Made by a program: the position numbers and the translations under genes
Shown here: positions 1-64,000 of the stretch, piece by piece
Position numbering within the stretch: position 1 is the first letter of the stretch
Layout: each line of letters begins with the position of its first letter
The notes under the pieces: generated by a model
The model's input: only the letters and a program-made list of their open reading frames with translations
Told to the model about the DNA's origin: nothing
Database searches by the model: none
Assembly (NCBI RefSeq): GCF_009295825.1
Contig: NZ_WHKF01000004.1
Location: 372,001 to 436,000 of the forward strand
DNA: 64,000 nucleotides
Direction: 5' to 3'
Source: Marinifilum sp. N1E240
Lineage (GTDB): Bacteria; Bacteroidota; Bacteroidia; Bacteroidales; Marinifilaceae

Positions 1-2
1 GC

Positions 3-572
3 GCTCTTGATAAAGAGAACTCAAAAAAGAAAAAGCAAATTGGTGATTTGAATTCCAAACTAGACAAAACTTTAGCCGAGTTCAACGAAATGAAGAACAG
101 TATGGCTGAAAGTAATGCTATGAAGAATTCTGAGATCGATGGTTTAAGTACTGAATTAATGGGATTGGCGTCGGATACTACAGCTTTAAAAACTCGATTA
201 GACGAAACCCTTGAGAAATACAATAAAATCATCAATCAAAATAGCAATAACGAAAGTAAAATTGCTGATATGATGAAACAGGTTCAAGATCTGAAATCTG
301 AATCAGCAAAATTATCTGAAGAAATTAAAACTGCTGGAATAGAAGCTGAATGGGATAAGAAAAAGCTGAAAACAGAAAAGAAAAAGACAATTGATGCGAT
401 TTCTCGCAAAGACAATGAAATTGCCGAATTAAAAAAGCAAATAGAAGAGAGAGACGGAAAATTAAGTTGGTTGCGTAAAGTGAAAGTTAAAAATGAAGCT
501 GAAATTGAACGATTAACCAATCAGGTGAAATTGTACAAGGCAGAATACGAGAAAGCAATTGGTGGAAAATAA
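3..572 (+). CDS. coiled-coil protein, 5' end missing
   Basis: The reading frame is already open at base 3, so the gene begins before the window and only its C-terminal 189 codons are seen. A TTG at 48 could be read as a start but the frame continues upstream with the same charged composition, so I treat the gene as truncated by the window. The product is almost entirely Lys/Glu/Ala/Leu-rich helix with heptad-like spacing, typical of a long coiled coil; no membrane segment or catalytic motif is seen in this part. Function unknown. It could be a structural or scaffold protein, and any named domain would lie in the missing N-terminal part. Confidence 0.75.
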   Translation, partial: ALDKENSKKKKQIGDLNSKLDKTLAEFNEMKNSMAESNAMKNSEIDGLSTELMGLASDTTALKTRLDETLEKYNKIINQNSNNESKIADMMKQVQDLKSESAKLSEEIKTAGIEAEWDKKKLKTEKKKTIDAISRKDNEIAELKKQIEERDGKLSWLRKVKVKNEAEIERLTNQVKLYKAEYEKAIGGK

Positions 573-651
573 TATCTAATTAATATGAGATAGAAACCAC
601 AAATTATCTGTAATTTGTGGTTTTGTTTTATAACCTTAAAACAACGATGTA

Positions 652-1248
652 ATGAAAGAAATGTGGGATGAAAAATATACTGAAGCTAAACATATATACG
701 GTATCAAGCCCAATTCCTTTTTTGAGAGTGAGCTGATTAAATTAAATACTGGCAGAGTGTTATTGCCTGGCGATGGTGAAGGTAGAAATGCCGCATTTGC
801 TTCGAAACTTGGTTGGAAAGTAGATTCTTTTGATTACAGTGAACAGGCTGTGAGGAATGCAAAAGTATTTTTATCGGAGCAAGGTGTTACGGTAAATTGT
901 TTTCAGGCTAGTATATTGGATTTAGTAGTCTCCGATCGCAATTTTGATGCAGTAGGAGTGTTTTATCTTCATTTAGCGGAGGATGATCGGTCCAAAGCAC
1001 ATCAATTCATTTCTAATTCGGTTGCAAAAGGAGGACATCTGATTGTGGAAGTATTCTCGAAAAAACAACTAGGTAGATCTTCTGGAGGACCAAAAAACGA
1101 TAATTTGCTTTACGATATTTCTGAATTTGAGCATGATTTTCCAGAATTCGAGCCTATTTATATAGAAGAGCTGGAAGTAGACTTGGATGAGGGAGAGTTA
1201 CATCAAGGTAAAGCAATGGTAATTCGATTTGTAGGAAAGAAAAAATAA
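652..1248 (+). CDS. SAM-dependent methyltransferase, class I (TehB-like)
   Basis: A 198-residue soluble protein with the Rossmann fold of class I methyltransferases. The glycine-rich motif I is at residues 36-50 (VLLPGDGEGRNAAFA), followed by an acidic residue at the end of strand 2 (DSFDYS), which normally binds the ribose of S-adenosylmethionine. The N-terminal MWDEKY and the overall length match the TehB/thiopurine methyltransferase-like group that methylates small molecules or toxic oxyanions. The substrate cannot be read from the sequence. It stands alone, 80 bases after the coiled-coil gene and 140 bases before the next gene. Confidence 0.85.
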   Translation: MKEMWDEKYTEAKHIYGIKPNSFFESELIKLNTGRVLLPGDGEGRNAAFASKLGWKVDSFDYSEQAVRNAKVFLSEQGVTVNCFQASILDLVVSDRNFDAVGVFYLHLAEDDRSKAHQFISNSVAKGGHLIVEVFSKKQLGRSSGGPKNDNLLYDISEFEHDFPEFEPIYIEELEVDLDEGELHQGKAMVIRFVGKKK

Positions 1249-1377
1249 ATCTCTGAATTACATAGACGAATATTGTTTCCTTCACCTTAAGGAGATGGAT
1301 AGGATGAGGGTTTAAAATGATACTAAGGAATAATCAAACTTATATCTAGATATCTTGATTTATTAGATCTGAATTTT

Positions 1378-1385
1378 TAGCTTTG
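1378..1385 (+). promoter_or_regulatory. Bacteroidota -7 box (TAGCTTTG) of the 1391 gene
   Basis: TAGCTTTG followed by C matches the TAnnTTTG consensus. It ends only five bases before the ATG at 1391, so the transcript would have almost no 5' leader. Confidence 0.6.
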
Positions 1386-1390
1386 CACAC

Positions 1391-1786
1391 ATGGAAGTTT
1401 TATTGATATCACTGGTAGTGATTGCTGCGATTGCTTTTCTGACAACTTGGATTGGTCAGAAGCTAAGAGCGCGTAAAGGGGAGGTTGAAGAAGAAGCTGC
1501 ATCGGAACCGATGGAGGAGTGTTGTGGTGCACATGAGGTTTGTGAGACCGATTTAATCAATAAATTGTCTGAGGAGATTATCTATTACGAAGATGAAGAA
1601 TTGGATGCCTATAAAAACTTCGAAGAGAACGACTACAACGACGATCAGATAGATGAATTTCGTGAAGTTTTGTACAGTCTTAAAGAAAAAGAAATTGAAG
1701 GTTGGATAAAAAGCTTGGATCTTCGTAAAATTGAAATGCCATCGGTCATAAAATCAGAATTGGTATTTATGTTGGTAAGGAATTAA
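1391..1786 (+). CDS. membrane-anchored acidic protein with Cys-His cluster
   Basis: A 131-residue protein not assigned to a named family. Residues 2-20 form one hydrophobic segment, followed by a basic stretch (KLRARKG), which predicts an N-terminal anchor with the rest in the cytoplasm. A cluster C44-C45-x-x-H48-x-x-C51 could bind a metal or iron-sulfur centre. The remainder is acidic and helical, rich in Glu/Asp. I recall similar short proteins as conserved unknowns in Bacteroidota but cannot name a role. The promoter sits so close to the ATG that the message may be leaderless. Confidence 0.7.
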   Translation: MEVLLISLVVIAAIAFLTTWIGQKLRARKGEVEEEAASEPMEECCGAHEVCETDLINKLSEEIIYYEDEELDAYKNFEENDYNDDQIDEFREVLYSLKEKEIEGWIKSLDLRKIEMPSVIKSELVFMLVRN

Positions 1787-1808
1787 GTTGTAATAAAAAC
1801 AATATAAT

Positions 1809-1842
1809 AAAAACCGTTTCGCATTGCGAGGCGGTTTTTTTT
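1809..1842 (+). terminator. intrinsic terminator
   Basis: A-rich start, stem AAACCG/CGGTTT with an inner CGC/GCG pair, then eight T. It lies 23 bases after the stop codon of the 1391 gene. Confidence 0.85.
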
Positions 1843-1959
1843 GTACAATCAAATATTGTGAATTGATTATACAAATACTTTGTTTACGGTTTATTGTTTT
1901 GTAGATTCAAGAGCAAAATCTGAATTCATGTATTTTATATACTAGTTAACCATCTAAAT

Positions 1960-3234
1960 TTGAAAGCAGTATTATTTTCATTGGGAAGTCGAGGAGATAT
2001 AGAGCCTTTGTTTGCTTTGGGAGAAATTCTCAGGAGCAAAGATTGGGAGGTGGTTTATGTTTTTCCGGAACAGTTTCGCGAAGTAGTTGAAGAATCCAAT
2101 GCTACTTTTCATCCTTTTACCAAAGAGTTTCTGGAGGTATTAATTACTGGTGAGAAATCGAAGCAGTTAACCAGCAGGAGCGGATCGTGGTTCAAACGAA
2201 TGAAGGTATTGCTAAGTTTAGCTAATAAATCTATACGAATTAACAAAGAAGTTGTTCAGCAACAAAAGGAAATTCTCGATCGTGAACAGCCTGACTATGT
2301 ATTCTACAATCAGAAATGTGTGTATCCTATAGTGTGGGAGTTTCAGAATCCTGGGCGAGGAGTATTCGTTCATCCTTTTCCATGTTTTTTACACAAGGTA
2401 AAGCATCATTCGATAATCTGTTTTGCGGGTGGCGGTAATTATGGAACATTTCTAAATTCGTTTACCTATTCACTTCAAAGCTTAATACTTTCAATAGCCG
2501 TTTATTTTTCCACGCGAAAATACCTGCGAAATAAGTTGAATCCTTTTTCTATTAGAAAGAGATTGTTGAAACAGACCAAATCGATTTATACCATTTCACC
2601 ATCACTTTTTAAACAACCATCTTACTGGTTGGCAAATGCAAATGTAGTGGGATATTACGAGCGTGATAAATTAAATTCATGGATGCCAAATCAGGATTTG
2701 CTTGATTTTATAGAAAAATATCAGAAAATTGTATTCATTACGTTTGGAAGTATATCAAACACCAACCCTAGGGAAAAGACAAATACCATTCTTTCGGTAT
2801 TAGAGAAGCACAAAATTCCTGCAATTGTAAATACATCCTGGGGTGGATTAATTCAACCTGAACATCATGCAGATCATATCCATTTTGTAAATCAAATACC
2901 TTACGATTGGATCATGCCAAAGATGTATGCAGTGGTTCATCATGGCGGCTCAGGAACAACACATTCTGCTTTAAAATATGGATGTGCAAGTTTAATAGTT
3001 CCTCATTTTATCGATCAATTTTTCTGGAATGAAAGTATTTGCAAATTAAATCTTGGACCTAAAGGAGTTTCTATTAAAAAAATAAATACACAAAAATTTG
3101 AAGATAAGCTGTTGGATTTGTTGAATAAGGAAGAGTATAAGCAAAATGCAGAAGCTGTTGGCGAGCAAATGCAAAGTGAAAATGATATAAAGCAAATGTT
3201 GCAAATTGTTTTAAGTGATGGTAATCAAAAGTAA
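1960..3234 (+). CDS. glycosyltransferase, GT1/UGT-like
   Basis: A 424-residue two-domain GT-B glycosyltransferase. The N-terminal sequence (VLFSLGSRGDIEPLFALG) is the acceptor-domain start of the family that includes sterol, macrolide and zeaxanthin glucosyltransferases. The donor-binding signature HHGGSGTTHSALKYG begins at residue 327, and the following PHFIDQFFW is the usual nucleotide-sugar contact region. The start is a TTG at 1960: a stop codon lies just upstream in frame, and the first strand of the fold begins at the third codon, so a later ATG would break the domain. It probably glycosylates a lipid or small hydrophobic acceptor; the acceptor is unknown. Confidence 0.85.
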   Translation: MKAVLFSLGSRGDIEPLFALGEILRSKDWEVVYVFPEQFREVVEESNATFHPFTKEFLEVLITGEKSKQLTSRSGSWFKRMKVLLSLANKSIRINKEVVQQQKEILDREQPDYVFYNQKCVYPIVWEFQNPGRGVFVHPFPCFLHKVKHHSIICFAGGGNYGTFLNSFTYSLQSLILSIAVYFSTRKYLRNKLNPFSIRKRLLKQTKSIYTISPSLFKQPSYWLANANVVGYYERDKLNSWMPNQDLLDFIEKYQKIVFITFGSISNTNPREKTNTILSVLEKHKIPAIVNTSWGGLIQPEHHADHIHFVNQIPYDWIMPKMYAVVHHGGSGTTHSALKYGCASLIVPHFIDQFFWNESICKLNLGPKGVSIKKINTQKFEDKLLDLLNKEEYKQNAEAVGEQMQSENDIKQMLQIVLSDGNQK

Positions 3235-3466
3235 GCTTGAAGAATTCTTATTCTAACCGATTAAAAGCATAAAAAAATATCAATTTGTAAACGTAGACTT
3301 GCATTTATGATCATCATAATAAAAAATCATTTGATTTGATGTTGATATTGTATTTTTAAGCAAGAAAAGAATTTATTCTTACTGGTTAAAAATCAGAAAA
3401 TTAAGGAGCTAAATCTAAATTCTATCATTCTATTCACAAATAGGCAATACTTCCTATTTTAATTGT

Positions 3467-3475
3467 TACCTTTGC
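3467..3475 (+). promoter_or_regulatory. -7 promoter box (TACCTTTGC) of the helicase gene
   Basis: TACCTTTGC fits TAnnTTTG and lies 19 bases before the ATG of the DEAD-box gene. The rest of the 260-base gap upstream shows no other feature. Confidence 0.6.
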
Positions 3476-3494
3476 GGCTCATAAATATTATAGA

Positions 3495-5279
3495 ATGAAT
3501 TCATTTGAAAATCTTGGTCTGTCTAAGGCCATCCTGGAAGCCATTTCCGAATTAGGCTTCGTTACCCCAACTCCTATCCAAGAACAAGCGATTCCAATTC
3601 TTCTAGACGGAAGATCAGATTTCGTGGGCTTGGCTCAGACGGGTACAGGAAAAACGGCGGCTTACGGTTTGCCTTTGCTTGAGCTTATCGAGCCAGAGGT
3701 TAAAACACCGCAAGCTTTGATTCTATCCCCTACAAGGGAATTGGGAATCCAAATTGCAGACGATCTTAAGACGTTCTCGAAGAACATCTTAAACTTGAAT
3801 GTTGTTAATGTTTACGGAGGTGCTAGTATTGACGAGCAGATTCGTAAATTGAGAAGAGGAGCACATGTAATTGTTGCAACTCCTGGGCGTCTTCTTGATC
3901 TTATTAGACGGAGGGCTGTTAATTTATCTGCTGTAGAATATTTAATTCTTGATGAGGCAGATGAAATGTTGAACATGGGATTTAAAGAAGATATTGATGA
4001 TATTTTATCTTCTACATCCGAAGAAAAAGTGACTTGGTTGTTTTCTGCAACTATGCCACCAGAAGTTCGACGAATCTCTAAAAATTATATGACTGATCCT
4101 ACTGAAGTAACAGTAGGAAAAGCAAATACAACCAACAAGAATATTGAACACCAATATTACATGTTGAACAATCGTGACCGTTACAATGTTTTGAAGCGTG
4201 TTGTCGATTTTTATCCTGATATTTTTGGTATCATTTTCTGTAGAACCCGTAAGGAAACTCAGGAAGTTGCTGAATTATTAATGAAAGACGGATACAATGC
4301 TGATGCTTTACATGGGGATTTAACTCAAGTACAGCGCGACAGAGTAATGCGTAATTTTAAGAATCGCTCATTGCAGTTATTGGTTGCTACCGATGTTGCT
4401 GCTCGTGGTATCGATGTTGATGATTTATCGCACGTAATTCATTACATGTTGCCAGATGAGTTAGAATTCTATACTCACCGAAGTGGTCGTACAGCACGTG
4501 CTGGTAAGAAAGGTGTTTCGATTGCTTTGGTTACTCCAAGAGAGGAACGTAAAGTAAAAGATCTTTCAAGAAGATTGAAGACCGATTTCGAGCAAGTGAA
4601 AATTCCTCAGGGAAAAGATGTTTGCGAGAGACAATTAATGAAATTCATGCATCGTGTAAACGAACTTGAAGTTCAGGAGGAAGAAATCGCTCCATTTATT
4701 GACGGAATCAATGAAAAATTAGAAGATTTAAGTCGCGAAGAATTAATCAAGCGATTTGTTTCTTTAGAATTTAGCCGATTCTGGGATTACTACAAGAATG
4801 CCGATGATTTGAACTTGAAATCTACTACTCAGAGAAGAAACAAGAGAGAAGATGGAAAAGGTGAAGATCGTATGTTTATCAATGTAGGTAAGAAAGATGG
4901 TATTGATGTACCTCGTTTGCTTAACTTGATTCACAAACAATGTGGTGTTCGTGGTAAAAATGTAGGAAGAGTTGATTTGAAGGGTGTTTTCTCATTCTTT
5001 GATGTTGATAAAGAATTTACCGATGAAATTGTAAAAGGATTTGCTGGAGCAGTTATCGGAGGAAGAAATATAAGAATCGAAATTTCGGGCGACCGACCAA
5101 GTGGTGGAAGTATCAGTCACCGTAAGGGACGATCAAGAAGCGGAGATCGAGATGGTCGCGATAGAGGTGAACGCAGAGACCGAAGTGATAGAGGAGGATT
5201 TAGAAGAGATTCTTCTAAAGATCGTCGAGGAAAAAGCGATGGAAAAAGATTTTATGACAGAAAGAGAAAGGAAGCGTAA
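3495..5279 (+). CDS. DEAD-box ATP-dependent RNA helicase (DeaD/CsdA type)
   Basis: A 594-residue RNA helicase that unwinds RNA duplexes with ATP, probably in ribosome assembly or cold adaptation. All core motifs are present: Q motif near residues 20-30, motif I AQTGTGKT (47-54), PTRELG, DEAD (153-156), SAT, and the arginine-finger motif HRSGRTARAG from residue 328. A DbpA-type RNA-binding domain follows at about residues 455-525 (RMFINVGKKDG onward). The last 60 residues are a low-complexity Arg/Gly/Asp/Ser tail that would bind RNA or drive condensation. Length and layout match DeaD/CsdA proteins. It is a single-gene unit with its own promoter and terminator. Confidence 0.95.
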   Translation: MNSFENLGLSKAILEAISELGFVTPTPIQEQAIPILLDGRSDFVGLAQTGTGKTAAYGLPLLELIEPEVKTPQALILSPTRELGIQIADDLKTFSKNILNLNVVNVYGGASIDEQIRKLRRGAHVIVATPGRLLDLIRRRAVNLSAVEYLILDEADEMLNMGFKEDIDDILSSTSEEKVTWLFSATMPPEVRRISKNYMTDPTEVTVGKANTTNKNIEHQYYMLNNRDRYNVLKRVVDFYPDIFGIIFCRTRKETQEVAELLMKDGYNADALHGDLTQVQRDRVMRNFKNRSLQLLVATDVAARGIDVDDLSHVIHYMLPDELEFYTHRSGRTARAGKKGVSIALVTPREERKVKDLSRRLKTDFEQVKIPQGKDVCERQLMKFMHRVNELEVQEEEIAPFIDGINEKLEDLSREELIKRFVSLEFSRFWDYYKNADDLNLKSTTQRRNKREDGKGEDRMFINVGKKDGIDVPRLLNLIHKQCGVRGKNVGRVDLKGVFSFFDVDKEFTDEIVKGFAGAVIGGRNIRIEISGDRPSGGSISHRKGRSRSGDRDGRDRGERRDRSDRGGFRRDSSKDRRGKSDGKRFYDRKRKEA

Positions 5280-5293
5280 GCTTCCTTTTTTTT
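5269..5293 (+). terminator. intrinsic terminator overlapping the helicase stop codon
   Basis: Stem AGGAAGC/GCTTCCT with the GTAA loop containing the stop codon, followed by a run of T. Confidence 0.85.
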
Positions 5294-5516
5294 GCCGTTA
5301 AATCAATGTTTTAGATATATTGTTTAAGAAAATCAAAACAGAAAAATCATTTTATCACCAACAAGTCGCAAATAATTAATGATCTGTAGGTTTTAATTTA
5401 CGCTAATTTTTATTTAAATTTAATCTACGTTTGGTTAGTGGGGATTTTTATTATGCTACTCATTAATTATTCGTTTGTAAATTGGAATCAAATAGAAAAC
5501 CAAAAATTGTAGAAAA

Positions 5517-6338
5517 ATGGATATGGATGTAATTATTGGTAAGTCGGATCAGCTATGGACTATGGCTATGGCTTACGCACCAAAATTGTTGTTGGCTATT
5601 ATTACTTTAATAATCGGTTTGTGGATTATCAAGATGATTACTAAAGGCATTGGGAAATTGATGGATAAGAAAGAGATGGATGCTACATTAAAACCATTCA
5701 TTGTAAGTTTACTATCCATGTTGTTAAAAATAATGCTGGTGATTTCTGTCATTGGAATGATTGGTGTTCAGATGACTTCCTTCATTGCAATATTAGGTGC
5801 CGCTGGTTTGGCAGTAGGTATGGCACTTTCTGGAACTCTACAAAACTTCGCTGGTGGGGTTATGATCCTAATTTTTAAACCTTTTAAAGTGGGTGATTTA
5901 CTAGAAGCTCAAGGTTATCTTGGAGTTGTTAAGGAAATTCAATTGTTCAACACTATCATGCTTTCACTTGATAATAAGACTATTATTATTCCTAATGGAG
6001 GTTTATCTACTGGTTCCATGATTAATTACTCTACTCAACCAACAAGAAGAGTTGATATGAGCTTTGGTATTGGATATACTGATGATATTGATAAAGCAAA
6101 AGGTATTTTAGAAGGTTTGCTGGCTAATCATCCTAAGGTATTGAAAGAGCCGGCAAGTTTTATTGCGGTTTCAGAATTGGCTGATAGTTCGGTTAATTTT
6201 ACCGTTAGAGCTTGGGTGAATGCAGCAGATTATTGGGATGTATTTTTCTATATGCAAGAAACGGTTAAGAAAGAGTTCGATAAGAATAATATTGGAATTC
6301 CTTTCCCACAAAGAGACGTTCACATATACAATCATTAA
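5517..6338 (+). CDS. mscS: small-conductance mechanosensitive channel MscS
   Basis: A 273-residue inner-membrane channel that opens under membrane tension to release solutes after osmotic downshock. Three transmembrane helices are visible at about residues 20-42, 58-80 and 84-115. The third has the Gly/Ala-packed pore signature (AAGLAVGMALSGTLQNF), followed by the start of the beta domain (KPFKVGD). The C-terminal cytoplasmic domain is full length and matches MscS in size. Its start is ATGGATATGG; the fourth-base ATG two codons later is an alternative. The 230 bases upstream hold no recognisable element. Monocistronic, with its own terminator. Confidence 0.93.
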   Translation: MDMDVIIGKSDQLWTMAMAYAPKLLLAIITLIIGLWIIKMITKGIGKLMDKKEMDATLKPFIVSLLSMLLKIMLVISVIGMIGVQMTSFIAILGAAGLAVGMALSGTLQNFAGGVMILIFKPFKVGDLLEAQGYLGVVKEIQLFNTIMLSLDNKTIIIPNGGLSTGSMINYSTQPTRRVDMSFGIGYTDDIDKAKGILEGLLANHPKVLKEPASFIAVSELADSSVNFTVRAWVNAADYWDVFFYMQETVKKEFDKNNIGIPFPQRDVHIYNH

Positions 6339-6358
6339 TAGTTTAGGGTTAAACAAGG

Positions 6359-6383
6359 AGGAGGCGAGAGTCTCCTTTTTTTT
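6359..6383 (+). terminator. intrinsic terminator after mscS
   Basis: Stem AGGAG/CTCCT with an eight-base loop, then a run of T. Confidence 0.75.
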
Positions 6384-6461
6384 GCTTTAATTCTTAACAA
6401 AAAAAACAATTTTAATATCATTATTATTTTTAGATTTGTTTTGTCAATATAAAATAAAACT

Positions 6462-8657
6462 ATGAAGCGTTTGTCAAAGAAGAAGATCATTCTTCTATCA
6501 ATTTTTACAATTCTTTTTTTCTTTCTGTTTTTTCTCTCATCAATAGTAAAATCCTATGTTGTAAATAACTTTGTAGAATTAACTGGTAGAAAGTTAGAAA
6601 TATCAGAACTGCATTTTAATTATATTAAAGTATCCGTTCGTATTAAAGGATTGAAGCTTTTAGAACAAGATGCATCGAATGAGTTTGTTTCGTTCAATGA
6701 GTTGTATGTTAATGTTTCTCCCTGGAAATTGATATCTGGAGAATATGCGGTATCTCAAATTTATCTTGATGGATTAAATGTATCGGTAATTCAGGATAGT
6801 GTTGGTTTTAATTTTGATGATTTAATAACTTCAGATGAAACTACAATAGTAGACAGCACGACGATTGATGAAGAAAAATCTGATTTGAAATTTGCAATTC
6901 ATGATATCAAGTTTTCAAATGGATACATTGTTTATAAGGATATAGAAAAGAGAAATAAACTGGATTTGAATAATATAAATTTGGAATTGCCTTTGATTGC
7001 CTGGAACAATAAAAAATCTGAAATGGGCGTCAATTTTTCTTTGGGCAAAGAAGGTAATGTTTCTATAATTGCAGATGTTGATCATTCTACAGAAAGATAC
7101 GTGATCGATTTAGGAGTAAGTTCTCTCGATATCAGTCCTTTTGTAGCTTATTTAAAGGATTATATGCATGTTTCAGAAATGTATGGTAAATTGAATACTC
7201 AGATTAAAATTGATGGTAGTATGGTTGATTTTATGGATGTTTATTTAAAAGGTAAGGTTAAAATGAACGATTTTGTTTTAAAGGATACCGAAGGGAATAA
7301 ATTTTTAGGTAGCCAATCAACTATAGTTGGTTTAGATTCAATGCACGTGGGTTCTTCCTATTACGAAATTGGAAAGATTGTTCTTACTAAACCTGAAATA
7401 TATGCAGCTCTTTTTAAAGAGAAAAGCAATTTTGAATCGATATTTGCTCCGGTTATGGAAGTGGATTCTGTAAATATTGCAATAGATACATTAGAAAAAA
7501 AAGAAGAGAGTGAATTATTCTATTCTATTGATAGCTTGGTTGTTGATAAAGGTTTTGTTGAGTTTGCCGATCATACTCTGAATCGAAAATTTATTTATGA
7601 TATTAATGATATCAAATTGAATATTGGAAGAATAACCGATAAGGCTAACGAAATTCCATTGAACTATTCCATTGATTTAAATGGAGGGGGACATTCAGAA
7701 GGAAATGTAACGTTTAGTCTTAAAGATGTTCATAATTTTAAATTTGATGGAACATTAGATAGACTTGATTTGACGAGCTTTTCACCTTATACTGAATTCT
7801 ATATTGCCAGACCGATAAAACAAGGAGAATTCAATTATGATTGGAGTATTGTAATGAAGCCAAAAAAGTTAATCAATACAAATAAAATTAACATTTCGGA
7901 ATTTGATTTTGGAGATAAAACTAACGATCCAAATACGATAAAGGCCCCGGTTCGTTTGGCTTTGTACCTGTTAAAAGATAAGAATGATCAGATTAATTTT
8001 GACTTGCCTGTTTCTGGAAACCCAAATTCTCCTGATTTTAAGCTGGGTAAAATTATTTGGAAAACATTAATGAATTTTCTTGTGAAAACAGCTGTAAAAC
8101 CTTTCGGTATATTAGGAAATTTGGCTGGAACCAACCCAGAAAGCATCGAGAAAATGCCATTTGAAATTGCTCAGGATAAGTTAAATGATAATGAAAAACT
8201 AACGCTACATAAGATTGCTACGATCCTTACTAAAAAGCCTGAATTGAAATTTACATTCACGCAAGAGACCAATATAGATGATGAAAAGAAAATGATAGCA
8301 TTGGGAGAATGCGTATCTAAATATTTTGAAAGTCGAGCTTTGCCAAAAAGATATTTAGTTGGTAATGAGCTGCTAAGTTGGACAAATTCGTCAATTGAAT
8401 TTCAAAATTTTATTACAAAGGACAGCACGGATCTTGACTTATCTGTTGAAGAGAAATGCATTCGCTTTATCGGAAATGAAAAATTAATCGGCTATACAGA
8501 TTCCATATTGCTAAATAGAAATAATGAGGTAAGAATTTATTTGAAAGATAGTTTGAATGTTTCAAATCAAAATTTCGAAGTAAGAACTGCTGATTTGAGA
8601 AATCTCTCGGAACAACAAAGAAAACCAAAGTACAGAGTTGAAGTATCTTTGAAGTAA
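6462..8657 (+). CDS. DUF748/AsmA-like envelope protein
   Basis: A 731-residue protein with one N-terminal membrane helix (about residues 8-30) and a long periplasmic beta-rich body. The alternating short strands and repeated LDLS/KLN patterns, and the C-terminal block around NDNEKLTLHKIATIL, match DUF748 proteins of the AsmA superfamily. Family members are thought to bridge the periplasm and move phospholipid or help outer-membrane assembly; that role is inferred from relatives, not seen here. It is not near other envelope assembly genes. A second AsmA-type protein is at 31.6 kb. Confidence 0.8.
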   Translation: MKRLSKKKIILLSIFTILFFFLFFLSSIVKSYVVNNFVELTGRKLEISELHFNYIKVSVRIKGLKLLEQDASNEFVSFNELYVNVSPWKLISGEYAVSQIYLDGLNVSVIQDSVGFNFDDLITSDETTIVDSTTIDEEKSDLKFAIHDIKFSNGYIVYKDIEKRNKLDLNNINLELPLIAWNNKKSEMGVNFSLGKEGNVSIIADVDHSTERYVIDLGVSSLDISPFVAYLKDYMHVSEMYGKLNTQIKIDGSMVDFMDVYLKGKVKMNDFVLKDTEGNKFLGSQSTIVGLDSMHVGSSYYEIGKIVLTKPEIYAALFKEKSNFESIFAPVMEVDSVNIAIDTLEKKEESELFYSIDSLVVDKGFVEFADHTLNRKFIYDINDIKLNIGRITDKANEIPLNYSIDLNGGGHSEGNVTFSLKDVHNFKFDGTLDRLDLTSFSPYTEFYIARPIKQGEFNYDWSIVMKPKKLINTNKINISEFDFGDKTNDPNTIKAPVRLALYLLKDKNDQINFDLPVSGNPNSPDFKLGKIIWKTLMNFLVKTAVKPFGILGNLAGTNPESIEKMPFEIAQDKLNDNEKLTLHKIATILTKKPELKFTFTQETNIDDEKKMIALGECVSKYFESRALPKRYLVGNELLSWTNSSIEFQNFITKDSTDLDLSVEEKCIRFIGNEKLIGYTDSILLNRNNEVRIYLKDSLNVSNQNFEVRTADLRNLSEQQRKPKYRVEVSLK

Positions 8658-8703
8658 TCTAAAAAAAAGAATAATAGCTGAGAAAGATCATTTAATTTAT
8701 AGC

Positions 8704-8725
8704 TTTTACAAAGTATCTTGTAAAA
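8704..8725. promoter_or_regulatory. perfect inverted repeat upstream of padR, possible operator
   Basis: TTTTACAA-N6-TTGTAAAA is a perfect 8-bp dyad, 31 bases before the PadR start codon. PadR proteins usually bind such dyads and repress their own gene. It is not followed directly by a T run, so it is less likely to be a terminator of the DUF748 gene. Confidence 0.45.
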
Positions 8726-8755
8726 CTATGTGTTTTTTTATATGTTTGTTAAACC

Positions 8756-9109
8756 ATGAATCAAGAAATAAACGAATATTTTATAACCAAATGGAAATCC
8801 CAGTTTAAGAAGGGACTTTTGGAATATATTATCTTGTTATTGTTAAGATCTAAACCGTGTTACGGTTATGAATTAATTAGCGAGATGAATCAATTTACAT
8901 CCCTCGAAATTGCTGAAGGAACCATTTATCCTCTTTTAAATAGATTGAAAAAGGAGAAACTGGTAACTTCGGAATGGGCAGAAATGGATACTGGTATTCC
9001 AAGAAAATACTATAAACTTACTGATGAGGGGATTTCGCATCTTGCAGTGATGCGAGAATATGTTGATTCTTTAAATCTATCTATTAAGAGAATAGAAGAA
9101 AGTGTTTAA
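8756..9109 (+). CDS. PadR-family transcriptional regulator
   Basis: A 117-residue winged-helix repressor. The core LLEYIILLLLRSKPCYGYELISEMN, EGTIYPLLNRLKKEKLV and the wing region with SEWAEMDTGIPRKYYKLT are all typical of PadR proteins; the last helix (residues 90-117) would dimerise. The effector cannot be predicted. The next gene, a glycerol kinase paralogue, starts 31 bases after the stop codon, so the two are probably co-transcribed and the regulator may control glycerol kinase 1. A perfect dyad upstream suggests autoregulation. Confidence 0.9.
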   Translation: MNQEINEYFITKWKSQFKKGLLEYIILLLLRSKPCYGYELISEMNQFTSLEIAEGTIYPLLNRLKKEKLVTSEWAEMDTGIPRKYYKLTDEGISHLAVMREYVDSLNLSIKRIEESV

Positions 9110-9140
9110 GAATTTTGAAAAATCTAATAATTACCAGGGA

Positions 9141-10637
9141 ATGAAAGATTATATTTTATCCTTAGATCAGGGAACTTCAATTTCAAAGGCAATTTTATTT
9201 AATAAAAAAGGTGAAATAGTTGCCCAAGTTCAAAAGGAGTATGAACAGTATTATCCTAAGCCTGGTTGGATCGAGCAGGATGCTAAGGAAATATGGTATT
9301 CACAAGCTTCAGTTGCTGAAGAGGTGCTTGCCAAAGCGGGTTTAACTGGTAAGGATATTGCAGGATTGGGAATCACAAATCAACGTGAAACTACAATTAT
9401 CTGGGATAGGGAAACAGGTGAACCAATTAATAATGCGATTGTTTGGCAGGACAGAAGAACTTCTCATATTTGTGACGATTTAAAAGAGAAGGGGTTCTCT
9501 AAAAAAATAAAAGAAAAAACTGGTTTAATTTTAGATGCTTTTTTCTCAGCAACTAAAATAAAATGGCTTCTTGATAATATTGAAGGAGTCAGAGAGAAAG
9601 CTGAACAAGGCAAATTGGCTTTTGGAACCGTTGATAGCTGGTTAATTTGGAAACTTACCAAAGGTGAAGTTCATGTTACAGATGTTTCCAATGCCAGTAG
9701 AACCATGCTCTATAATATTCATGATCTTTGTTGGGATGAAGAATTGTTAGAGTTAATGGACATTCCTAAATCCATTCTTCCAAAAGTTTGTTCTTCTAGT
9801 GAAATTTATGGATACACTAAAAGATCTATGTTTAGTGAAGAGATTCCGATTTCTGGAATTTGTGGCGATCAGCAAGCAGCACTATTTGGTCAGGCTTGTT
9901 TTGAAAAAGGTATGGTTAAAAATACCTACAATACTGGTTGCTTTATGTTGATGAATACGGGGACCGAACCAGTTGAGTCGAAAAATGATTTGATAACAAC
10001 AATAGCATGGGGAATTGGAGATAAGGTTACCTACGCTTTAGAAGGAAGTGTATTTATTGGAGGTGCTGTTGTTCAGTGGTTGCGCGATAGTTTAAATCTG
10101 ATTCATTCAATTGAAGAAATTGAATCGCTTGCTTTAACCGAAAAGGATAATGGAGGTGTGTATATCGTTCCTTCATTTACAGGCTTGGGAGCACCTTATT
10201 GGGATCAGTATGCCAGAGGAACCTTTTGGGGCTTAAATATGGGAACAAGTGCAGGTCATATTGCACGTGCCTCATTGGAATGTATTGCTCATCGTTCTTC
10301 AGATGTACTAAAAACAATGGAGGCTGATTCTGGTATTAAAGTAGAACAATTAAGAGGTGGAGGATTAATGGCCAATGATACTTTATTGCAGTATCAAGCT
10401 GATTTTCTGAATTTGCCTATTGTTAGACCTGAAATTAAGGAAATTACTGCTGTTGGAGCAGCTTATTTAGCCGGATTAGGTGTTGGTTTTTGGAATAGTG
10501 TTGAGGAGATTCAAGATCATTGGAAACTTGATAAGGAGTACGATGTTAAAATGGATAAGGAAATTGTTAAGCATCATAAGAAATATTGGGAAAAGGCTGT
10601 AAGTCGATCACAAAATTGGATAGATGCTGACGATTAA
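9141..10637 (+). CDS. glycerol kinase-like FGGY kinase (divergent paralogue)
   Basis: A 498-residue FGGY-family sugar kinase most like glycerol kinase, which makes sn-glycerol-3-phosphate from glycerol and ATP. I start it at the ATG at 9141; a longer frame would overlap padR. Compared with the second kinase at 17714 and with E. coli GlpK, most substrate residues are kept (R82, E83, D243, F268), but the active-site Tyr (Y135 in E. coli) is Phe134, the phosphate-loop GTTSSR is GTSISK, and the adenine-site motif LRVDGGA reads LRGGGLM with one residue lost. It is a full-length, intact gene, so it may be a kinase with altered substrate or kinetics. Symbol left empty because true glycerol specificity is uncertain. 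Confidence 0.88.
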   Translation: MKDYILSLDQGTSISKAILFNKKGEIVAQVQKEYEQYYPKPGWIEQDAKEIWYSQASVAEEVLAKAGLTGKDIAGLGITNQRETTIIWDRETGEPINNAIVWQDRRTSHICDDLKEKGFSKKIKEKTGLILDAFFSATKIKWLLDNIEGVREKAEQGKLAFGTVDSWLIWKLTKGEVHVTDVSNASRTMLYNIHDLCWDEELLELMDIPKSILPKVCSSSEIYGYTKRSMFSEEIPISGICGDQQAALFGQACFEKGMVKNTYNTGCFMLMNTGTEPVESKNDLITTIAWGIGDKVTYALEGSVFIGGAVVQWLRDSLNLIHSIEEIESLALTEKDNGGVYIVPSFTGLGAPYWDQYARGTFWGLNMGTSAGHIARASLECIAHRSSDVLKTMEADSGIKVEQLRGGGLMANDTLLQYQADFLNLPIVRPEIKEITAVGAAYLAGLGVGFWNSVEEIQDHWKLDKEYDVKMDKEIVKHHKKYWEKAVSRSQNWIDADD

Positions 10638-10659
10638 AAAAGTATATTTTTAGTATTTA

Positions 10660-10694
10660 AAAGGTTATTTCACAATTGGAATAACCTTTTTTTT
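10660..10694 (+). terminator. intrinsic terminator after glycerol kinase 1
   Basis: Perfect 10-bp stem AAAGGTTATT/AATAACCTTT followed by T. It isolates the padR-kinase unit from the glpT unit downstream. Confidence 0.9.
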
Positions 10695-10768
10695 ATTTGT
10701 AAATCACTGATAATGGATTTGTTAATGTATTTTTTTAGAATAGTTATAAATAGTATCTTTTTTTACTA

Positions 10769-10784
10769 TGCACATTGTATTGCT
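10769..10784. promoter_or_regulatory. 16-bp motif, glpT upstream copy (over the -33 region)
   Basis: TGCACATTGTATTGCT overlaps the -33 position of the glpT-unit promoter. Its reverse complement AGCAATACAATGTGCA matches three other sites at 10891, 15450 and 15579. The repeated placement suggests an operator. Confidence 0.5.
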
Positions 10785-10796
10785 AAGTATTTTATT

Positions 10797-10805
10797 TAGA
10801 TTTGC
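10797..10805 (+). promoter_or_regulatory. -7 promoter box (TAGATTTGC) of the glpT unit
   Basis: TAGATTTGC fits TAnnTTTG, with TTG 22 bases upstream. The sequence CTAAGTA-TTTATTTAG just before it is almost identical to that of the glpD unit promoter at 15478. Confidence 0.7.
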
Positions 10806-10812
10806 CATTGTT

Positions 10813-10877
10813 CTTAAGGATTAAGATAATCTATAGATGGTTAACTTATCTCTTAAGCATTATTAGAGATTTTTTTT
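10813..10877 (+). promoter_or_regulatory. leader attenuator of the glpT unit: terminator and competing helix
   Basis: A terminator-like hairpin (ATCTCT at 10848-10853 with AGAGAT at 10865-10870, then eight T) sits inside the leader, before the microprotein gene. Its 5' arm can instead pair upstream: CTTAAG 10813-10818 with CTTAAG 10852-10857, and AGATAA 10824-10829 with TTATCT 10846-10851. The two structures exclude each other, the usual sign of transcription attenuation. Pairing was done by eye. Confidence 0.5.
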
Positions 10878-10890
10878 ACAATACATACAT

Positions 10891-10906
10891 AGTTAAACAA
10901 TGTGTT
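10891..10906. promoter_or_regulatory. 16-bp motif, glpT downstream copy (inverted)
   Basis: AGTTAAACAATGTGTT, inverted relative to the copy at 10769 and about 122 bp from it, centre to centre. It lies just before the microprotein start. Confidence 0.45.
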
Positions 10907-10936
10907 GTGCAATAAGATTTACATTCCAATACTACT

Positions 10937-11083
10937 ATGAAAGATGTCAAACTTGATGAACAGCTAGAGGATCGTTTATACTTTTTTTTCTCGAAAATTC
11001 TTGATTTACAAAAGCAAGTAAAATTAAAAGAAAAGAATGTTGAGTATAGCAGTATTTGGGAGTTTTGGGATGGAGAATTATAA
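10937..11083 (+). CDS. microprotein A (48 aa), upstream of glpT
   Basis: A 48-codon frame with ATG and TAA, 62 bases before glpT. The product begins MKDVKLDEQLEDRLYFFF and ends SIWEFWDGEL. It is clearly related to microprotein B at 15622, which has the same place before glpD: both share an acidic N-terminal helix, RLYxFF near residues 13-18, a variable middle, and SIW-[FY]W-x-x-EL at the extreme C-terminus. Conservation of protein over DNA in the middle and identical position argue that it is translated. No membrane helix or signal peptide is visible; the FFFSKILDL stretch could be an amphipathic helix. Function unknown: it could bind GlpT/GlpD or sense a metabolite. I do not recognise a family. 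Confidence 0.65.
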   Translation: MKDVKLDEQLEDRLYFFFSKILDLQKQVKLKEKNVEYSSIWEFWDGEL

Positions 11084-11145
11084 GTAGCTTCTATCGGATA
11101 GATTGAGAATGATCAAAATTACAATAACCATTAATTTTTATTAAT

Positions 11146-12483
11146 ATGATCGGATTTTTAAAGCCAGCTCCTCATAAGGAGTTGATGCCTGAGGATAATG
11201 TTGACTCTGCATACAAACGATTGCGATGGCAAGTGTTTGTTGGTATATTCTTAGGGTATGCAGGTTATTACCTTGTACGAAAGGTTTTCTCATTGGCAAT
11301 GCCTGATTTAGTGAATTTAGGATATTCAAAAACTCAATTGGGATTTGCTTTATCGGGAGTTTCCATTGCATATGGATTAAGTAAGTTCATTATGGGGAAT
11401 GTCTCAGATAGGAGTAATGCACGTAGGTTTCTAACTCTTGGATTAGTTCTTTCTGCAATTACTATGATAGTTATGGGAGTTTTGCCTGTGGCTACATCTT
11501 CAATTGCGATAATGTTTGTTCTATTATTGATGAATGGATGGTTTCAAGGAATGGGATGGCCTCCTTGTGGACGTGTAATGGTTCATTGGTTTTCTATTCG
11601 AGAAAGAGGAACTAAAATGTCAATTTGGAATGTTGCTCACAATGTAGGTGGAGGTATTATTGGTCCTTTAGCTATTTTGGGCGTTGCCATTTTTGTTGAT
11701 TGGCAAGCAAAACTATACTTTCCTGGTATAGTTGCTTTAGTAGTTGCCTTTATAGCATGGCTTTTAATACGTGATACACCACAATCTTGCGGTTTACCAA
11801 ATATCGAAAAATATAAGGATGATTATCCTGAATCTTATTCGGAGAAGTTTGAGAAGGAAATGACTGCAAAACAAATATTTCTTGAATATATTCTTAAGAA
11901 CAGACTTTTATGGATGATTGCAATAGCGAATGCTTTCGTTTATTTAGTGCGTTACGGTGTGCTAGATTGGGCTCCTCTATATTTAGAAGAGGCTAAAGGT
12001 TTTTCAATTGAAGAGACAGGATGGGCATATTTCGCATATGAGTGGGCAGGAATACCAGGAACATTACTTTGTGGATATTTAAGTGATACTGTTTTTAAAG
12101 GAAAACGTGCTCCTGTAAGTATCATTTATATGGTTTTTGTAACTATTTCAGTATTCATGTACTGGATAAGTGATTCTATTGTTGCGAATTCTATTGCATT
12201 GGTTTGTATAGGTTTCTTGATCTATGGACCTGTAATGTTAATAGGTGTACATGCTCTTGATTTGGTTCCAAAAAAAGCAGCTGGAACTGCTGCCGGACTA
12301 ACAGGCTTATTTGGCTATATGGGAGGAGCGTTGTTTGCAAATATAGCTATGGGTGCTGTTGTGGATAAATGGAGTTGGTCAGGTGGTTTCGTTGTTCTTT
12401 TAGCGGCTTGTGTAATGTCAATACTCTTTATTGCTATTTCATGGGTACAAGAGTTGAGAGGCCATAATGGAATTCATCATTAG
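11146..12483 (+). CDS. glpT: glycerol-3-phosphate:phosphate antiporter GlpT
   Basis: A 445-residue MFS antiporter with twelve membrane helices that exchanges external glycerol-3-phosphate for internal phosphate. It is strikingly close to E. coli GlpT: GYAGYYLVRKVFSLAMP carries the first substrate arginine (R45 in E. coli), YLVRYGVLDWAPLY the second (R269), and WFQGMGWPPCGRVMVHW, NVGGGI and GFLIYGPVMLIG are conserved. It is followed by glpQ after 53 bases and a porin after that, forming a unit for taking up products of glycerophosphodiester breakdown. Expression probably depends on the leader attenuator and the motif pair upstream. Confidence 0.95.
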   Translation: MIGFLKPAPHKELMPEDNVDSAYKRLRWQVFVGIFLGYAGYYLVRKVFSLAMPDLVNLGYSKTQLGFALSGVSIAYGLSKFIMGNVSDRSNARRFLTLGLVLSAITMIVMGVLPVATSSIAIMFVLLLMNGWFQGMGWPPCGRVMVHWFSIRERGTKMSIWNVAHNVGGGIIGPLAILGVAIFVDWQAKLYFPGIVALVVAFIAWLLIRDTPQSCGLPNIEKYKDDYPESYSEKFEKEMTAKQIFLEYILKNRLLWMIAIANAFVYLVRYGVLDWAPLYLEEAKGFSIEETGWAYFAYEWAGIPGTLLCGYLSDTVFKGKRAPVSIIYMVFVTISVFMYWISDSIVANSIALVCIGFLIYGPVMLIGVHALDLVPKKAAGTAAGLTGLFGYMGGALFANIAMGAVVDKWSWSGGFVVLLAACVMSILFIAISWVQELRGHNGIHH

Positions 12484-12536
12484 TATAAAAATTAACTACT
12501 TATTGAAAATATAATTTAACCTAGAAAAACAGTAAT

Positions 12537-13847
12537 ATGAAAAAAATTAATCTAAAAAACCTATTATTTGGTGCAGTAGCTTTGTGCAGTGTAGGCTTGG
12601 TTGGGTGTGAAGATGATACTCCTGATTACAATGAATTTAATTACTACAAAACATATCCTTTGAAAGAACTTAGTGCTGAAGCTAAAGCGGTAAGAGATTA
12701 TGTGAAAAGTGATATTGTTATTGCGCATAGAGGTTCAACATTTTGGGCTCCTGAAGAAACCGAAGCAGCTTTCCGTTGGGCAAGAAATATGGGGGCTGAT
12801 TACCTTGAGATTGATTTGCAAAGAACTAAAGATGGTGTATTATTAGCACTGCATGATAATAACTTGAGAAGAACATCTAATATTGAGAGTATATTCCCAG
12901 GAAAAGAGGATTATCCTGTTAGTTATTTTACTTTAGCTGAATTGAGAAAGCTTGATGCTGGTGCTTGGTTTAATGTTGATGTGCCAGAGAACGCAAGAGA
13001 GTCATTTGTTGGTGAGAAAATTTCTACTCTTGAAGAGGTGCTGAAAATTGCTGAAGGATATAGAATTCTTAGAGATGTAAATGGAGAGCCAGTTAAAGAT
13101 ATGACAAAACTTACCGAAGCAGGTGAGTGGGCTGGATATTATGAATTTGAAGTTGATCCTCAGGACAATGGAAATCGTCCGGGTGTATACGCCGAGACCA
13201 AAGAACCATATTTATTTTCTGGAATGGAAGCTGATTTGGCAACTTTCTTAACTACTGAAGGATGGAATGTAACTTCTTCTCCAAAAGTTATTCCTACAAT
13301 TGCAGGTAAAGTTGATGTAGCGAATACAAATGGTCGTTTTATTTTGCAATCATTTTCTAGACAATCAATTGTTAACCTTGAAAAGGAATTGCCAGGTGTG
13401 CCTAAGTGTATGTTGTTATGGGAAGATGAAAGTGCATCTTATGTAAGACCTTCTAATACAATTGAGTCTTTAGCTGAGTTTATCAATTTCTCTGTAGAAT
13501 ATAACTGTCATATTGCAGGTCCTTCTATCGAAGGTAAACCAAATGGTTACCCAGATCTTACTGAGCCTTGGATGTGTGAAATGTACCACAGAGCAGGAAT
13601 GCTTGTACATGCTTATTCATTTGATACTGAAGATCAGTTAAGAAAGTATAATGGAGATTACTTTTATGGTGGTGTATCTCGTTTCGATGATCCTAATAGA
13701 ACTGTACAAGGAAACTTTAATTATGATGTAAATCCAAATATGTTTATCGATGGTGGATTTACTAATCTTACAGACCTTTCTATGAATTACCAGAAGCGTG
13801 AAGTAGTTGGAACTGCTCAAGAAGTGTTGGACGCTTTAGGTTATTAA
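12537..13847 (+). CDS. glpQ: glycerophosphodiester phosphodiesterase, lipoprotein
   Basis: A 436-residue GDPD-family enzyme that hydrolyses glycerophosphodiesters such as glycerophosphocholine to glycerol-3-phosphate and the free alcohol. A lipoprotein signal ends at Cys24 (LVGC). Cys is followed by Glu-Asp-Asp, an acidic run resembling the surface-export signal of Bacteroidota lipoproteins, so the enzyme may be exposed on the cell surface. Catalytic motifs are clear: HRG at 64-66, E91 and D93 (YLEIDLQRTKDG), and H106-D107. About 430 residues is longer than the 250-330 of typical GlpQ, through an insertion near residues 120-260. It supplies substrate to GlpT, the gene before it. Confidence 0.92.
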   Translation: MKKINLKNLLFGAVALCSVGLVGCEDDTPDYNEFNYYKTYPLKELSAEAKAVRDYVKSDIVIAHRGSTFWAPEETEAAFRWARNMGADYLEIDLQRTKDGVLLALHDNNLRRTSNIESIFPGKEDYPVSYFTLAELRKLDAGAWFNVDVPENARESFVGEKISTLEEVLKIAEGYRILRDVNGEPVKDMTKLTEAGEWAGYYEFEVDPQDNGNRPGVYAETKEPYLFSGMEADLATFLTTEGWNVTSSPKVIPTIAGKVDVANTNGRFILQSFSRQSIVNLEKELPGVPKCMLLWEDESASYVRPSNTIESLAEFINFSVEYNCHIAGPSIEGKPNGYPDLTEPWMCEMYHRAGMLVHAYSFDTEDQLRKYNGDYFYGGVSRFDDPNRTVQGNFNYDVNPNMFIDGGFTNLTDLSMNYQKREVVGTAQEVLDALGY

Positions 13848-13883
13848 TCAATTTCTATTTACAAATTATTAAGCAAAAGTAAT

Positions 13884-15224
13884 ATGTTTAAAAAATTATA
13901 TATAGCTGCCTTATTAACGGGAGTGCTAGCTTCAGGCGCAAATGCTCAGGAAAATGAAATATCAGTTGAAAACCCAAATGGAGGAATTAAATTGACTTCT
14001 GCTGATAAAGAATATCAAGTAAGTATAAATGGTAGAATTTATATGGATGGTGTTCACTATTTTGATGATGTAACTGATTTGAGTTCGGATGTATCTGTTA
14101 GTGATATTCGCTTTGGAACAAGTGTGAGATGGGGAAAATGGAGTGCTAAGGTAAACGTTGGCTTTGGTAATGATGAGGTGAAAATTAAAGATGCATTCTT
14201 AAGATATCACCATAAAAAGAATAGCACTTTTACTGTTGGTAATTTCTTTGAGCCATTTGGAATTGAGGCGGCAGAGTCAAGTAAAAACTTAAGATTTATT
14301 GGTTCTTCTAACACAACTCAATCAATGGGTATTGGTCGTGGAGTTGGTTTGGGATATACGTACTACACTCAAAAATTCTATGGTTCAACTGGTATTTTTG
14401 CAGGAACAGTTGATAATAATAGTAAAGGTGATCAAGGATTTTCTACTACTTCGAAAGTCGCATATACTCCGATTCAAAACGAAGATTTTGTATTCCAAGT
14501 TGGAGGATCGTTTACTTACAGAAAGCCAGAAGCTAATGGTTTTAACGAAAGCTTCAACGATGATGATTACAATCGTGTAGTTGAATTCGCAGCGGGTCCT
14601 GAGCACAAATTCTTAAATGCTACCATGAATGGTGCGCAGTCTGATATGAGGTTTAATTTCCAAACATTAGCATTAAAGGGTTCATTTATGTTGCAAGCAG
14701 AGTATACTCAAGCTAAAGTAACTCGTGATGATGATTATGTGTCAAAATTAATGAAAGATGGTCCATTGTATTACGTTACTTATGCATGGCCTGTAGCTCC
14801 TAAAGATTATCCTGATTGGTATGGTGAGCTTCGTGATATAGAAACAAAAGCTTACTATGTACAAGCTGGATTTTTATTAGGCGATGATTATAAATATAAC
14901 TCATCAACTGCATATATTAAGAGACCTAAAGCTGGTTCTTTCGAATTTCTTGTACGTTACGATCATACAGATTTAAATGATGTTGATGGAACTTATTTTA
15001 ATGGTAGCTATGGTCCTGCAGATTTAAATGCTGCGTTGGGTGGCGCTGGTAATATGAGTGTTCAGGGGGGAAAAGCTGATACCTATAGCTTAGCTGTAAA
15101 TTACTATTTAAGCTCTAATGTAATGTTTCGTCTGAATTATGACTATATGGATGTTGATAATCAAAAATATCCTTTAGATAAGAATATCGGAGTATTAAAA
15201 GGACGAATTCAAGTTAACTTTTAG
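13884..15224 (+). CDS. outer-membrane porin, phosphate-selective O/P type
   Basis: A 446-residue outer-membrane beta-barrel with a signal peptide cleaved near residue 21 (ANAQE). Alternating strands, an aromatic C-terminal end (RIQVNF), and the FLRYHHKKNSTFTVGNFFEPFG segment place it with phosphate-selective porins O and P. In the glpT-glpQ unit it most likely admits phosphorylated small molecules (glycerol-3-phosphate, glycerophosphodiesters or phosphate) to the periplasm. The gap to glpQ is 36 bases with no terminator, so it is the last gene of the operon and is followed by a strong terminator. Confidence 0.85.
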   Translation: MFKKLYIAALLTGVLASGANAQENEISVENPNGGIKLTSADKEYQVSINGRIYMDGVHYFDDVTDLSSDVSVSDIRFGTSVRWGKWSAKVNVGFGNDEVKIKDAFLRYHHKKNSTFTVGNFFEPFGIEAAESSKNLRFIGSSNTTQSMGIGRGVGLGYTYYTQKFYGSTGIFAGTVDNNSKGDQGFSTTSKVAYTPIQNEDFVFQVGGSFTYRKPEANGFNESFNDDDYNRVVEFAAGPEHKFLNATMNGAQSDMRFNFQTLALKGSFMLQAEYTQAKVTRDDDYVSKLMKDGPLYYVTYAWPVAPKDYPDWYGELRDIETKAYYVQAGFLLGDDYKYNSSTAYIKRPKAGSFEFLVRYDHTDLNDVDGTYFNGSYGPADLNAALGGAGNMSVQGGKADTYSLAVNYYLSSNVMFRLNYDYMDVDNQKYPLDKNIGVLKGRIQVNF

Positions 15225-15250
15225 TACCTTAATAAATAATGATATAATTG

Positions 15251-15283
15251 ACTGGCTCGCCTAATTGGTGAGTCAGTTTTTTT
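15251..15283 (+). terminator. intrinsic terminator after the porin gene
   Basis: An 11-bp stem ACTGGCTCGCC/GGTGAGTCAGT with a short loop, followed by seven T. Confidence 0.9.
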
Positions 15284-15449
15284 ATAATATTGCATCAAGA
15301 AGTTCAGTAGATATAAAATTGAATGATTTTAATTTACTCGATTATTATAAATTAAAATAGGAATTGCTTTAGCTGTAAGTCAGTAAATATTGGGAATCTG
15401 GAGTTTATGGAGTTTTTAGACTAAATTAAAACAATACTTTTCTTTGCCT

Positions 15450-15465
15450 AGCACCTTGCATTACT
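15450..15465. promoter_or_regulatory. 16-bp motif, glpD upstream copy
   Basis: AGCACCTTGCATTACT at the -33 region of the glpD-unit promoter; the same placement as the glpT copy at 10769. Confidence 0.5.
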
Positions 15466-15477
15466 AAGTAATTTATT

Positions 15478-15485
15478 TAGCTTTG
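15478..15485 (+). promoter_or_regulatory. -7 promoter box (TAGCTTTG) of the glpD unit
   Basis: TAGCTTTG fits TAnnTTTG, with TTG 22 bases upstream, the same spacing as in the glpT unit. The flanking bases are nearly identical in the two units. Confidence 0.7.
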
Positions 15486-15495
15486 TATTGTTCGA

Positions 15496-15565
15496 GTTTA
15501 TAATTAGAAATTGATTTATTCAAACTAGCTTATAAAACGATTGGAAGAAAGCTTCCATTTTTTTT
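15496..15565 (+). promoter_or_regulatory. leader attenuator of the glpD unit: terminator before the microprotein gene
   Basis: A strong terminator hairpin, TGGAAG 15542-15547 with CTTCCA 15552-15557 and eight T, lies 57 bases after the -7 box and before any gene. A helix GTTTATAA 15496-15503 with TTATAAAAC 15530-15538 precedes it. Unlike in the glpT leader, this helix does not overlap the terminator arm, so how it would be overridden is unclear. Read-through is required for glpD expression from this promoter. Confidence 0.6.
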
Positions 15566-15578
15566 GATAGAACTACAT

Positions 15579-15594
15579 AGTAATACAAAGTGCT
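15579..15594. promoter_or_regulatory. 16-bp motif, glpD downstream copy (inverted)
   Basis: AGTAATACAAAGTGCT, inverted relative to 15450 (13 of 15 central positions pair with it) and about 129 bp from it, just before microprotein B. Confidence 0.5.
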
Positions 15595-15621
15595 GTGTAT
15601 TCACATTTATTTTTTACTGCT

Positions 15622-15765
15622 ATGGAAGACATGAAATTTGATATGCAAATGGAAAATCGCCTTTATTCTTTTTTCTTAGACCTTTTGGCCGGACAAAATG
15701 ATAAGCTTGTTCAAGATGATGAACAAAATGGAAGTATCTGGAAATACTGGGAAGAGGAATTATAA
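15622..15765 (+). CDS. microprotein B (47 aa), upstream of glpD
   Basis: A 47-codon frame with ATG and TAA, 39 bases before glpD. It starts MEDMKFDMQMENRLYSFF and ends SIWKYWEEEL, a paralogue of microprotein A with the same motif order and spacing at both ends and a different Asp/Gln-rich middle. It follows the leader terminator, so it is made only when transcription reads through and thus with GlpD. It is not a classical leader peptide, which would lie before the terminator. Function unknown; the acidic, Trp-containing end may be a binding motif. Confidence 0.65.
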   Translation: MEDMKFDMQMENRLYSFFLDLLAGQNDKLVQDDEQNGSIWKYWEEEL

Positions 15766-15804
15766 GCGATAATACAAACGTGGTTTATTACAAAGAGAAA
15801 TAAG

Positions 15805-17352
15805 ATGTATAGAGAGGTTGAAAGTGTAAAACAGAAATGGGATGTGATCATTGTTGGTGGTGGAGCGTCAGGCTTAGGAGCAGCTATTGAGTCGGTAACT
15901 CGTGGATACAAAACACTACTTCTGGAGCAGGATGATTTTGCTAAAGGAACTTCGAGTAGAAGTACCAAGCTTGTTCATGGTGGCGTTCGTTATCTTGCTC
16001 AGGGAAATATATCATTGGTTTTGGAAGCTTTAAGAGAAAGAGGTTTGTTAAAGCAAAATGCACCTCACTTGGTAAAAGATCAATCATTTATTATTCCTAA
16101 TTATACATGGTGGGGAACACCTTACTATACTTTAGGTTTAACAATGTACGACCTAATGGCTGGGAAATTAGGTTACGGGCGATCATTGCCTTTCTCTAAA
16201 AAAAGAACGCTAAAGCATATTCCTACACTAAAAAGCGAAAATCTTTGTGGTGGAGTTGTTTATCACGATGGACAATTTGATGACTCCAGATTGGCAATTA
16301 ATATGTGTCAAACTTTTGTAGAAAATGGTGGAGTTGCTATCAACTACATGAAGGTTGAAGGATTTGAAAAGAAGAATGGAAAAATTTCAGCAGTGAAAGC
16401 TACTGATTTGGAGAGTGGAACAAAATATACGATAGAAGGTAAAGTAGTTTTGAATGCAACGGGAGTTTTTGTTGATAAAGTTATCAAAATGGACGAACCT
16501 AAAGCAAAAGATATCGTAAAGGTCAGTCAAGGTGTACATTTGGTTTTAGATAAGGAATTTGTGCCGGGAGATTATGCAGTGATGATTCCTAAAACCAGTG
16601 ACGGTCGTGTTCTTTTTGCTGTGCCATGGCATAACAAAGTTGTTGTAGGAACCACCGATGTACACAAAGATTGTGCAGAACTAGAACCTAGAGCGTTGGA
16701 AGAGGAAGTTGATTTTATTTTAGAGACTGCGGGTAGATTCTTATCAAAACCTCCTAAAAGATCAGATGTAAGAAGCGTATTTGCTGGTTTAAGACCATTG
16801 GCAGCACCTAGTGGCGATGGTAAAAAAACGAAGGAAATATCTCGAGGACACAAAATTGTTGTTTCCGAATCGGGAATGGTAACCTTAACAGGTGGTAAAT
16901 GGACTACTTACCGACAAATGGCTGAAGATGTAATGAACACTGTTGCCAAAACAGCAGGATTACAAGAGAAAAAGTCAAAAACAAGAAATCTAAAAATTCA
17001 TGGATATAAGCTAAATCCAGATTTAAATAATCCAATGTATTTCTATGGCTCCGATGAAGAGAAGATTTTAGATTTAGCTAAAAAAGAAGATGGTTTGGAT
17101 GAGTATTTAAGCTCAAAGCTAAAAGTGTTGAATGCACAGGTAGTTTGGGGGGCTAGGTATGAAATGGCCAGAACCATTGAAGATATATTATCGAGAAGAA
17201 CACGTTCATTACTTCTTGATGCAAAAGAAAGTATAAGAATGGCTCCTAAGGTAGCAGAATTAATGGCTAAGGAATTAGGATACGATAAACAATGGGAAGA
17301 GAACCAAGTAAAAGATTACAAAAACTTGGCATCTCGATACATTTTGATATAA
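15805..17352 (+). CDS. glpD: aerobic-type glycerol-3-phosphate dehydrogenase, FAD-dependent
   Basis: A 515-residue flavoenzyme that oxidises sn-glycerol-3-phosphate to dihydroxyacetone phosphate at the membrane and passes electrons to quinone. The FAD Rossmann motif VIIVGGGASGLGAA is at residues 14-27, and the family block TKLVHGGVRYLAQGNISLVLEALRERGLL follows. The length matches GlpD rather than the shorter GlpA. Later conserved pieces include TGGKWTTYRQMAEDVM and the C-terminal helical domain. It is the last step joining the block to glycolysis. It seems to be transcribed with microprotein B under the attenuator leader. Confidence 0.95.
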   Translation: MYREVESVKQKWDVIIVGGGASGLGAAIESVTRGYKTLLLEQDDFAKGTSSRSTKLVHGGVRYLAQGNISLVLEALRERGLLKQNAPHLVKDQSFIIPNYTWWGTPYYTLGLTMYDLMAGKLGYGRSLPFSKKRTLKHIPTLKSENLCGGVVYHDGQFDDSRLAINMCQTFVENGGVAINYMKVEGFEKKNGKISAVKATDLESGTKYTIEGKVVLNATGVFVDKVIKMDEPKAKDIVKVSQGVHLVLDKEFVPGDYAVMIPKTSDGRVLFAVPWHNKVVVGTTDVHKDCAELEPRALEEEVDFILETAGRFLSKPPKRSDVRSVFAGLRPLAAPSGDGKKTKEISRGHKIVVSESGMVTLTGGKWTTYRQMAEDVMNTVAKTAGLQEKKSKTRNLKIHGYKLNPDLNNPMYFYGSDEEKILDLAKKEDGLDEYLSSKLKVLNAQVVWGARYEMARTIEDILSRRTRSLLLDAKESIRMAPKVAELMAKELGYDKQWEENQVKDYKNLASRYILI

Positions 17353-17457
17353 GAGATTATTTGTAGGACGAATTGAGTAAAGCATTTATTAAAGGTAGTT
17401 CTTAGTCTGTTATTTATAACTACTGATTTTATTAATTGTTACAATATTATTAATCAA

Positions 17458-17487
17458 TTTGTTAGTTTTGGCACGAAATTACTTTGC
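17458..17487 (+). promoter_or_regulatory. likely promoter of glpK
   Basis: TTTG at 17458-17461 and TACTTTGC at 17480-17487 (one base short of TAnnTTTG), 21 bases apart. The site predicts a 5' leader of about 220 bases. Near it, GGCACGAAATTACT loosely resembles the 16-bp motif with a shorter spacer. Confidence 0.4.
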
Positions 17488-17511
17488 ACAATCGTCCTAC
17501 ACTTTACTCTG

Positions 17512-17660
17512 GAAGGTTTGGTTATCACATGGATTACCACCTTCAAATTAACTAATCAAAAAATTCCATTTTGGAATTGGTGAAATTTAATCTTTCGGGA
17601 TTAAAAAAATTTATCTCGCTTTTGCAATCGTTTACAATTGGAAAATTTTAAGCAAAAGTG
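17512..17660 (+). ncRNA. structured 5' leader of glpK, four hairpins
   Basis: Four successive helices: GAAGGT-TT-GGT 17512-17522 with ACCACCTTC 17536-17544; AATTCCA/TGGAATT 17562-17578; TTTAATC/GATTAAA 17586-17605; and CGCTTTTGC 17617-17625 with GCAAAAGTG 17652-17660. None is followed by a T run, so they are not simple terminators. The last ends 53 bases before the glpK ATG. I do not recognise a known riboswitch class; it could be a protein- or metabolite-sensing leader. Structures were drawn by eye, without energy or covariation support. Confidence 0.45.
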
Positions 17661-17713
17661 AATTCAGAAGGAGAGTATTTTAATTAACACAATAACCCAA
17701 ATTAATTAGAAGT

Positions 17714-19213
17714 ATGGAAGACAAGTTTATTTTAGCTTTAGACCAGGGAACTACAAGTTCCAGAGCAATCGTTTTCAATAAGAAGGGCGAGATGATAAGC
17801 ACGGCACAGAAAGAATTTACACAAATTTTTCCTCAGCCGGGTTGGGTAGAACATGATGCAAACGAAATTTGGTTTACGCAAGCTGGAGTTGCTGCAGAAG
17901 CAATTACACATGCAGGAGCTAATGGAAAGAGTATTGCGGGGATTGGTATCACTAATCAGAGAGAGACAACTGTTGTATGGGATCGTGAAACTAGTGAGCC
18001 AATTTATAATGCAATCGTTTGGCAAGATCGTCGTACCTCAAAATATTGTGATGAACTGAGAGCTCAAGGACATGCTGATATGATTCAGGATAAAACAGGT
18101 TTAATTATCGACTCGTATTTCTCTGGAACAAAAGTGAAGTGGATTCTTGACAATGTTGAAGGAGCTCGTGAAAAAGCTGAGGCAGGAAAATTAGCATTTG
18201 GTACTATCGATAGCTGGTTAATCTGGAAATTAACTCAAGGAAAGGTGCATGTAACTGATGTTACAAATGCAAGTAGAACTTTACTTTATAACATCAAAAC
18301 CTTAGAGTGGGATACAGAAATGTTAGAATTACTTGACATTCCAAAAAGTATGCTACCAGAGGTTAAATCTTCTTCAGAAGTATACGGACATACCGTAACT
18401 ACTTTATTCGCACACGAGGTACCTATCGCAGGTATTGCAGGTGATCAGCAGGCAGCAACTTTCGGTCAAATGTGTATTAAGCCAGGATCGGTTAAGAATA
18501 CTTATGGTACAGGATGTTTCATGCTTTGTAATACAGGTAATAAGCCAGTAAAGTCGAACAACAATTTGTTAACAACTATTGGTTGGCAAATTAATGGCGA
18601 AACTACTTACTGTCTTGAAGGTAGTATTTTCATGGGAGGAGCTATTGTACAATGGTTACGTGATGGTTTAGGAATTATTAAATCGTCTCCTGAGGTTGAA
18701 GAACTGGCCGGTTCGGTTGAAGATAACGGAGGTGTATTCTTGGTTCCTGCACTTACAGGTTTAGGAGCTCCGCATTGGGATCAGTACGCTAGAGGTACAA
18801 TTGTAGGGTTGACAAGAGGTGCAACTTCAGCACATATCGCAAGAGCTGCATTGGAAGGTATTGCATTCCAAACTATGGATGTATTGAAAGCAATGGAAGC
18901 AGACGCAGGAATTAAGATCAACGAACTTCGTGTTGATGGTGGAGCTGCAATTAACAACCTATTAATGCAATTCCAATCGGATGTATTGGATGCTCCGGTT
19001 TACAGACCAAAAACTCTTGAAACAACAGCATTGGGTGCTGCATATTTAGCAGGTTTGGCAGTTGGATATTGGGATAGTATCGATGACATTAAGAGTCAAT
19101 GGGCAATGGATCGTAAGTTTGAGCCAGCAATGCCTAAAGAAAAATCTGAGAAATTGATTAATGGTTGGAACAAAGCCCTTGGTCGTTCAAAGGATTGGGA
19201 TACTGAAGCTTAA
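17714..19213 (+). CDS. glpK: glycerol kinase (canonical)
   Basis: A 499-residue FGGY kinase with the complete glycerol kinase signature set: [12 protein letters not shown] phosphate loop, TNQRETT (substrate Arg-Glu), [11 protein letters not shown] (substrate Tyr), [10 protein letters not shown] (catalytic Asp), [10 protein letters not shown] (substrate Phe), [20 protein letters not shown] and [11 protein letters not shown] (adenine site). It makes glycerol-3-phosphate in the cytoplasm. It leads an operon with glpF and an outer-membrane barrel, and follows a long structured leader. The Gram-positive HPr phosphorylation loop (YHFYG) is absent. The divergent paralogue at 9141 differs at several of the positions listed. 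Confidence 0.97.
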
Positions 19214-19241
19214 TTTTCAACATCTAATATATTTTTAAACC

Positions 19242-19296
19242 AATGCCGGAATATGGAGAAGAAGGAATGGATGAAGACAGAATTCCGGCATTCTTT
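19242..19296 (+). promoter_or_regulatory. intergenic hairpin between glpK and glpF
   Basis: Perfect 11-bp stem AATGCCGGAAT 19242-19252 with ATTCCGGCATT 19282-19292, and a 29-base purine-rich loop, followed by CTTTT. It may stop part of the transcription or protect or process the mRNA, setting the GlpK:GlpF ratio. Confidence 0.55.
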
Positions 19297-19328
19297 TATT
19301 AACAATTACTAAATAAAACCATATTATC

Positions 19329-20063
19329 ATGAGTGAATTTGTTGCAGAATTTATAGGAACCATGTTACTGATATTATTAGGTAACGGAGTAGTTGCAAAT
19401 GTTGTATTGAATAAAACAAAAGGAAACAATAGCGGTTGGATTGTAATCACAATGGGATGGGGATTAGCCGTATTTACAGGTGTTGCAGTTGCAGGTCCTG
19501 TTTCAGGAGCTCACATTAACCCTGCCGTAACTATCGGATTGGCATTAGCAGGAATGTTTGCCTGGTCAAAAGTAGGTCTTTTTATTGCAGCTCAAATGTT
19601 AGGAGCAGCTATGGGTGCATTCCTTGTTTGGTTAATGTATCGCGATCATTTTAATTCTACTGAAGATGGTGGAGCTAAATTGGCTTGTTTCTCAACAGGT
19701 CCTGCTATCAGAAACATTGGAAGTAACGCAATTAGTGAAGTCATTGGTGCTTTTGTATTGATGTTCGTTATCTTTTACTTGGCAGGTCCTTCTCTTGAAG
19801 CTGCTGGAATGGAAGGTGCTAAGATTGGATTAGGAACTTTAGGTGCTTTACCTGTTGCTTTATTAGTTGTAGCTATTGGTCTTTCGTTAGGCGGAACTAC
19901 CGGATATGCAATTAACCCCGCAAGAGACTTGGGGCCTCGTATCATGCATGCTATTTTACCTATGCAAAATAAAGGTACAAGCGACTGGGCGTATTCATTG
20001 GTGCCTATCGTTGCCCCAATTGTAGGAACTGCCATTGCAGCATTCTTATTTATGTATCTATAA
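19329..20063 (+). CDS. glpF: glycerol facilitator, aquaglyceroporin GlpF
   Basis: A 244-residue major intrinsic protein with six membrane helices that lets glycerol diffuse through the inner membrane. The two NPA boxes are at residues 64-66 (AHINPAVTIG) and 196-198 (AINPARDLGPR). The Asp after the second box (NPARD) is the mark of glycerol facilitators rather than water-only AqpZ channels. It follows glpK in the same operon, so glycerol is trapped by phosphorylation as it enters. It starts at ATGAGTGAATTTG. Confidence 0.95.
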   Translation: MSEFVAEFIGTMLLILLGNGVVANVVLNKTKGNNSGWIVITMGWGLAVFTGVAVAGPVSGAHINPAVTIGLALAGMFAWSKVGLFIAAQMLGAAMGAFLVWLMYRDHFNSTEDGGAKLACFSTGPAIRNIGSNAISEVIGAFVLMFVIFYLAGPSLEAAGMEGAKIGLGTLGALPVALLVVAIGLSLGGTTGYAINPARDLGPRIMHAILPMQNKGTSDWAYSLVPIVAPIVGTAIAAFLFMYL

Positions 20064-20092
20064 ACTTATTGAACCACTACATTTTAAACATA

Positions 20093-20133
20093 CTGTAGAG
20101 ATTTAGTCAATTAAATCTTCTGGATCTCTACAG
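20093..20133 (+). promoter_or_regulatory. intergenic hairpin between glpF and the barrel gene
   Basis: Perfect 10-bp stem CTGTAGAGAT/ATCTCTACAG with a 21-base loop, not followed by a T run. Like the hairpin before glpF, it may be an mRNA processing or stability element. Confidence 0.5.
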
Positions 20134-20151
20134 CCCAAAAATTTGAATCTA

Positions 20152-20874
20152 ATGAAAAAATCAGTCCTAAAAATATCGTTATTATTTACATTGATAATCA
20201 TATTTGCATCAAATATGAATGTAAATGCACAAGGAAAAGTAACAGTTAGTCCGTCGGTAACTACTCGTCATTATTGGAGAGGTATTATGGTAAGTAATAC
20301 AGCTAATTTTGAAATGGATTTGGCTTACACTAATAATAATTTCACATTCGGAGCTTGGGGTGGATATGCATTTGACAATACCTACTCAGAGTTCGATTTC
20401 CATGTTGGATATAAATTTAGTGATCATTTTAATGTTGCAGTTTGGGATTTATTCGCGAATCGCGATAGAGCTTCTATTGACGATTACAACTATCTTGATT
20501 TAGACAGAAGTACAACAAATCACCTGATTGATGCGAGTTTAAACTTCTACGTTAATGAGAAATTTCCATTAAGTGTTTGCGTAAGTACTATGCTTTACGG
20601 ACGGGATTTAGATGAGAATGGAGATCAAAACTATTCAACTTACGTGGAATTTGGATATCCTGTGAAAATAGGAGGTGAAACTGTTTCTCTATTTGCAGGT
20701 TTGAATGCTTTCGAGGATCAAGTGTATGGAGAGAGCTTTGGTTTTGTAAATATTGGAGCTACTGCAACAAGAGAAATTAAGATTAATGATAATTTTTCTT
20801 TAAATGCATGGGCTAAGATTGGTATTAACCCACAGGCAGAAACTGCTAACCTGATTTTGGGTATTGGTTTCTAA
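20152..20874 (+). CDS. small outer-membrane beta-barrel protein of the glycerol operon
   Basis: A 240-residue protein with a signal peptide to about residue 26 (NVNAQG), then alternating aromatic strands typical of an outer-membrane barrel, ending in Phe (LILGIGF). I start at the ATG at 20152, since a TTG nine bases earlier only adds three residues. The TTRHYWRGI start and length suit the TIGR02001-type family. It is the third gene of glpK-glpF, so it may help glycerol or a related solute pass the outer membrane; that role is inferred from position only. Confidence 0.75.
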   Translation: MKKSVLKISLLFTLIIIFASNMNVNAQGKVTVSPSVTTRHYWRGIMVSNTANFEMDLAYTNNNFTFGAWGGYAFDNTYSEFDFHVGYKFSDHFNVAVWDLFANRDRASIDDYNYLDLDRSTTNHLIDASLNFYVNEKFPLSVCVSTMLYGRDLDENGDQNYSTYVEFGYPVKIGGETVSLFAGLNAFEDQVYGESFGFVNIGATATREIKINDNFSLNAWAKIGINPQAETANLILGIGF

Positions 20875-20934
20875 ATTTTGCATAAAACATCAAATTTATA
20901 CTGAACATCAAGTTCAATTATTAGGGATTAAAAC

Positions 20935-20969
20935 AAAACTCGCTTTCCAACTAGGAAAGCGAGTTTTTT
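20935..20969. terminator. bidirectional terminator
   Basis: Stem AACTCGCTTTCC/GGAAAGCGAGTT with A and T tracts on the two sides, between convergent genes. Confidence 0.92.
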
Positions 20970-20985
20970 GTTGAAAATTAATTGT

Positions 20986-21690
20986 TTACCATTCAAAATT
21001 CTGGTATTCTACCGATTCACAATTGATATCGTAACCAGAGCTGGCTTGAGCTGTTTCAAATTTGTAAGCATAAACGCCAATTACATAAGTGGTGCCATCA
21101 ACTTTTTCAAATGAGGTCCATTTATTCGATGAAATGTTAAAGTTATGATTCGATGTATACAATCTGTTTGATACATACAGATACTTTCCATCTTTAGAGT
21201 CCATTATTTTTACAACGTAAGTATCGGCATCTTCAATATCTTTCCAATCTAGTACAAAACTATGCATATCTTCATCGTAAACGAAGTTTGTGATTTCTAC
21301 TGGATTTATTCTGGTATCAAGTAATTTATCCACAGTTGTAAAAACAGTTTCGTCTGAGGCCGTTACTTGAAATGTGTATATTCCATTTGTAACATCATCA
21401 ATCGTGTAATCATCTTCAGAAGGTAACCATCTGAATCCAGTATCTGAATCGTAGCTTGTTAAATCATAACTAAGATTACTATCAGTTGGACCTTCTACAT
21501 TTATTTCTTTAATCGAAAAGTTCGAATAGTTGTATATAACTGGAGCGTATCGTATTTCATCATCCACTTTTACAATTCGAACAAAAATATCACCTATACT
21601 TTGTGTTGATGGAGTATCAAGATCATCATCACATGAAATCAAAACTATTGCACACATAAAAATTGCCACTATGGCTCTAATCGTCTTCAT
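20986..21690 (-). CDS. lipoprotein of unknown function
   Basis: A 234-residue predicted lipoprotein. The signal ends at LISC-DDD; the acidic residues after Cys resemble a surface-export signal of Bacteroidota. The rest is beta-rich with strand patterns like SFVLDWKDIEDADTYVVKI that look like a fibronectin type III domain (about residues 125-225). No catalytic motif is seen. It is a single gene, convergent with the glycerol operon, with a possible 5' hairpin at 21715-21747 (AGATAAGC/GCTTATCT). Confidence 0.75.
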   Translation of the reverse strand: MKTIRAIVAIFMCAIVLISCDDDLDTPSTQSIGDIFVRIVKVDDEIRYAPVIYNYSNFSIKEINVEGPTDSNLSYDLTSYDSDTGFRWLPSEDDYTIDDVTNGIYTFQVTASDETVFTTVDKLLDTRINPVEITNFVYDEDMHSFVLDWKDIEDADTYVVKIMDSKDGKYLYVSNRLYTSNHNFNISSNKWTSFEKVDGTTYVIGVYAYKFETAQASSGYDINCESVEYQNFEW

Positions 21691-21950
21691 TTTTTGTCTT
21701 TTTAAATATTTTTGAGATAAGCTTTACTTATTCCCGGGTGCTTATCTACATTTATAGTTTGTAAAACTTTTACATTTGCATGATGTCAAATTGTTGATAT
21801 GGTTGCTTAATTAATTTAAAAAAAGAAGTTTTAAGTATTAAAGGTGCTGATTATGAGGAATGGATAAGAAGATGTTGGAAAAAAATGTAATTTTGACGCA
21901 ACCTTATTCATTTGTGTACTACTATTAGTTAAACGTCGATAAGGTAAAAG

Positions 21951-22526
21951 TTGAGAACCACTTTGGAAAACCAAAAATTAGAAAAGATTATAAAAGATTG
22001 CTCGAAAGGAAAGTCTAAAGCACAAGAGTTTCTTTACAAGGAGTATGCCCCAAAAATGCTTGGGGTTTGTCTGCGGTATTCCAATAATTTAGCGGAGGCT
22101 GAAGATACTTTGCAAGATGGTTTTATCAAGATGTTTCAAAGTATAAAAACATATAAATTTAAAGGTTCTTTTGAAGGTTGGGTGCGTCGTATAATGGTAA
22201 ATACTGCTTTAGAGAAATTTAGAAAATCGAAGCATATTCAGGTAGTGGATGAGGTTTGGGAAGATGAAATTGATACTGAAGAGCAGTCGATAACAGAAGA
22301 CATTCCATTGAATATGCTACTGGAATTGATACAGAATTTACCCGATAGGTATCAAATGGTATTTAGTTTATACGTACTTGATGGATATTCTCACAATGAA
22401 ATTGCTGAGGTGATGAATATTACGGTAGGGACATCTAAATCGAATTTAGCCAGAGGTAGGGCGATACTAAAACGAAAAGTGAATGAGTATTTGAATGAAA
22501 ATGAAAACAAACTGAAAATATGCTAG
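21951..22526 (+). CDS. ECF-type sigma factor
   Basis: A 191-residue sigma-70 family extracytoplasmic-function sigma factor. Region 2 is clear (AEDTLQDGFIKMFQSIKTYKFKG, SFEGWVRRIMVNTALEKFRK) and region 4 follows (LPDRYQMVFSLYVLDGYSHNEIAEVM, GTSKSNLARGRAILK). The start is a TTG at 21951, as the next ATG would remove region 2 helices. The start codon of the next gene overlaps its stop (ATGCTAG), so the pair is translationally coupled; that gene is probably its anti-sigma or sensor. A weak -7 box TAATTTTG is at 21888. Confidence 0.93.
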   Translation: MRTTLENQKLEKIIKDCSKGKSKAQEFLYKEYAPKMLGVCLRYSNNLAEAEDTLQDGFIKMFQSIKTYKFKGSFEGWVRRIMVNTALEKFRKSKHIQVVDEVWEDEIDTEEQSITEDIPLNMLLELIQNLPDRYQMVFSLYVLDGYSHNEIAEVMNITVGTSKSNLARGRAILKRKVNEYLNENENKLKIC

Positions 22527-23851
22527 ACGAAAACAAACATATTGATAGTCTGTTTGCAGATAGATTGAAAGGATTGAGTGTTGAGCCGAATCCTGAGGTT
22601 TGGAATGCAATTAATGGAAAGATGCTTGCAAAACGTAAAAAGAAAATGTTAGTAATTTACATTTCAACTGGAATAGCAGCCGCTATTCTTCTATTATTCA
22701 GTATCACTAATCAAGCACTTTTCGATGTTAATTCTAATGCTATACAATTTGAGCAAATAAGCGCTAATACTAAAACGGATTCTGAAAAAACGATAGAAAA
22801 TGACAATCAAGAATTTAATTCACAAAATATAGAAGCAAAAAATACGAAGAGCACAGATCTGAATAATATCATTTCCAAGCCTGAATCGAACGTATCAAAA
22901 TCTAATGTTCTTATAGTTAGAGAATCAAAGGCAGGTTCAATTCCAAAAGAATCTATTATTGATGCAATTCCATTAGGATTTAGCCGATTGTTTACTCGCG
23001 ATAAAGATTCATCTCAAGAGCTGAAATATAATTTGGCACAAAAGGTCGATCCAGTAGTTCTTTTAGCAGATGAAATGCAAATAAAAGCCAATTTGATGTT
23101 AATGGAGCAAGAATCGAAAGATGCCTTAAAAGAAAACAGATGGTCGATATTGGGGCAAGTATCTTCTGCATATTCCAATGAAACTTCTGCAGAGAGTGCT
23201 GCAAGTGGTATTGTAAGTTTTGGAGGTGGAGTTAAAGTTAATTATGCATTGGGAAAAAAACTCGCTCTTCAAACAGGGTTCTTATATAATAGTTTTGGGC
23301 AAGATTTAAGTAGTGGAGGTGGTCAGGAAATGTTATTTTACGATGCGAATTTAACTGGAGAATCAGGATCATCTTTTGTTGGTTCTAATGGAAGAAAAGT
23401 TTTTCCAGCTTCAACATCAGCAGGAGCAATTAAATTTTCAAATCATTCATCACAAGCTGCAAATAGTGAGTATGTAAATTCTTCCTACTCATCATCGAAT
23501 ATAATGCAGAACTTTGAGACAATAGAAGTGCCATTTATTTTACGATACAGCTTAACTCAAAAAAGGTTAGGTGTTTTTGTAAGTGGTGGGTTGGGTGCTA
23601 ACTTTATTGTTGCTAATGGTGTATATGATACCTCAGGATCGAAGCGTAAGATTGGTGAGATCGAGAATTTACGTACTACAAATTTTAGCTCTTTAGTTGG
23701 TTTAGGATTTGAATACAAACTGAACTCAAAACTACAAATAGGTGTTGAACCGACATTTAAGTACTATTTGAATTCTATAAATAAGAGTAGTGAATTTGAT
23801 TATAAACCATACTCAATAGGAATTCTTACCGGAATTAGATATAATTTTTAA
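22520..23851 (+). CDS. membrane-anchored protein with barrel-like C-terminus, partner of the ECF sigma
   Basis: A 443-residue protein. Residues 1-40 are a cytoplasmic helix region (IDSLFADRLKGLSVEPNPEVWNAI), residues 43-62 one membrane helix, about 65-185 a low-complexity polar linker, and 190-443 a beta-rich domain with strand patterns of outer-membrane barrels (IVSFGGGVKVNYALGKKLALQTG, FSSLVGLGFEYKL, IGILTGIRYNF). This layout is known from Bacteroidota ECF partners: the cytoplasmic end may bind the sigma factor while the barrel domain lies in or near the outer membrane. The signal that releases it is unknown. It overlaps the sigma gene by seven bases. Confidence 0.8.
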   Translation: MLDENKHIDSLFADRLKGLSVEPNPEVWNAINGKMLAKRKKKMLVIYISTGIAAAILLLFSITNQALFDVNSNAIQFEQISANTKTDSEKTIENDNQEFNSQNIEAKNTKSTDLNNIISKPESNVSKSNVLIVRESKAGSIPKESIIDAIPLGFSRLFTRDKDSSQELKYNLAQKVDPVVLLADEMQIKANLMLMEQESKDALKENRWSILGQVSSAYSNETSAESAASGIVSFGGGVKVNYALGKKLALQTGFLYNSFGQDLSSGGGQEMLFYDANLTGESGSSFVGSNGRKVFPASTSAGAIKFSNHSSQAANSEYVNSSYSSSNIMQNFETIEVPFILRYSLTQKRLGVFVSGGLGANFIVANGVYDTSGSKRKIGEIENLRTTNFSSLVGLGFEYKLNSKLQIGVEPTFKYYLNSINKSSEFDYKPYSIGILTGIRYNF

Positions 23852-23898
23852 TACCTACTAAATTATCACTTTCTTTAATAGGAGAAGAAGTGATATTA

Positions 23899-23941
23899 AA
23901 CACAAAAGAGATAAGCTTTAAAGCTTGATCTCTTTTGTGTT
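23899..23941. terminator. bidirectional terminator
   Basis: AACACAAAAGAGAT pairs with ATCTCTTTTGTGTT, with an inner AAGCTT; it lies between convergent genes. Confidence 0.9.
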
Positions 23942-23959
23942 ACAAATTATTCTTTTCGC

Positions 23960-24775
23960 TTACTTTAATAATTCTTCAATTTTCGAAATTAATTCATTCA
24001 ATTTCTCTTCGCTGTAGCCAATCGAAGTATAAACCACTTTACCGTTTTGATCGATTAAGTAATTACGAGGAATATAGTTGGTAGCATATAGTTTGAAAAT
24101 TTCTTCTTTTGGATCCAATCCAGCATCGAAAGAAATTCCTTTACTCTTTAATCTTTCTATTTTTTTAGCAACCATTTCTTTTTTCTCACCGCGTGAAATA
24201 GGCAGAAATACAAAATTTTTATCGGCAAAAGGTTGCAATACTTTCTCAGGCATTTCGTACAATTCTCTCATGCATGGAGCACACCAGGTTGCCCAAAAGT
24301 TTAAAAGCACGACTTTACCTTTTAAATCAGATAGTTTAATATTTTTTCCATCTAGCATTTCAACAGTAAAATCAGGAGCCAAATCACCTGTATTTACGAG
24401 TGTAGATTCTTTTATTTTTTTTTCTCTCTCTTTTTGCTGTTTTGCCATTTTTTCACCCATTGCCGCAGCTTCCTCGGATGTAATGGGTTTTGTATTTTTA
24501 ATTTCCTCCTCCGTTTTAAGAATAATCTCCATTATTATTGCATCTTCAGCTTCGTCACCATATTTTTTTATTAATTGGTTTTTTTGATCATCTGAAATGC
24601 TTGTATTTAATGATTTAATTTGTTCGGGTTTTAGTTTGTAAATATCCTCTTTAGTAACCTCTTTGCCATCGATAAAATAATATGTTTTTGGCTTTTTAAC
24701 CTTTGTTTCTTGTGCAACTGTTCCGAATGTAAATAAAGCACTAAATAAAAGTGCTATTGCTAATTTTAATTTCAT
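23960..24775 (-). CDS. TlpA-like thioredoxin-fold lipoprotein/periplasmic protein
   Basis: A 271-residue exported protein: signal peptide to about residue 21 (GTVAQ), a helical charged region (residues 30-125), then a thioredoxin-fold domain from about 130. The redox motif WATWCAPCMRE has cysteines at 165 and 168. TlpA/ResA-like proteins reduce disulfides in the periplasm, often for cytochrome maturation or envelope redox balance; the target here is not known. Its N-terminal half (FIDGKEVTKEDIYKLKPEQIKSL) may be a docking region. A TATATTTG promoter lies upstream on the minus strand. Confidence 0.85.
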   Translation of the reverse strand: MKLKLAIALLFSALFTFGTVAQETKVKKPKTYYFIDGKEVTKEDIYKLKPEQIKSLNTSISDDQKNQLIKKYGDEAEDAIIMEIILKTEEEIKNTKPITSEEAAAMGEKMAKQQKEREKKIKESTLVNTGDLAPDFTVEMLDGKNIKLSDLKGKVVLLNFWATWCAPCMRELYEMPEKVLQPFADKNFVFLPISRGEKKEMVAKKIERLKSKGISFDAGLDPKEEIFKLYATNYIPRNYLIDQNGKVVYTSIGYSEEKLNELISKIEELLK

Positions 24776-24823
24776 AAATAGCTGTTTTTTGTATTTGATT
24801 TTTTGTTACTACTAGTTTTCAAT

Positions 24824-24831
24824 CAAATATA
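24824..24831 (-). promoter_or_regulatory. -7 promoter box (TATATTTG) of the TlpA-like gene
   Basis: TATATTTG read on the minus strand, 49 bases before the start codon. Confidence 0.55.
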
Positions 24832-24899
24832 GGAATCTTATATTGTTAATTTTACGATCAAATGTTAATAAACCATAAATTAAAATTATGATTGAAAAA

Positions 24900-26003
24900 T
24901 TATCGAGGTGATATTAAAAATGATGGTTCATAATCATTAGGCAGAGTATTTACCAAGGAACGTTGCCCCATATCACCTCTTATCTCAAAAGATAAGTTTG
25001 AAGATGTACCATTAGGACGAACATCGAATTCTTTGCCCAGAGACATAAATGTTGTATTTGAATAAAAGTATTCCCCCATAGTAAGAGGCAACTGTTTAGG
25101 TCTTTGTTCATTGTCATAGTAATAGGTAACATTTAAAAGATCTTTGTTGAATTTATATCTTTTAAGATTGCGCTCCTCATAAGTTAGAGTAAATGCAGCT
25201 ACGGTTGAATCAGAATGGTGTTTTATTAAATAACCATTTGAATTTAGTTTCTTAAAATATAAACTGGTAAGAAAATGCCTTAGTGAACCATAGTAATGAC
25301 CTCTGCGATTGAGTGCAATGTTTTGTATATGAAGAGCGTTTTTAGTTGGTAAATTTTCATAAAAGTAAAATGCTGATAGTTTGTAACTATCTTCACCACT
25401 GATAGATTTTAATTTGACATTTTTCCCTCCGGGCTGTTGCTTTTTGCAGATACTAAAATCTTGTATTAAAACTTTTATTCGATATCCTAAATATCTGTTC
25501 TCGATGAGTAGTGGTGATTTGCAATAAGCGTGAAAATTATACTCGCTACGTTTAAACTTAAGTACCGAATCGTTAAGGATTTTTATTTGTTCCCGATCGG
25601 CATTTAACATGAAGTATTTGTAAAATAATCGAAGATTTTTACGCCTTAAATTTTTACCCTTTACTTTAACTTCGTTAATATTTCGCGAATTAAGTATGAG
25701 TTCAATATTTAAATGAGAAGCTGATGTTATTGTGAATACTCTGGATAGATAACTAACATGATTAACACCTAAATGACAAGGAATATAAGGGGATTTAATG
25801 CTAAACGTACCATCTTTTCCTGTCGTAGTTCCAATTGTAGTTCCTGAAATAAAAATTTCCACATTTTGAATGGGTTGCTTTGTGTGTTTGTTAATGATTT
25901 TCCCAGTAATTAATTTACTGTTTTTTTGAGCTAAAAGTGTATTGTTTAAACACAGCAGTAATATCATTGTAATGATTGTGTATTTGCTCACGTTACATTT
26001 CAT
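24900..26003 (-). CDS. CarboxypepD_reg-like domain outer-membrane protein
   Basis: A 367-residue protein with a signal peptide (residues 1-25) and an N-terminal carboxypeptidase-regulatory-like beta sandwich: KLITGKIINKHTKQPIQNVEIFISGTTIGTTTGKDGTFSIKS is the usual start of this Bacteroidota domain, which often precedes TonB receptors. No receptor barrel follows; the C-terminal 240 residues are an unnamed beta/helix domain (LRRKNLRLFYKYFMLNADREQIKIL). It is probably exported to the cell envelope. Function unknown. A dyad overlapping the promoter suggests regulation. Confidence 0.8.
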   Translation of the reverse strand: MKCNVSKYTIITMILLLCLNNTLLAQKNSKLITGKIINKHTKQPIQNVEIFISGTTIGTTTGKDGTFSIKSPYIPCHLGVNHVSYLSRVFTITSASHLNIELILNSRNINEVKVKGKNLRRKNLRLFYKYFMLNADREQIKILNDSVLKFKRSEYNFHAYCKSPLLIENRYLGYRIKVLIQDFSICKKQQPGGKNVKLKSISGEDSYKLSAFYFYENLPTKNALHIQNIALNRRGHYYGSLRHFLTSLYFKKLNSNGYLIKHHSDSTVAAFTLTYEERNLKRYKFNKDLLNVTYYYDNEQRPKQLPLTMGEYFYSNTTFMSLGKEFDVRPNGTSSNLSFEIRGDMGQRSLVNTLPNDYEPSFLISPR

Positions 26004-26050
26004 TTGGGTTGGATTTATAGTTTTAACTAGAGATTTGGGTTTGTTAAGTT

Positions 26051-26072
26051 GCTTATATTACCAAATATAAGC
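26051..26072. promoter_or_regulatory. perfect dyad over a minus-strand promoter
   Basis: GCTTATATT-N4-AATATAAGC is a perfect 9-bp inverted repeat, and it contains the minus-strand -7 box TATATTTG (26062-26069) of the gene starting at 26003. A protein bound here would block that promoter. Confidence 0.5.
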
Positions 26073-26142
26073 AAAATATACTGTTAATTAAGTGTGGATT
26101 ATTACTGCTACATAATAAATAATCATTGTAAATAGCAAATAA

Positions 26143-26169
26143 AAAACCACCTCAATAATGAGGTGGTTT
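26143..26169. terminator. bidirectional-looking terminator
   Basis: AAACCACCTCA/TGAGGTGGTTT with a four-base loop, downstream of the acyl-CoA dehydrogenase gene on the minus strand. Confidence 0.85.
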
Positions 26170-26192
26170 CGCACATAAGATATGTATTTGTT

Positions 26193-27683
26193 TTAAGCCA
26201 TTTCAATCCATGAACTTCCTTCGTTGTAGTTTTCTATGCTCGAAACTCCTTTGTTGATATGATAGGAGTTAATTAAATTGCTAATATCTTGCTGTAAGGA
26301 ATCAATACAATTTGTGATCAAATCTTTTCTAAAGCCTTTATCTTCCAAATCAAGAACAAAACCAGCAGAAACAATTCTACCCAAAGCTTTTCCTAAATCA
26401 ACCAATTTTCGTTGAGGAAGATCAAAATCAATTGAAAAGTTGATCTCTTTTTTAAAATACTCAGAAGCCTTATCAGTTAGATTAAATTCTTTTAGGAATT
26501 GAAAAAGATTGGTCTCCTTTTTTTTCTTCATTAGTTTAAGAATCATATCTGAAATTTGAGTGTAGAGCATTTCGTTGGCTCCTTCAAAAATCTGAAACGG
26601 TCTGCTATCCACAATTCCTCGTCCGCCAATATGACTTAAACGGTATCCTTTGGCTCCTGAAAGTTGTACCAAAGTTTGAGCTGCTTCCTGCATTAAATCG
26701 GTCACAACTGTTTTAATACTATTGGCTTCAATTCCATCGGTAGCTAAATTGTTTTCAAGGCCACTTTTGTTGCTACTACGCACACACAAAGCAGAACAAA
26801 TGGTGTAGGCAGATTGCATTTTAGAGATTTGGTGTTGCACTTGATCAAATGAAAGTAAACTCTTACCGCCAACAATCCTTGTTTTGCACTGATCAATGGC
26901 TTCATCCATTAATCGTTTGATAAAGCCTAGTCCCATACCAGGAAATTGCATTCTACTTCTGTGAAGAATGTCAAGCATCATTTTTACGCCTGAACTTTCT
27001 GGTTCTAATTTGTATTCTTGTGGAATTTGCACGTCAAGTTTATTTGTGCCATAAGGAATCATGTACAATCCTAGATTATCAAAATATTCCTCAACTACAA
27101 CTTGTTGGTTTTTTTGAGTTACATCGCAAATAAAAAAGTCAATGTCGCGTCCTAAATCTCCTTTTTCATTTTTTTGACGGGAAGTAATAAGCCAGAAGTC
27201 TGCTAATCCGGTTAATCCTTGCCAGTGTTTGGTTCCTTTAATATGGTAGCGATCATCGGTTTTTGTGTAATGGGTTTGCATGTTTAGGGCATCACTACCA
27301 AAATCAGGCTCGGTAATCATCAATCCACCCATTTGTTGTTTTTCCAGAAAGCGCTTGAAAATGCCATTTTTAACGGTATCATTCGCGTATTTTGCAACAG
27401 GCTCAAGAAACAAGGCAATATTTATACCTAGTGTTAGTGCCAATGGTAAGGACTCATATGCCGCCGATGATAGTATACCTAAACATTCTTTCACCTTAGC
27501 TCCACGTCCACCGTAATTTTCTGGAATGGCTACAGATAGAGGTGATCCAGACATTATCTCTCGCATTACCAATGGTGGAAAACCACGGTTTAAACTGAAT
27601 TTATTAATGTCATCTCGTTCGTAAAATACCGACTTTAGAGTTTGTTCAAACTCTTTTAAGTATTCAGAAAAGTTTTTAGTCAT
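26193..27683 (-). CDS. acyl-CoA dehydrogenase
   Basis: A 496-residue flavoprotein of the acyl-CoA dehydrogenase family, which makes a trans-2,3 double bond in acyl-CoA and passes electrons to ETF. The FAD/substrate region MITEPDFGSDAL and the C-terminal GGRGIVDSRPFQIFEGANEMLYTQ are typical; the last contains the region of the catalytic base and FAD contact. I use the ATG five codons after a GTG that would also be in frame. It is larger than the usual 380-400 residues, with an extra helical C-terminus. Substrate unknown; no other fatty-acid genes are nearby. A palindrome upstream may be an operator. Confidence 0.88.
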   Translation of the reverse strand: MTKNFSEYLKEFEQTLKSVFYERDDINKFSLNRGFPPLVMREIMSGSPLSVAIPENYGGRGAKVKECLGILSSAAYESLPLALTLGINIALFLEPVAKYANDTVKNGIFKRFLEKQQMGGLMITEPDFGSDALNMQTHYTKTDDRYHIKGTKHWQGLTGLADFWLITSRQKNEKGDLGRDIDFFICDVTQKNQQVVVEEYFDNLGLYMIPYGTNKLDVQIPQEYKLEPESSGVKMMLDILHRSRMQFPGMGLGFIKRLMDEAIDQCKTRIVGGKSLLSFDQVQHQISKMQSAYTICSALCVRSSNKSGLENNLATDGIEANSIKTVVTDLMQEAAQTLVQLSGAKGYRLSHIGGRGIVDSRPFQIFEGANEMLYTQISDMILKLMKKKKETNLFQFLKEFNLTDKASEYFKKEINFSIDFDLPQRKLVDLGKALGRIVSAGFVLDLEDKGFRKDLITNCIDSLQQDISNLINSYHINKGVSSIENYNEGSSWIEMA

Positions 27684-27708
27684 TTTATTATTCTCCACTT
27701 TTAATCAG

Positions 27709-27726
27709 GTCTAATTTAATTTAGAC
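27709..27726. promoter_or_regulatory. near-perfect palindrome upstream of the acyl-CoA dehydrogenase
   Basis: GTCTAATTTAATTTAGAC is an 18-bp palindrome with one mismatched pair, 25 bases before the start codon. Regulators of the TetR or MarR type bind such sites in fatty-acid genes. Confidence 0.4.
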
Positions 27727-27822
27727 GAGATAAAAATAGTTTTAATAAAAGACTTTGAGGTCTTTTTGTGTGTTTTATTCTTTATTTAGAAGAGTAAACT
27801 TGAATATGAATTTATTTTATAT

Positions 27823-28884
27823 TTAATTGAACGCCTCAGCAGCGGGTAGCAGTTCATTCTTAAAATTAAATAAAGCTTGGTTTTCCCAGCTCGAACCATT
27901 TTTCGATTCTGCTCCTTCGAAAGCCACATATTCAGCTCCCCAATAACAAAAACCAAGCGCATTCGTTACTTTGCAAATTTCTCGAACCTTTAAAAGAAAA
28001 TCCAATTGTCCGTTTGGAGTTGCAGGATAATCCGGTAAAATGAGTTGTTCTTCAAGACCTACAATATTATTCGTCCAATCGTTCCAAGACAAAGTAAAAG
28101 GATAGGCCGTTTCAGCAATAACTACCGATTTGTCATATTGATTTTTCAATTGAATGAGATTGGTTTTCAATTCATTTAAATCTTTCCCATGCCATAGGGG
28201 ATAATAGGAGAGAGCTATGATATCAAAATCTAAATGATTTAAATTAGAGAAGAATGATGAGGCGTAGGAATGACCGGCATAATGAAGCATAATTTTGCAT
28301 TCTGTATCAGAATCGCGAACCGCTTTAATACCTGATTTTACAAGTGTTTTAAATTGAGAAAAATTTGTATCAATATTTCCATGGGGAAATAAAAAACCTG
28401 AATTTATTTCATTTCCAATTTGTATGTAATCGGGTTGAATTTCATTCATAATCTTTGTTGTATAAGAATATACACTATCAGTAAGTTGTTCAAAATTTAA
28501 ATTCGACCAGGATTGTGGTATTTCTTGATTTGCAGGATCAGCCCAGGTATCGGAATAGTGTGCACAAATCCACACTTTTAAGCCTATAGACTTAGCTCTT
28601 TTTGATAGTGTTTTCACTTCTTCAAAAGCAGAATGTTTATTGACAGGCGAATGCCAGAGTCTAATCCGAACAGTATTTAATCCATTTTTTTTTTAAATAT
28701 TTAAGGCATCAGAAGTTATTCCATTATCTGTGAAAACAATATTTGATTCTTCAATTTGTGGTAAGAAGGATAAATCTACTCCCTTAATAAATTCGTTAAC
28801 AAGAGGAGGCTCTTCATTGTTGTTTTTAGAACAGGAACTTACTGTAAGACTCAATAGTAATAAAAAAATAAGCTTTGTGCGCAT
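27823..28884 (-). pseudogene. GH53 endo-beta-1,4-galactanase, interrupted by an in-frame stop
   Basis: A 353-codon frame with one TAA at codon 64. Both halves are in the same frame (28884 to 28693, then on to 27823) and read as one GH53 protein: lipoprotein signal (SSCSKNNNEE), GVDLSFLPQIEES, then after the stop KKNGLNTVRIRLWHSP, GNEINSGFLF with the acid-base Glu, and VIAETAYPF with the nucleophile Glu. GH53 enzymes cut beta-1,4-galactan, such as pectin side chains. A single base change, TTA to TAA, would explain the stop, which abuts ten A. So it is a recent nonsense mutation, a sequencing error in the homopolymer region, or a read-through case. A GTG at 28617 could allow the C-terminal part to be made without a signal. 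Confidence 0.82.
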
Positions 28885-29099
28885 AAAATGTTTTGAATTG
28901 AGGTAAATCTACGAATATTTTAAGATCAAATAAGCTCGTTTATAAAATGAGGCTAATTTGTGATTAATAAATCATTTGATAATTGACATTTTAAAAAGTG
29001 TTATTTCCCACTTTTTTATTAGATATAAGTTATTGTTTGCTACTAAATATTGTTGTAAATTAATGTTTCATTTAGTTGTTCATCAATACTTTATTAGCT

Positions 29100-31010
29100 A
29101 TGAAAATAAAAATTGCCTTTGCGAGTATGCTCATGCTTGCTACAATTATGTTGTCATGTACAACAAAAGAATCTAAAAAATCAAAAGTGGAAAAACCACC
29201 TACAATTGCCTTGGAAGATTTCTTTAAGAATCCTGAAAAAACCTCTTATCGTATTTCGCCGGAAGGAACGAAATTTTCTTATCGAGCGCCTTATCAGGAT
29301 CGCATGAATATTTTTGTACAGGAAATTGGTTCGGAAAAAGCTATTCAGATAACTTATGAAACAGATAGAGATATATCTGGTTATTTTTGGGCTAACGACA
29401 ATCGTATTCTGTATTTGAAAGATGACGGAGGGAACGAGAACTTCAAACTGTATGGAGTTGATATTGATGGGAAGAATTTAATTTGTTTTACCGACTTCGA
29501 AAATGTGAGAACAGGAATTATCGATCGTTTGGAAGCGATTCCCGATGAGATAATTATCTCGATGAATAAGCGTGATGCTCGTGTTTTTGATCCGTATCGA
29601 TTAAATATTGTTACAGGAGAATTAACGATGCTTTATGAAAATCCTGGTAATATAACAGGGTGGATGACAGATCATGATGGAAAACTAAGAATAGCAACTG
29701 CCGTTACCGATATGGTAAATGCTACTTTATTGTATCGTGATACTGAAAAAGACGAATTTAAGCCTGTCTTAACAACCAACTTTAAGGAAAGCATGTCTCC
29801 TCATTTTTTCACTTTCGATAATAAGATGTTATATGCCAGTTCTAATTTAGGAAGAGACAAGCAAGAAATTGTAATTTTTGATCCTAAGACAGGAAAAGAA
29901 GTGGAAACACTGTTTGCACACGAAATGGTAGATGTGGAAGGATTATCTTATTCTAAAAAGAGAAAGGTTTTGGCTTATGCTTCCTACACTACAGATTTAC
30001 ACCATTACAAAATGTTCGATAAAGAATTCGAAAAAATGTACAAGCGTGTGAAAAATGAATTGTCAGAATATGATTGTTATTTTACAAGTACAAATAAAGA
30101 TGAAGATAAATTTCTGGTAAGAACTTACAGTGATCGTTCTTTGGGAGCATACTATTTCTACGATAAAGATACAGACGAATTAAGTTTGATTCAGGAAGTG
30201 AGTCCTTGGCTTAATGAAAAGTATATGGCTAAAATGAAACCTATTAAGTACACCAGTCGCGATGGAAAAGCGATTCATGGTTATCTTACTTTGCCTGTAG
30301 GTGTAGAAGCTAAAAATTTACCTATCGTGATAAATCCTCATGGTGGTCCTTGGGCTAGAGATCATTGGGGTTTTAACCCGGAGATTCAGTTCCTGGCTAA
30401 TAGGGGATATGCTGTTTTACAGATGAACTTTAGAGGTTCAACGGGCTTTGGACGCGAATTTTGGGAATGTTCGTTTAAGCAATGGGGAAGAGCCATGCAG
30501 GATGATATTAGTGATGCGGTAAAATGGGCTATTGACGAAGGAATTGCGGACAAGGAAAAAGTGGCAATCTACGGTGGCAGTTATGGTGGATATGCAACTT
30601 TAGCAGGATTAGCATTTACGCCTGATTTGTATAAATGTGGTGTTGATTATGTAGGAGTGAGCAATATGTTTACTTTTATGAATACCATTCCACCTTACTG
30701 GGAACCTTATCGTCAAATGTTTTACGAAATGGCAGGTGATCCTGTAAAAGATAGTTTAATGTTGGCTGAAGTTTCGCCTGCCTTACATGCAGATAAAATT
30801 ACGGCTGCTTTATTTGTAGCTCAGGGAGCTAACGATCCTAGAGTTAACATCGATGAATCAGATCAGATGGTTGAAGCGATGAGAAAACGTGGTGTAGAGG
30901 TTGAATACATGGTGAAAGACAATGAGGGGCATGGTTTTCGTAATCAGGAAAACAGATATGATTTTTATCGCTCAATGGAGAAATTCTTAGGAACTCATTT
31001 GCAGCAATAA
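29100..31010 (+). CDS. S9-family prolyl oligopeptidase, lipoprotein
   Basis: A 636-residue serine peptidase of the S9 (prolyl oligopeptidase/dipeptidyl peptidase) family. The ATG at 29100 gives a lipoprotein signal ending in LSC; an upstream TTG would only lengthen it. The N-terminal beta-propeller covers about residues 40-370 and the alpha/beta hydrolase the rest. The catalytic triad is visible: Ser494 (GGSYGGYA), Asp579 (GANDPRVN) and His611 (EGHGFRN). It cleaves short peptides in the periplasm or on the cell surface. Single-gene unit with a terminator shared with the tRNA gene. Confidence 0.92.
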   Translation: MKIKIAFASMLMLATIMLSCTTKESKKSKVEKPPTIALEDFFKNPEKTSYRISPEGTKFSYRAPYQDRMNIFVQEIGSEKAIQITYETDRDISGYFWANDNRILYLKDDGGNENFKLYGVDIDGKNLICFTDFENVRTGIIDRLEAIPDEIIISMNKRDARVFDPYRLNIVTGELTMLYENPGNITGWMTDHDGKLRIATAVTDMVNATLLYRDTEKDEFKPVLTTNFKESMSPHFFTFDNKMLYASSNLGRDKQEIVIFDPKTGKEVETLFAHEMVDVEGLSYSKKRKVLAYASYTTDLHHYKMFDKEFEKMYKRVKNELSEYDCYFTSTNKDEDKFLVRTYSDRSLGAYYFYDKDTDELSLIQEVSPWLNEKYMAKMKPIKYTSRDGKAIHGYLTLPVGVEAKNLPIVINPHGGPWARDHWGFNPEIQFLANRGYAVLQMNFRGSTGFGREFWECSFKQWGRAMQDDISDAVKWAIDEGIADKEKVAIYGGSYGGYATLAGLAFTPDLYKCGVDYVGVSNMFTFMNTIPPYWEPYRQMFYEMAGDPVKDSLMLAEVSPALHADKITAALFVAQGANDPRVNIDESDQMVEAMRKRGVEVEYMVKDNEGHGFRNQENRYDFYRSMEKFLGTHLQQ

Positions 31011-31026
31011 TTAAAAGTTTGGAATA

Positions 31027-31060
31027 AAAAAAAACTCATCAATTTCTTGATGAGTTTTTT
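31027..31060. terminator. bidirectional terminator
   Basis: AAACTCATCAA/TTGATGAGTTT with A and T tracts, ending both the S9 peptidase gene and the tRNA-Arg gene on the minus strand. Confidence 0.88.
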
Positions 31061-31062
31061 TG

Positions 31063-31136
31063 TGAACACGGAGGGAGTCGAACCCCCAACCTCCTCGGCC
31101 GTAACGAGGTGCACTATCCAGTTATGCTACGCGTCC
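31063..31136 (-). tRNA. tRNA-Arg (ACG), copy 1
   Basis: The minus strand folds as a full cloverleaf: acceptor GGACGCG with CGTGTTC (three G-T pairs), D arm GCAT/GTGC, anticodon stem CCTCG/CGAGG with loop TTACGGC (anticodon ACG), and T arm GGGGG-TTCGACT-CCCTC. Length 74, discriminator A, no encoded CCA. It reads CGU/CGC/CGA codons after inosine modification. Confidence 0.95.
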
Positions 31137-31155
31137 GTTTCCTTAAAAAGGCGGT

Positions 31156-31164
31156 GCAAATATA
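31156..31164 (-). promoter_or_regulatory. -7 promoter box (TATATTTGC) of tRNA-Arg copy 1
   Basis: TATATTTGC on the minus strand, 20 bases before the tRNA. The sequence TGCACCGCCTT just after it is shared with copy 2. Confidence 0.75.
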
Positions 31165-31242
31165 AGAAATTTTAATTGTAATTTACAAACATCTGCGTTT
31201 ATTTTTACGATAAAAATTTCTGTTTGTTTTGCAAAACAGATA

Positions 31243-31272
31243 AAAAAACTTCGATAAACTATCGAAGTTTTT
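31243..31272. terminator. terminator of tRNA-Arg copy 2
   Basis: AACTTCGATA/TATCGAAGTT with A and T tracts; on the minus strand it follows copy 2. Confidence 0.85.
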
Positions 31273-31273
31273 G

Positions 31274-31347
31274 TGAACACGGAGGGAGTCGAACCCCCAA
31301 CCTCCACGGCCGTAACGTGGTGCACTATCCAGTTATGCTACGCGTCC
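31274..31347 (-). tRNA. tRNA-Arg (ACG), copy 2
   Basis: Identical to copy 1 except in the anticodon stem, which is CCACG/CGTGG instead of CCTCG/CGAGG: a compensated pair swap. Anticodon ACG is kept, length 74, no encoded CCA. Confidence 0.95.
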
Positions 31348-31368
31348 TTGTTTCCTCTGTAAGGCGGT

Positions 31369-31377
31369 GCAAATATA
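31369..31377 (-). promoter_or_regulatory. -7 promoter box (TATATTTGC) of tRNA-Arg copy 2
   Basis: TATATTTGC on the minus strand, the same distance from the tRNA as in copy 1 within a few bases. Confidence 0.75.
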
Positions 31378-31565
31378 GAGAAAAAAAAGTAGTGTTTGCA
31401 AGCCTTCCCATCATATTTCTGATAAAAAAACTGTATTTAATTTCGGGTTAAATCTTAAAAAACTCTAAATCTTTCATATAGGAAGCTGAGGATCGTGAAA
31501 AAAAACTAAATTTACTTTAATATAAATTTGAAGAGACAGGAAAAGCTAATGTTCTCGATGTTTTT

Positions 31566-31573
31566 TATATTTG
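31566..31573 (+). promoter_or_regulatory. -7 promoter box (TATATTTG) of the AsmA-like gene
   Basis: TATATTTG, 29 bases before the ATG at 31603. Confidence 0.6.
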
Positions 31574-31602
31574 TTATGTAAAAATTATTAAAACAAAACT
31601 GA

Positions 31603-34086
31603 ATGAAGAAATTTCTGAAAATATTCGGAGGATTGCTGGTTGTGCTTTTGGCACTTCTTATTGTTTTACCATACTTTTTTAAGGATCAAATTCTTGAGAA
31701 AGTAAAGACAGAAATCAATAATACTCTTGATGCAAAAGTTGAAATTGGAGGGATCTCTCTCTCGATGCTGAAGAACTTCCCAAATTTATATGTAGAACTT
31801 GAAAATGTAAGTGTAGTTGGCAAAAATGAATTTGCCGAAGATACATTGGCTTCAGTTGGAAGTTTATATACTGCGGTTGATTTGTCTTCAGCTTTATCAG
31901 GAAGTAAAATTGAGGTTGGAACCATTGTTTTAGCGAATTCTAAAATTAAGGCTAAGGTTTTGCAATCGGGAAAAGCCAATTGGGATATTGTAAAGTCGAG
32001 TGGAGAAGAGGAAGTAGTTGTTGAAGAAACGGGTGAAACTTCCGATTTTAAGGTAATATTTGAGGAGGTAAAGATTGAAAACTTTGCATTGATTTACGAT
32101 GATGCCAGTATGAAAACGGTATTGTCAGTTGCTGATCTAGATTTGGTTTTGAGTGGTGATTTCTCTGCAAAATCAACCAACTTAGATGTATTAACTACCG
32201 TTTCAGGAATTGATTTCGACTATGAAGAAACAAGATACTTGAATAAGGCAAAAGTTGACTTAAAAGCGATTCTTGCAGCTGATCTTGAGAATATGATCTT
32301 TACTTTTAAAGAGAACAAGCTTTCGATAAATGACCTGAGTTTTGGTATTGATGGTAAAGTGGGTATGATTGATGATGGTTATGATATGGATCTGAAGATG
32401 AATGCCAACAAAACAGATTTTAAATCTTTATTAGCCATGGTTCCTGATGTGTTCAAATCGGAAATGGAAGGTTTGGAAACAACTGGAAATTTGGAGTTGC
32501 ATGCGTTTGTAAAAGGGGAATACAAAGAAGAGAACTTTCCTGCTTTTGGAGCCAAGTTAAAAGTGAATGATGCCAATATTAAATATGCTGATTTACCTGA
32601 ATCAGTTAAATCTATCAATGTAGATGCTCAGGTGAATCACCCTGGTGGAGATTTGGATTTATTAACTGCCGATGTAAATTCATTCCATTTTGAAGTGGCA
32701 AACAATCCATTTAATGCGGAGCTTCATGTAAAGAATCCTATGACAGATCCATTATTAAGTGGACTCTTTAAAGGAGTGATCGATTTTGAAAAAATCAGAC
32801 ATGCTATTCCAATGGATAGTATTAAGATTTCGGGAATGGTAACCTCTGATGTATCTTTTAATGGCAGATACTCTTCGATTGAAAAAGAGCAATACGAAAA
32901 ATTCAGTGCAAAGGGTGATGTGAAATTGAACAATTTCGTTTTTACAACTCCCGATTTTCCTCAAGGGATAAAGATTATTAAATCAGTAATGGATTTTACC
33001 CCAAGATACATTAGCTTAAATTCATTCGATTCAAGAATTGGGAAAACGGACATTCAACTTAAAGGAAAAATTGAGAATTTTATTCCATATGCTATGAAGA
33101 ATGAAACCTTAAAAGGAACTTTTAACCTTACTTCAAATTCAATAGATTTAAATGAATTCATGACCGAAGAAGATGAAGCACAGGCTGAGAGTATCGATAC
33201 CATTCCTTTATCAGTAATTGAAATTCCTGCTAACTTGAACTTGAGACTGACTTCTAACATGAAAAACATTCGTTTCGATAAAATGGATATGAAGAATGTG
33301 AAGGGATTGATTGAGGTGAAGAATGCTACGGCAAGACTTACGAATTTGTCGATGGATATGCTAAAAGGAAATTTAACTTTAGATGGAGAATACAGCACCA
33401 GGAATATAGAAAGACCGACAACAAATTTTGGTATGGATATCAATAATTTTGATATCAATTCTGCTTATCATTCTTTAAGTATGATTAAGGAGATGATGCC
33501 AATAGCAATGAATTGCGAAGGAAAAGTTTCTTCTGATTTAATTGTTACAGCTGCTTTAGATAAAGAAATGAATCCTATACCAGCAAGTATGAATGGAAAA
33601 GGTTCATTGCATTCTCAAAAAATTCTGATTAAAGACAATAAAGCGTTTGATGCGTTGGCTAAAGCTTTAAAGAACGATCAGTACAAAAGGATATCGGTAA
33701 CAGAATTCAAAATGAATTTTGTAATTACGAATGGTAATGTTGAGGTGAAACCATTTAAGGCTAAGGTTGCTGGTCATCCTGCAACTATTTACGGCACACA
33801 ATCGGTTGATGGCAAGTTGGATTTTACTATGGATATGAAATTGCCTAAAGAAGAGCTTGGTAAAGAGGTGAATCAGTACTTTGATAAGTTACCTGGTATG
33901 GATAATGTTCCTGCTTTTGATGTTGCAGTTAAGATTAAGGGTACAGTTGATAAACCGGAAGTAAAGTTGGATTTAAGTAAGGCAATTAAACAGGCTCAAA
34001 AGGCGGTTGCTAAAGAATTGGAACGCAAAGCTAAAAAGGAATTGGAGAAAAAAGGAAAGGATCTTTTGAAGAAATTATTCAAGTAG
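31603..34086 (+). CDS. AsmA-family envelope protein
   Basis: An 827-residue protein with one N-terminal membrane helix (residues 6-26), then ILEKVKTEINNTLDAKVEIGGISLSMLKNFPNL, the typical AsmA start, and a long periplasmic beta-groove body. The C-terminal block (about residues 560-800) matches the AsmA-like C-terminal region, with a Lys-rich tail. Bridge-like lipid transport between membranes is known for some AsmA relatives and is inferred here. It is the second such protein in the window; the DUF748 gene at 6.5 kb is a separate branch. Monocistronic. Confidence 0.88.
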   Translation: MKKFLKIFGGLLVVLLALLIVLPYFFKDQILEKVKTEINNTLDAKVEIGGISLSMLKNFPNLYVELENVSVVGKNEFAEDTLASVGSLYTAVDLSSALSGSKIEVGTIVLANSKIKAKVLQSGKANWDIVKSSGEEEVVVEETGETSDFKVIFEEVKIENFALIYDDASMKTVLSVADLDLVLSGDFSAKSTNLDVLTTVSGIDFDYEETRYLNKAKVDLKAILAADLENMIFTFKENKLSINDLSFGIDGKVGMIDDGYDMDLKMNANKTDFKSLLAMVPDVFKSEMEGLETTGNLELHAFVKGEYKEENFPAFGAKLKVNDANIKYADLPESVKSINVDAQVNHPGGDLDLLTADVNSFHFEVANNPFNAELHVKNPMTDPLLSGLFKGVIDFEKIRHAIPMDSIKISGMVTSDVSFNGRYSSIEKEQYEKFSAKGDVKLNNFVFTTPDFPQGIKIIKSVMDFTPRYISLNSFDSRIGKTDIQLKGKIENFIPYAMKNETLKGTFNLTSNSIDLNEFMTEEDEAQAESIDTIPLSVIEIPANLNLRLTSNMKNIRFDKMDMKNVKGLIEVKNATARLTNLSMDMLKGNLTLDGEYSTRNIERPTTNFGMDINNFDINSAYHSLSMIKEMMPIAMNCEGKVSSDLIVTAALDKEMNPIPASMNGKGSLHSQKILIKDNKAFDALAKALKNDQYKRISVTEFKMNFVITNGNVEVKPFKAKVAGHPATIYGTQSVDGKLDFTMDMKLPKEELGKEVNQYFDKLPGMDNVPAFDVAVKIKGTVDKPEVKLDLSKAIKQAQKAVAKELERKAKKELEKKGKDLLKKLFK

Positions 34087-34123
34087 AAAGAGTTTAAATA
34101 AAAAATCATTTTTGTGATAAATG

Positions 34124-34154
34124 GCGGGTAATCAGATAGATTATCCGCTTTTTT
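34124..34154 (+). terminator. intrinsic terminator after the AsmA-like gene
   Basis: A 10-bp stem GCGGGTAATC/GATTATCCGC followed by a T run. Confidence 0.9.
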
Positions 34155-34247
34155 ATTGACGAAATGCCCAAAGACAAACTTTTTTAAAAGATCAGCGTAT
34201 TCTAAATTTTAATGAAGAGTTTAATTTTTATAAAACTGCTATTGACT

Positions 34248-36362
34248 ATGAAATTAACCAAAATTACCTTGTGTTTATCCATTTTGTTTTTGATAGGGAT
34301 TAGCTTTTATTCCTGTTCTGATAGTTCTCCGGAAGATGATGGTGGAGGCATAGAAAATCCTAAAGAACCCGATGGTAAATATGCAGGTTTTGATTTTGAA
34401 ACTGTTGTGGAATATCAGATATCTTTGACTACTTCGAATCCTCAGAATGAACCTCTAAATGGTGTTTATTTGGAGATGTATATGAATAACCCGGTGGATA
34501 CTGCCGGAGTATTCGTGCCAGATTATAAGAAATCTTTATTTTATAAGGGTTTAACCAATTCTAATGGTGCCATTGAGTGCAAATTAAATCCTCCTTCCAG
34601 TATAGACAGTATATATGTATTAACTTATCATGCAGGTTTGCCTAGGTATAATTCTTTTGCTTTGCAGGGAGAGAATGTTAATATTGCCATAGGTGGTTCT
34701 GATAATTTAAAATCGTCAGTCAAAACAGCGGTGAAAATTGATAATATACCTAATGTTGATAGTGATAACGGTTATTACATTTTAGGATCCTGGGGTAAAA
34801 AAGGTAAGCCGGATTATTTGGAATCAGCAAATGATGAAATTACAAATGATTTTCTAGAAATGGTAAATGCTTCTTTACCTGAAGGGAATACTTTAATGAA
34901 TACACATCCTGAATACCTTGCAAATAGTGAGGATACTAACCTTTCTATGTATGAAGAGGGTGAAATTTGGGTTACTTTTGTTCATGAAGGGGCTGGTTGG
35001 AAAAACGCTTTAGGATATTACACTTATCCAACAGATAATCCTCCATCAAGTGTTAATGATATTGATGATTTAACCATCATTTTCCCAAATGTATCAATGG
35101 GGAATAAAGATGAAATCGTCTCTGGAAACAAAGTTCAATTGCTTTATTTGGATCAGAATGAGAATGAATATGTAAAATTATTTCCTGCTGGTAGATCGGT
35201 AGGATGGTTTTTGGTTGCTCATGGTTGGCAAGATGGAAAACGTGAAGTAAATAATAAGGTATATACACATTATTCAAATACAAGTTTAAATATCGAAAAT
35301 TCGGGTGCTTTACGTAAGCACAATGTCTTATTGTATGATGGAGATACCGAGCGAATGATTTTGGGATTTGAGGATATTGACAGAAGTTCACCTTCCTGTG
35401 ATCATGATTTTAATGATGCGATTTTTTACGCAACTATAAATCCTATGAGTGCTGTTAAACCTGAAGATTATCAGGAAGTAGACAAAGAGGCAGACGATGA
35501 AGATAATGATGGTACACCTGATGAGTTTGATGAATACCCTTCGGACCCAACAAAAGCCTTTAATAATTACTATGTTGCAGAAGGTGAATTTGGTTCCTTA
35601 GCATTTGAAGATTTATGGCCAAGTAAAGGTGATTTTGATTTTAACGATTTGGTAGTTGCTTATAATTTTAATCAGATTACTAATTCTGATAATGATATTG
35701 TACAGATAGACGCAAAACTGTTGGTAAAAGCAATTGGAGCATCGTTTAAAAATGCTTTTGGTTTTGCTTTAGAGACGACACCAGCTAGTATTGAATCTGT
35801 GACAGGACAAAGAATTACCGATGGTTATTTGGATATCTCTTCGAATGGAACAGAGAATGGACAATCAAAGGCAACTATTATTTGTTTTGACGATCCTTAT
35901 AATGTAATTGATTATCCTGGAGCAGGTAGTGGTGTTAATACAGATCCGAATTCACCATATTCAACACCTGACACTCTCAAAATGACAATTAATTTTACGA
36001 ATCCAGTTAATGGAGATGATTTAGGTACGCCTCCTTACAATCCATTTATTATTATTGATCAGCAAAGAGGAAAAGAAGTTCATTTACCAAATCATGAACC
36101 AACTGACTTGGCAGACACAAGTTTATTGGGGCAATACGATGACGATAGTAATGAGAATAATGGAAAGTATTACGTTTCAGATCAATATTTGCCATGGGCA
36201 ATTAATGTTCCCGTATCCTTCGACTATCCATCTGAAAAGAAGAGTATTTTGAATTCTTACTTACTTTTTGATAATTGGGCTAGTAGTAACGGAAATAGCA
36301 ATAAAGATTGGTATATGAATGGATCTGGTTACAGAAATTCATCCAATATTTATAGCAAATAG
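34248..36362 (+). CDS. LruC-domain lipoprotein
   Basis: A 704-residue exported protein with the LruC domain found in Leptospira and Bacteroidota surface proteins. I start at the ATG at 34248 because it gives a compact lipoprotein signal (ISFYSC); a start 36 bases upstream is possible. After Cys comes a Ser/Asp/Glu-rich linker. Residues 270-420 resemble a DUF4114-like beta domain (FEDIDRSSPSCDHDFNDAIFY), then a calcium-binding-like DEDNDGTPDEFDEYPSDP, then the LruC part (DLWPSKGDFDFNDLVVAYNF). Probably displayed at the cell surface; ligand unknown. Confidence 0.85.
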   Translation: MKLTKITLCLSILFLIGISFYSCSDSSPEDDGGGIENPKEPDGKYAGFDFETVVEYQISLTTSNPQNEPLNGVYLEMYMNNPVDTAGVFVPDYKKSLFYKGLTNSNGAIECKLNPPSSIDSIYVLTYHAGLPRYNSFALQGENVNIAIGGSDNLKSSVKTAVKIDNIPNVDSDNGYYILGSWGKKGKPDYLESANDEITNDFLEMVNASLPEGNTLMNTHPEYLANSEDTNLSMYEEGEIWVTFVHEGAGWKNALGYYTYPTDNPPSSVNDIDDLTIIFPNVSMGNKDEIVSGNKVQLLYLDQNENEYVKLFPAGRSVGWFLVAHGWQDGKREVNNKVYTHYSNTSLNIENSGALRKHNVLLYDGDTERMILGFEDIDRSSPSCDHDFNDAIFYATINPMSAVKPEDYQEVDKEADDEDNDGTPDEFDEYPSDPTKAFNNYYVAEGEFGSLAFEDLWPSKGDFDFNDLVVAYNFNQITNSDNDIVQIDAKLLVKAIGASFKNAFGFALETTPASIESVTGQRITDGYLDISSNGTENGQSKATIICFDDPYNVIDYPGAGSGVNTDPNSPYSTPDTLKMTINFTNPVNGDDLGTPPYNPFIIIDQQRGKEVHLPNHEPTDLADTSLLGQYDDDSNENNGKYYVSDQYLPWAINVPVSFDYPSEKKSILNSYLLFDNWASSNGNSNKDWYMNGSGYRNSSNIYSK

Positions 36363-36385
36363 TTTTTAAAAACAGATATATTTAA

Positions 36386-36413
36386 GGAGAGGCTTTTAGT
36401 CTCTCTTTTTTTT
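36386..36413 (+). terminator. intrinsic terminator after the LruC gene
   Basis: Stem GAGAG/CTCTC with a nine-base loop and a run of T. Confidence 0.75.
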
Positions 36414-36474
36414 GTGATTTAAGCACAGTTAGTGTAGATTTAGTATTGACTATTTGTAAAAAGTTAAAGTATCT

Positions 36475-37080
36475 ATGAAACAGTTTGTAATTGCTCTTTA
36501 TATTTTAATCGGATCCACAATAGTAAATGCTCAAATTCTTAAAGAGAATTTATTTTATTTGGATGCTGGTGGATCAGTTGGAAACTACATTGGAGGAGAT
36601 CTAGCCGCAAATTACATTCACAATCAAAAAATATCGTTTCAATTTTCTTTTTCTCATTTTGAGCGAAAGGATCCATCTCGACCAGATGATTATTCTGGAG
36701 GACTTTCAAGTATTGTATCATTGGGAGCAAATACACCAAAAGATGAACTGAAATCTTATTCTATTTTGGGAGGGTTTATTTTACCATACAAAGGAAGCGA
36801 GAAAGGAAGATGGAATTTGAGAGCTGGTTTGGCGTATTCGGAATTTAAAGAAGCTTATGCTTATAATATTATTGATGATGCAGTATCTAGTGAATTTTTT
36901 ATAGGTAATTACAGTTATAAAAAGCGCCATTCAGAAATGCTAAGCATTGTTTTTAAACCTGAATTGGAAATTGCATTTTCTAAATATGTTGGTATCGGTT
37001 TGTCTGCGTTTATCGTTCTAAATGAAAAAACAACCGTCTTTGGTTTAGGGATAAACCTCAAATTAGGTGTTTTAAAGTGA
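36475..37080 (+). CDS. small outer-membrane barrel protein
   Basis: A 201-residue protein with a signal peptide to about residue 20 (NAQI) and alternating strands (NLRAGLAYSEFKEAY, FKPELEIAFSKYVGIGLSAFIVL, GLGINLKLGVLK), which fit an eight-stranded outer-membrane barrel. It is close behind the LruC gene but separated by a terminator. Function unknown; no conserved binding motif is seen. Confidence 0.7.
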   Translation: MKQFVIALYILIGSTIVNAQILKENLFYLDAGGSVGNYIGGDLAANYIHNQKISFQFSFSHFERKDPSRPDDYSGGLSSIVSLGANTPKDELKSYSILGGFILPYKGSEKGRWNLRAGLAYSEFKEAYAYNIIDDAVSSEFFIGNYSYKKRHSEMLSIVFKPELEIAFSKYVGIGLSAFIVLNEKTTVFGLGINLKLGVLK

Positions 37081-37109
37081 AAATAAAAAGATGAAATTTT
37101 ATAAAACGA

Positions 37110-37155
37110 AAAAGGACGGCAACCACTCCGTCCTTTTCATATTCACTTTAAAACC
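37110..37155. repeat. hairpin repeat, copy 1
   Basis: Stem AAAAGGACGG/CCGTCCTTTT with loop CAACCACT, followed by CAT and the conserved tail ATTCACTTTAAA. It lies right after the barrel gene and can act as a terminator in either direction, but the conserved loop and tail go beyond that. Confidence 0.7.
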
Positions 37156-37346
37156 TGAACTTTCCATAGAAAATTCAATTGCAATATAAGGGTTAATATT
37201 TTTATTGTCAATAAAAAGTTTAAGAAATTTTAATTAAAATGATTTTTTATCACTGTGAATTAATCAATTAGATAAATTGATCTAGCATATTTTCTTTTCT
37301 AATAAAGTGTTTTTTTGAGAATTTGTGTTGGGCTGGTAAAATACAA

Positions 37347-37396
37347 AAGAGGATGGTAACCACTCCATCCTCTTCTATCTATTCACTTTAAACCTT
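37347..37396. repeat. hairpin repeat, copy 2
   Basis: Stem AAGAGGATGG/CCATCCTCTT with loop TAACCACT and tail ATTCACTTTAAA. Compared with copy 1 the stem bases differ in compensated pairs. The 405-base gap between the convergent genes holds these two copies and one AT-rich dyad near 37260-37285; otherwise I see nothing. Confidence 0.7.
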
Positions 37397-37484
37397 AAAA
37401 AACGGAAATCGTTTTGCATGTTGTACGCCGCATGTTTCAAAAAGGTTTTATAAAATGTGGTATTTTAACACATTCCAAATAATA

Positions 37485-38660
37485 TTACAGTTTAAATTTC
37501 TGAATTTGTGCTATGGTTTTGTTGTATTCATACTCTATTTCTAGATATGTATCAAAGCTATCGTAGTAATAAATGCTCTCTGTAAGGTATTCTATTCCTG
37601 ATATTTCACCGAATTTTAGAGCTTTTTGTAATAATTGATCGTATTGCTTTTCAGAGAAGATTTTCTGGTACTCTTTTAAGCTTTTATCCAGACTTAAATA
37701 GTTGTGAAAAAGCTTCAAAAAATTATTTTCTTTTTCCATTTTACCGATGCTATACTCTTCTTTTCTGAATTGCTCAATCAATTTAGCTTGTTTCACTTTG
37801 TGCTTATTTTCCCATAAAGGAATACTTAAACCCAATTTTATGCCATTAGCTTTTTTCATCACATCCGAATTCAAATATCTGTAGCCAATACTAATTTTTG
37901 GTAATGATTTTGTTTTTACCAATGAAGTTTGTTTTGACGCAATTATTTCGTTTGCACTTAATAATTTTAGTCTAGGATCAGCATTTAATGATTCTTGCAA
38001 AAGCACATTCATGTTTTTATCCAAACTAATTTCTGGATATACTATAGAGTTAATAGCTAATGATTTACCTCCATTTAATTTTTTTAAATCCTCATGAAGG
38101 TTAAAAATTTTGGAAGTAAGCATTTTTAACTGATTCTGTGTATTTAAACGAAGCATTCTTATTTTGTTGACCTCGAGAATATTTGCATCACCTTCTTTCA
38201 ATCTTTTATCAAAATAATCATTCAATTTCCTCGAAGCAGATAATCGCTTATTAAGTTCAGTTTTTTGTTTGTTGAGATAAATCAATTCTATGCAGAGTAA
38301 TTTCGCTTTTAATAGAATATTCTGTCTAAGCTCCGTTTTGTAATTTTCTGAGTTAGCAATTTGTTCTTTCTTAAGTTGATTCTTATAAATATAGCTGGTT
38401 GGGAAATCAAAACTTTGGCTTACCAAAATTTCATATGGTTTGCCTTCTTCCGAAGAAAAACTTTTTTCCCACTCGAACTCAGGATTAGCCAGATTGTTTT
38501 GAGCTTTGTATCCTAAGTTTTGAGCATCAATATATTGTTCATGTGCTCTTAATTCAGGATTGTTTTTTTCAATTGTGGATAAAATTTCCTGAATTGTAAC
38601 TTGAGCAAATCCTTGTAAGCTCAAGACTAATATAATTATTAGTAATAATGATCTAAGCAT
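37485..38660 (-). CDS. TolC-family outer-membrane efflux protein
   Basis: A 391-residue outer-membrane factor with a signal peptide (residues 1-19) and the long helical repeats of TolC/CusC-type channels (TIEKNNPELRAHEQYIDAQN, then LNADPRLKLLSANEIIASKQTSLVKTKSLPKISIGY). It is the outer exit of the efflux pump encoded by the two preceding genes. Its ATG overlaps the end of the RND gene by eight bases, so translation is coupled. At about 390 residues it is slightly shorter than typical. Confidence 0.88.
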   Translation of the reverse strand: MLRSLLLIIILVLSLQGFAQVTIQEILSTIEKNNPELRAHEQYIDAQNLGYKAQNNLANPEFEWEKSFSSEEGKPYEILVSQSFDFPTSYIYKNQLKKEQIANSENYKTELRQNILLKAKLLCIELIYLNKQKTELNKRLSASRKLNDYFDKRLKEGDANILEVNKIRMLRLNTQNQLKMLTSKIFNLHEDLKKLNGGKSLAINSIVYPEISLDKNMNVLLQESLNADPRLKLLSANEIIASKQTSLVKTKSLPKISIGYRYLNSDVMKKANGIKLGLSIPLWENKHKVKQAKLIEQFRKEEYSIGKMEKENNFLKLFHNYLSLDKSLKEYQKIFSEKQYDQLLQKALKFGEISGIEYLTESIYYYDSFDTYLEIEYEYNKTIAQIQKFKL

Positions 38661-41600
38661 TTCCTTTGTTTTTAGAATTTAACAACAGATATACAATAGG
38701 AATAACATACACGTTAAGTAAGGTGGAAGTTAATAGTCCACCAAGAATAACAACAGCCATTGGACTTTGAATCTCATTACCTGGTTCATCACCACCTAAT
38801 GCCATTGGAATTAATGCCAAAGCGGCAGTTAAAGCAGTCATTAAAATAGGACTCAAACGGTGAATGGATCCCTGGACAATTATTTCCTTTATTTCTAGTC
38901 CTTTACCTAACATGTTTTGGTAGTTCGAAATAAGGAGAATACCATTACGAGTTGCAATACCAAATAGAGTTATGAAACCAATAATAGCAGGAATGCTCAA
39001 CATTCCTGAAGTAAAGTATATTGTAAACACACCACCAATTAATGCAAGTGGAAGGTTTATTAAAATGATACTAGCCAATTGGAATGAACGGAACTCTTGA
39101 AATAACAGTAGGAATATGATTAAGAATGAAATTAATGAAGTTAAAGCTAGCGTTTTAGAGGCTTTTGCCTCACTTTCAAATTGTCCACCAAACTCAATTC
39201 TATATTCTTCAGGAATTTTGATGTCTTTATCTACAGCTGCTTTAATATCAGTTACAACCGATCGTAGATCTCTTTCAGCTACATTTGCCGAAACTACTAA
39301 TTTTCTCTGTACATTTTCACGACTTACCGTGTTTGGTCCAGACAAAGATTGGATATCTGCAACATAGCTAAAGGGAATCTTTTTACCATCCCAAGTATCA
39401 ATTAAAGCATTACGAAGTGCGGCAATGTTTCCACGATTTTCTTCATTGTATTTTACTACCAAGTCGAAAGCTTTCACTCCTTCGAAAACATCAGAAACTT
39501 TCTCTCCTGCAAAGGCAATATCAATAAAATCGGAAAACGTAGAAATGGAAATACCATACTTTGCCAACATATCGCGCTTAGGACGAATCTGAATTTGTGG
39601 AATTTCTACTTGTTGTTCGACATTAACATCTACAACGCCATCAATAGATTCAATCGATCCTTTTATCTCATTAGCCATTTGGAACATTTTTGATAAATCA
39701 CTTCCAAATATTTTAATGGCAATATTTGCTTTAGTTCCCGATAAAATATGATCAATTCTATGACTCAAAGGTTGACCAATGGCAAAATTGACACCAGCAA
39801 TCTGACCCAGTTTTTCTCTTACTTCAGCTAGAAATTCAGCTTTGGTTCGATCTGTTAATGTAAAAGGAACTTCAATTTCAGAAGTATTTACACCAAAGGA
39901 ATGCTCATCTAATTCTGCACGACCAGTTCTACGAGCAGTTAGCCTGGCTTCTGGTATGGTAAGTAGTGCTTCTTCGGCTAAAATTTTAATCTTATCAGAT
40001 TCTTCTAATGATATTCCTGGTTTTGTAATCGCTGTAATAGTAAGAGATCCTTCATTAAAATCAGGAAGGAAATTACGTCCCAAGCCGCTCATGATAATTA
40101 GCGAAGCTATAAAAAGAATGGTAGCCGAACTAAGAATAAAATATTTAAATTGAAGAGCCTGATTTAATGATTTCTCATAGATTTTATTCAAGTTTGAAAC
40201 CAGCCAGCTTTCTTTGCTCTTTTTGTTAAGCATTTTATCGCTGGTAAGCATAAAGCTACAAAGCACTGGAGTAACTGTAAGAGCTGTAATTAGTGATGCA
40301 AACAAGGAAACGATAAATGCGATACCTAATGGCTGTAGCATTCTTCCTTCCATTCCTGATAAGAAGAAAAGCGGTACAAAAGCTGCAATAATAATAAAGG
40401 TTGCATTAATAATTGAAGAACGAATTTCGCAAGAAGCATTGTAAATGACTTTTAGCGAATTCTCTCTTTTCTCTTTCGAAAGTTGGAAATTCTGACGAAG
40501 TCTCTTATAAACATTTTCAACATCAATAATTGCATCATCAACAAGGTCACCAATAGCAATAGCCATACCTCCCAAGGTCATCGTATTAATGGTAATGCCC
40601 ATTAGTTTTAGAGCGATAATGGTAAATAATAGTGACAATGGAATTGCCAAAAGAGAAATAACCGTTGTGCGGTAATTCATCAGGAATACGAAAAGGATAA
40701 TGATCACAAAAATAGATCCTTCGTACAGTGCCTTTTTAACGTTTCCAATTGAATTATCGATAAAATCTGCTTGGCGGAAGATATGAGTATTAACGCTTAC
40801 ATCTTCTGGTAAACCTTTCTTTATATCTTCAATGGTAGCATCTAGCTTTTCGGTAAGTTTTAAAGTATTTATGCCAGGCTGCTTTTTCACAGTTAATAGA
40901 ACTGCAGCATTGGCATTAACACTTGCCAAACCAATTTTTGGTGCTGGAGCTTCAACAACATCAGCAATATCGCTAATGCGTACAGGTGCTTTTTTATAGA
41001 CTTTGACTACAGAATTACCCAGTTTATTAATATCAGAGGTACGAGCAATTCCACGAATATTATATTGGTTTCCAAATTCGTTAATGAAACCACCAGCGGA
41101 ATTTTGGTTCGTTGCATTCGCAGCTTTCATCAATTCATCCATGCTGATGTTATAGTGACGCATTTTCTGAGGATTGGCTTGAATCTGGTATTGTTTGTAA
41201 TCGCCACCAGTTACAACTACCTGAGCCACTCCGTTAAGAGCAAGAATTTGCGGACGGATACTCCAATCGGCTAAGGTTCTGAGGTCCATTGGAGAAGTTT
41301 TTTCTGCTTGTAGACCAATCATCATAACCTCACCCATAATGGACGATTGAGGAGCAAGAGTTGGACTTCCAGTTCCTTCTGGCAGAAGATCAGAAATAGC
41401 CATTAATTTCTCACTTACAATTTGTCGAGCCAGATAAATGTCTGTTCCCCATTCAAATTCTACCCAAACGATGGAGAATCCTGCCGAAGATGATGAACGT
41501 AATCGTCTAATATTAGTTGCGCCGTTAACGGCTGTTTCTATTTGAAATGTAACCAGTTTTTCTACCTCTTCAGGTGCCATTCCATGTGCTTCGGTCATAA

Positions 41601-41745
41601 CCACTACGGTTGGTGCAGTTAAATCCGGAAACACATCTACATCCATATTTGCTGTTGTGTAGCTACCTCCAAGAATAAGGAGGAAAGCTGCAAACATCAC
41701 CAATATACGGTTGTGTAGTGCGTATTGTATGATTTTATTTAACAC
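38653..41745 (-). CDS. heavy-metal RND efflux pump (CusA/CzcA family)
   Basis: A 1030-residue inner-membrane proton-driven pump with twelve membrane helices and two large periplasmic loops. The start (RILVMFAAFLLILGGSYTTANMDVDVFPDLTAPTV) and the helix-4 motif GGMAIAIGDLVDDAIIDVENVYKRL place it in the heavy-metal (HME) branch; this motif is nearer the CusA pattern than the CzcA one but carries extra Asp residues for proton relay. The likely substrates are copper, silver, cobalt, zinc or nickel; the flanking His-rich proteins fit any of these. It is in an operon with the adaptor and TolC-type protein. Confidence 0.92.
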   Translation of the reverse strand: MLNKIIQYALHNRILVMFAAFLLILGGSYTTANMDVDVFPDLTAPTVVVMTEAHGMAPEEVEKLVTFQIETAVNGATNIRRLRSSSSAGFSIVWVEFEWGTDIYLARQIVSEKLMAISDLLPEGTGSPTLAPQSSIMGEVMMIGLQAEKTSPMDLRTLADWSIRPQILALNGVAQVVVTGGDYKQYQIQANPQKMRHYNISMDELMKAANATNQNSAGGFINEFGNQYNIRGIARTSDINKLGNSVVKVYKKAPVRISDIADVVEAPAPKIGLASVNANAAVLLTVKKQPGINTLKLTEKLDATIEDIKKGLPEDVSVNTHIFRQADFIDNSIGNVKKALYEGSIFVIIILFVFLMNYRTTVISLLAIPLSLLFTIIALKLMGITINTMTLGGMAIAIGDLVDDAIIDVENVYKRLRQNFQLSKEKRENSLKVIYNASCEIRSSIINATFIIIAAFVPLFFLSGMEGRMLQPLGIAFIVSLFASLITALTVTPVLCSFMLTSDKMLNKKSKESWLVSNLNKIYEKSLNQALQFKYFILSSATILFIASLIIMSGLGRNFLPDFNEGSLTITAITKPGISLEESDKIKILAEEALLTIPEARLTARRTGRAELDEHSFGVNTSEIEVPFTLTDRTKAEFLAEVREKLGQIAGVNFAIGQPLSHRIDHILSGTKANIAIKIFGSDLSKMFQMANEIKGSIESIDGVVDVNVEQQVEIPQIQIRPKRDMLAKYGISISTFSDFIDIAFAGEKVSDVFEGVKAFDLVVKYNEENRGNIAALRNALIDTWDGKKIPFSYVADIQSLSGPNTVSRENVQRKLVVSANVAERDLRSVVTDIKAAVDKDIKIPEEYRIEFGGQFESEAKASKTLALTSLISFLIIFLLLFQEFRSFQLASIILINLPLALIGGVFTIYFTSGMLSIPAIIGFITLFGIATRNGILLISNYQNMLGKGLEIKEIIVQGSIHRLSPILMTALTAALALIPMALGGDEPGNEIQSPMAVVILGGLLTSTLLNVYVIPIVYLLLNSKNKGNA

Positions 41746-41832
41746 AGTTGTTTCTTTTAAATTAATGATTGAAGATTGATTTATACTTTTACACCAATGC
41801 TTCGAAATACAATTGTTCTGAATTCAGAAATT

Positions 41833-43356
41833 CTAATGTTCATGTCCATGAGCAGGCAATGCACCAGCCAGTGAAGCCAATTTTACAAAGTAAACACCCT
41901 TGCTAACAACTCGCTCTCCAGCTTTTAGTCCACTTAGAATTTCTACTTCTTTGCCATTGTCTGAACCAATTGTGACAAAGCGTTTTTCATAACTTTCACC
42001 TTCGGTTTGTACAAAAACGTAGAAAATGGATTGATCTTCAAGAATTGCAGATTTGCTCACACTTAAAACTTTGCGAGTACTCTCTGATTTTAAATAAACA
42101 TCAATATAAGATCCCATATAGAGCTCTGGAATTTTGTTGATTTCGAAATAAAGAGGTGTGGTGTAATCATCTTCATGAATATCACGACCGTAGGCAATTA
42201 GTTTTCCGCCTAAATCGTCTGTGTTATATATTTCATCTCGATATGGTAATTTAAAGTTTGCTGAGTGGATTTTTGAGAGTTGCGTTAAATGTTTTTGATA
42301 CAAATCAGCTTTTAAAATTAGTGTTGTGTTTCGATCTACAATACCAATTACCTGACCTTTTTCAACGTATTCACCTTCCTTTACAAATACGTTGCAAACA
42401 TATCCGCTAACAGGCGAAGCCACTTTAATTCCTTTGGTACTATAATCTTTTGAAATCAACTGAAAGTTAATTTCTGCTTTTTCAAAATTTGCTTTGGCTT
42501 TATTAAATTCTCGTTTAGATATGATTTGATCTTCAGACAAAGATTTGGCTCTATCGTATTCTGCTTTGCTTTTTTCAAACTCAGAGCGAGCACTTATAAA
42601 GCGACTGGTTAATGAGTTATCAGAAAGTCCTTCTCCCGAGATATAAAAGATCGTTTCTCCTTTGGAAACCGTTTTGCCATTTACAATATCTGATGACGGA
42701 ATACGAACAATTCCACTTGATTTTGCTGAAATTCGAATTTCGCTGTTACTGGAAGCTATTAATTCACCCGTAGTTTTAATTACCTTATTAAAAATATCAT
42801 ACTTCACATCTTCAGATCCAAATTCAATTTTCCACGCTTGTTCTTTTAAGAATGCAGTCTGATTTTCTTTCTTCAGTTCTGCCATGGCTTTTGTTGCTTC
42901 CTTTTCGCTTGCGTATACCTGTATGTTTTTGGCTTCGAATCTTTCCTTACCAAACTTTGAGTTTACCTCAATTACCAGTGTGTACAAACCTGCAGTAGAT
43001 GGTTTCAGACTTGGAGTAAATATTCCTGGAGAACTAGGAGATTTTACCGTTTTACGGATCCCCTTATTGCCTTTAATTAAAGAGATGCTAAGCTTACCTT
43101 CAGTATATGGTCGGTAAGTATCTAAACGAGTTAAATGCGTTAGAAATTTAGAAACCTGACCTGCTACCAATGGATGAAATTCAGCAAATACTTCTGTTGT
43201 TTCAGAAAAAAGTGTTACTGTTTGATTGTTGTGATCTGCATGTGTTGCACCACCCGAAACTTCATCATGAGAATGTCCATGTCCGGATTGTGTAGAGGGT
43301 TTGCAAGCTATTATTGATAGAGATAAGCCGATGGCTATCAAATATATTTTATTCAT
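41833..43356 (-). CDS. RND efflux periplasmic adaptor (CusB/CzcB-like)
   Basis: A 507-residue membrane-fusion lipoprotein. I start at the ATG at 43356, which gives a lipoprotein signal ending IIAC; the frame upstream is longer but lacks a signal. The mature end begins with a His-rich segment (HGHSHDE and HADHNN) and the protein ends LPAHGHEH, so both ends can bind metal. The middle has the barrel-sandwich (VKYDIFNKVIKTTGELIAS) and helical hairpin (FISARSEFEKSKAEYDRAKSL) of adaptors joining the RND pump to the outer-membrane factor. An extra beta domain is at residues 50-170. Confidence 0.9.
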   Translation of the reverse strand: MNKIYLIAIGLSLSIIACKPSTQSGHGHSHDEVSGGATHADHNNQTVTLFSETTEVFAEFHPLVAGQVSKFLTHLTRLDTYRPYTEGKLSISLIKGNKGIRKTVKSPSSPGIFTPSLKPSTAGLYTLVIEVNSKFGKERFEAKNIQVYASEKEATKAMAELKKENQTAFLKEQAWKIEFGSEDVKYDIFNKVIKTTGELIASSNSEIRISAKSSGIVRIPSSDIVNGKTVSKGETIFYISGEGLSDNSLTSRFISARSEFEKSKAEYDRAKSLSEDQIISKREFNKAKANFEKAEINFQLISKDYSTKGIKVASPVSGYVCNVFVKEGEYVEKGQVIGIVDRNTTLILKADLYQKHLTQLSKIHSANFKLPYRDEIYNTDDLGGKLIAYGRDIHEDDYTTPLYFEINKIPELYMGSYIDVYLKSESTRKVLSVSKSAILEDQSIFYVFVQTEGESYEKRFVTIGSDNGKEVEILSGLKAGERVVSKGVYFVKLASLAGALPAHGHEH

Positions 43357-43481
43357 TGTTCTCAATTTAAATGTGAAATTCAATTTTTCGTTTGTAAGTA
43401 TCTTACTTGCAGTAGATATTTTGTTTAGGATGTGAAAAAGTAAAAGAGTAGGGAAGGCTTTTACCAACCCTATTCTATTTC

Positions 43482-43775
43482 TTAGTGTTTGTGGTTGTCA
43501 CCTTCATGATCGTGATCGTGGTCATGTCCTTCATGTTCAGAATGAGTTTTAGAACTGTCAGCATCTACCGTAAATTCTTCTTGGTGATGATCATGTCCTT
43601 CAGTTCCGTGATCGTGACCTTCATGTCCTGAGTGATCGTGTCCCTCATGGTCATGCCCTTCGTGATCATGTCCGTCATGCTGGTGAGTTTCTTCTTTTTT
43701 GGCTTTCTTTCCTGTACTAGTGCACGAAGTGAAAACCAAACCACAAATTGCCAAAACAAATAATACCTTCTTCAT
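43482..43775 (-). CDS. His-rich metal-binding lipoprotein
   Basis: A 97-residue lipoprotein whose signal is MKKVLFVLAICGLVFTSC. About half the mature part is (G)HDHEGHDH repeats with acidic residues, which bind Zn, Ni, Co or Cu. It lies directly before the adaptor gene in the efflux operon and probably buffers metal in the periplasm or passes it to the pump. Its signal is nearly identical to that of the Cys-rich lipoprotein at 44680. Confidence 0.8.
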   Translation of the reverse strand: MKKVLFVLAICGLVFTSCTSTGKKAKKEETHQHDGHDHEGHDHEGHDHSGHEGHDHGTEGHDHHQEEFTVDADSSKTHSEHEGHDHDHDHEGDNHKH

Positions 43776-43981
43776 AAATTGAATTTTAGATGGTCTTTGA
43801 TCTGTTTAATCGAAACATTTCATAGAATCCTGATTATTTCAATTAACAAGACCAAAGTGCTTGTATATAAATAATTAAAAGTATTCTGCTTGAAGATTAG
43901 TATAGAGTATAAAGACTGTTTGAGACAAATTAGCATTATTTTTTTAATGCATAAACTGTACTAAACAATTTGCTTATATAA

Positions 43982-44389
43982 CTATGCTAAGTGTTGTGAA
44001 GGCGGACCTCTCCTTAGAGGTGGTGATTTAAGTGGCTCAGGTATAAGTATACTGTTGTACACTTTAAATTGTTGTACTCTTTGACTGTCTTCTGAGTCCA
44101 GTTTTATTTCATCAGATTTTAGGAAAATCTGGTATTTTATTTCCTTTTGTACTCTGTTATGAGTGAGGATGCAGCAAGTTTCTTCAGTGGTATTGTGACT
44201 GTGATTCCAATGTAAACCACTATGACCATGATTGTGAGAATGGGCATGTTGATGTATCTGAATTACTGATACATGATTATTTTCTTGCTGGTGAACGTGA
44301 TGATTGTGAGGAATAATATCATGTGCTAGTAATACCAGCATAGGTATTACCATAATCAGGCACAATATGTATTTTTTTAAACTCCTCAT
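43982..44389 (-). CDS. His-rich membrane-anchored protein of the efflux operon
   Basis: A 135-residue protein from the ATG at 44389 (seven codons inside a longer frame). Residues 1-24 form a signal or anchor (YILCLIMVIPMLVLLAHDI). Then comes a His-rich stretch (HNHHVHQQ, HQHAHSHNHGHSG, HWNHSHN) and TCC, and it ends with PPLRRGPPSQ, an ending shared by small proteins of Bacteroidota metal-efflux operons as I recall. Probably a periplasmic metal-binding factor; function inferred only. Confidence 0.7.
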   Translation of the reverse strand: MRSLKKYILCLIMVIPMLVLLAHDIIPHNHHVHQQENNHVSVIQIHQHAHSHNHGHSGLHWNHSHNTTEETCCILTHNRVQKEIKYQIFLKSDEIKLDSEDSQRVQQFKVYNSILIPEPLKSPPLRRGPPSQHLA

Positions 44390-44496
44390 TTTGTAATATG
44401 TTGCGGACAAATATAATTTATCAGAATTTGATTTCCTATACCTAGATTAAGGTATTAATAAATCATTAACAAAAAAAATAAAAATATATTATTGAA

Positions 44497-44508
44497 ATTG
44501 AGCTCAAT
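44497..44508. promoter_or_regulatory. 12-bp palindrome in the gap upstream of the efflux operon
   Basis: ATTGAGCTCAAT, about 107 bases upstream of the 44389 gene. It might be an operator for the efflux operon, but this is a guess. The rest of the 44390-44630 gap shows nothing. Confidence 0.3.
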
Positions 44509-44631
44509 AAGGCATGCTCCCTTGCGTTGGAATTGATTTGTAATATTGTTAATTTCCTATTCTATTTCTGAATTCAAAACACTATGCTATTGTAATATTT
44601 GTTTGAGGTGAATATTTTACAGGACATAAAA

Positions 44632-44658
44632 AAACCGTGAAGAAGATCTCCACGGTTT
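44632..44658 (-). terminator. intrinsic terminator of the Cys-rich lipoprotein gene
   Basis: AAACCGTG/CACGGTTT with a long loop; on the minus strand it is followed by eight T. Confidence 0.8.
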
Positions 44659-44679
44659 GTATTCTGAAGGTATTACACC

Positions 44680-45006
44680 TTATGATTTTTTGCTGCAATC
44701 TTTTGCGCAATCGCCTTTGCATTCCTTTTTAGTTTCAATTGTTGCAGTTGTCTCTTCAGCTTTGTGACCTTTACAACATTCTGTTTTAGTTTCTGCAGTA
44801 GCAGCATCTTTTGTGCATTCTGGTTTCGCAGTGTGTGTGCAACCTTTCGAACAATCAGACTTACATCCTTCTTCTTTTTCAGCTACAACTTCAGTTTTCT
44901 CTTTTGAACAACAAGCTTTTTCTTCAGTTGAAGCAGTTTTTGTTTTGTTTCCACAAGAAGTAAATACGAATCCGCAGATTGCAATAGCAAATAATAATTT
45001 TTTCAT
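44680..45006 (-). CDS. Cys-rich metal-binding lipoprotein
   Basis: A 108-residue lipoprotein with signal MKKLLFAIAICGFVFTSC. The mature part has many Cys pairs in a Lys/Glu/Thr-rich setting (ACCSKEK, GCKSDCSKGC, ECCKGHK, ECKGDCAKDC), well suited to bind soft metals such as copper, silver or zinc. It is separated from the efflux operon by a terminator but lies beside it on the same strand. Its signal peptide matches that of the His-rich lipoprotein at 43482, so the two likely share an ancestor. Confidence 0.78.
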   Translation of the reverse strand: MKKLLFAIAICGFVFTSCGNKTKTASTEEKACCSKEKTEVVAEKEEGCKSDCSKGCTHTAKPECTKDAATAETKTECCKGHKAEETTATIETKKECKGDCAKDCSKKS

Positions 45007-45339
45007 AGTGATATTAGATTTATGATTTGATTATAGTAATTCTTTAATCGGTTTCCTATGGCTAATTAGGAATCGTGAATATATCTGATAATTGCGGTAT
45101 TTGCAATAGGCAAAATGAACTTATTTGGAAAAAAGTACATCTTCTATTATTTAGTCATGGTGGTGTTTGTAGGAATAATATAGGAATTATATTTAAGATA
45201 ATTTAGAATAAGGGCTTGACATATAATTACAAATGTATTAAATTAGAGTGTTGCATAATAATGGGTTACTAGTTAAATTGATTGTCAGACAGCATAAATT
45301 ATAATGAAATTACTGTATTCTTCAATAAATAGAGAGCAA

Positions 45340-45528
45340 GTAGCTTGAGGGAATAGATTTGTAACAAGAAGTCATGAATAAGTAATAAGAAGTAATTTAT
45401 AGGTAACAGAAAGGAACGGATTAGTAATAGGAAGTTACGTGTAGGTAGCAAGAAGTAAGAGGAATGTATTGGAAAGGAATGAATTAGTAACAAAAAAGAA
45501 TGTGTAGGTAGAGTAAAGGAAGGCGAAA
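45340..45528. repeat. array of nine degenerate 21-bp repeats
   Basis: Nine units of exactly 21 bp start at 45340, 45361, 45382, 45403, 45424, 45445, 45466, 45487 and 45508. Most start with GTAAC, GTAAT or GTAG followed by purine-rich AGAAG and end with ATTA or TAG. The sequence varies between units but the length does not. No open coding frame fits on the plus strand. It is upstream of the gene at 45639. In the rest of the 45006-45639 gap I see nothing. Confidence 0.7.
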
Positions 45529-45638
45529 ATAAGAAAACGGATTGTGAAGTTGAGATTTATTAATGCGGAGGAGGAAGAGCAAATTTCGAATAATAATTGT
45601 TTAACCATCTAAATAATAATAATCAAACTAAAAGTAAA

Positions 45639-46382
45639 ATGGGAACTTATTTTAAATTCAAACGTGAAGAATTACCTGTCGTAGGTGATTTATTGCTAAG
45701 CTTATTACAAAGGGATTGTCTAAAATTCGAAGAATATTCCCCAAAATACAACGCTGATTTTATTGTATCTGTAACCAATCAAATACAAAAAATTAAAGAT
45801 CTAACTTCAACAAAATCATTAACTGGAGAAATCAAAACCATTACAAGTGAGTTGTATCAAAGTATGGATGATATGATTCCAAAGTTAAATTTATTGGCAA
45901 GCTATGTACAGTCCGCGAATAAACAACTTGTGGTTAAGTATGCTGATTTTGGAATTAAAGAAGCAAGAAAAGACTTGAGGGTAAGAAATGTTGAGGCATA
46001 CTGTGCTCATCATAAGGATATTGAGCAAAATATTGAAAAAAATATAGAACAACTTAAAAGTGAAGGTTATAAAGAGGAGTTAGGGCTTGAAATTAAAACT
46101 GCCACAAAGGATATTTATGAGAAAAATCTGGAACAGGAAAAAAAGCTAAGAGAGCGTAAGGAGTATGTTGCGGATAATATTGCTGAGTATGATGTGCTTT
46201 GGAAAATGCTTACGGATATTTCGAAAAAAGGAAAGCTTGTGATGGCTCATGATAAACAAATGGCAGATGAATACATGCTTACTCACATTTTGAAAAAAGC
46301 TCGTAAGCCAGTTGTTGTGGAGAAGCAAAAGAAAAAAGTTGAAATGGTGGAGGAGTTAATTGAGGAAACACAAAATGCATAA
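45639..46382 (+). CDS. helical protein of unknown function
   Basis: A 247-residue cytoplasmic protein started at the ATG at 45639, since a TTG upstream adds only Asn-rich residues not typical of a protein start. It is almost all helix with charged heptad patterns (DIEQNIEKNIEQLKSEG, KNLEQEKKLRERKEYV) in the second half and a more globular first 90 residues. I do not recognise a family. It stands between the 21-bp repeats and a thioredoxin-like gene, with a terminator after it. Confidence 0.65.
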   Translation: MGTYFKFKREELPVVGDLLLSLLQRDCLKFEEYSPKYNADFIVSVTNQIQKIKDLTSTKSLTGEIKTITSELYQSMDDMIPKLNLLASYVQSANKQLVVKYADFGIKEARKDLRVRNVEAYCAHHKDIEQNIEKNIEQLKSEGYKEELGLEIKTATKDIYEKNLEQEKKLRERKEYVADNIAEYDVLWKMLTDISKKGKLVMAHDKQMADEYMLTHILKKARKPVVVEKQKKKVEMVEELIEETQNA

Positions 46383-46405
46383 TTTATAGTTAATTAGTAA
46401 AAAAT

Positions 46406-46445
46406 AAGAAGAGAAGTGCTATTCGTAATGTTTCTCTTCTTTTAT
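46406..46445 (+). terminator. intrinsic terminator
   Basis: AAGAAGAGAA/TTCTCTTCTT with a long loop and a T-rich end. Confidence 0.7.
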
Positions 46446-46502
46446 TATTAAAAAGACCAACTGTTTTTAAGATTGAGGTCAAATTAACCAAAACACAAAA
46501 AA

Positions 46503-47333
46503 ATGATTAAAGAATTAAAAAAAATTATTTTGCTTTCGCTCTGTATCAGTTGCAGTTTGCTAGTTAGCGGACAGATTCAATGGCTAAGTTCTTATAGTCA
46601 GGCAAAAGAAATTGCTAAGAAACAAAACAAGCTAATTGTTGTAGATTGTTGGGCAAACTGGTGTGGTCCTTGCAAAAGAATGGACAAAGATGTTTGGGAT
46701 GATGAAGCCATGAATGTGTACGCTGCCAAGTACGTTTTCGTAAAGTTAGATTTAAGTGTGGATTTCAATAATCCTGATTTTATGGTAAAAGCTATACCAA
46801 AGATTTTTATTACTGACGCCTGGAATGAACAGTTTGAAAATATGACAGGTTATCAAAGTAAAAGTAGAATGGAGAATCTTCTAAAAGCATACAGTTATTC
46901 TGTTAATGATATCTATAAGGCAAAAATAGATTTTGAGAAAAACAATAATGTGGAAAAAGCCGTAAAACTTGCAATGTGTTATCAGGAAAGTAGTTTTGCT
47001 AAGGATATTAAGATTACAAAGGTTCTTAAAAATAAAAGCAACGCTTGCTTTAAGAAGGCGGAGAAGTTATTAAAGAAATCTAAAAATGATGATTTATTTC
47101 AAAAAGTTCAATTACTATCCTGCCTAAATAAGAGCCCCAAAAAATCATTAAAAATAATGAATTCATGTAAACCTAAAAGTGAAGAGAATGTGAATCTAAA
47201 AGATGCAATTCTTGCAAAAGTTTATTTTGATTTGGAGGATGTAGAAAAGGCTAAAGAATACTATATGAAAGTGAAAGATTATAGTTTGCCTTATTACGAT
47301 TTTTTAGGAGGATATAGAAAAGATTTAAATTAG
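46503..47333 (+). CDS. periplasmic thioredoxin-family protein
   Basis: A 276-residue exported protein: signal peptide to about residue 25 (LLVSGQ), a thioredoxin fold with WANWCGPCKRMDKDVW (cysteines about 53 and 56), a cis-Pro region (AIPKIFI), then a C-terminal helical part of about 130 residues with TPR-like spacing. The DVWDDEAM context is typical of proteins of the DUF255/thioredoxin group. It could reduce disulfides in the periplasm. No redox partner is nearby. Confidence 0.85.
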   Translation: MIKELKKIILLSLCISCSLLVSGQIQWLSSYSQAKEIAKKQNKLIVVDCWANWCGPCKRMDKDVWDDEAMNVYAAKYVFVKLDLSVDFNNPDFMVKAIPKIFITDAWNEQFENMTGYQSKSRMENLLKAYSYSVNDIYKAKIDFEKNNNVEKAVKLAMCYQESSFAKDIKITKVLKNKSNACFKKAEKLLKKSKNDDLFQKVQLLSCLNKSPKKSLKIMNSCKPKSEENVNLKDAILAKVYFDLEDVEKAKEYYMKVKDYSLPYYDFLGGYRKDLN

Positions 47334-47359
47334 TTATGTTTTAAATAGAAATAGTAATA

Positions 47360-47399
47360 AAGGCTGTTGGATAATATGAACCAACAGCCTTCTGTTTTT
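47360..47399. terminator. bidirectional-looking terminator
   Basis: AAGGCTGTTGG/CCAACAGCCTT between convergent genes; CTGTTTTTG follows. Confidence 0.85.
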
Positions 47400-47439
47400 G
47401 AAATCTATTTTTAATACTAAACTGTATGTGAGTTAATTT

Positions 47440-48099
47440 TTAATAAACTTCATGACTAATTCTTTCTTTTAACATTTTTGCAGGATTACCTACATAAACA
47501 CCCCAGTCTTCGGTTTTTTGTGCTGTTAAACTTGCACCCATAGCAAGTAAAGTTCCTTGTGCTAAATGTGAATAATCTCTTATTGTAGCATTTACTCCAA
47601 AAAAACAATGCGATTCAATTACGCAATGACCCGACATTACAACATGCGATGTAAAGAATACATGATCTTTGATCTCGCCATGATGACCAATGTGGTTTCC
47701 ACTCCAAAGAACAACGTTATTACCAATTTTTGTAAAAGGCTGTATGGTATTGTCTTCGAGAATAAAGCAATTTTCACCAATTTCGTTATCGCAAACCGTT
47801 GCTTTTGTACTTATGTAGGAAATGTAATCGTAGCCTTTCTCTTTGCCTGCTAAATAGACTTGTTCTCTTAAACGATTCATTTTTCTCCCGGTCATAGGAG
47901 CAAAAAGTTTGTACTTTGTTGGTGGGTAGTCAATTTGAATTTCCTCGAATGGAACAACAGGTAACCCTTTGAATGTTTTTTCGGTTAAATATTCTTGATT
48001 AACTGTAAATGCGACAACCTCGTGCTCACTATCGTTTTCTAAATACCAATGAGCTAATTCTGCTGTGTCTAAAACTCCGAAAATAATTACTTTAGCCAT
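47440..48099 (-). CDS. NeuD-like sugar O-acyltransferase
   Basis: A 219-residue left-handed beta-helix acetyltransferase with an N-terminal PglD-like Rossmann part (VIIFGVLDTAELAHWYLEN). The hexapeptide repeats (NCFILEDNTIQPFTKIGNNVVLWSGNHIGHHGEI) carry the His of the active site. Enzymes of this type acetylate sialic acid or bacillosamine-type sugars for surface glycans. No glycan cluster is in this window, so the acceptor is unknown. Confidence 0.88.
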   Translation of the reverse strand: MAKVIIFGVLDTAELAHWYLENDSEHEVVAFTVNQEYLTEKTFKGLPVVPFEEIQIDYPPTKYKLFAPMTGRKMNRLREQVYLAGKEKGYDYISYISTKATVCDNEIGENCFILEDNTIQPFTKIGNNVVLWSGNHIGHHGEIKDHVFFTSHVVMSGHCVIESHCFFGVNATIRDYSHLAQGTLLAMGASLTAQKTEDWGVYVGNPAKMLKERISHEVY

Positions 48100-48424
48100 A
48101 ATGTGAATTTAATTTATGATTGGTTTTGGTTGAAAAGTCAAGGAATCGTAAGGCAAATTTTCTGCAATTATTTAATAACAGAGAAAAAAAGCTTTGAGTA
48201 TTGTCTCTTTAATTTAATCAACATCAACATAAAAAACAAATTTATTTAATTTGTAAGTGATTGATAATTCTCTTTTTATGGGGTATTGTAGGCGGTCTGA
48301 ATTATCGATATGGAAATCTGATTAAACAGGAAGAGTTTTAATTACTGGGGGAGTAAGCTTTGTTTCGTTTGTAAGAAGTTTACAATTCGAGTTAAATGTT
48401 TGTGGAGTACTGTTTTATAAATGG

Positions 48425-48468
48425 CAAAAAAATAAGTGTATCTCTATTTCTGGAGGGATACACTTATT
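48425..48468 (-). terminator. intrinsic terminator of the 48523 gene
   Basis: On the minus strand AATAAGTGTATC/GATACACTTATT followed by six or more T. The 48100-48425 gap shows no other feature. Confidence 0.85.
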
Positions 48469-48522
48469 ATAAAATTGTGATTCTTTAGTAGAATCATTTG
48501 GTCGCACGAGCCGCATTGATCA

Positions 48523-49116
48523 TTACTTTCTGAAGGCATAGTTGTACTCTTTATCGTTAGAAATAAGACGTACTTTATATTCTCCTTTTGGTAAAGCTTC
48601 TACATTAAACTTTTTAGAAAAAGTAGGTTCTGAGCTGTATGATTCTAAAAATACTTCGTTTCCGAATGAATCAAGAATAGAAAGGTTGAAGTTTTTGTTT
48701 TCAAAAGATAAATAAGTAACAAATAAATTATTGTCTTCAGATCTGAAAAGTGTTTTCTCCGCTATCTCTTCCTGCTTTTCAGAAATTAACTTGTTGTTTT
48801 CTACTTCAAATTTCTTTTCAACATTTACTTTATTTCCAGTCAATACAATTTTGTATACACCATCTTCTAAATAAGAGAAATCGAATAATTTCTGATTTGT
48901 AGTTTCTCCACTTACTTTTTTAGAATAGTATAAATTTCCTTCTGTGTCATAAATTTTCAATTTTAGAGCAGATTCAGTTGGATTGATAATTGAAACAATT
49001 GAAAGATCTGTATCCAAATATGGATTAATACGAACATTACCTGTGGCAAAAGCTGAACTTGCACCTAAGAATAGTATTACTCCCAATACAATTCCTTTTA
49101 AATTTTTTGTTTTCAT
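48523..49116 (-). CDS. secreted two-domain beta protein
   Basis: A 197-residue exported protein with a signal peptide to about residue 25 (SAFATG). The mature part is two copies of one beta-sandwich of about 75 residues: LKLKIYDTEGNLYYSKK...LEDGVYKIVLTG and FNLSILDSFGNEVFLES...LPKGEYKVRLIS. These look like DUF3244 or Por-secretion-type C-terminal sandwiches. No enzyme motif. Probably an envelope or surface protein. Confidence 0.78.
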   Translation of the reverse strand: MKTKNLKGIVLGVILFLGASSAFATGNVRINPYLDTDLSIVSIINPTESALKLKIYDTEGNLYYSKKVSGETTNQKLFDFSYLEDGVYKIVLTGNKVNVEKKFEVENNKLISEKQEEIAEKTLFRSEDNNLFVTYLSFENKNFNLSILDSFGNEVFLESYSSEPTFSKKFNVEALPKGEYKVRLISNDKEYNYAFRK

Positions 49117-49267
49117 TTTGATAAAATTTAATAATTAAATGTTAATTAAAATCAGTTCTTTGTTTTTGTCTTAAACTGATATTGTAAATCTATATGATTT
49201 TTGTAGAAATGATCTAAATAGAAAATCAAAAAATGGAAGAAATAACAAAAAAATGAACTTAAAACGG

Positions 49268-49285
49268 TTTCGGAAACGCCCGAAA
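49268..49285. promoter_or_regulatory. inverted repeat in the divergent 49117-49497 gap
   Basis: TTTCGG-N6-CCGAAA, between the secreted-protein gene and the TIM-barrel gene, which are transcribed away from each other. The gap shows no clear promoter and no other element. Confidence 0.3.
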
Positions 49286-49497
49286 TTGTTTGCGTTACAT
49301 AGATTTAATAAAGAATTTTGTCATTATTAACATGATTTGAGCATTTTTCATGTTTATGATAACGTTTTCGGATTTTTGCGAAATGGGGTAAAACGTCATT
49401 TTTTGATGAGCTTATCTGAAAAAGGGAATAAAATTGATTCAAAATCGTAGTATGAAAATTGTCATTTAAGACTATTTTTGGAACAAATTTTACAAGA

Positions 49498-50496
49498 ATG
49501 AGCTACCAAAACCTAATTGACTTTTCTGTTCATCCATCTGATGTGAATAAATTTGATAACAAATGGGAAGGTCTGAAAGATTATATAAAGGAAAAAGAAC
49601 TTGATGGAATAGAACTATTAATTGGTTACGATAAGCCTTCAAGTGATATACCCAGTGAAATTGTACAAAGTATCCATTTGCCATTTTGGGTAACATGGTT
49701 AGACGTTTGGAGGAAAGGAGAAGAGGCAGCTAAATATTATTTCCCCAATACTCCAATGAATCATTTACAATATTGTTGTGGGGGAAAAAATGCTACAGAG
49801 ATGGTGACTTCTCAAAAGCAATTGTGGGAAAATGCCAGTTTATTTAATCCTACTCATGCTGTGCTGCATGCTGCCCATGTTGAACTCGAAGATGCTTTTA
49901 CTAGAGATTTTACTTATAAAAGTACTGAAGTTTTAGATTCGTTTGCTGATTTATTAAATAAGACTGCTCAGGAGTTTGCTGATGGAGAACCACCTGTTAC
50001 ATTGGCAATCGAAAATTTGTGGTGGCCAGGACTGGATTTTCTATTTCCCGCACAAGCTGATGATTTTGCTGGGAGATTGGAGTTTTCAAATTGGAATTTA
50101 CTTTTGGATACAGGTCACTTAATGAATGCAAATTCTGCTTTGCGTTGCGAAGATGAAGCTGTCGATTTTGTGTTGGATAGAATCTCAAGGTTGTCAAAGG
50201 ATATTCAAACTAAGATTAAAAGCTTGCACTTGAATTGTAGCTTGTCGGGAGAATATCAGATTAATCAAATAATGAGTGGGTTACCTGAAGGATGGAATGA
50301 TTTGAATTTTACAAAGAAATATTCAGTTGCCAGAGATCATGTTTTACAGATAGATCAGCATTTACCTTTTGAGACCGAGCGTGTAAAAGAAATTGTAGCA
50401 GAAGTTGAACCAGAAATTGTAATTCATGAATTCATTTCGAAAAATATGAATGAATTCTCAGAGAAATTGGAAATACAAAGAAATAATTTGTTGTAG
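49498..50496 (+). CDS. AP-endonuclease-2-like TIM barrel (CbiR candidate)
   Basis: A 332-residue TIM-barrel protein of the xylose-isomerase/AP endonuclease 2 superfamily. I start at the ATG at 49498 because the longer frame adds no conserved sequence. Metal-ligand-like positions are visible along the barrel: HLPFWV, HAAHVE, AIENLWW, LLDTGHL, KSLHLNCS, IVIHEF. In Akkermansia the cobamide-remodelling enzyme CbiR belongs to this superfamily, and this gene lies beside a cobalamin riboswitch and B12 uptake genes. So a CbiR-like role (cleaving imported cobamides) is plausible but not shown; a sugar isomerase is the alternative. Confidence 0.7.
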   Translation: MSYQNLIDFSVHPSDVNKFDNKWEGLKDYIKEKELDGIELLIGYDKPSSDIPSEIVQSIHLPFWVTWLDVWRKGEEAAKYYFPNTPMNHLQYCCGGKNATEMVTSQKQLWENASLFNPTHAVLHAAHVELEDAFTRDFTYKSTEVLDSFADLLNKTAQEFADGEPPVTLAIENLWWPGLDFLFPAQADDFAGRLEFSNWNLLLDTGHLMNANSALRCEDEAVDFVLDRISRLSKDIQTKIKSLHLNCSLSGEYQINQIMSGLPEGWNDLNFTKKYSVARDHVLQIDQHLPFETERVKEIVAEVEPEIVIHEFISKNMNEFSEKLEIQRNNLL

Positions 50497-50608
50497 GGTA
50501 TCCTATCATTGGTGCACTTATTTACTTTCTCCTTTTGTTTAATTAATTGACATTGGTTCTAAATCTCCGTATTTTCTCTTTTATTTCAAATATAGAGGAG
50601 GTTAGGAT

Positions 50609-50974
50609 ATGGAAAAATCACTTTACGAAAGATTAGGCGGGAGCGAAGGAATTACAAAGATTGCAGGTGATGCGGTGGATTTACATTTTGAAAATAAAGC
50701 TATTGCAACACGATTTGAGAATTCAAATATGGATGTTTCCAAATTAAAGAATGGCGCAGCAAGTTTTTTTATAATGGGAACAGGTGGACCATCGGTTTAC
50801 GAGGGAAAGGATATGCTGGCAACACACAAAGGTATGAATATTAGTGAGGCGGAATTTAATGCGGTTGTCGATGATGTTTTAAAAGCACTTGACATGAGTA
50901 ATGTAGGGCAAAAAGAAAAAGAGGAAGTATTGTTTGTACTTTATAGTATGCGCAAAGAGATTGTTGCTGTATAA
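50609..50974 (+). CDS. group I truncated hemoglobin
   Basis: A 121-residue globin of the truncated group I (GlbN) type. SLYERLGGSEGITKIAGDAVDLHF is the usual start, with Tyr/Phe helices after it, and the proximal heme His is in the LATHKGMNI segment. It probably binds oxygen or nitric oxide. The start is preceded by GAGGAGGTTAGGAT, a rare strong purine-rich ribosome site here. It has its own terminator at 50993. Confidence 0.88.
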   Translation: MEKSLYERLGGSEGITKIAGDAVDLHFENKAIATRFENSNMDVSKLKNGAASFFIMGTGGPSVYEGKDMLATHKGMNISEAEFNAVVDDVLKALDMSNVGQKEKEEVLFVLYSMRKEIVAV

Positions 50975-50992
50975 AAATGAGCAATTGAAATT

Positions 50993-51027
50993 AAGAGAGA
51001 TGGAAATCAATTTTCACCTCTCTTTTT
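50993..51027 (+). terminator. intrinsic terminator after the globin gene
   Basis: AAGAGAG pairs with CTCTCTT across an inner TGAAA-type helix, followed by T. Confidence 0.75.
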
Positions 51028-51092
51028 TTATTCTATACCTTCATTTTGCTACCTGATATTTTAAATCATCTAATTATTTCCAAAATATTGCA

Positions 51093-51100
51093 TAGATTTG
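51093..51100 (+). promoter_or_regulatory. -7 promoter box (TAGATTTG) of riboswitch 1
   Basis: TAGATTTG just before the start of the first cobalamin riboswitch. Confidence 0.65.
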
Positions 51101-51103
51101 CAA

Positions 51104-51301
51104 CAATTGGGTTTCCTCTTGAGGGAATGAAAAGGGAATCTGGTGTAAAACCAGAACTGTCCCCGCAGCCGTAATCTTTCTTATGGATTAATGAAAGTAA
51201 GTCGGAATACCTGCCTGATAAAATAAACTGTTTCGTAACTTCGGGGAACTGAGTAACGAAGGTATAATTTTGTGAATTGTATTTTCTAGTCAACCTTCCC
51301 C
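51104..51301 (+). ncRNA. cobalamin riboswitch 1 with expression platform
   Basis: The conserved core GAAAAGGGAATCTGGTG, CCCCGCAGCCGTAA and the B12 box AAGTCGGAATACCTGCC (51199-51215) are present. Beyond it, GGGGAA at 51243-51248 can pair with TTCCCC at 51296-51301. That competes with a hairpin CCCACAAT/ATTGTGG right before the ATG at 51321, suggesting control of translation. It governs the BtuF-BtuC-BtuD-BtuF operon. Confidence 0.9.
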
Positions 51302-51320
51302 ACAATTATTGTGGAAGAAA

Positions 51321-52505
51321 ATGAATTTAGTAAGATCTTTAAGTGTTGGAATTCTATTTTTCAGCCTTCTTTGGTGTTCTGCCTGTCAATCGGGAGATTC
51401 CAAACAGAAGAAAGAAGTGCTTTCTCAGGAATCAACTGCTGATTCCTCCTTTTATCATCAATCTGATATTAAGTATGCCAAAGGCTTTCAAATTAAAATC
51501 CTGCAAAAAGGAGTTAAAGAATTAATTGTTTGGGATCCGTGGAATCCAGGCAAAGTTTTTCAAAAATACTACCTGAAGAATCGTGGAGAAAAAATTCAAG
51601 TCGATTTACCTAAGGATGGTCTTTTAGTTGAAGTTCCGGTAAAAAGTATTGCAGCACTTTCGAGTACTCAGATAGGAATTTTAAAATTTCTTGGTGTTGA
51701 GGATAAAATTGTAGCAGTCTCCTTAAAGGATAGAATATACGATGAAGATATACATCGAAAGGTAAAGGCAGGAAATATTCAAGCTGTTGGTCATGCTGAA
51801 ACTTTAAATTTTGAGAAAATTCTTGAGATTGATCCTGATTTGGTGATGGTTGCTGGATTTATGAAGGTTACTGAGAGAGAAAGCAAATTGATGCATGCAG
51901 GTTTACCGGTGGCATACAATATTGAATGGATGGAATCTTCTCCTTTGGCTCGTGCCGAATGGGCTAAGTTTATTGCTGCCTTTTTTAATAAAGAAGCTGA
52001 AGCTGAAAAACATTTTAACGAGATTGATTCAAGATATAATCAGCTAAAATCATTAGTAAAAACAGTTGCGAATGAACCTAGTATTCTATCTGGATACAAC
52101 TTTAAAGGTGTTTGGTATATGCCTGGAGGACAATCGTATCTGGCTCAGTTTTTACGCGATGGGAAAGCTGATTACTGCTGGTTTTCTGATAGCTCAAGCG
52201 GAAGTATTCCTTTAAGTTTCGAAGTGGTATTCGACAAGCAAAGTGAAGCGGATATTTGGTTTGGACCTGGGCAGTGTAGAACTATTGAAGATTTGAATGG
52301 ATTAGATGAGAGATACTCATTGTTTAAATCTTATAAAACCAAAGAAGTTTACTGTTACACCAAACGCATGAAAGAAAGTGGAGCTAATGATTGGTACGAA
52401 TCAGGAGTAATGCAGCCAGATGTTGTTTTCAAAGATGTAATAAAGATATTGCATCCGGAAATTCTCCCTGATTATGAATTGCACTTTTATCAAAAACTGA
52501 AATAG
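51321..52505 (+). CDS. cobalamin ABC transporter substrate-binding lipoprotein (BtuF-like), copy 1
   Basis: A 394-residue periplasmic lipoprotein (signal ends SAC) of the TroA/FecB-type binding-protein fold. I use the ATG at 51321; a TTG 12 bases upstream would be inside the hairpin. Recognisable parts are VEVPVKSIAALSSTQIGILKFLGVEDKIVAV and LEIDPDLVMVAG. It should capture B12 delivered by the TonB receptor and hand it to the permease. It has a paralogue at 54622 after the ATPase gene. Confidence 0.85.
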   Translation: MNLVRSLSVGILFFSLLWCSACQSGDSKQKKEVLSQESTADSSFYHQSDIKYAKGFQIKILQKGVKELIVWDPWNPGKVFQKYYLKNRGEKIQVDLPKDGLLVEVPVKSIAALSSTQIGILKFLGVEDKIVAVSLKDRIYDEDIHRKVKAGNIQAVGHAETLNFEKILEIDPDLVMVAGFMKVTERESKLMHAGLPVAYNIEWMESSPLARAEWAKFIAAFFNKEAEAEKHFNEIDSRYNQLKSLVKTVANEPSILSGYNFKGVWYMPGGQSYLAQFLRDGKADYCWFSDSSSGSIPLSFEVVFDKQSEADIWFGPGQCRTIEDLNGLDERYSLFKSYKTKEVYCYTKRMKESGANDWYESGVMQPDVVFKDVIKILHPEILPDYELHFYQKLK

Positions 52506-52512
52506 TAGAAGA

Positions 52513-53568
52513 ATGATAAAGAGAAAAAGTGGACAACTTGTTTCCATCTTATTTGGAGCTCTGATTGTGATTATAGTAGGAGTTTTTCTTCTGGATTTGA
52601 TTTTCGGATCAGTTAGCATTCCATTTAGAAAGGTGTTTACCATACTTTTTGGTGGCGATGTTAAATCTTCCTGGAATTATATTGTTTTGAATTTTAGATT
52701 GCCTAAAGCACTTACTGCAATTTTTGTAGGAGCTGGTTTGTCGGTCACAGGATTAATGATGCAAACCTTATTTAGAAATCCTCTTGCCGGACCATTTGTA
52801 TTAGGAATAAGTTCAGGAGCTAGTCTTGGAGTTGCCCTTATGGTAATGGCTTCGGCTATTGTTCCAGCATTTTTTGGAACAATTTCGGCACTTTTGGGGA
52901 GTTGGGCTTTAGTGGTTGCAGCAGTGGCTGGTGCCTCATTGGTGTTTCTATTAGTTGCTTTAGCTTCAATTCGCATATCTGATAGTGTTTCTCTTTTAAT
53001 TATAGGAATCATGTTTGGAAGTATCACTGGTGCAGTGGTAAATATTCTTCAGTATTTTAGTGATCCTGAGCAAATTCAAAGTTTTATCGTGTGGACATTT
53101 GGGTCATTAGCTGGTGTTACTTGGAACGAAATGCAGGTAATGGGACCGATTGTATTTATCGGTATGATAATGGCATTTTTGTTAATTAAACCTATGGATG
53201 CCTTATTATTAGGAGAGAATTATGCAAGAGGTGTGGGAATATCAGTTAATAGAATAAGAATAGCAGTAATTATTAGCACCGCTTTAATTGCAGGAACCTT
53301 AACAGCATTTACAGGTCCAATTGCTTTTGTAGGTGTTGCTGTACCTCATATTGCTCGCGCCATATTCAGAACAGCAAGTCATAAGGTATTAATGCCAGCT
53401 GTAGTTTTAATTGGTGCAGCCATCATGTTGTCTTGTGATATTATTTCACAAATTCCAGGGAATCAAAATACATTGCCTATCAATTCTGTAACTGCATTGT
53501 TTGGAGGACCGGTTGTTATTTGGGTAATCATGAGGAGTAGAAATGTTAAGGCATCTTTTGCAGGATAG
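52513..53568 (+). CDS. btuC: cobalamin ABC permease (BtuC/FecCD family)
   Basis: A 351-residue permease of the FecCD/BtuC family with about ten membrane helices. LPKALTAIFVGAGLSVTGLMMQTLFRNPLAGPFVLGISSGASLG and the cytoplasmic GPIAFVGVAVPHIARAIF loop are diagnostic; the latter contacts the ATPase. It starts eight bases after the binding-protein gene. Cobalamin rather than siderophore transport is inferred from the riboswitch. Confidence 0.9.
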   Translation: MIKRKSGQLVSILFGALIVIIVGVFLLDLIFGSVSIPFRKVFTILFGGDVKSSWNYIVLNFRLPKALTAIFVGAGLSVTGLMMQTLFRNPLAGPFVLGISSGASLGVALMVMASAIVPAFFGTISALLGSWALVVAAVAGASLVFLLVALASIRISDSVSLLIIGIMFGSITGAVVNILQYFSDPEQIQSFIVWTFGSLAGVTWNEMQVMGPIVFIGMIMAFLLIKPMDALLLGENYARGVGISVNRIRIAVIISTALIAGTLTAFTGPIAFVGVAVPHIARAIFRTASHKVLMPAVVLIGAAIMLSCDIISQIPGNQNTLPINSVTALFGGPVVIWVIMRSRNVKASFAG

Positions 53569-53576
53569 AGGGATTT

Positions 53577-54608
53577 ATGAAAGAAAGAAAAGAAAATCAA
53601 GATATACTGGTCACACAAGATCTTTCCATTGGGTACAAGCAAGGGAAAAAAGAGACCTTGTGCTTACTCTCTAATATTGATTTAACCATTAGAAGAGGTG
53701 AAATGGTTTGTCTGTTGGGACCCAATGGAGCGGGGAAGTCTACTTTAATGAGAACCATTGCAGGAATTCAACCTCCGCTTTCGGGTTGCACTTTAGTTGA
53801 AGGAATTCCAATAAAAGATAGAAATTTTAAAGAGATTGCTCAACTGTTGAGTATTGTCTTAACTGAGAGAATCAACGTTGGAAATCTTACTGTTTATCAC
53901 ATTGTTTCTTTAGGGCGTCATCCTTATACCTCCTGGATGGGGAAATTGTCCCAAGAAGATAATGATAAGATAAAATGGGCTTTGGAACAGGTTGGACTGT
54001 TACACTATGCAAATCATTTTATCAATCAGCTGAGTGATGGAGAAAGACAGAGAGTAATGATTGCAAAAGCTTTGGCTCAGGATACGCCTTTAATCATGCT
54101 AGATGAACCAACAGCACATCTCGACTTACCAAATAGAGTTGAAATAATGCGCTTGTTACATCGCCTGGCAAGAGAGACCAATAAGGCTATTCTTTTATCT
54201 ACTCATGAATTGGATTTGGCTTTACAGGCTGCGGATGTAATATGGTTAATGGCAAGAAATCAGCCGGTTAAAATAGGTGCTCCTGAAGATTTAGTTTTAA
54301 ATGGAAGTATTGAAGACACCTTTCATAATAAATCATTTAATTTCGATCGAAAAACAGGGAATTTTATTATGAATTATCAGAAAAAACAAAGAATCCAGCT
54401 TTTGGGTAATGATGTAATGGGTTTTTGGACACAACGGGCTTTATCACGAGAAGGTTACCAGGTGAGTTGCGAAAAAGTTGGTGATTGTTGTGTTAATTTA
54501 TTGGAAGATTCTATGGAGTGGGAAATAGAACAAAATGGCTCTACAATAAAATGTACCAGCATTCAGGAATTATTATTACACCTACGCAGTAACTTGACTA
54601 AATCTTAA
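53577..54608 (+). CDS. btuD: cobalamin ABC ATPase (BtuD-like) with C-terminal extension
   Basis: A 343-residue ABC ATPase that powers B12 import. Walker A is LLGPNGAGKST (47-57), the signature LSDGERQRVMIAKAL, Walker B LIMLDEPT, and the switch His STHELDLAL. The family usually ends near 260 residues; here about 80 extra residues (IQLLGNDVMGFWTQRALSREG onward) form a small domain that I do not recognise. It starts eight bases after btuC. Confidence 0.9.
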   Translation: MKERKENQDILVTQDLSIGYKQGKKETLCLLSNIDLTIRRGEMVCLLGPNGAGKSTLMRTIAGIQPPLSGCTLVEGIPIKDRNFKEIAQLLSIVLTERINVGNLTVYHIVSLGRHPYTSWMGKLSQEDNDKIKWALEQVGLLHYANHFINQLSDGERQRVMIAKALAQDTPLIMLDEPTAHLDLPNRVEIMRLLHRLARETNKAILLSTHELDLALQAADVIWLMARNQPVKIGAPEDLVLNGSIEDTFHNKSFNFDRKTGNFIMNYQKKQRIQLLGNDVMGFWTQRALSREGYQVSCEKVGDCCVNLLEDSMEWEIEQNGSTIKCTSIQELLLHLRSNLTKS

Positions 54609-54621
54609 CTCTATCTAAATC

Positions 54622-55800
54622 ATGCAGAGAATACTACTGGTGCTTTTGGTACTTATACTAATGGGCTGTTGGTCTAATGACAGCAATGAGCGAAGCAGAA
54701 TTGATATAGTTGAAGATCTAACTGACTTTGCTTTTACAAGTAAGGTAAATCATGCCATTGGTTTTAGTATTGAGATGAAAAATGGCTATAAGGAAATAAA
54801 GGTATTTAATCCTTGGAAGAATGATGAGATCTTGAGGAAATATGCGCTTGTACCAAGAGGAAAAGTTGTACCTGCTGAAGTGAGTAAGAGACATGTTGTA
54901 GTTAATGTTCCAGTAAAAACTGTAGCTCTATTTTCGAATACTCATGTGGGACCAATTGTAAAGTTGGGACTAGAAGATAAGGTTGTGGGAATGACAAGAG
55001 CCAGAAAAGTTTTTAATGAAAAACTATTTGCTAAAGTAGAAAGAGGAAAGATTCTAAATTTAGGAGGAGCTCACAATAAAAATATTGATATAGAAACCAT
55101 TGTAGATTTGAATCCTGATTTGATCATACTTTCGGCTTATAATGAGGTTAAATCTGGTGAAGCACAATTGGAAGAAAACGGATTAAAGTTGTCTTATTCA
55201 ATTAATTGGATGGAATCTACACCATTGGCAAGAGCCGAGTGGTTGAAATTTACTGCAGCTTTTTTCAATAAAGAGAGTTTAGCTGATTCAATGTTTACTG
55301 AAATTGAAAATAACTATAACAAGCTTAAATCAAGAGTTGCAAAAGTGAAGCAAAAACCAAATGTATTGCTTGGGTGGAGTTATAAAGGAACATGGTTTAT
55401 GCCGGGTGGACGAAATTATATGGTTAGCTATTTAAGGGATGCTGGAGCCAATTATTTTCTTTATGATGATGAATCAAGAGGAAATATTCCAATGAGCGTA
55501 GAATCTGTTTTAGAATCTTGTAATAATACCGACGTTTGGATATATCCTGGCGTTTGTAAAAGTTTGAATGATATTGAAAATGGAGGTGAAATTTTCACTC
55601 AATTTAAGCCATTTAAACAAAAGGAAATATATAATATATACAAAAGAACCAATGCTACAGGAGGTAGTGATTGGTGGGAAAGAGGAAGTGTAAATCCTGA
55701 TGTAGCCTTAAAAGATTTTATTAAGATTTTGCATCCCGAATTGTTACCTAATGATACCACTTACTTCTTTAGTAAGCTTCACTTTTTGAATAAAAAATAA
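54622..55800 (+). CDS. cobalamin-binding lipoprotein (BtuF-like), copy 2
   Basis: A 392-residue lipoprotein (signal LLVLILMGCW) clearly paralogous to the gene at 51321: VNVPVKTVALFSNTHVGPIVKLGLEDKVVG and SINWMESTPLARAEWLKFTAAFFNKE match VEVPVKSIAALSSTQ... and IEWMESSPLARAEWAKF in the first copy. It is the last gene of the operon, 13 bases after btuD. Two binding proteins served by one permease may bind different corrinoids. Confidence 0.85.
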   Translation: MQRILLVLLVLILMGCWSNDSNERSRIDIVEDLTDFAFTSKVNHAIGFSIEMKNGYKEIKVFNPWKNDEILRKYALVPRGKVVPAEVSKRHVVVNVPVKTVALFSNTHVGPIVKLGLEDKVVGMTRARKVFNEKLFAKVERGKILNLGGAHNKNIDIETIVDLNPDLIILSAYNEVKSGEAQLEENGLKLSYSINWMESTPLARAEWLKFTAAFFNKESLADSMFTEIENNYNKLKSRVAKVKQKPNVLLGWSYKGTWFMPGGRNYMVSYLRDAGANYFLYDDESRGNIPMSVESVLESCNNTDVWIYPGVCKSLNDIENGGEIFTQFKPFKQKEIYNIYKRTNATGGSDWWERGSVNPDVALKDFIKILHPELLPNDTTYFFSKLHFLNKK

Positions 55801-55881
55801 AATTCTCTTCTTAGGTTCAGATTGTTAATATGTAATTGAGAAAAAAGCATGCAATTTTTTATTGTATAATTAAAAAATGTA

Positions 55882-55890
55882 TACATTTGC
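55882..55890 (+). promoter_or_regulatory. -7 promoter box (TACATTTGC) of riboswitch 2
   Basis: TACATTTGC right before the second riboswitch. Confidence 0.7.
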
Positions 55891-55892
55891 GA

Positions 55893-56085
55893 CGCATTTG
55901 GTTTTTCACAACCATTATTCGATTGTGAAAATGAAAAGGGAATCCGGTGAAAATCCGGAACTATACCCGTAGCTGTAAGTTCTAAAAAAAGCTTTTTGAA
56001 TGACCTATTGCCACTGTTTCGATTAATTGAAATGGGAAGGCCTCAAAAAGTAGAACAAGTCAGAAGACCTGCCTTTGCGAATATT
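55893..56085 (+). ncRNA. cobalamin riboswitch 2
   Basis: GAAAAGGGAATCCGGTG, CCCGTAGCTGTAAG and the B12 box AAGTCAGAAGACCTGCC (56057-56073). It controls the first BtuB-like receptor. A following hairpin TTGCTT...GAGCAAG is shared with riboswitch 3. Confidence 0.93.
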
Positions 56086-56252
56086 TTAAGTCATTGCTTT
56101 CGGGAAAAAGAGCAAGTGAACGAAAACTTTTCACAAAGAGTATTGGGATTGATTTGCCATAACTGGTCCTTAATTCTTCATGTTAGATTTTTCTTTTCGC
56201 TCCCTGATTGCATGCATTAGTTAAACTTATTTTCATTTTATTCTTAAAAGAC

Positions 56253-58352
56253 ATGAAAAGAACATTTTTAACAGCTTTTGCATTGCTATCACTATTGAAC
56301 ACTGCAGTTAAAGCTGATGAAATTCCAAATCCGACAAACGACACTACGGCGGTACGACATTTAAATTTATCAGAAGTGAAGATCAACGCTTCGCGTGTAA
56401 GTGCAAAAATGAAGGATTTGCCACAAAAGGTTGAGGTAATTACTGCCAGACGTATTGAATCTACTCCAGCCAATGATATTGGAGAGTTGTTGAAAAAGAG
56501 TACAGGTTTGGATATTATACAGTATCCAGGAATAAAATCGGCTGTAGGAATGCGTGGTTTTAGTCCATCAACAAGTAACAAATACAATGTAATTTTGGTT
56601 AACGGAAAGCCAGCTGGAACAGAGAATATTGCGACTCTGAATATGGCTAATGTTGAAAGAGTAGAGATTTTAAAAGGACCATTCTCGTCACTTTATGGTT
56701 CTGATGCTATGGCTGGTGTTATTAATATCATTACCAAAAAATCTGATGGTGAAATAGGTGGTAATATTTCTTTTGCCTACGGAAGTTTCGAGACAACTGA
56801 TGTAATTGCAAATGTTGGAGGTGACTTATCAGAGAAATTTTCATTTGATTTTGCCTACAGCAGACATCAGCAAAATAAAGACTATAAAATAGGTGATAAT
56901 AATTTCACTTATACTTCAAAATTAGAGAAATCTATTATTTCGGAAGATACTTATGGTGAAAGAATGGTGAATACGAAATTCACTAAGACAAATTACAATT
57001 TAAGACTTGGTTATGAGATTAATGATGATTGGACTCTTAATTTGAATACAGAGTATTTTCTTGCTGATGATGTGGAAACTCCCGGATCGTTCTGGCATGT
57101 AAATGGCATGGATCGAAAAGATTTGGAAAGATATAGGGTAGGGTTTGATCTTACAGGTGTGATCAATCAACATCATCTTTCCTTTGCTCCCTATTACAGT
57201 AAGGAGGATAATGATTATTTCGAATTGAATTCGGAAGAGAAATACTACAACAGTAGCAATAGTGTTTTAAAGGTGTATGGATTTCAAGCGCAAGATAAAA
57301 TTGTGATTGACAAACATACACTGGTAATAGGATTGGATAGCAAAACCAATAAGTATGAAAATTTACGTTGGGAGGCTGATGGAGCTATGGATGCACCATA
57401 TAACCCGGACAATTACGATAGAAACTATGGCGCATTTGTTCAAATGAACATGAAATTGCTGAATGATGCATTAAATATTTCGCTAGGTGGTAGATATGAT
57501 TACATCAAATTTCAGATTGAAGCCAATGAATTGATTAGTGCAAAGAAATCAGATGAGAGCTATTCTACCTTCAATCCAAATCTAGGTTTAAAATATAAAA
57601 TTGTTAAGAATCTAAGTGTTCACTCTAGTTTTGGAACAGCTTTTCTTGCACCAAGTGCATATCAGGTAGCAGGATCATACAGTGGTTATTACAATTATGA
57701 AGGGAATTCAGAATTGGATCCTGAAAAATCAAGAACTGTTGATTTTGGTTTCACCTATGATAATTTTAAGAAGGGAATTAAATTTGATGTCACCTATTTC
57801 GATACTCATCATGATGATATGATCGTTTCTGAATGGAAGGATCAGGATAATAATATCAAAACTTATAATAACGCCAACGAATCGGACATGAATGGTTTGG
57901 AAATAGAAGCTGCCTACGATTTTGGAGCTCTTTCAGATTATAACTATTCTTTGAGATTGTATGCGAATTATACTCATCTATTCGATACAAAAATGAAACT
58001 GGAAAAAGATCCTACTGAGTATGATCTAAGATATGTTCGTGAAAAATCTGGAAACTTTGGAGTTGAGTTTGATAATTTGAAAGGATTTTACACCCGTTTG
58101 AATGCAAGATATAGTGGACATCGTTACGAAGATAACTGGTATACCTGGTATTCAGTGCGTCCAACTGTTACAGATGGTGTGTTAAAACACCCTGACTTTA
58201 TGACTTTTGATTACTCTGCAAATTACACAATAAAGGATAAATATACTTTAGGTTTAAGCATTGCTAATTTATTAGATGAAAATTATACCGAAAAAGATGG
58301 TTATAATATGCCGGGTAGAGCAGTAACAATGAAATTCAATTATAAGTTCTAA
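56253..58352 (+). CDS. btuB: TonB-dependent receptor BtuB-like, copy 1
   Basis: A 699-residue outer-membrane receptor for cobalamin. From the ATG at 56253 it has a signal peptide (LNTAVKADE), a TonB-box-like LSEVKINASR, and a plug domain (VERVEILKGPFSSLYGSDAMAGVINIITKK), then a 22-strand barrel ending MKFNYKF. Cobalamin specificity rests on the riboswitch upstream. It is about 40-50 percent alike, by eye, to the next receptor at 58817. TonB energises it. Confidence 0.9.
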   Translation: MKRTFLTAFALLSLLNTAVKADEIPNPTNDTTAVRHLNLSEVKINASRVSAKMKDLPQKVEVITARRIESTPANDIGELLKKSTGLDIIQYPGIKSAVGMRGFSPSTSNKYNVILVNGKPAGTENIATLNMANVERVEILKGPFSSLYGSDAMAGVINIITKKSDGEIGGNISFAYGSFETTDVIANVGGDLSEKFSFDFAYSRHQQNKDYKIGDNNFTYTSKLEKSIISEDTYGERMVNTKFTKTNYNLRLGYEINDDWTLNLNTEYFLADDVETPGSFWHVNGMDRKDLERYRVGFDLTGVINQHHLSFAPYYSKEDNDYFELNSEEKYYNSSNSVLKVYGFQAQDKIVIDKHTLVIGLDSKTNKYENLRWEADGAMDAPYNPDNYDRNYGAFVQMNMKLLNDALNISLGGRYDYIKFQIEANELISAKKSDESYSTFNPNLGLKYKIVKNLSVHSSFGTAFLAPSAYQVAGSYSGYYNYEGNSELDPEKSRTVDFGFTYDNFKKGIKFDVTYFDTHHDDMIVSEWKDQDNNIKTYNNANESDMNGLEIEAAYDFGALSDYNYSLRLYANYTHLFDTKMKLEKDPTEYDLRYVREKSGNFGVEFDNLKGFYTRLNARYSGHRYEDNWYTWYSVRPTVTDGVLKHPDFMTFDYSANYTIKDKYTLGLSIANLLDENYTEKDGYNMPGRAVTMKFNYKF

Positions 58353-58380
58353 TACTTACAATTTTTAGTTTTTATGTCAA

Positions 58381-58410
58381 TTCGATACTTTTTAAAAGTA
58401 TCGAATTTTT
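58381..58410 (+). terminator. intrinsic terminator after receptor 1
   Basis: TTCGATACTTT/AAAGTATCGAA and a T run. Confidence 0.85.
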
Positions 58411-58487
58411 AGTTTATTATATTAATAGTTGAAATACAGTGTGTTGTAAAAATAAGGGATTCATGAGTCTGATTTTGTATTTTTTTA

Positions 58488-58496
58488 TACATTTGC
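58488..58496 (+). promoter_or_regulatory. -7 promoter box (TACATTTGC) of riboswitch 3
   Basis: TACATTTGC, the same box as before riboswitch 2. Confidence 0.7.
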
Positions 58497-58690
58497 AGTG
58501 CAATTGGTTCTCGTGAATCTGATTTTTGTCAGATGGAGATGAAAAGGGAATCCGGTGAAAGTCCGGAGCTGTTCCCGTAGCTGTAAGCTCATAAATAAGC
58601 TTTTTCACTACAATGCCACTGTTCGAATTAACTTAGAATGGGAAGGCGGAAAAAGTTGAGTAAGTCAGAAGACCTGCCAGTGCAAACTTA
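58497..58690 (+). ncRNA. cobalamin riboswitch 3
   Basis: GAAAAGGGAATCCGGTG, TCCCGTAGCTGTAAG and the B12 box AAGTCAGAAGACCTGCC (58662-58678). The core and the flank CATTGCTTTCGGG resemble riboswitch 2, supporting duplication. Confidence 0.93.
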
Positions 58691-58816
58691 TCGTCATTGC
58701 TTTCGGGTATTGAAGCAAGGGACAAAAGAAAATGGACAATATCTTGTCTAATCAATTCTTTTATCTGTACCTGAATGTAATGCATTAATAATATTATTTA
58801 TTACTGTATTTTAGTT

Positions 58817-60964
58817 ATGAAAAAAATTATTGTTGCGGTTTTTGCTTTGTCTTCTATTTTTAACCTTAAGGCAGAAGAAACGCCAAAGAATTTCAATGAC
58901 ACAACGGCTGTTAAGCATTTAAACTTATCGGAAGTTAAAGTGAATGCATCACGTGTTAATGCAAAAATGAAAGATCTACCGCAAAAAGTGGATGTAATTA
59001 CCAAACGAGTTATCGAATCATCGCCAGCGGTAAATATGGCAGATTTATTAAAAGCTAATTCCGCAATTGATATTCAGCAGTATTCAGGTATTAATGCAGG
59101 GATTGGTATTCGTGGTTTCGCAGCATCTACTTCGAGTAAATATGCTGTAATTTTGATTAATGGTAAGCCTTCAGGAACCAATAATATTGCTAGTATCGAT
59201 TTAAACAATGTCGAGCGTGTTGAAATTTTAAAAGGACCATTTTCTTCGCAATATGGTTCCGATGCAATGGGTGGTGTTGTGAATATTGTAACCAAAGAAA
59301 GTACAGGAGAATTAGGTGGTTCGGTTGGACTTGAGTATGGTAGTTTCCAAACATCTAAGGCAAATGTAAGTATTGGTGGTTCTGTTTCAGAAAATGTAGA
59401 TTTCGATTTCTCTTATGCTTTTCACAATCAGGGTAAAGATTATATGGTAGGAGACAATAATTTTTACGATAAGGATTACGCTGAAACAATTTTAGATCCG
59501 ACAACCTATGGTGAAAGAATGGAGAATACTAAATTCCAGAAGCACAGTATAAATGCAAGAATTGGAGTTAACTTGTCATACGATTGGAAATTGAATTTGA
59601 ATGGATCCTTCTTTAAAGGAAATGATGTTGAAACTCCAGGTTCTTTTTGGCATGTATATGGTATGGATTCTAAAGATTTAGAACGATATACTGTTGGTTT
59701 TGATTTAAAGGGGAAACAGGGAATTCACAACCTGACTTTTTCGCCATACTATTCTAAGCAAGAGGAACAAAATTTTGATTTAGGAAACGATTCTTATGGC
59801 GATACGAAATATACTTATAAGAATTACGGTTTTCAATTAAACGATGCGATTTATTTAAATGATCATATTTTAGCAATTGGGATCGATAATAACACTCAAA
59901 AATATGAGAGTTTAAATTATACTACAGAAGGAAGTCTGGAATCTCCATTTCAACCCGACTATAATAATATTGCTACAGGTTTGTACTCTCAATTTCAAAT
60001 GAACTTTTTTAATGGGAGACTGAATGCCTCAGTTGGTATGCGTGGTGACAACGTAAAGTTTAAAACCAAAGCAAACGAATTTTTAGGAAATGATTCAAGC
60101 TCAGAAGACTATTGGGTGTTTACTAAAAATATTGGCGTGAAATATGATATTGTTGGTGGATTATCAGTTCACTCAAGTTGGGGGGATGCTTTTCTTGCAC
60201 CGAGTGCATTTCAAGTGGCAGGAGAGTATCAGACAGCATTTGGAAAAACGGTTGGGAAAGCAAGTTTAGATCCTGAAAAATCCAATACATGGGATTTTGG
60301 TTTCGGTTATAAGAATTTCAAGAATGGAATCAATTTCGATTTAACCTACTTTGATACACATCATTCCGATAAAATTGTTAATGAGGATATGGATAATGGA
60401 GATAAAACATTTGCTAATGCAGATAAAGCGGATATGAATGGTCTTGAAATAGTAGCTTCATATGATTTTGGCGCTTTAACTGATTACGAATACTCCTTAC
60501 GTTTTTATTTAAACTATACTCATATTTTTGACGCAACTGTTAAGAACAAACAATTGGATGGTTCTTACTTAAAGTCCGAAATGACTTACGTTAGAGACAA
60601 TAACGCATCTTTTGGAGTTGAATTTGATAACCTTAAAGGTTTCTCTACTCGCTTAAATGGAAGATATATTGGTCATCGTTATGAAGATAATTACATGTAT
60701 ACTGCAGATTATTCAAATTGGCCAAATATTACACGAGCTCCAATAAACCATAAAGGAGAAAATGTAAGAACCGATCTAATCAACGAAGATGTATTGCGTC
60801 ATCCTGTATATTATGTTTTTGATTATAGCGTAAATTATAAAATTAATGATCATTATGGTGTTGGGCTTACTGTTGCCAATTTGTTTGATGAAAATTATTC
60901 AGAAAAAGATGGTTACAATATGCCGGGAAGAACGGTAACTGCAAGATTTACATATAAATTCTAA
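58817..60964 (+). CDS. btuB: TonB-dependent receptor BtuB-like, copy 2
   Basis: A 715-residue outer-membrane receptor with signal peptide (ALSSIFNLKAEE), TonB-box-like LSEVKVNASR, plug VERVEILKGPFSSQYGSDAMGGVVNIVTKE, and a barrel ending ARFTYKF. It shares many barrel loops with copy 1 (VETPGSFWHV, NLKGF-TRLN, DENY-EKDGYNMPGR), and differs in the extracellular loops, which could suit another corrinoid. Confidence 0.9.
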   Translation: MKKIIVAVFALSSIFNLKAEETPKNFNDTTAVKHLNLSEVKVNASRVNAKMKDLPQKVDVITKRVIESSPAVNMADLLKANSAIDIQQYSGINAGIGIRGFAASTSSKYAVILINGKPSGTNNIASIDLNNVERVEILKGPFSSQYGSDAMGGVVNIVTKESTGELGGSVGLEYGSFQTSKANVSIGGSVSENVDFDFSYAFHNQGKDYMVGDNNFYDKDYAETILDPTTYGERMENTKFQKHSINARIGVNLSYDWKLNLNGSFFKGNDVETPGSFWHVYGMDSKDLERYTVGFDLKGKQGIHNLTFSPYYSKQEEQNFDLGNDSYGDTKYTYKNYGFQLNDAIYLNDHILAIGIDNNTQKYESLNYTTEGSLESPFQPDYNNIATGLYSQFQMNFFNGRLNASVGMRGDNVKFKTKANEFLGNDSSSEDYWVFTKNIGVKYDIVGGLSVHSSWGDAFLAPSAFQVAGEYQTAFGKTVGKASLDPEKSNTWDFGFGYKNFKNGINFDLTYFDTHHSDKIVNEDMDNGDKTFANADKADMNGLEIVASYDFGALTDYEYSLRFYLNYTHIFDATVKNKQLDGSYLKSEMTYVRDNNASFGVEFDNLKGFSTRLNGRYIGHRYEDNYMYTADYSNWPNITRAPINHKGENVRTDLINEDVLRHPVYYVFDYSVNYKINDHYGVGLTVANLFDENYSEKDGYNMPGRTVTARFTYKF

Positions 60965-60981
60965 TAAGAGAATACTTATAG

Positions 60982-61014
60982 AAAAGGGCATTTTATATAA
61001 ATGCCCTTTTTTTT
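60982..61014 (+). terminator. intrinsic terminator after receptor 2
   Basis: AAAAGGGCATTT/AAATGCCCTTTT followed by T. Confidence 0.92.
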
Positions 61015-61149
61015 ATTGTTTATTGTTAAGTGTATCAAAAAACATAAATAAATATGATATTCAATTTCGCAAATGAATTTATTCTATACTCAGATCTTTT
61101 TTTTCTAATATTTTGATTTTGTGTATCTTGTATATAAAACAGGGAGGAT

Positions 61150-61953
61150 ATGAATAAAATAAACGCATTTTATAAGGAGAGATTCAATTCGTTTTTGGTT
61201 CATTTATCGAAGGCTAAGGGATTGAAAGAAGAGGATGTTCACAAATTGCGAGTGGATATTAAAAATATTAGAAGTTTATTATTGTTAGTTGATGCATTCG
61301 AGATAGAAGGAGAAGCTGTTGGTAAAATTCTGCAGCAACTTCAATCAATATTTAAATATTCGGGTCGTCTACGTTCAATTCAGGTGAGTAAATTGCTGGT
61401 TGATAACTGTAAGCTTAAAAATCAAAAACCAATAGTAAATGTTCTTGAAGAACAAAGAAGTAAATATGAAGATGAATTAAGCAAGAGGCTTGGTAAATTT
61501 AAGATTACCAAATTTCAAAAGAAAGTTGATATTCTAAATTCAGCTTTAGATAAAGTTGATATTAAGGATGCTAGAGAAAAGGCAGATAGAATAATTCGTG
61601 ATGAATTAGATCTAATTTATAAGTTATGGGCATCTTCACGAGGGGAGGAATATTATCATGATATTCGAAAGTTTTTCAAAATAATTAAATCCATTCTTCA
61701 GTTGCTTACCAATTTACTTGATGATGAAAAATTAAAAAGTGAATTGTCTATTGTAAATGAAACGGAAACGATTCTTGGCAATTGGCACGATCGAGATGTT
61801 TTGGATAAAAAACTATCCAAAATGCAATCAACATCACCAAATGCAGAGTTTAAATCATTGGTCCGTGAAATAAAAAATAAAAATAGAACCGAAAAAAACA
61901 ACTTAAGTAAAGAGTTTAAAAAGAAAATGTTAACTCATTTTCTCAAGCATTAG
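61150..61953 (+). CDS. CHAD-domain protein
   Basis: A 267-residue all-helical protein of the CHAD family, which binds inorganic polyphosphate through conserved His and basic residues. The two CHAD repeats start at about residues 12 (HKLRVDIKNIRSLLLLVDAFE) and 170 (YHDIRKFFKIIKSILQLL), with the conserved pattern HxxR/K in each. It has no triphosphate tunnel (CYTH) domain. Its stop codon overlaps that of the convergent penicillin-binding protein gene by four bases. Role unclear; polyphosphate granule association is known for relatives. Confidence 0.88.
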   Translation: MNKINAFYKERFNSFLVHLSKAKGLKEEDVHKLRVDIKNIRSLLLLVDAFEIEGEAVGKILQQLQSIFKYSGRLRSIQVSKLLVDNCKLKNQKPIVNVLEEQRSKYEDELSKRLGKFKITKFQKKVDILNSALDKVDIKDAREKADRIIRDELDLIYKLWASSRGEEYYHDIRKFFKIIKSILQLLTNLLDDEKLKSELSIVNETETILGNWHDRDVLDKKLSKMQSTSPNAEFKSLVREIKNKNRTEKNNLSKEFKKKMLTHFLKH

Positions 61954-64000
61954 TCTTTGTTTTTTCGCTTAAAAATGTTTTTGATTTTTTGATAAATTGA
62001 TTTTCGTTCTTTTTTACGATTTTCTCTCCGTTCTTTACGTTTCATCAATTTGTCATGATCTTTTGACTTAACTCCAAAAATATTGTTTAATATTCCCGAA
62101 TTTTCAGGCAGATAATGAGGGATATTTAGTTCCGCTAAAATTTCAGGTTCAGGTTTAGCTATTGATGAGAATCCATAGTTATTGTATTTACGGTTAGAGC
62201 TAATTTTCTTCATGAATTTACCATAAATTGGTAAAGCCATACTCGCGCCTTGTCCCAGAGTTAACGATCTAAAATGAATACGCATATCATCTGCACCAAC
62301 CCATGCACCTGCGACTAAATTGGAATTGTATCCAATATACCAACCGTCTGCTTGAGAGTTGGTTGTTCCTGTTTTCCCAGCCAAATCACCTTCTAATTTG
62401 TATACTTCTCGTAAGGATTTTCCAGTTCCTTCGTTTACTACAGCCTGAAGCATGTGATTAATAATATCAGCATTTTTAGGCGTTAATACATATCTGGGTT
62501 CTTCTTGCTTGGAATTTAAATCAATAATAACATTCCCTTTTTTATCTTCAATTTTGCTTAAATAATAGGGATCAACATGAAGACCTCTATTTGCAAGTGT
62601 TGCATAAACTTGTATCATTTCCAGTAGGGAAATATTAGCTGTACCTAATGCAAGCGATGGAACTTTAGGTAAATGACTATCAATACCCATTTCTTCAGCC
62701 AGGACAATGGCATCCCGAATTCCTGTTTCCAACAAAATATCAACCGCTATTGTATTTACCGATTCAGCCAATGCACCTTCCATACTATAGCTACCTTCAT
62801 ATAGATTATCAGCATTTCTTGGAGACCAATTGTCATACTCTTTGTAAATCTTTCTTTCGTTTTTATAATAATCGAAAGGAGATGAACCTTCTTCCAAAGC
62901 CGATGCGTAAATAATGGGTTTAAAAACTGAACCAACCTGTCGTTTGGCAGTTACATGATCGTATTTAAAATAGGAAAAATCGATTCCCCCAACCCATACT
63001 TTTATTTTACCAGTTTTAGGTTCCATGGCTAAAAAACCAGTGTTTAAAAGTTGAACGTAATGCTTGATAGAATCAAGAGGTGACATTTTCACTTGTTTTT
63101 CACCATTCCAGGTGAAAATTTTCATGTTCGTTTTTTTATTGAAATTCTGATTTATTTCTTGTTCAGTTTTCCCCTGTTTTTTGAGTGTTTTGTATCGAAT
63201 AGAGTTTTGTTTAGCATCAACTAATATATTTTTATTGTCGTGCCAAGGGTCAGTATTACCCCAATGCTTTTTAAAAAGAGTTTGTAGTCGCTTTAAATGT
63301 TCAGTAACTGATTGTTCAGCATAGTTCTGTAGACTATAATCCAACGTTGTTTTTATTCTTAAACCATCTCTATAGATATCATAAAAAGTACCATCATCTT
63401 TTGGATAATCTTTTAATATTTTATTGACTTCTAATCTTATTTTTTCTCTTAAGTATGGAGCAATTCCACTTCTCGACGATTGTTTGTTGTATTGAATTAC
63501 AAGTGGGAGCTTTTTTAATTGTTCAGCTTTGTTATCCGATATAAAATCATATTTCGCCATTTGCGAAAGAACTGTGTTTCTTCTCTTTTTCGATCTCTCT
63601 GGATGCAAGCGGGGATTGTATGACGTTGGTGCTTTCAACATTCCTATAAGAACAGCGCATTCATGTGTTTTTAATGCAGATGCCGGTTTGCTAAAGAATT
63701 GACGTGAAGCACTTTCTATTCCAAATACATTCTCGCCAAAAGAGACAGTATTTAGATATAATTGCAGGATCTCTTTTTTTGAATAGATTTTTTCCAACCG
63801 CGAAGCTGTGATAGCTTCTCTCATTTTATTTACCGGCATGCTAAATGCACCGAGTTTCTTCCTTGGATAAAGATTTTTGGCTAATTGTTGGCTCAAAGTA
63901 CTACCACCACCAGCACTTCTATCTCGCATGATTAAAGATTTAACCAAAACACGCAACAAGCTTTTTTGATCCACACCTTGATGTTCATAAAAACGTGCAT
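61950..64000 (-). CDS. penicillin-binding protein 1A, N-terminus missing
   Basis: The last 683 codons of a bifunctional peptidoglycan synthase; the start lies beyond the window end and the frame is open to base 64000. The transglycosylase domain begins at RFYEHQGVDQKSLLR and has GGSTLSQQLAKNLYP and EKIYSKKEILQLYLN. The transpeptidase has SVFK (KRQVGSVFKPIIYAS), SVN (ESVNTIAVD) and KTG (AGKTGTTNSQADGWYIGY). It polymerises and cross-links glycan chains in the periplasm. A very basic C-terminal tail (KRKERRENRKKERK) follows. Confidence 0.95.
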   Translation of the reverse strand, partial: ARFYEHQGVDQKSLLRVLVKSLIMRDRSAGGGSTLSQQLAKNLYPRKKLGAFSMPVNKMREAITASRLEKIYSKKEILQLYLNTVSFGENVFGIESASRQFFSKPASALKTHECAVLIGMLKAPTSYNPRLHPERSKKRRNTVLSQMAKYDFISDNKAEQLKKLPLVIQYNKQSSRSGIAPYLREKIRLEVNKILKDYPKDDGTFYDIYRDGLRIKTTLDYSLQNYAEQSVTEHLKRLQTLFKKHWGNTDPWHDNKNILVDAKQNSIRYKTLKKQGKTEQEINQNFNKKTNMKIFTWNGEKQVKMSPLDSIKHYVQLLNTGFLAMEPKTGKIKVWVGGIDFSYFKYDHVTAKRQVGSVFKPIIYASALEEGSSPFDYYKNERKIYKEYDNWSPRNADNLYEGSYSMEGALAESVNTIAVDILLETGIRDAIVLAEEMGIDSHLPKVPSLALGTANISLLEMIQVYATLANRGLHVDPYYLSKIEDKKGNVIIDLNSKQEEPRYVLTPKNADIINHMLQAVVNEGTGKSLREVYKLEGDLAGKTGTTNSQADGWYIGYNSNLVAGAWVGADDMRIHFRSLTLGQGASMALPIYGKFMKKISSNRKYNNYGFSSIAKPEPEILAELNIPHYLPENSGILNNIFGVKSKDHDKLMKRKERRENRKKERKSIYQKIKNIFKRKNKD

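Follow-up and report, generated by a model that had tools for sequence, protein, structure and literature searches.

The stretch analysed here (64,000 nucleotides of Marinifilum sp. N1E240, contig NZ_WHKF01000004.1, positions 372,001 to 436,000; hereafter the window) carries glpD, glpK and glpF (19329–20063) as consecutive genes, all on the + strand. The gap between glpD and glpK contains a computed structure in which a long helix (P1) encloses a second helix (P2) and an A/U-rich core, followed by hairpin h1, an A/U-rich terminator-like hairpin or a T run in most relatives, and a putative operator (Table 1). From its sequence, we infer a function for this element in glpK expression.

Table 1. 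Features of the glpD–glpK locus, in window coordinates
Feature	Position	Strand	Basis or remark
glpD promoter, TTG-N19-TAGCTTTG, overlapping palindromic CTAAGTAATTTATTTAG	15456..15485	+	9/9 match in window; 10/10 relatives
glpD (glycerol-3-phosphate dehydrogenase/oxidase)	15805..17352	+	Pfam DAO and DAO_C; stop codon 17350–17352
P1 5′ strand	17363..17382	+	~10 nt past glpD stop; covariation, 0/5000 whole-arm permutations
P2 5′ strand, GGTAGTT	17394..17400	+	pairs with 17418–17424
P2 3′ strand, AACTACT	17418..17424	+	P1+P2 consensus fold on hand-built structural alignment
A/U-rich conserved core, 3′ end invariant TTTTGGCAC	17435..17474	+	identity to Marinifilum; family-restricted pattern
P1 3′ strand, CTTTGCACAATCGTCCTAC	17482..17500	+	covariation; inverted repeat
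Hairpin h1	17512..17544	+	counterparts in 17/19 regions
Hairpin h2	17562..17578	+	Marinifilum-type counterparts AAATC/GGATTT, CAGGTC/GACTTG, ATCAAGT/ACTTGAT
Hairpin h3	17580..17615	+	matches terminator-like hairpin of relatives
Hairpin h4	17617..17660	+	predicted in window only; absent from relatives' folds
Putative LacI/cre-like operator, TGCAATCGTTTACA	17623..17636	.	only exact TGNAANCGNTTNCA match in window
glpK-proximal conserved block, AACACAATAACCC	17686..17698	+	just before glpK start in both large clades
glpK (glycerol kinase)	17714..19213	+	Pfam FGGY_N and FGGY_C

DNA and protein searches showed that the order glpD–intergenic RNA–glpK is kept in Marinifilum, Labilibaculum and close genera, and the named records bearing the element are Marinifilum, Labilibaculum and one Marinifilaceae MAG. 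In the relatives that carry it, the element adjoins glpD, and wherever both flanking genes are visible it lies between glpD and glpK. A model of the element recovered one copy per genome in 17 of 59 family genomes, every copy in the glpD–glpK gap. A pattern spanning the core matched 12 stretches among 84,980 species genomes, all from Marinifilaceae and all at glpD and/or glpK, with no match before any other gene. Weak DNA matches to the core in three genomes (L014, L015 and L016) fell in coding regions or the rplJ–rplL gap, and the sole order-level model match outside the family (L041) lay antisense within a coding gene and lacked P1; both were set aside as chance.

Helix P1 and the enclosed core

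The original prediction placed a structured glpK leader at 17512–17660 and called for covariation across relatives. Strong covariation was found, but in an alignment of the intergenic regions the most constrained part lies upstream of that stretch. The best-supported structure (17363–17500) begins about 150 bases before it, reaches back to the glpD stop and encloses P2 and the A/U-rich core. Here an inverted repeat (17362–17371/17492–17501) extends into the 19–20 bp helix P1, which encloses ~100 nt. P1 starts ~2–14 nt past the glpD stop in every relative, and its arms differ by clade (GTAGGACGA..., GTAGAACGA..., AAGTGGATTTGCG...) with pairing retained.

Covariation of P1 was scored on a gap-free two-arm alignment of 14 distinct sequences, the arms being joined by an added GGCAC spacer. 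Paired cells amounted to 81.4%, vs. 34–46% in slid controls, doubly changed cells to 42 vs. 19.5, and the covariation score was 0.409 vs. 0.203, with 0 of 500 shuffles as good, although these shuffles ignore shared ancestry and, with effectively three clades, the changes may trace to few events. Two of the five covariation measures (pairs with a double change and extra pair types) were not above shuffles. When whole 3′ arms were swapped among sequences, the observed pairing was reached in 0 of 5000 permutations, and arms paired at 59% across clades vs. 82% within one sequence. GU outnumbered A–C combinations by 13 to 9, a difference too small to pick the strand. The element folded better than its shuffles in all 19 sequences (z from –1.1 to –5.6, most below –2.8; –3.6 in the window). 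P1 is thus quite probably a functional RNA helix, and by sequence comparison an intergenic structured RNA whose main stem is kept through matching changes on both sides is well supported. Since the stem retains its shape through such two-sided changes, the element is probably a real control element.

A third clade (L045, L047 and L048) has its own shorter P1-like helix right after the glpD stop, with a different core; the helix is followed by a strong hairpin h1, a T run and the operator, in the same order. A switch-like alternative pairing of GAGTAAAG (17375–17382) with CTTTACTC (17502–17509), perfect in the window, is absent in relatives and was rejected as chance.

P2 pairing is kept in Labilibaculum-like relatives by strands of the AGCAGTAC/GTACTGCT and TTAGTAC/GTACTAG types. 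From P2 to the core, the window is identical to Marinifilum (L003, L017) over 81 of 81 nt. Identity to the Labilibaculum-like clade is 42–45%, with the block AATAWTATWAATCRRTTWGT...TTTTGGCAC kept there, and the predicted fold of the core varies between clades. RNAalifold gave a weak –5.96 kcal/mol on a plain MAFFT alignment because MAFFT misaligns P2 and part of P1; the RNAalifold-type consensus reached –46.8 on a hand-built structural alignment that was itself fitted to the structure. No start-codon reading frame in the element is common to the relatives.

The invariance of TTTTGGCAC throughout the two main clades, and that of the –7-box-like TAGTTTTG in the core of the Marinifilum-type clade, would also fit a block conserved as DNA. 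On this account the block would serve glpK as a promoter and binding site, in which either TAGTTTTG acts as a –7 box or TGGCAC acts as the –24 box of sigma-54, and the repeat would be a coincidence. We consider this unlikely: it does not explain why 20 bp of helix stay paired as their sequence changes, no TTG lies at the usual distance from TAGTTTTG, and the motif stands before no other gene. A sigma-54 promoter calls for TGGCAC and TTGC with 5 nt between them, and in the alignments TGGCAC is invariant whereas TTGC is absent at that spacing. The –12 position reads TACT, TGCC, TAAC, TGAC, AATT or TTCT, with only TAGC coming near TTGC.

Downstream hairpins and the putative operator

The four successive hairpins originally described at 17512–17660 were recovered by folding (MFE –32.5 kcal/mol, z –3.22, 0 of 200 shuffles as good; z –2.44 for the wider region around them). 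Of these, h1 has counterparts in most relatives, and h2 and h3 have counterparts in Marinifilum. Those of h1 differ in sequence (GGAAGATAGGTG/CACCTATCTTCC, GGAAGGTTGG/CCAACCTTCC, TGAAGTG/CACTTCA), and genome L006 has no clear h1. Hairpin h4 overlaps the predicted palindromic operator, and its pairing is not kept in relatives. Identical or near-identical operator sites occur in the relatives' glpD–glpK intergenic regions, and the genome encodes five LacI-family regulators. Judged from these sequences, h4 is better read as DNA, a putative operator, than as an RNA hairpin.

That no T run follows the hairpins is correct for all four in the window, but the h3 counterpart in Marinifilum, TTTAATCCGAAGGATTAAA, is followed by AATTTTT(T), i.e. 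5–6 T. Most other relatives have 8–9 T ahead of the operator, vs. a short, broken (degenerate) run in the window. With home-made terminator scores, neighbouring gene ends reached about 12–18 and most glpD–glpK regions only 3–10, and a scan of L003 and L007 with a standard tool returned no sense-strand terminator. A search for an expression platform, either a terminator or start-site sequestration that excludes the aptamer fold, turned up a terminator-like hairpin and T run in relatives, degenerate in the window, and no recognisable conserved alternative pairing. The case for transcription attenuation is weakest in the window because the downstream T run is degenerate there.

Promoters and read-through from glpD

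Promoters were sought with the Bacteroidota sigma-A consensus (TTG...TAnnTTTG; –7 box following PMC9723704), requiring both boxes, a spacing of 17–21 nt and a conserved place, under one scoring rule everywhere. In the window, perfect matches (TTG-N19/20-TAnnTTTG) precede both glpT and glpD; among relatives, 10 of 10 have one before glpD. The string CTAAGTANTTTATTTAG has just two genome occurrences, upstream of the same two genes. The palindrome CTAAGTAnTTTATTTAG is common to the glpT and glpD leader promoters (10775–10804 and 15456–15485), occurs exactly twice in the genome and is kept before glpD in relatives, which suggests a candidate site of a glp-specific regulator.

Upstream of glpK, none of the 22 regions (including one duplicate and one not adjoining glpD) has a perfect 9/9 promoter. 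Matches of 8/9 occur there at chance level (about 0.9 expected per intergenic region) and are not conserved in position, except for TAGTTTTG within the core of the Marinifilum-type clade. The promoter that the proposed glpK leader of ~220 nt would need, TTG-N17-TTACTTTG (17459–17486), is an 8/9 match at chance level and is not conserved. An independent glpK leader starting near 17492, with its four hairpins forming a riboswitch or other RNA control, is very improbable. Its hairpins do fold with a z of –3.2, and relatives have hairpins corresponding to h1 and h2, but besides the imperfect promoter the proposed start would halve P1, and h4 is not conserved.

Read-through from glpD is indirectly favoured by the absence of a perfect sigma-A promoter at glpK, by the weak terminators after glpD and by L051, from another genus of the family, in which glpD and glpK are 3 nt apart and thus operonic. 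The genomic context indicates that the glpD promoter probably drives a glpD–glpK transcript and that glpK is probably mainly read through from glpD.

The same intergenic features could instead close off the glpD mRNA at its 3′ end, where they would stabilise or process it and terminate transcription weakly, and glpK would start from a promoter of its own close to the LacI-like operator; RNA sensing and control of glpK would then play no part. That P1 begins so near the glpD stop codon in all relatives fits this account, as do the T run just ahead of the operator in most relatives and a TTG-N17-TAATTTTA before glpK in some Marinifilum species (L003–L005). However, that promoter is an 8/9 match and is absent in the Labilibaculum-like clade, and the full P2-to-core identity with Marinifilum exceeds the needs of a simple 3′-end hairpin. 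We regard a pure 3′-end role as possible but doubtful. REP-type and other 3′-end stabilising or processing hairpins likewise form a stable stem right after a stop codon between operon genes; the element differs from them in its long conserved internal core and its single copy per genome.

A candidate cis-acting RNA for glpK

The preferred reading, to which we give about even weight on the sequence data, is a Marinifilaceae-specific cis-acting RNA in the glpD–glpK transcript that tunes glpK expression. Transcription from the glpD promoter would read through into glpK, and probably glpF too, and the RNA would set the share of read-through transcription or of mRNA that reaches glpK. This would most likely happen by co-transcriptional attenuation, at the hairpins or T run that follow. 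P1 folding may respond to a metabolite, to an RNA-binding protein or to a ribosome completing glpD, whose footprint would extend over the base of the helix. Glycerol kinase could in this way be adjusted separately from glpD; with the element directly behind the glpD stop, one promoter may suffice to set two enzymes of the pathway differently.

The element resembles orphan riboswitch candidates and intergenic cis-regulatory motifs in having a P1 over a conserved, poorly paired core beside a metabolic gene, and terminator-like hairpins downstream (here in relatives). Unlike these, it sits within an operon and not in a 5′ leader, occurs at one locus in one bacterial family, and is without an Rfam match or assigned ligand. 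The earlier statement that no known riboswitch is recognised agrees with Rfam, in which no family matched the element at gathering or permissive thresholds; a mir-722 match on the other strand (E 2.8) was attributed to chance. That the glpD–glpK transcript contains a riboswitch sensing glycerol, glycerol-3-phosphate or a similar metabolite is quite unlikely; if it did, glycerol kinase would be tuned by the metabolite pool on which glpD draws. To our knowledge, no natural riboswitch for ligands of the glycerol or glycerol-3-phosphate type has been described.

GlpP antitermination of Bacillus subtilis glpD is likewise a hairpin RNA control of a glycerol catabolic gene. The element differs in preceding glpK, not glpD, and the genome has no GlpP (PF04309) above the cut-off of 27 bits, the best partial match scoring 22. 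Should the element control glpK, its defined helix and core would mark a new family of cis-regulatory RNA; in the literature, no description of RNA control of glycerol use in these marine bacteria was found.

The glpT and glpD microprotein leaders of the window resemble the element in placing a hairpin and T run ahead of a glp gene. The glpD–glpK element has neither their conserved reading frame nor their perfect sigma-A promoter. RNA-level control of glpK distinct from these leaders, as first suggested, is plausible from the sequence, but it would reside in the glpD–glpK gap and not in an independent leader. The microprotein frames (48 residues at 10937–11083, before glpT; 47 residues at 15622–15765, before glpD) both end in SIW-x-(F/Y)W-x-x-EL, and a hairpin with a T run precedes each. 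The frame in the glpD leader is kept in most relatives (L070–L076); L079 has ATGTAA at the frame start.

Other features were observed at or near the locus. The glpK–glpF gap of the window (19242–19292) holds a hairpin, AATGCCGGAAT...ATTCCGGCATT, followed by CTTTT. In Marinifilum fragile JCM 15579, glpK (L066:301–1796) is in two frames with a break near residue 40, possibly a sequencing error. At 8756–10637, a PadR-type regulator lies beside a second FGGY kinase that resembles glycerol kinase and shares 61% identity with glpK, and three cobalamin riboswitches occur within 8 kb at 51092–58695.
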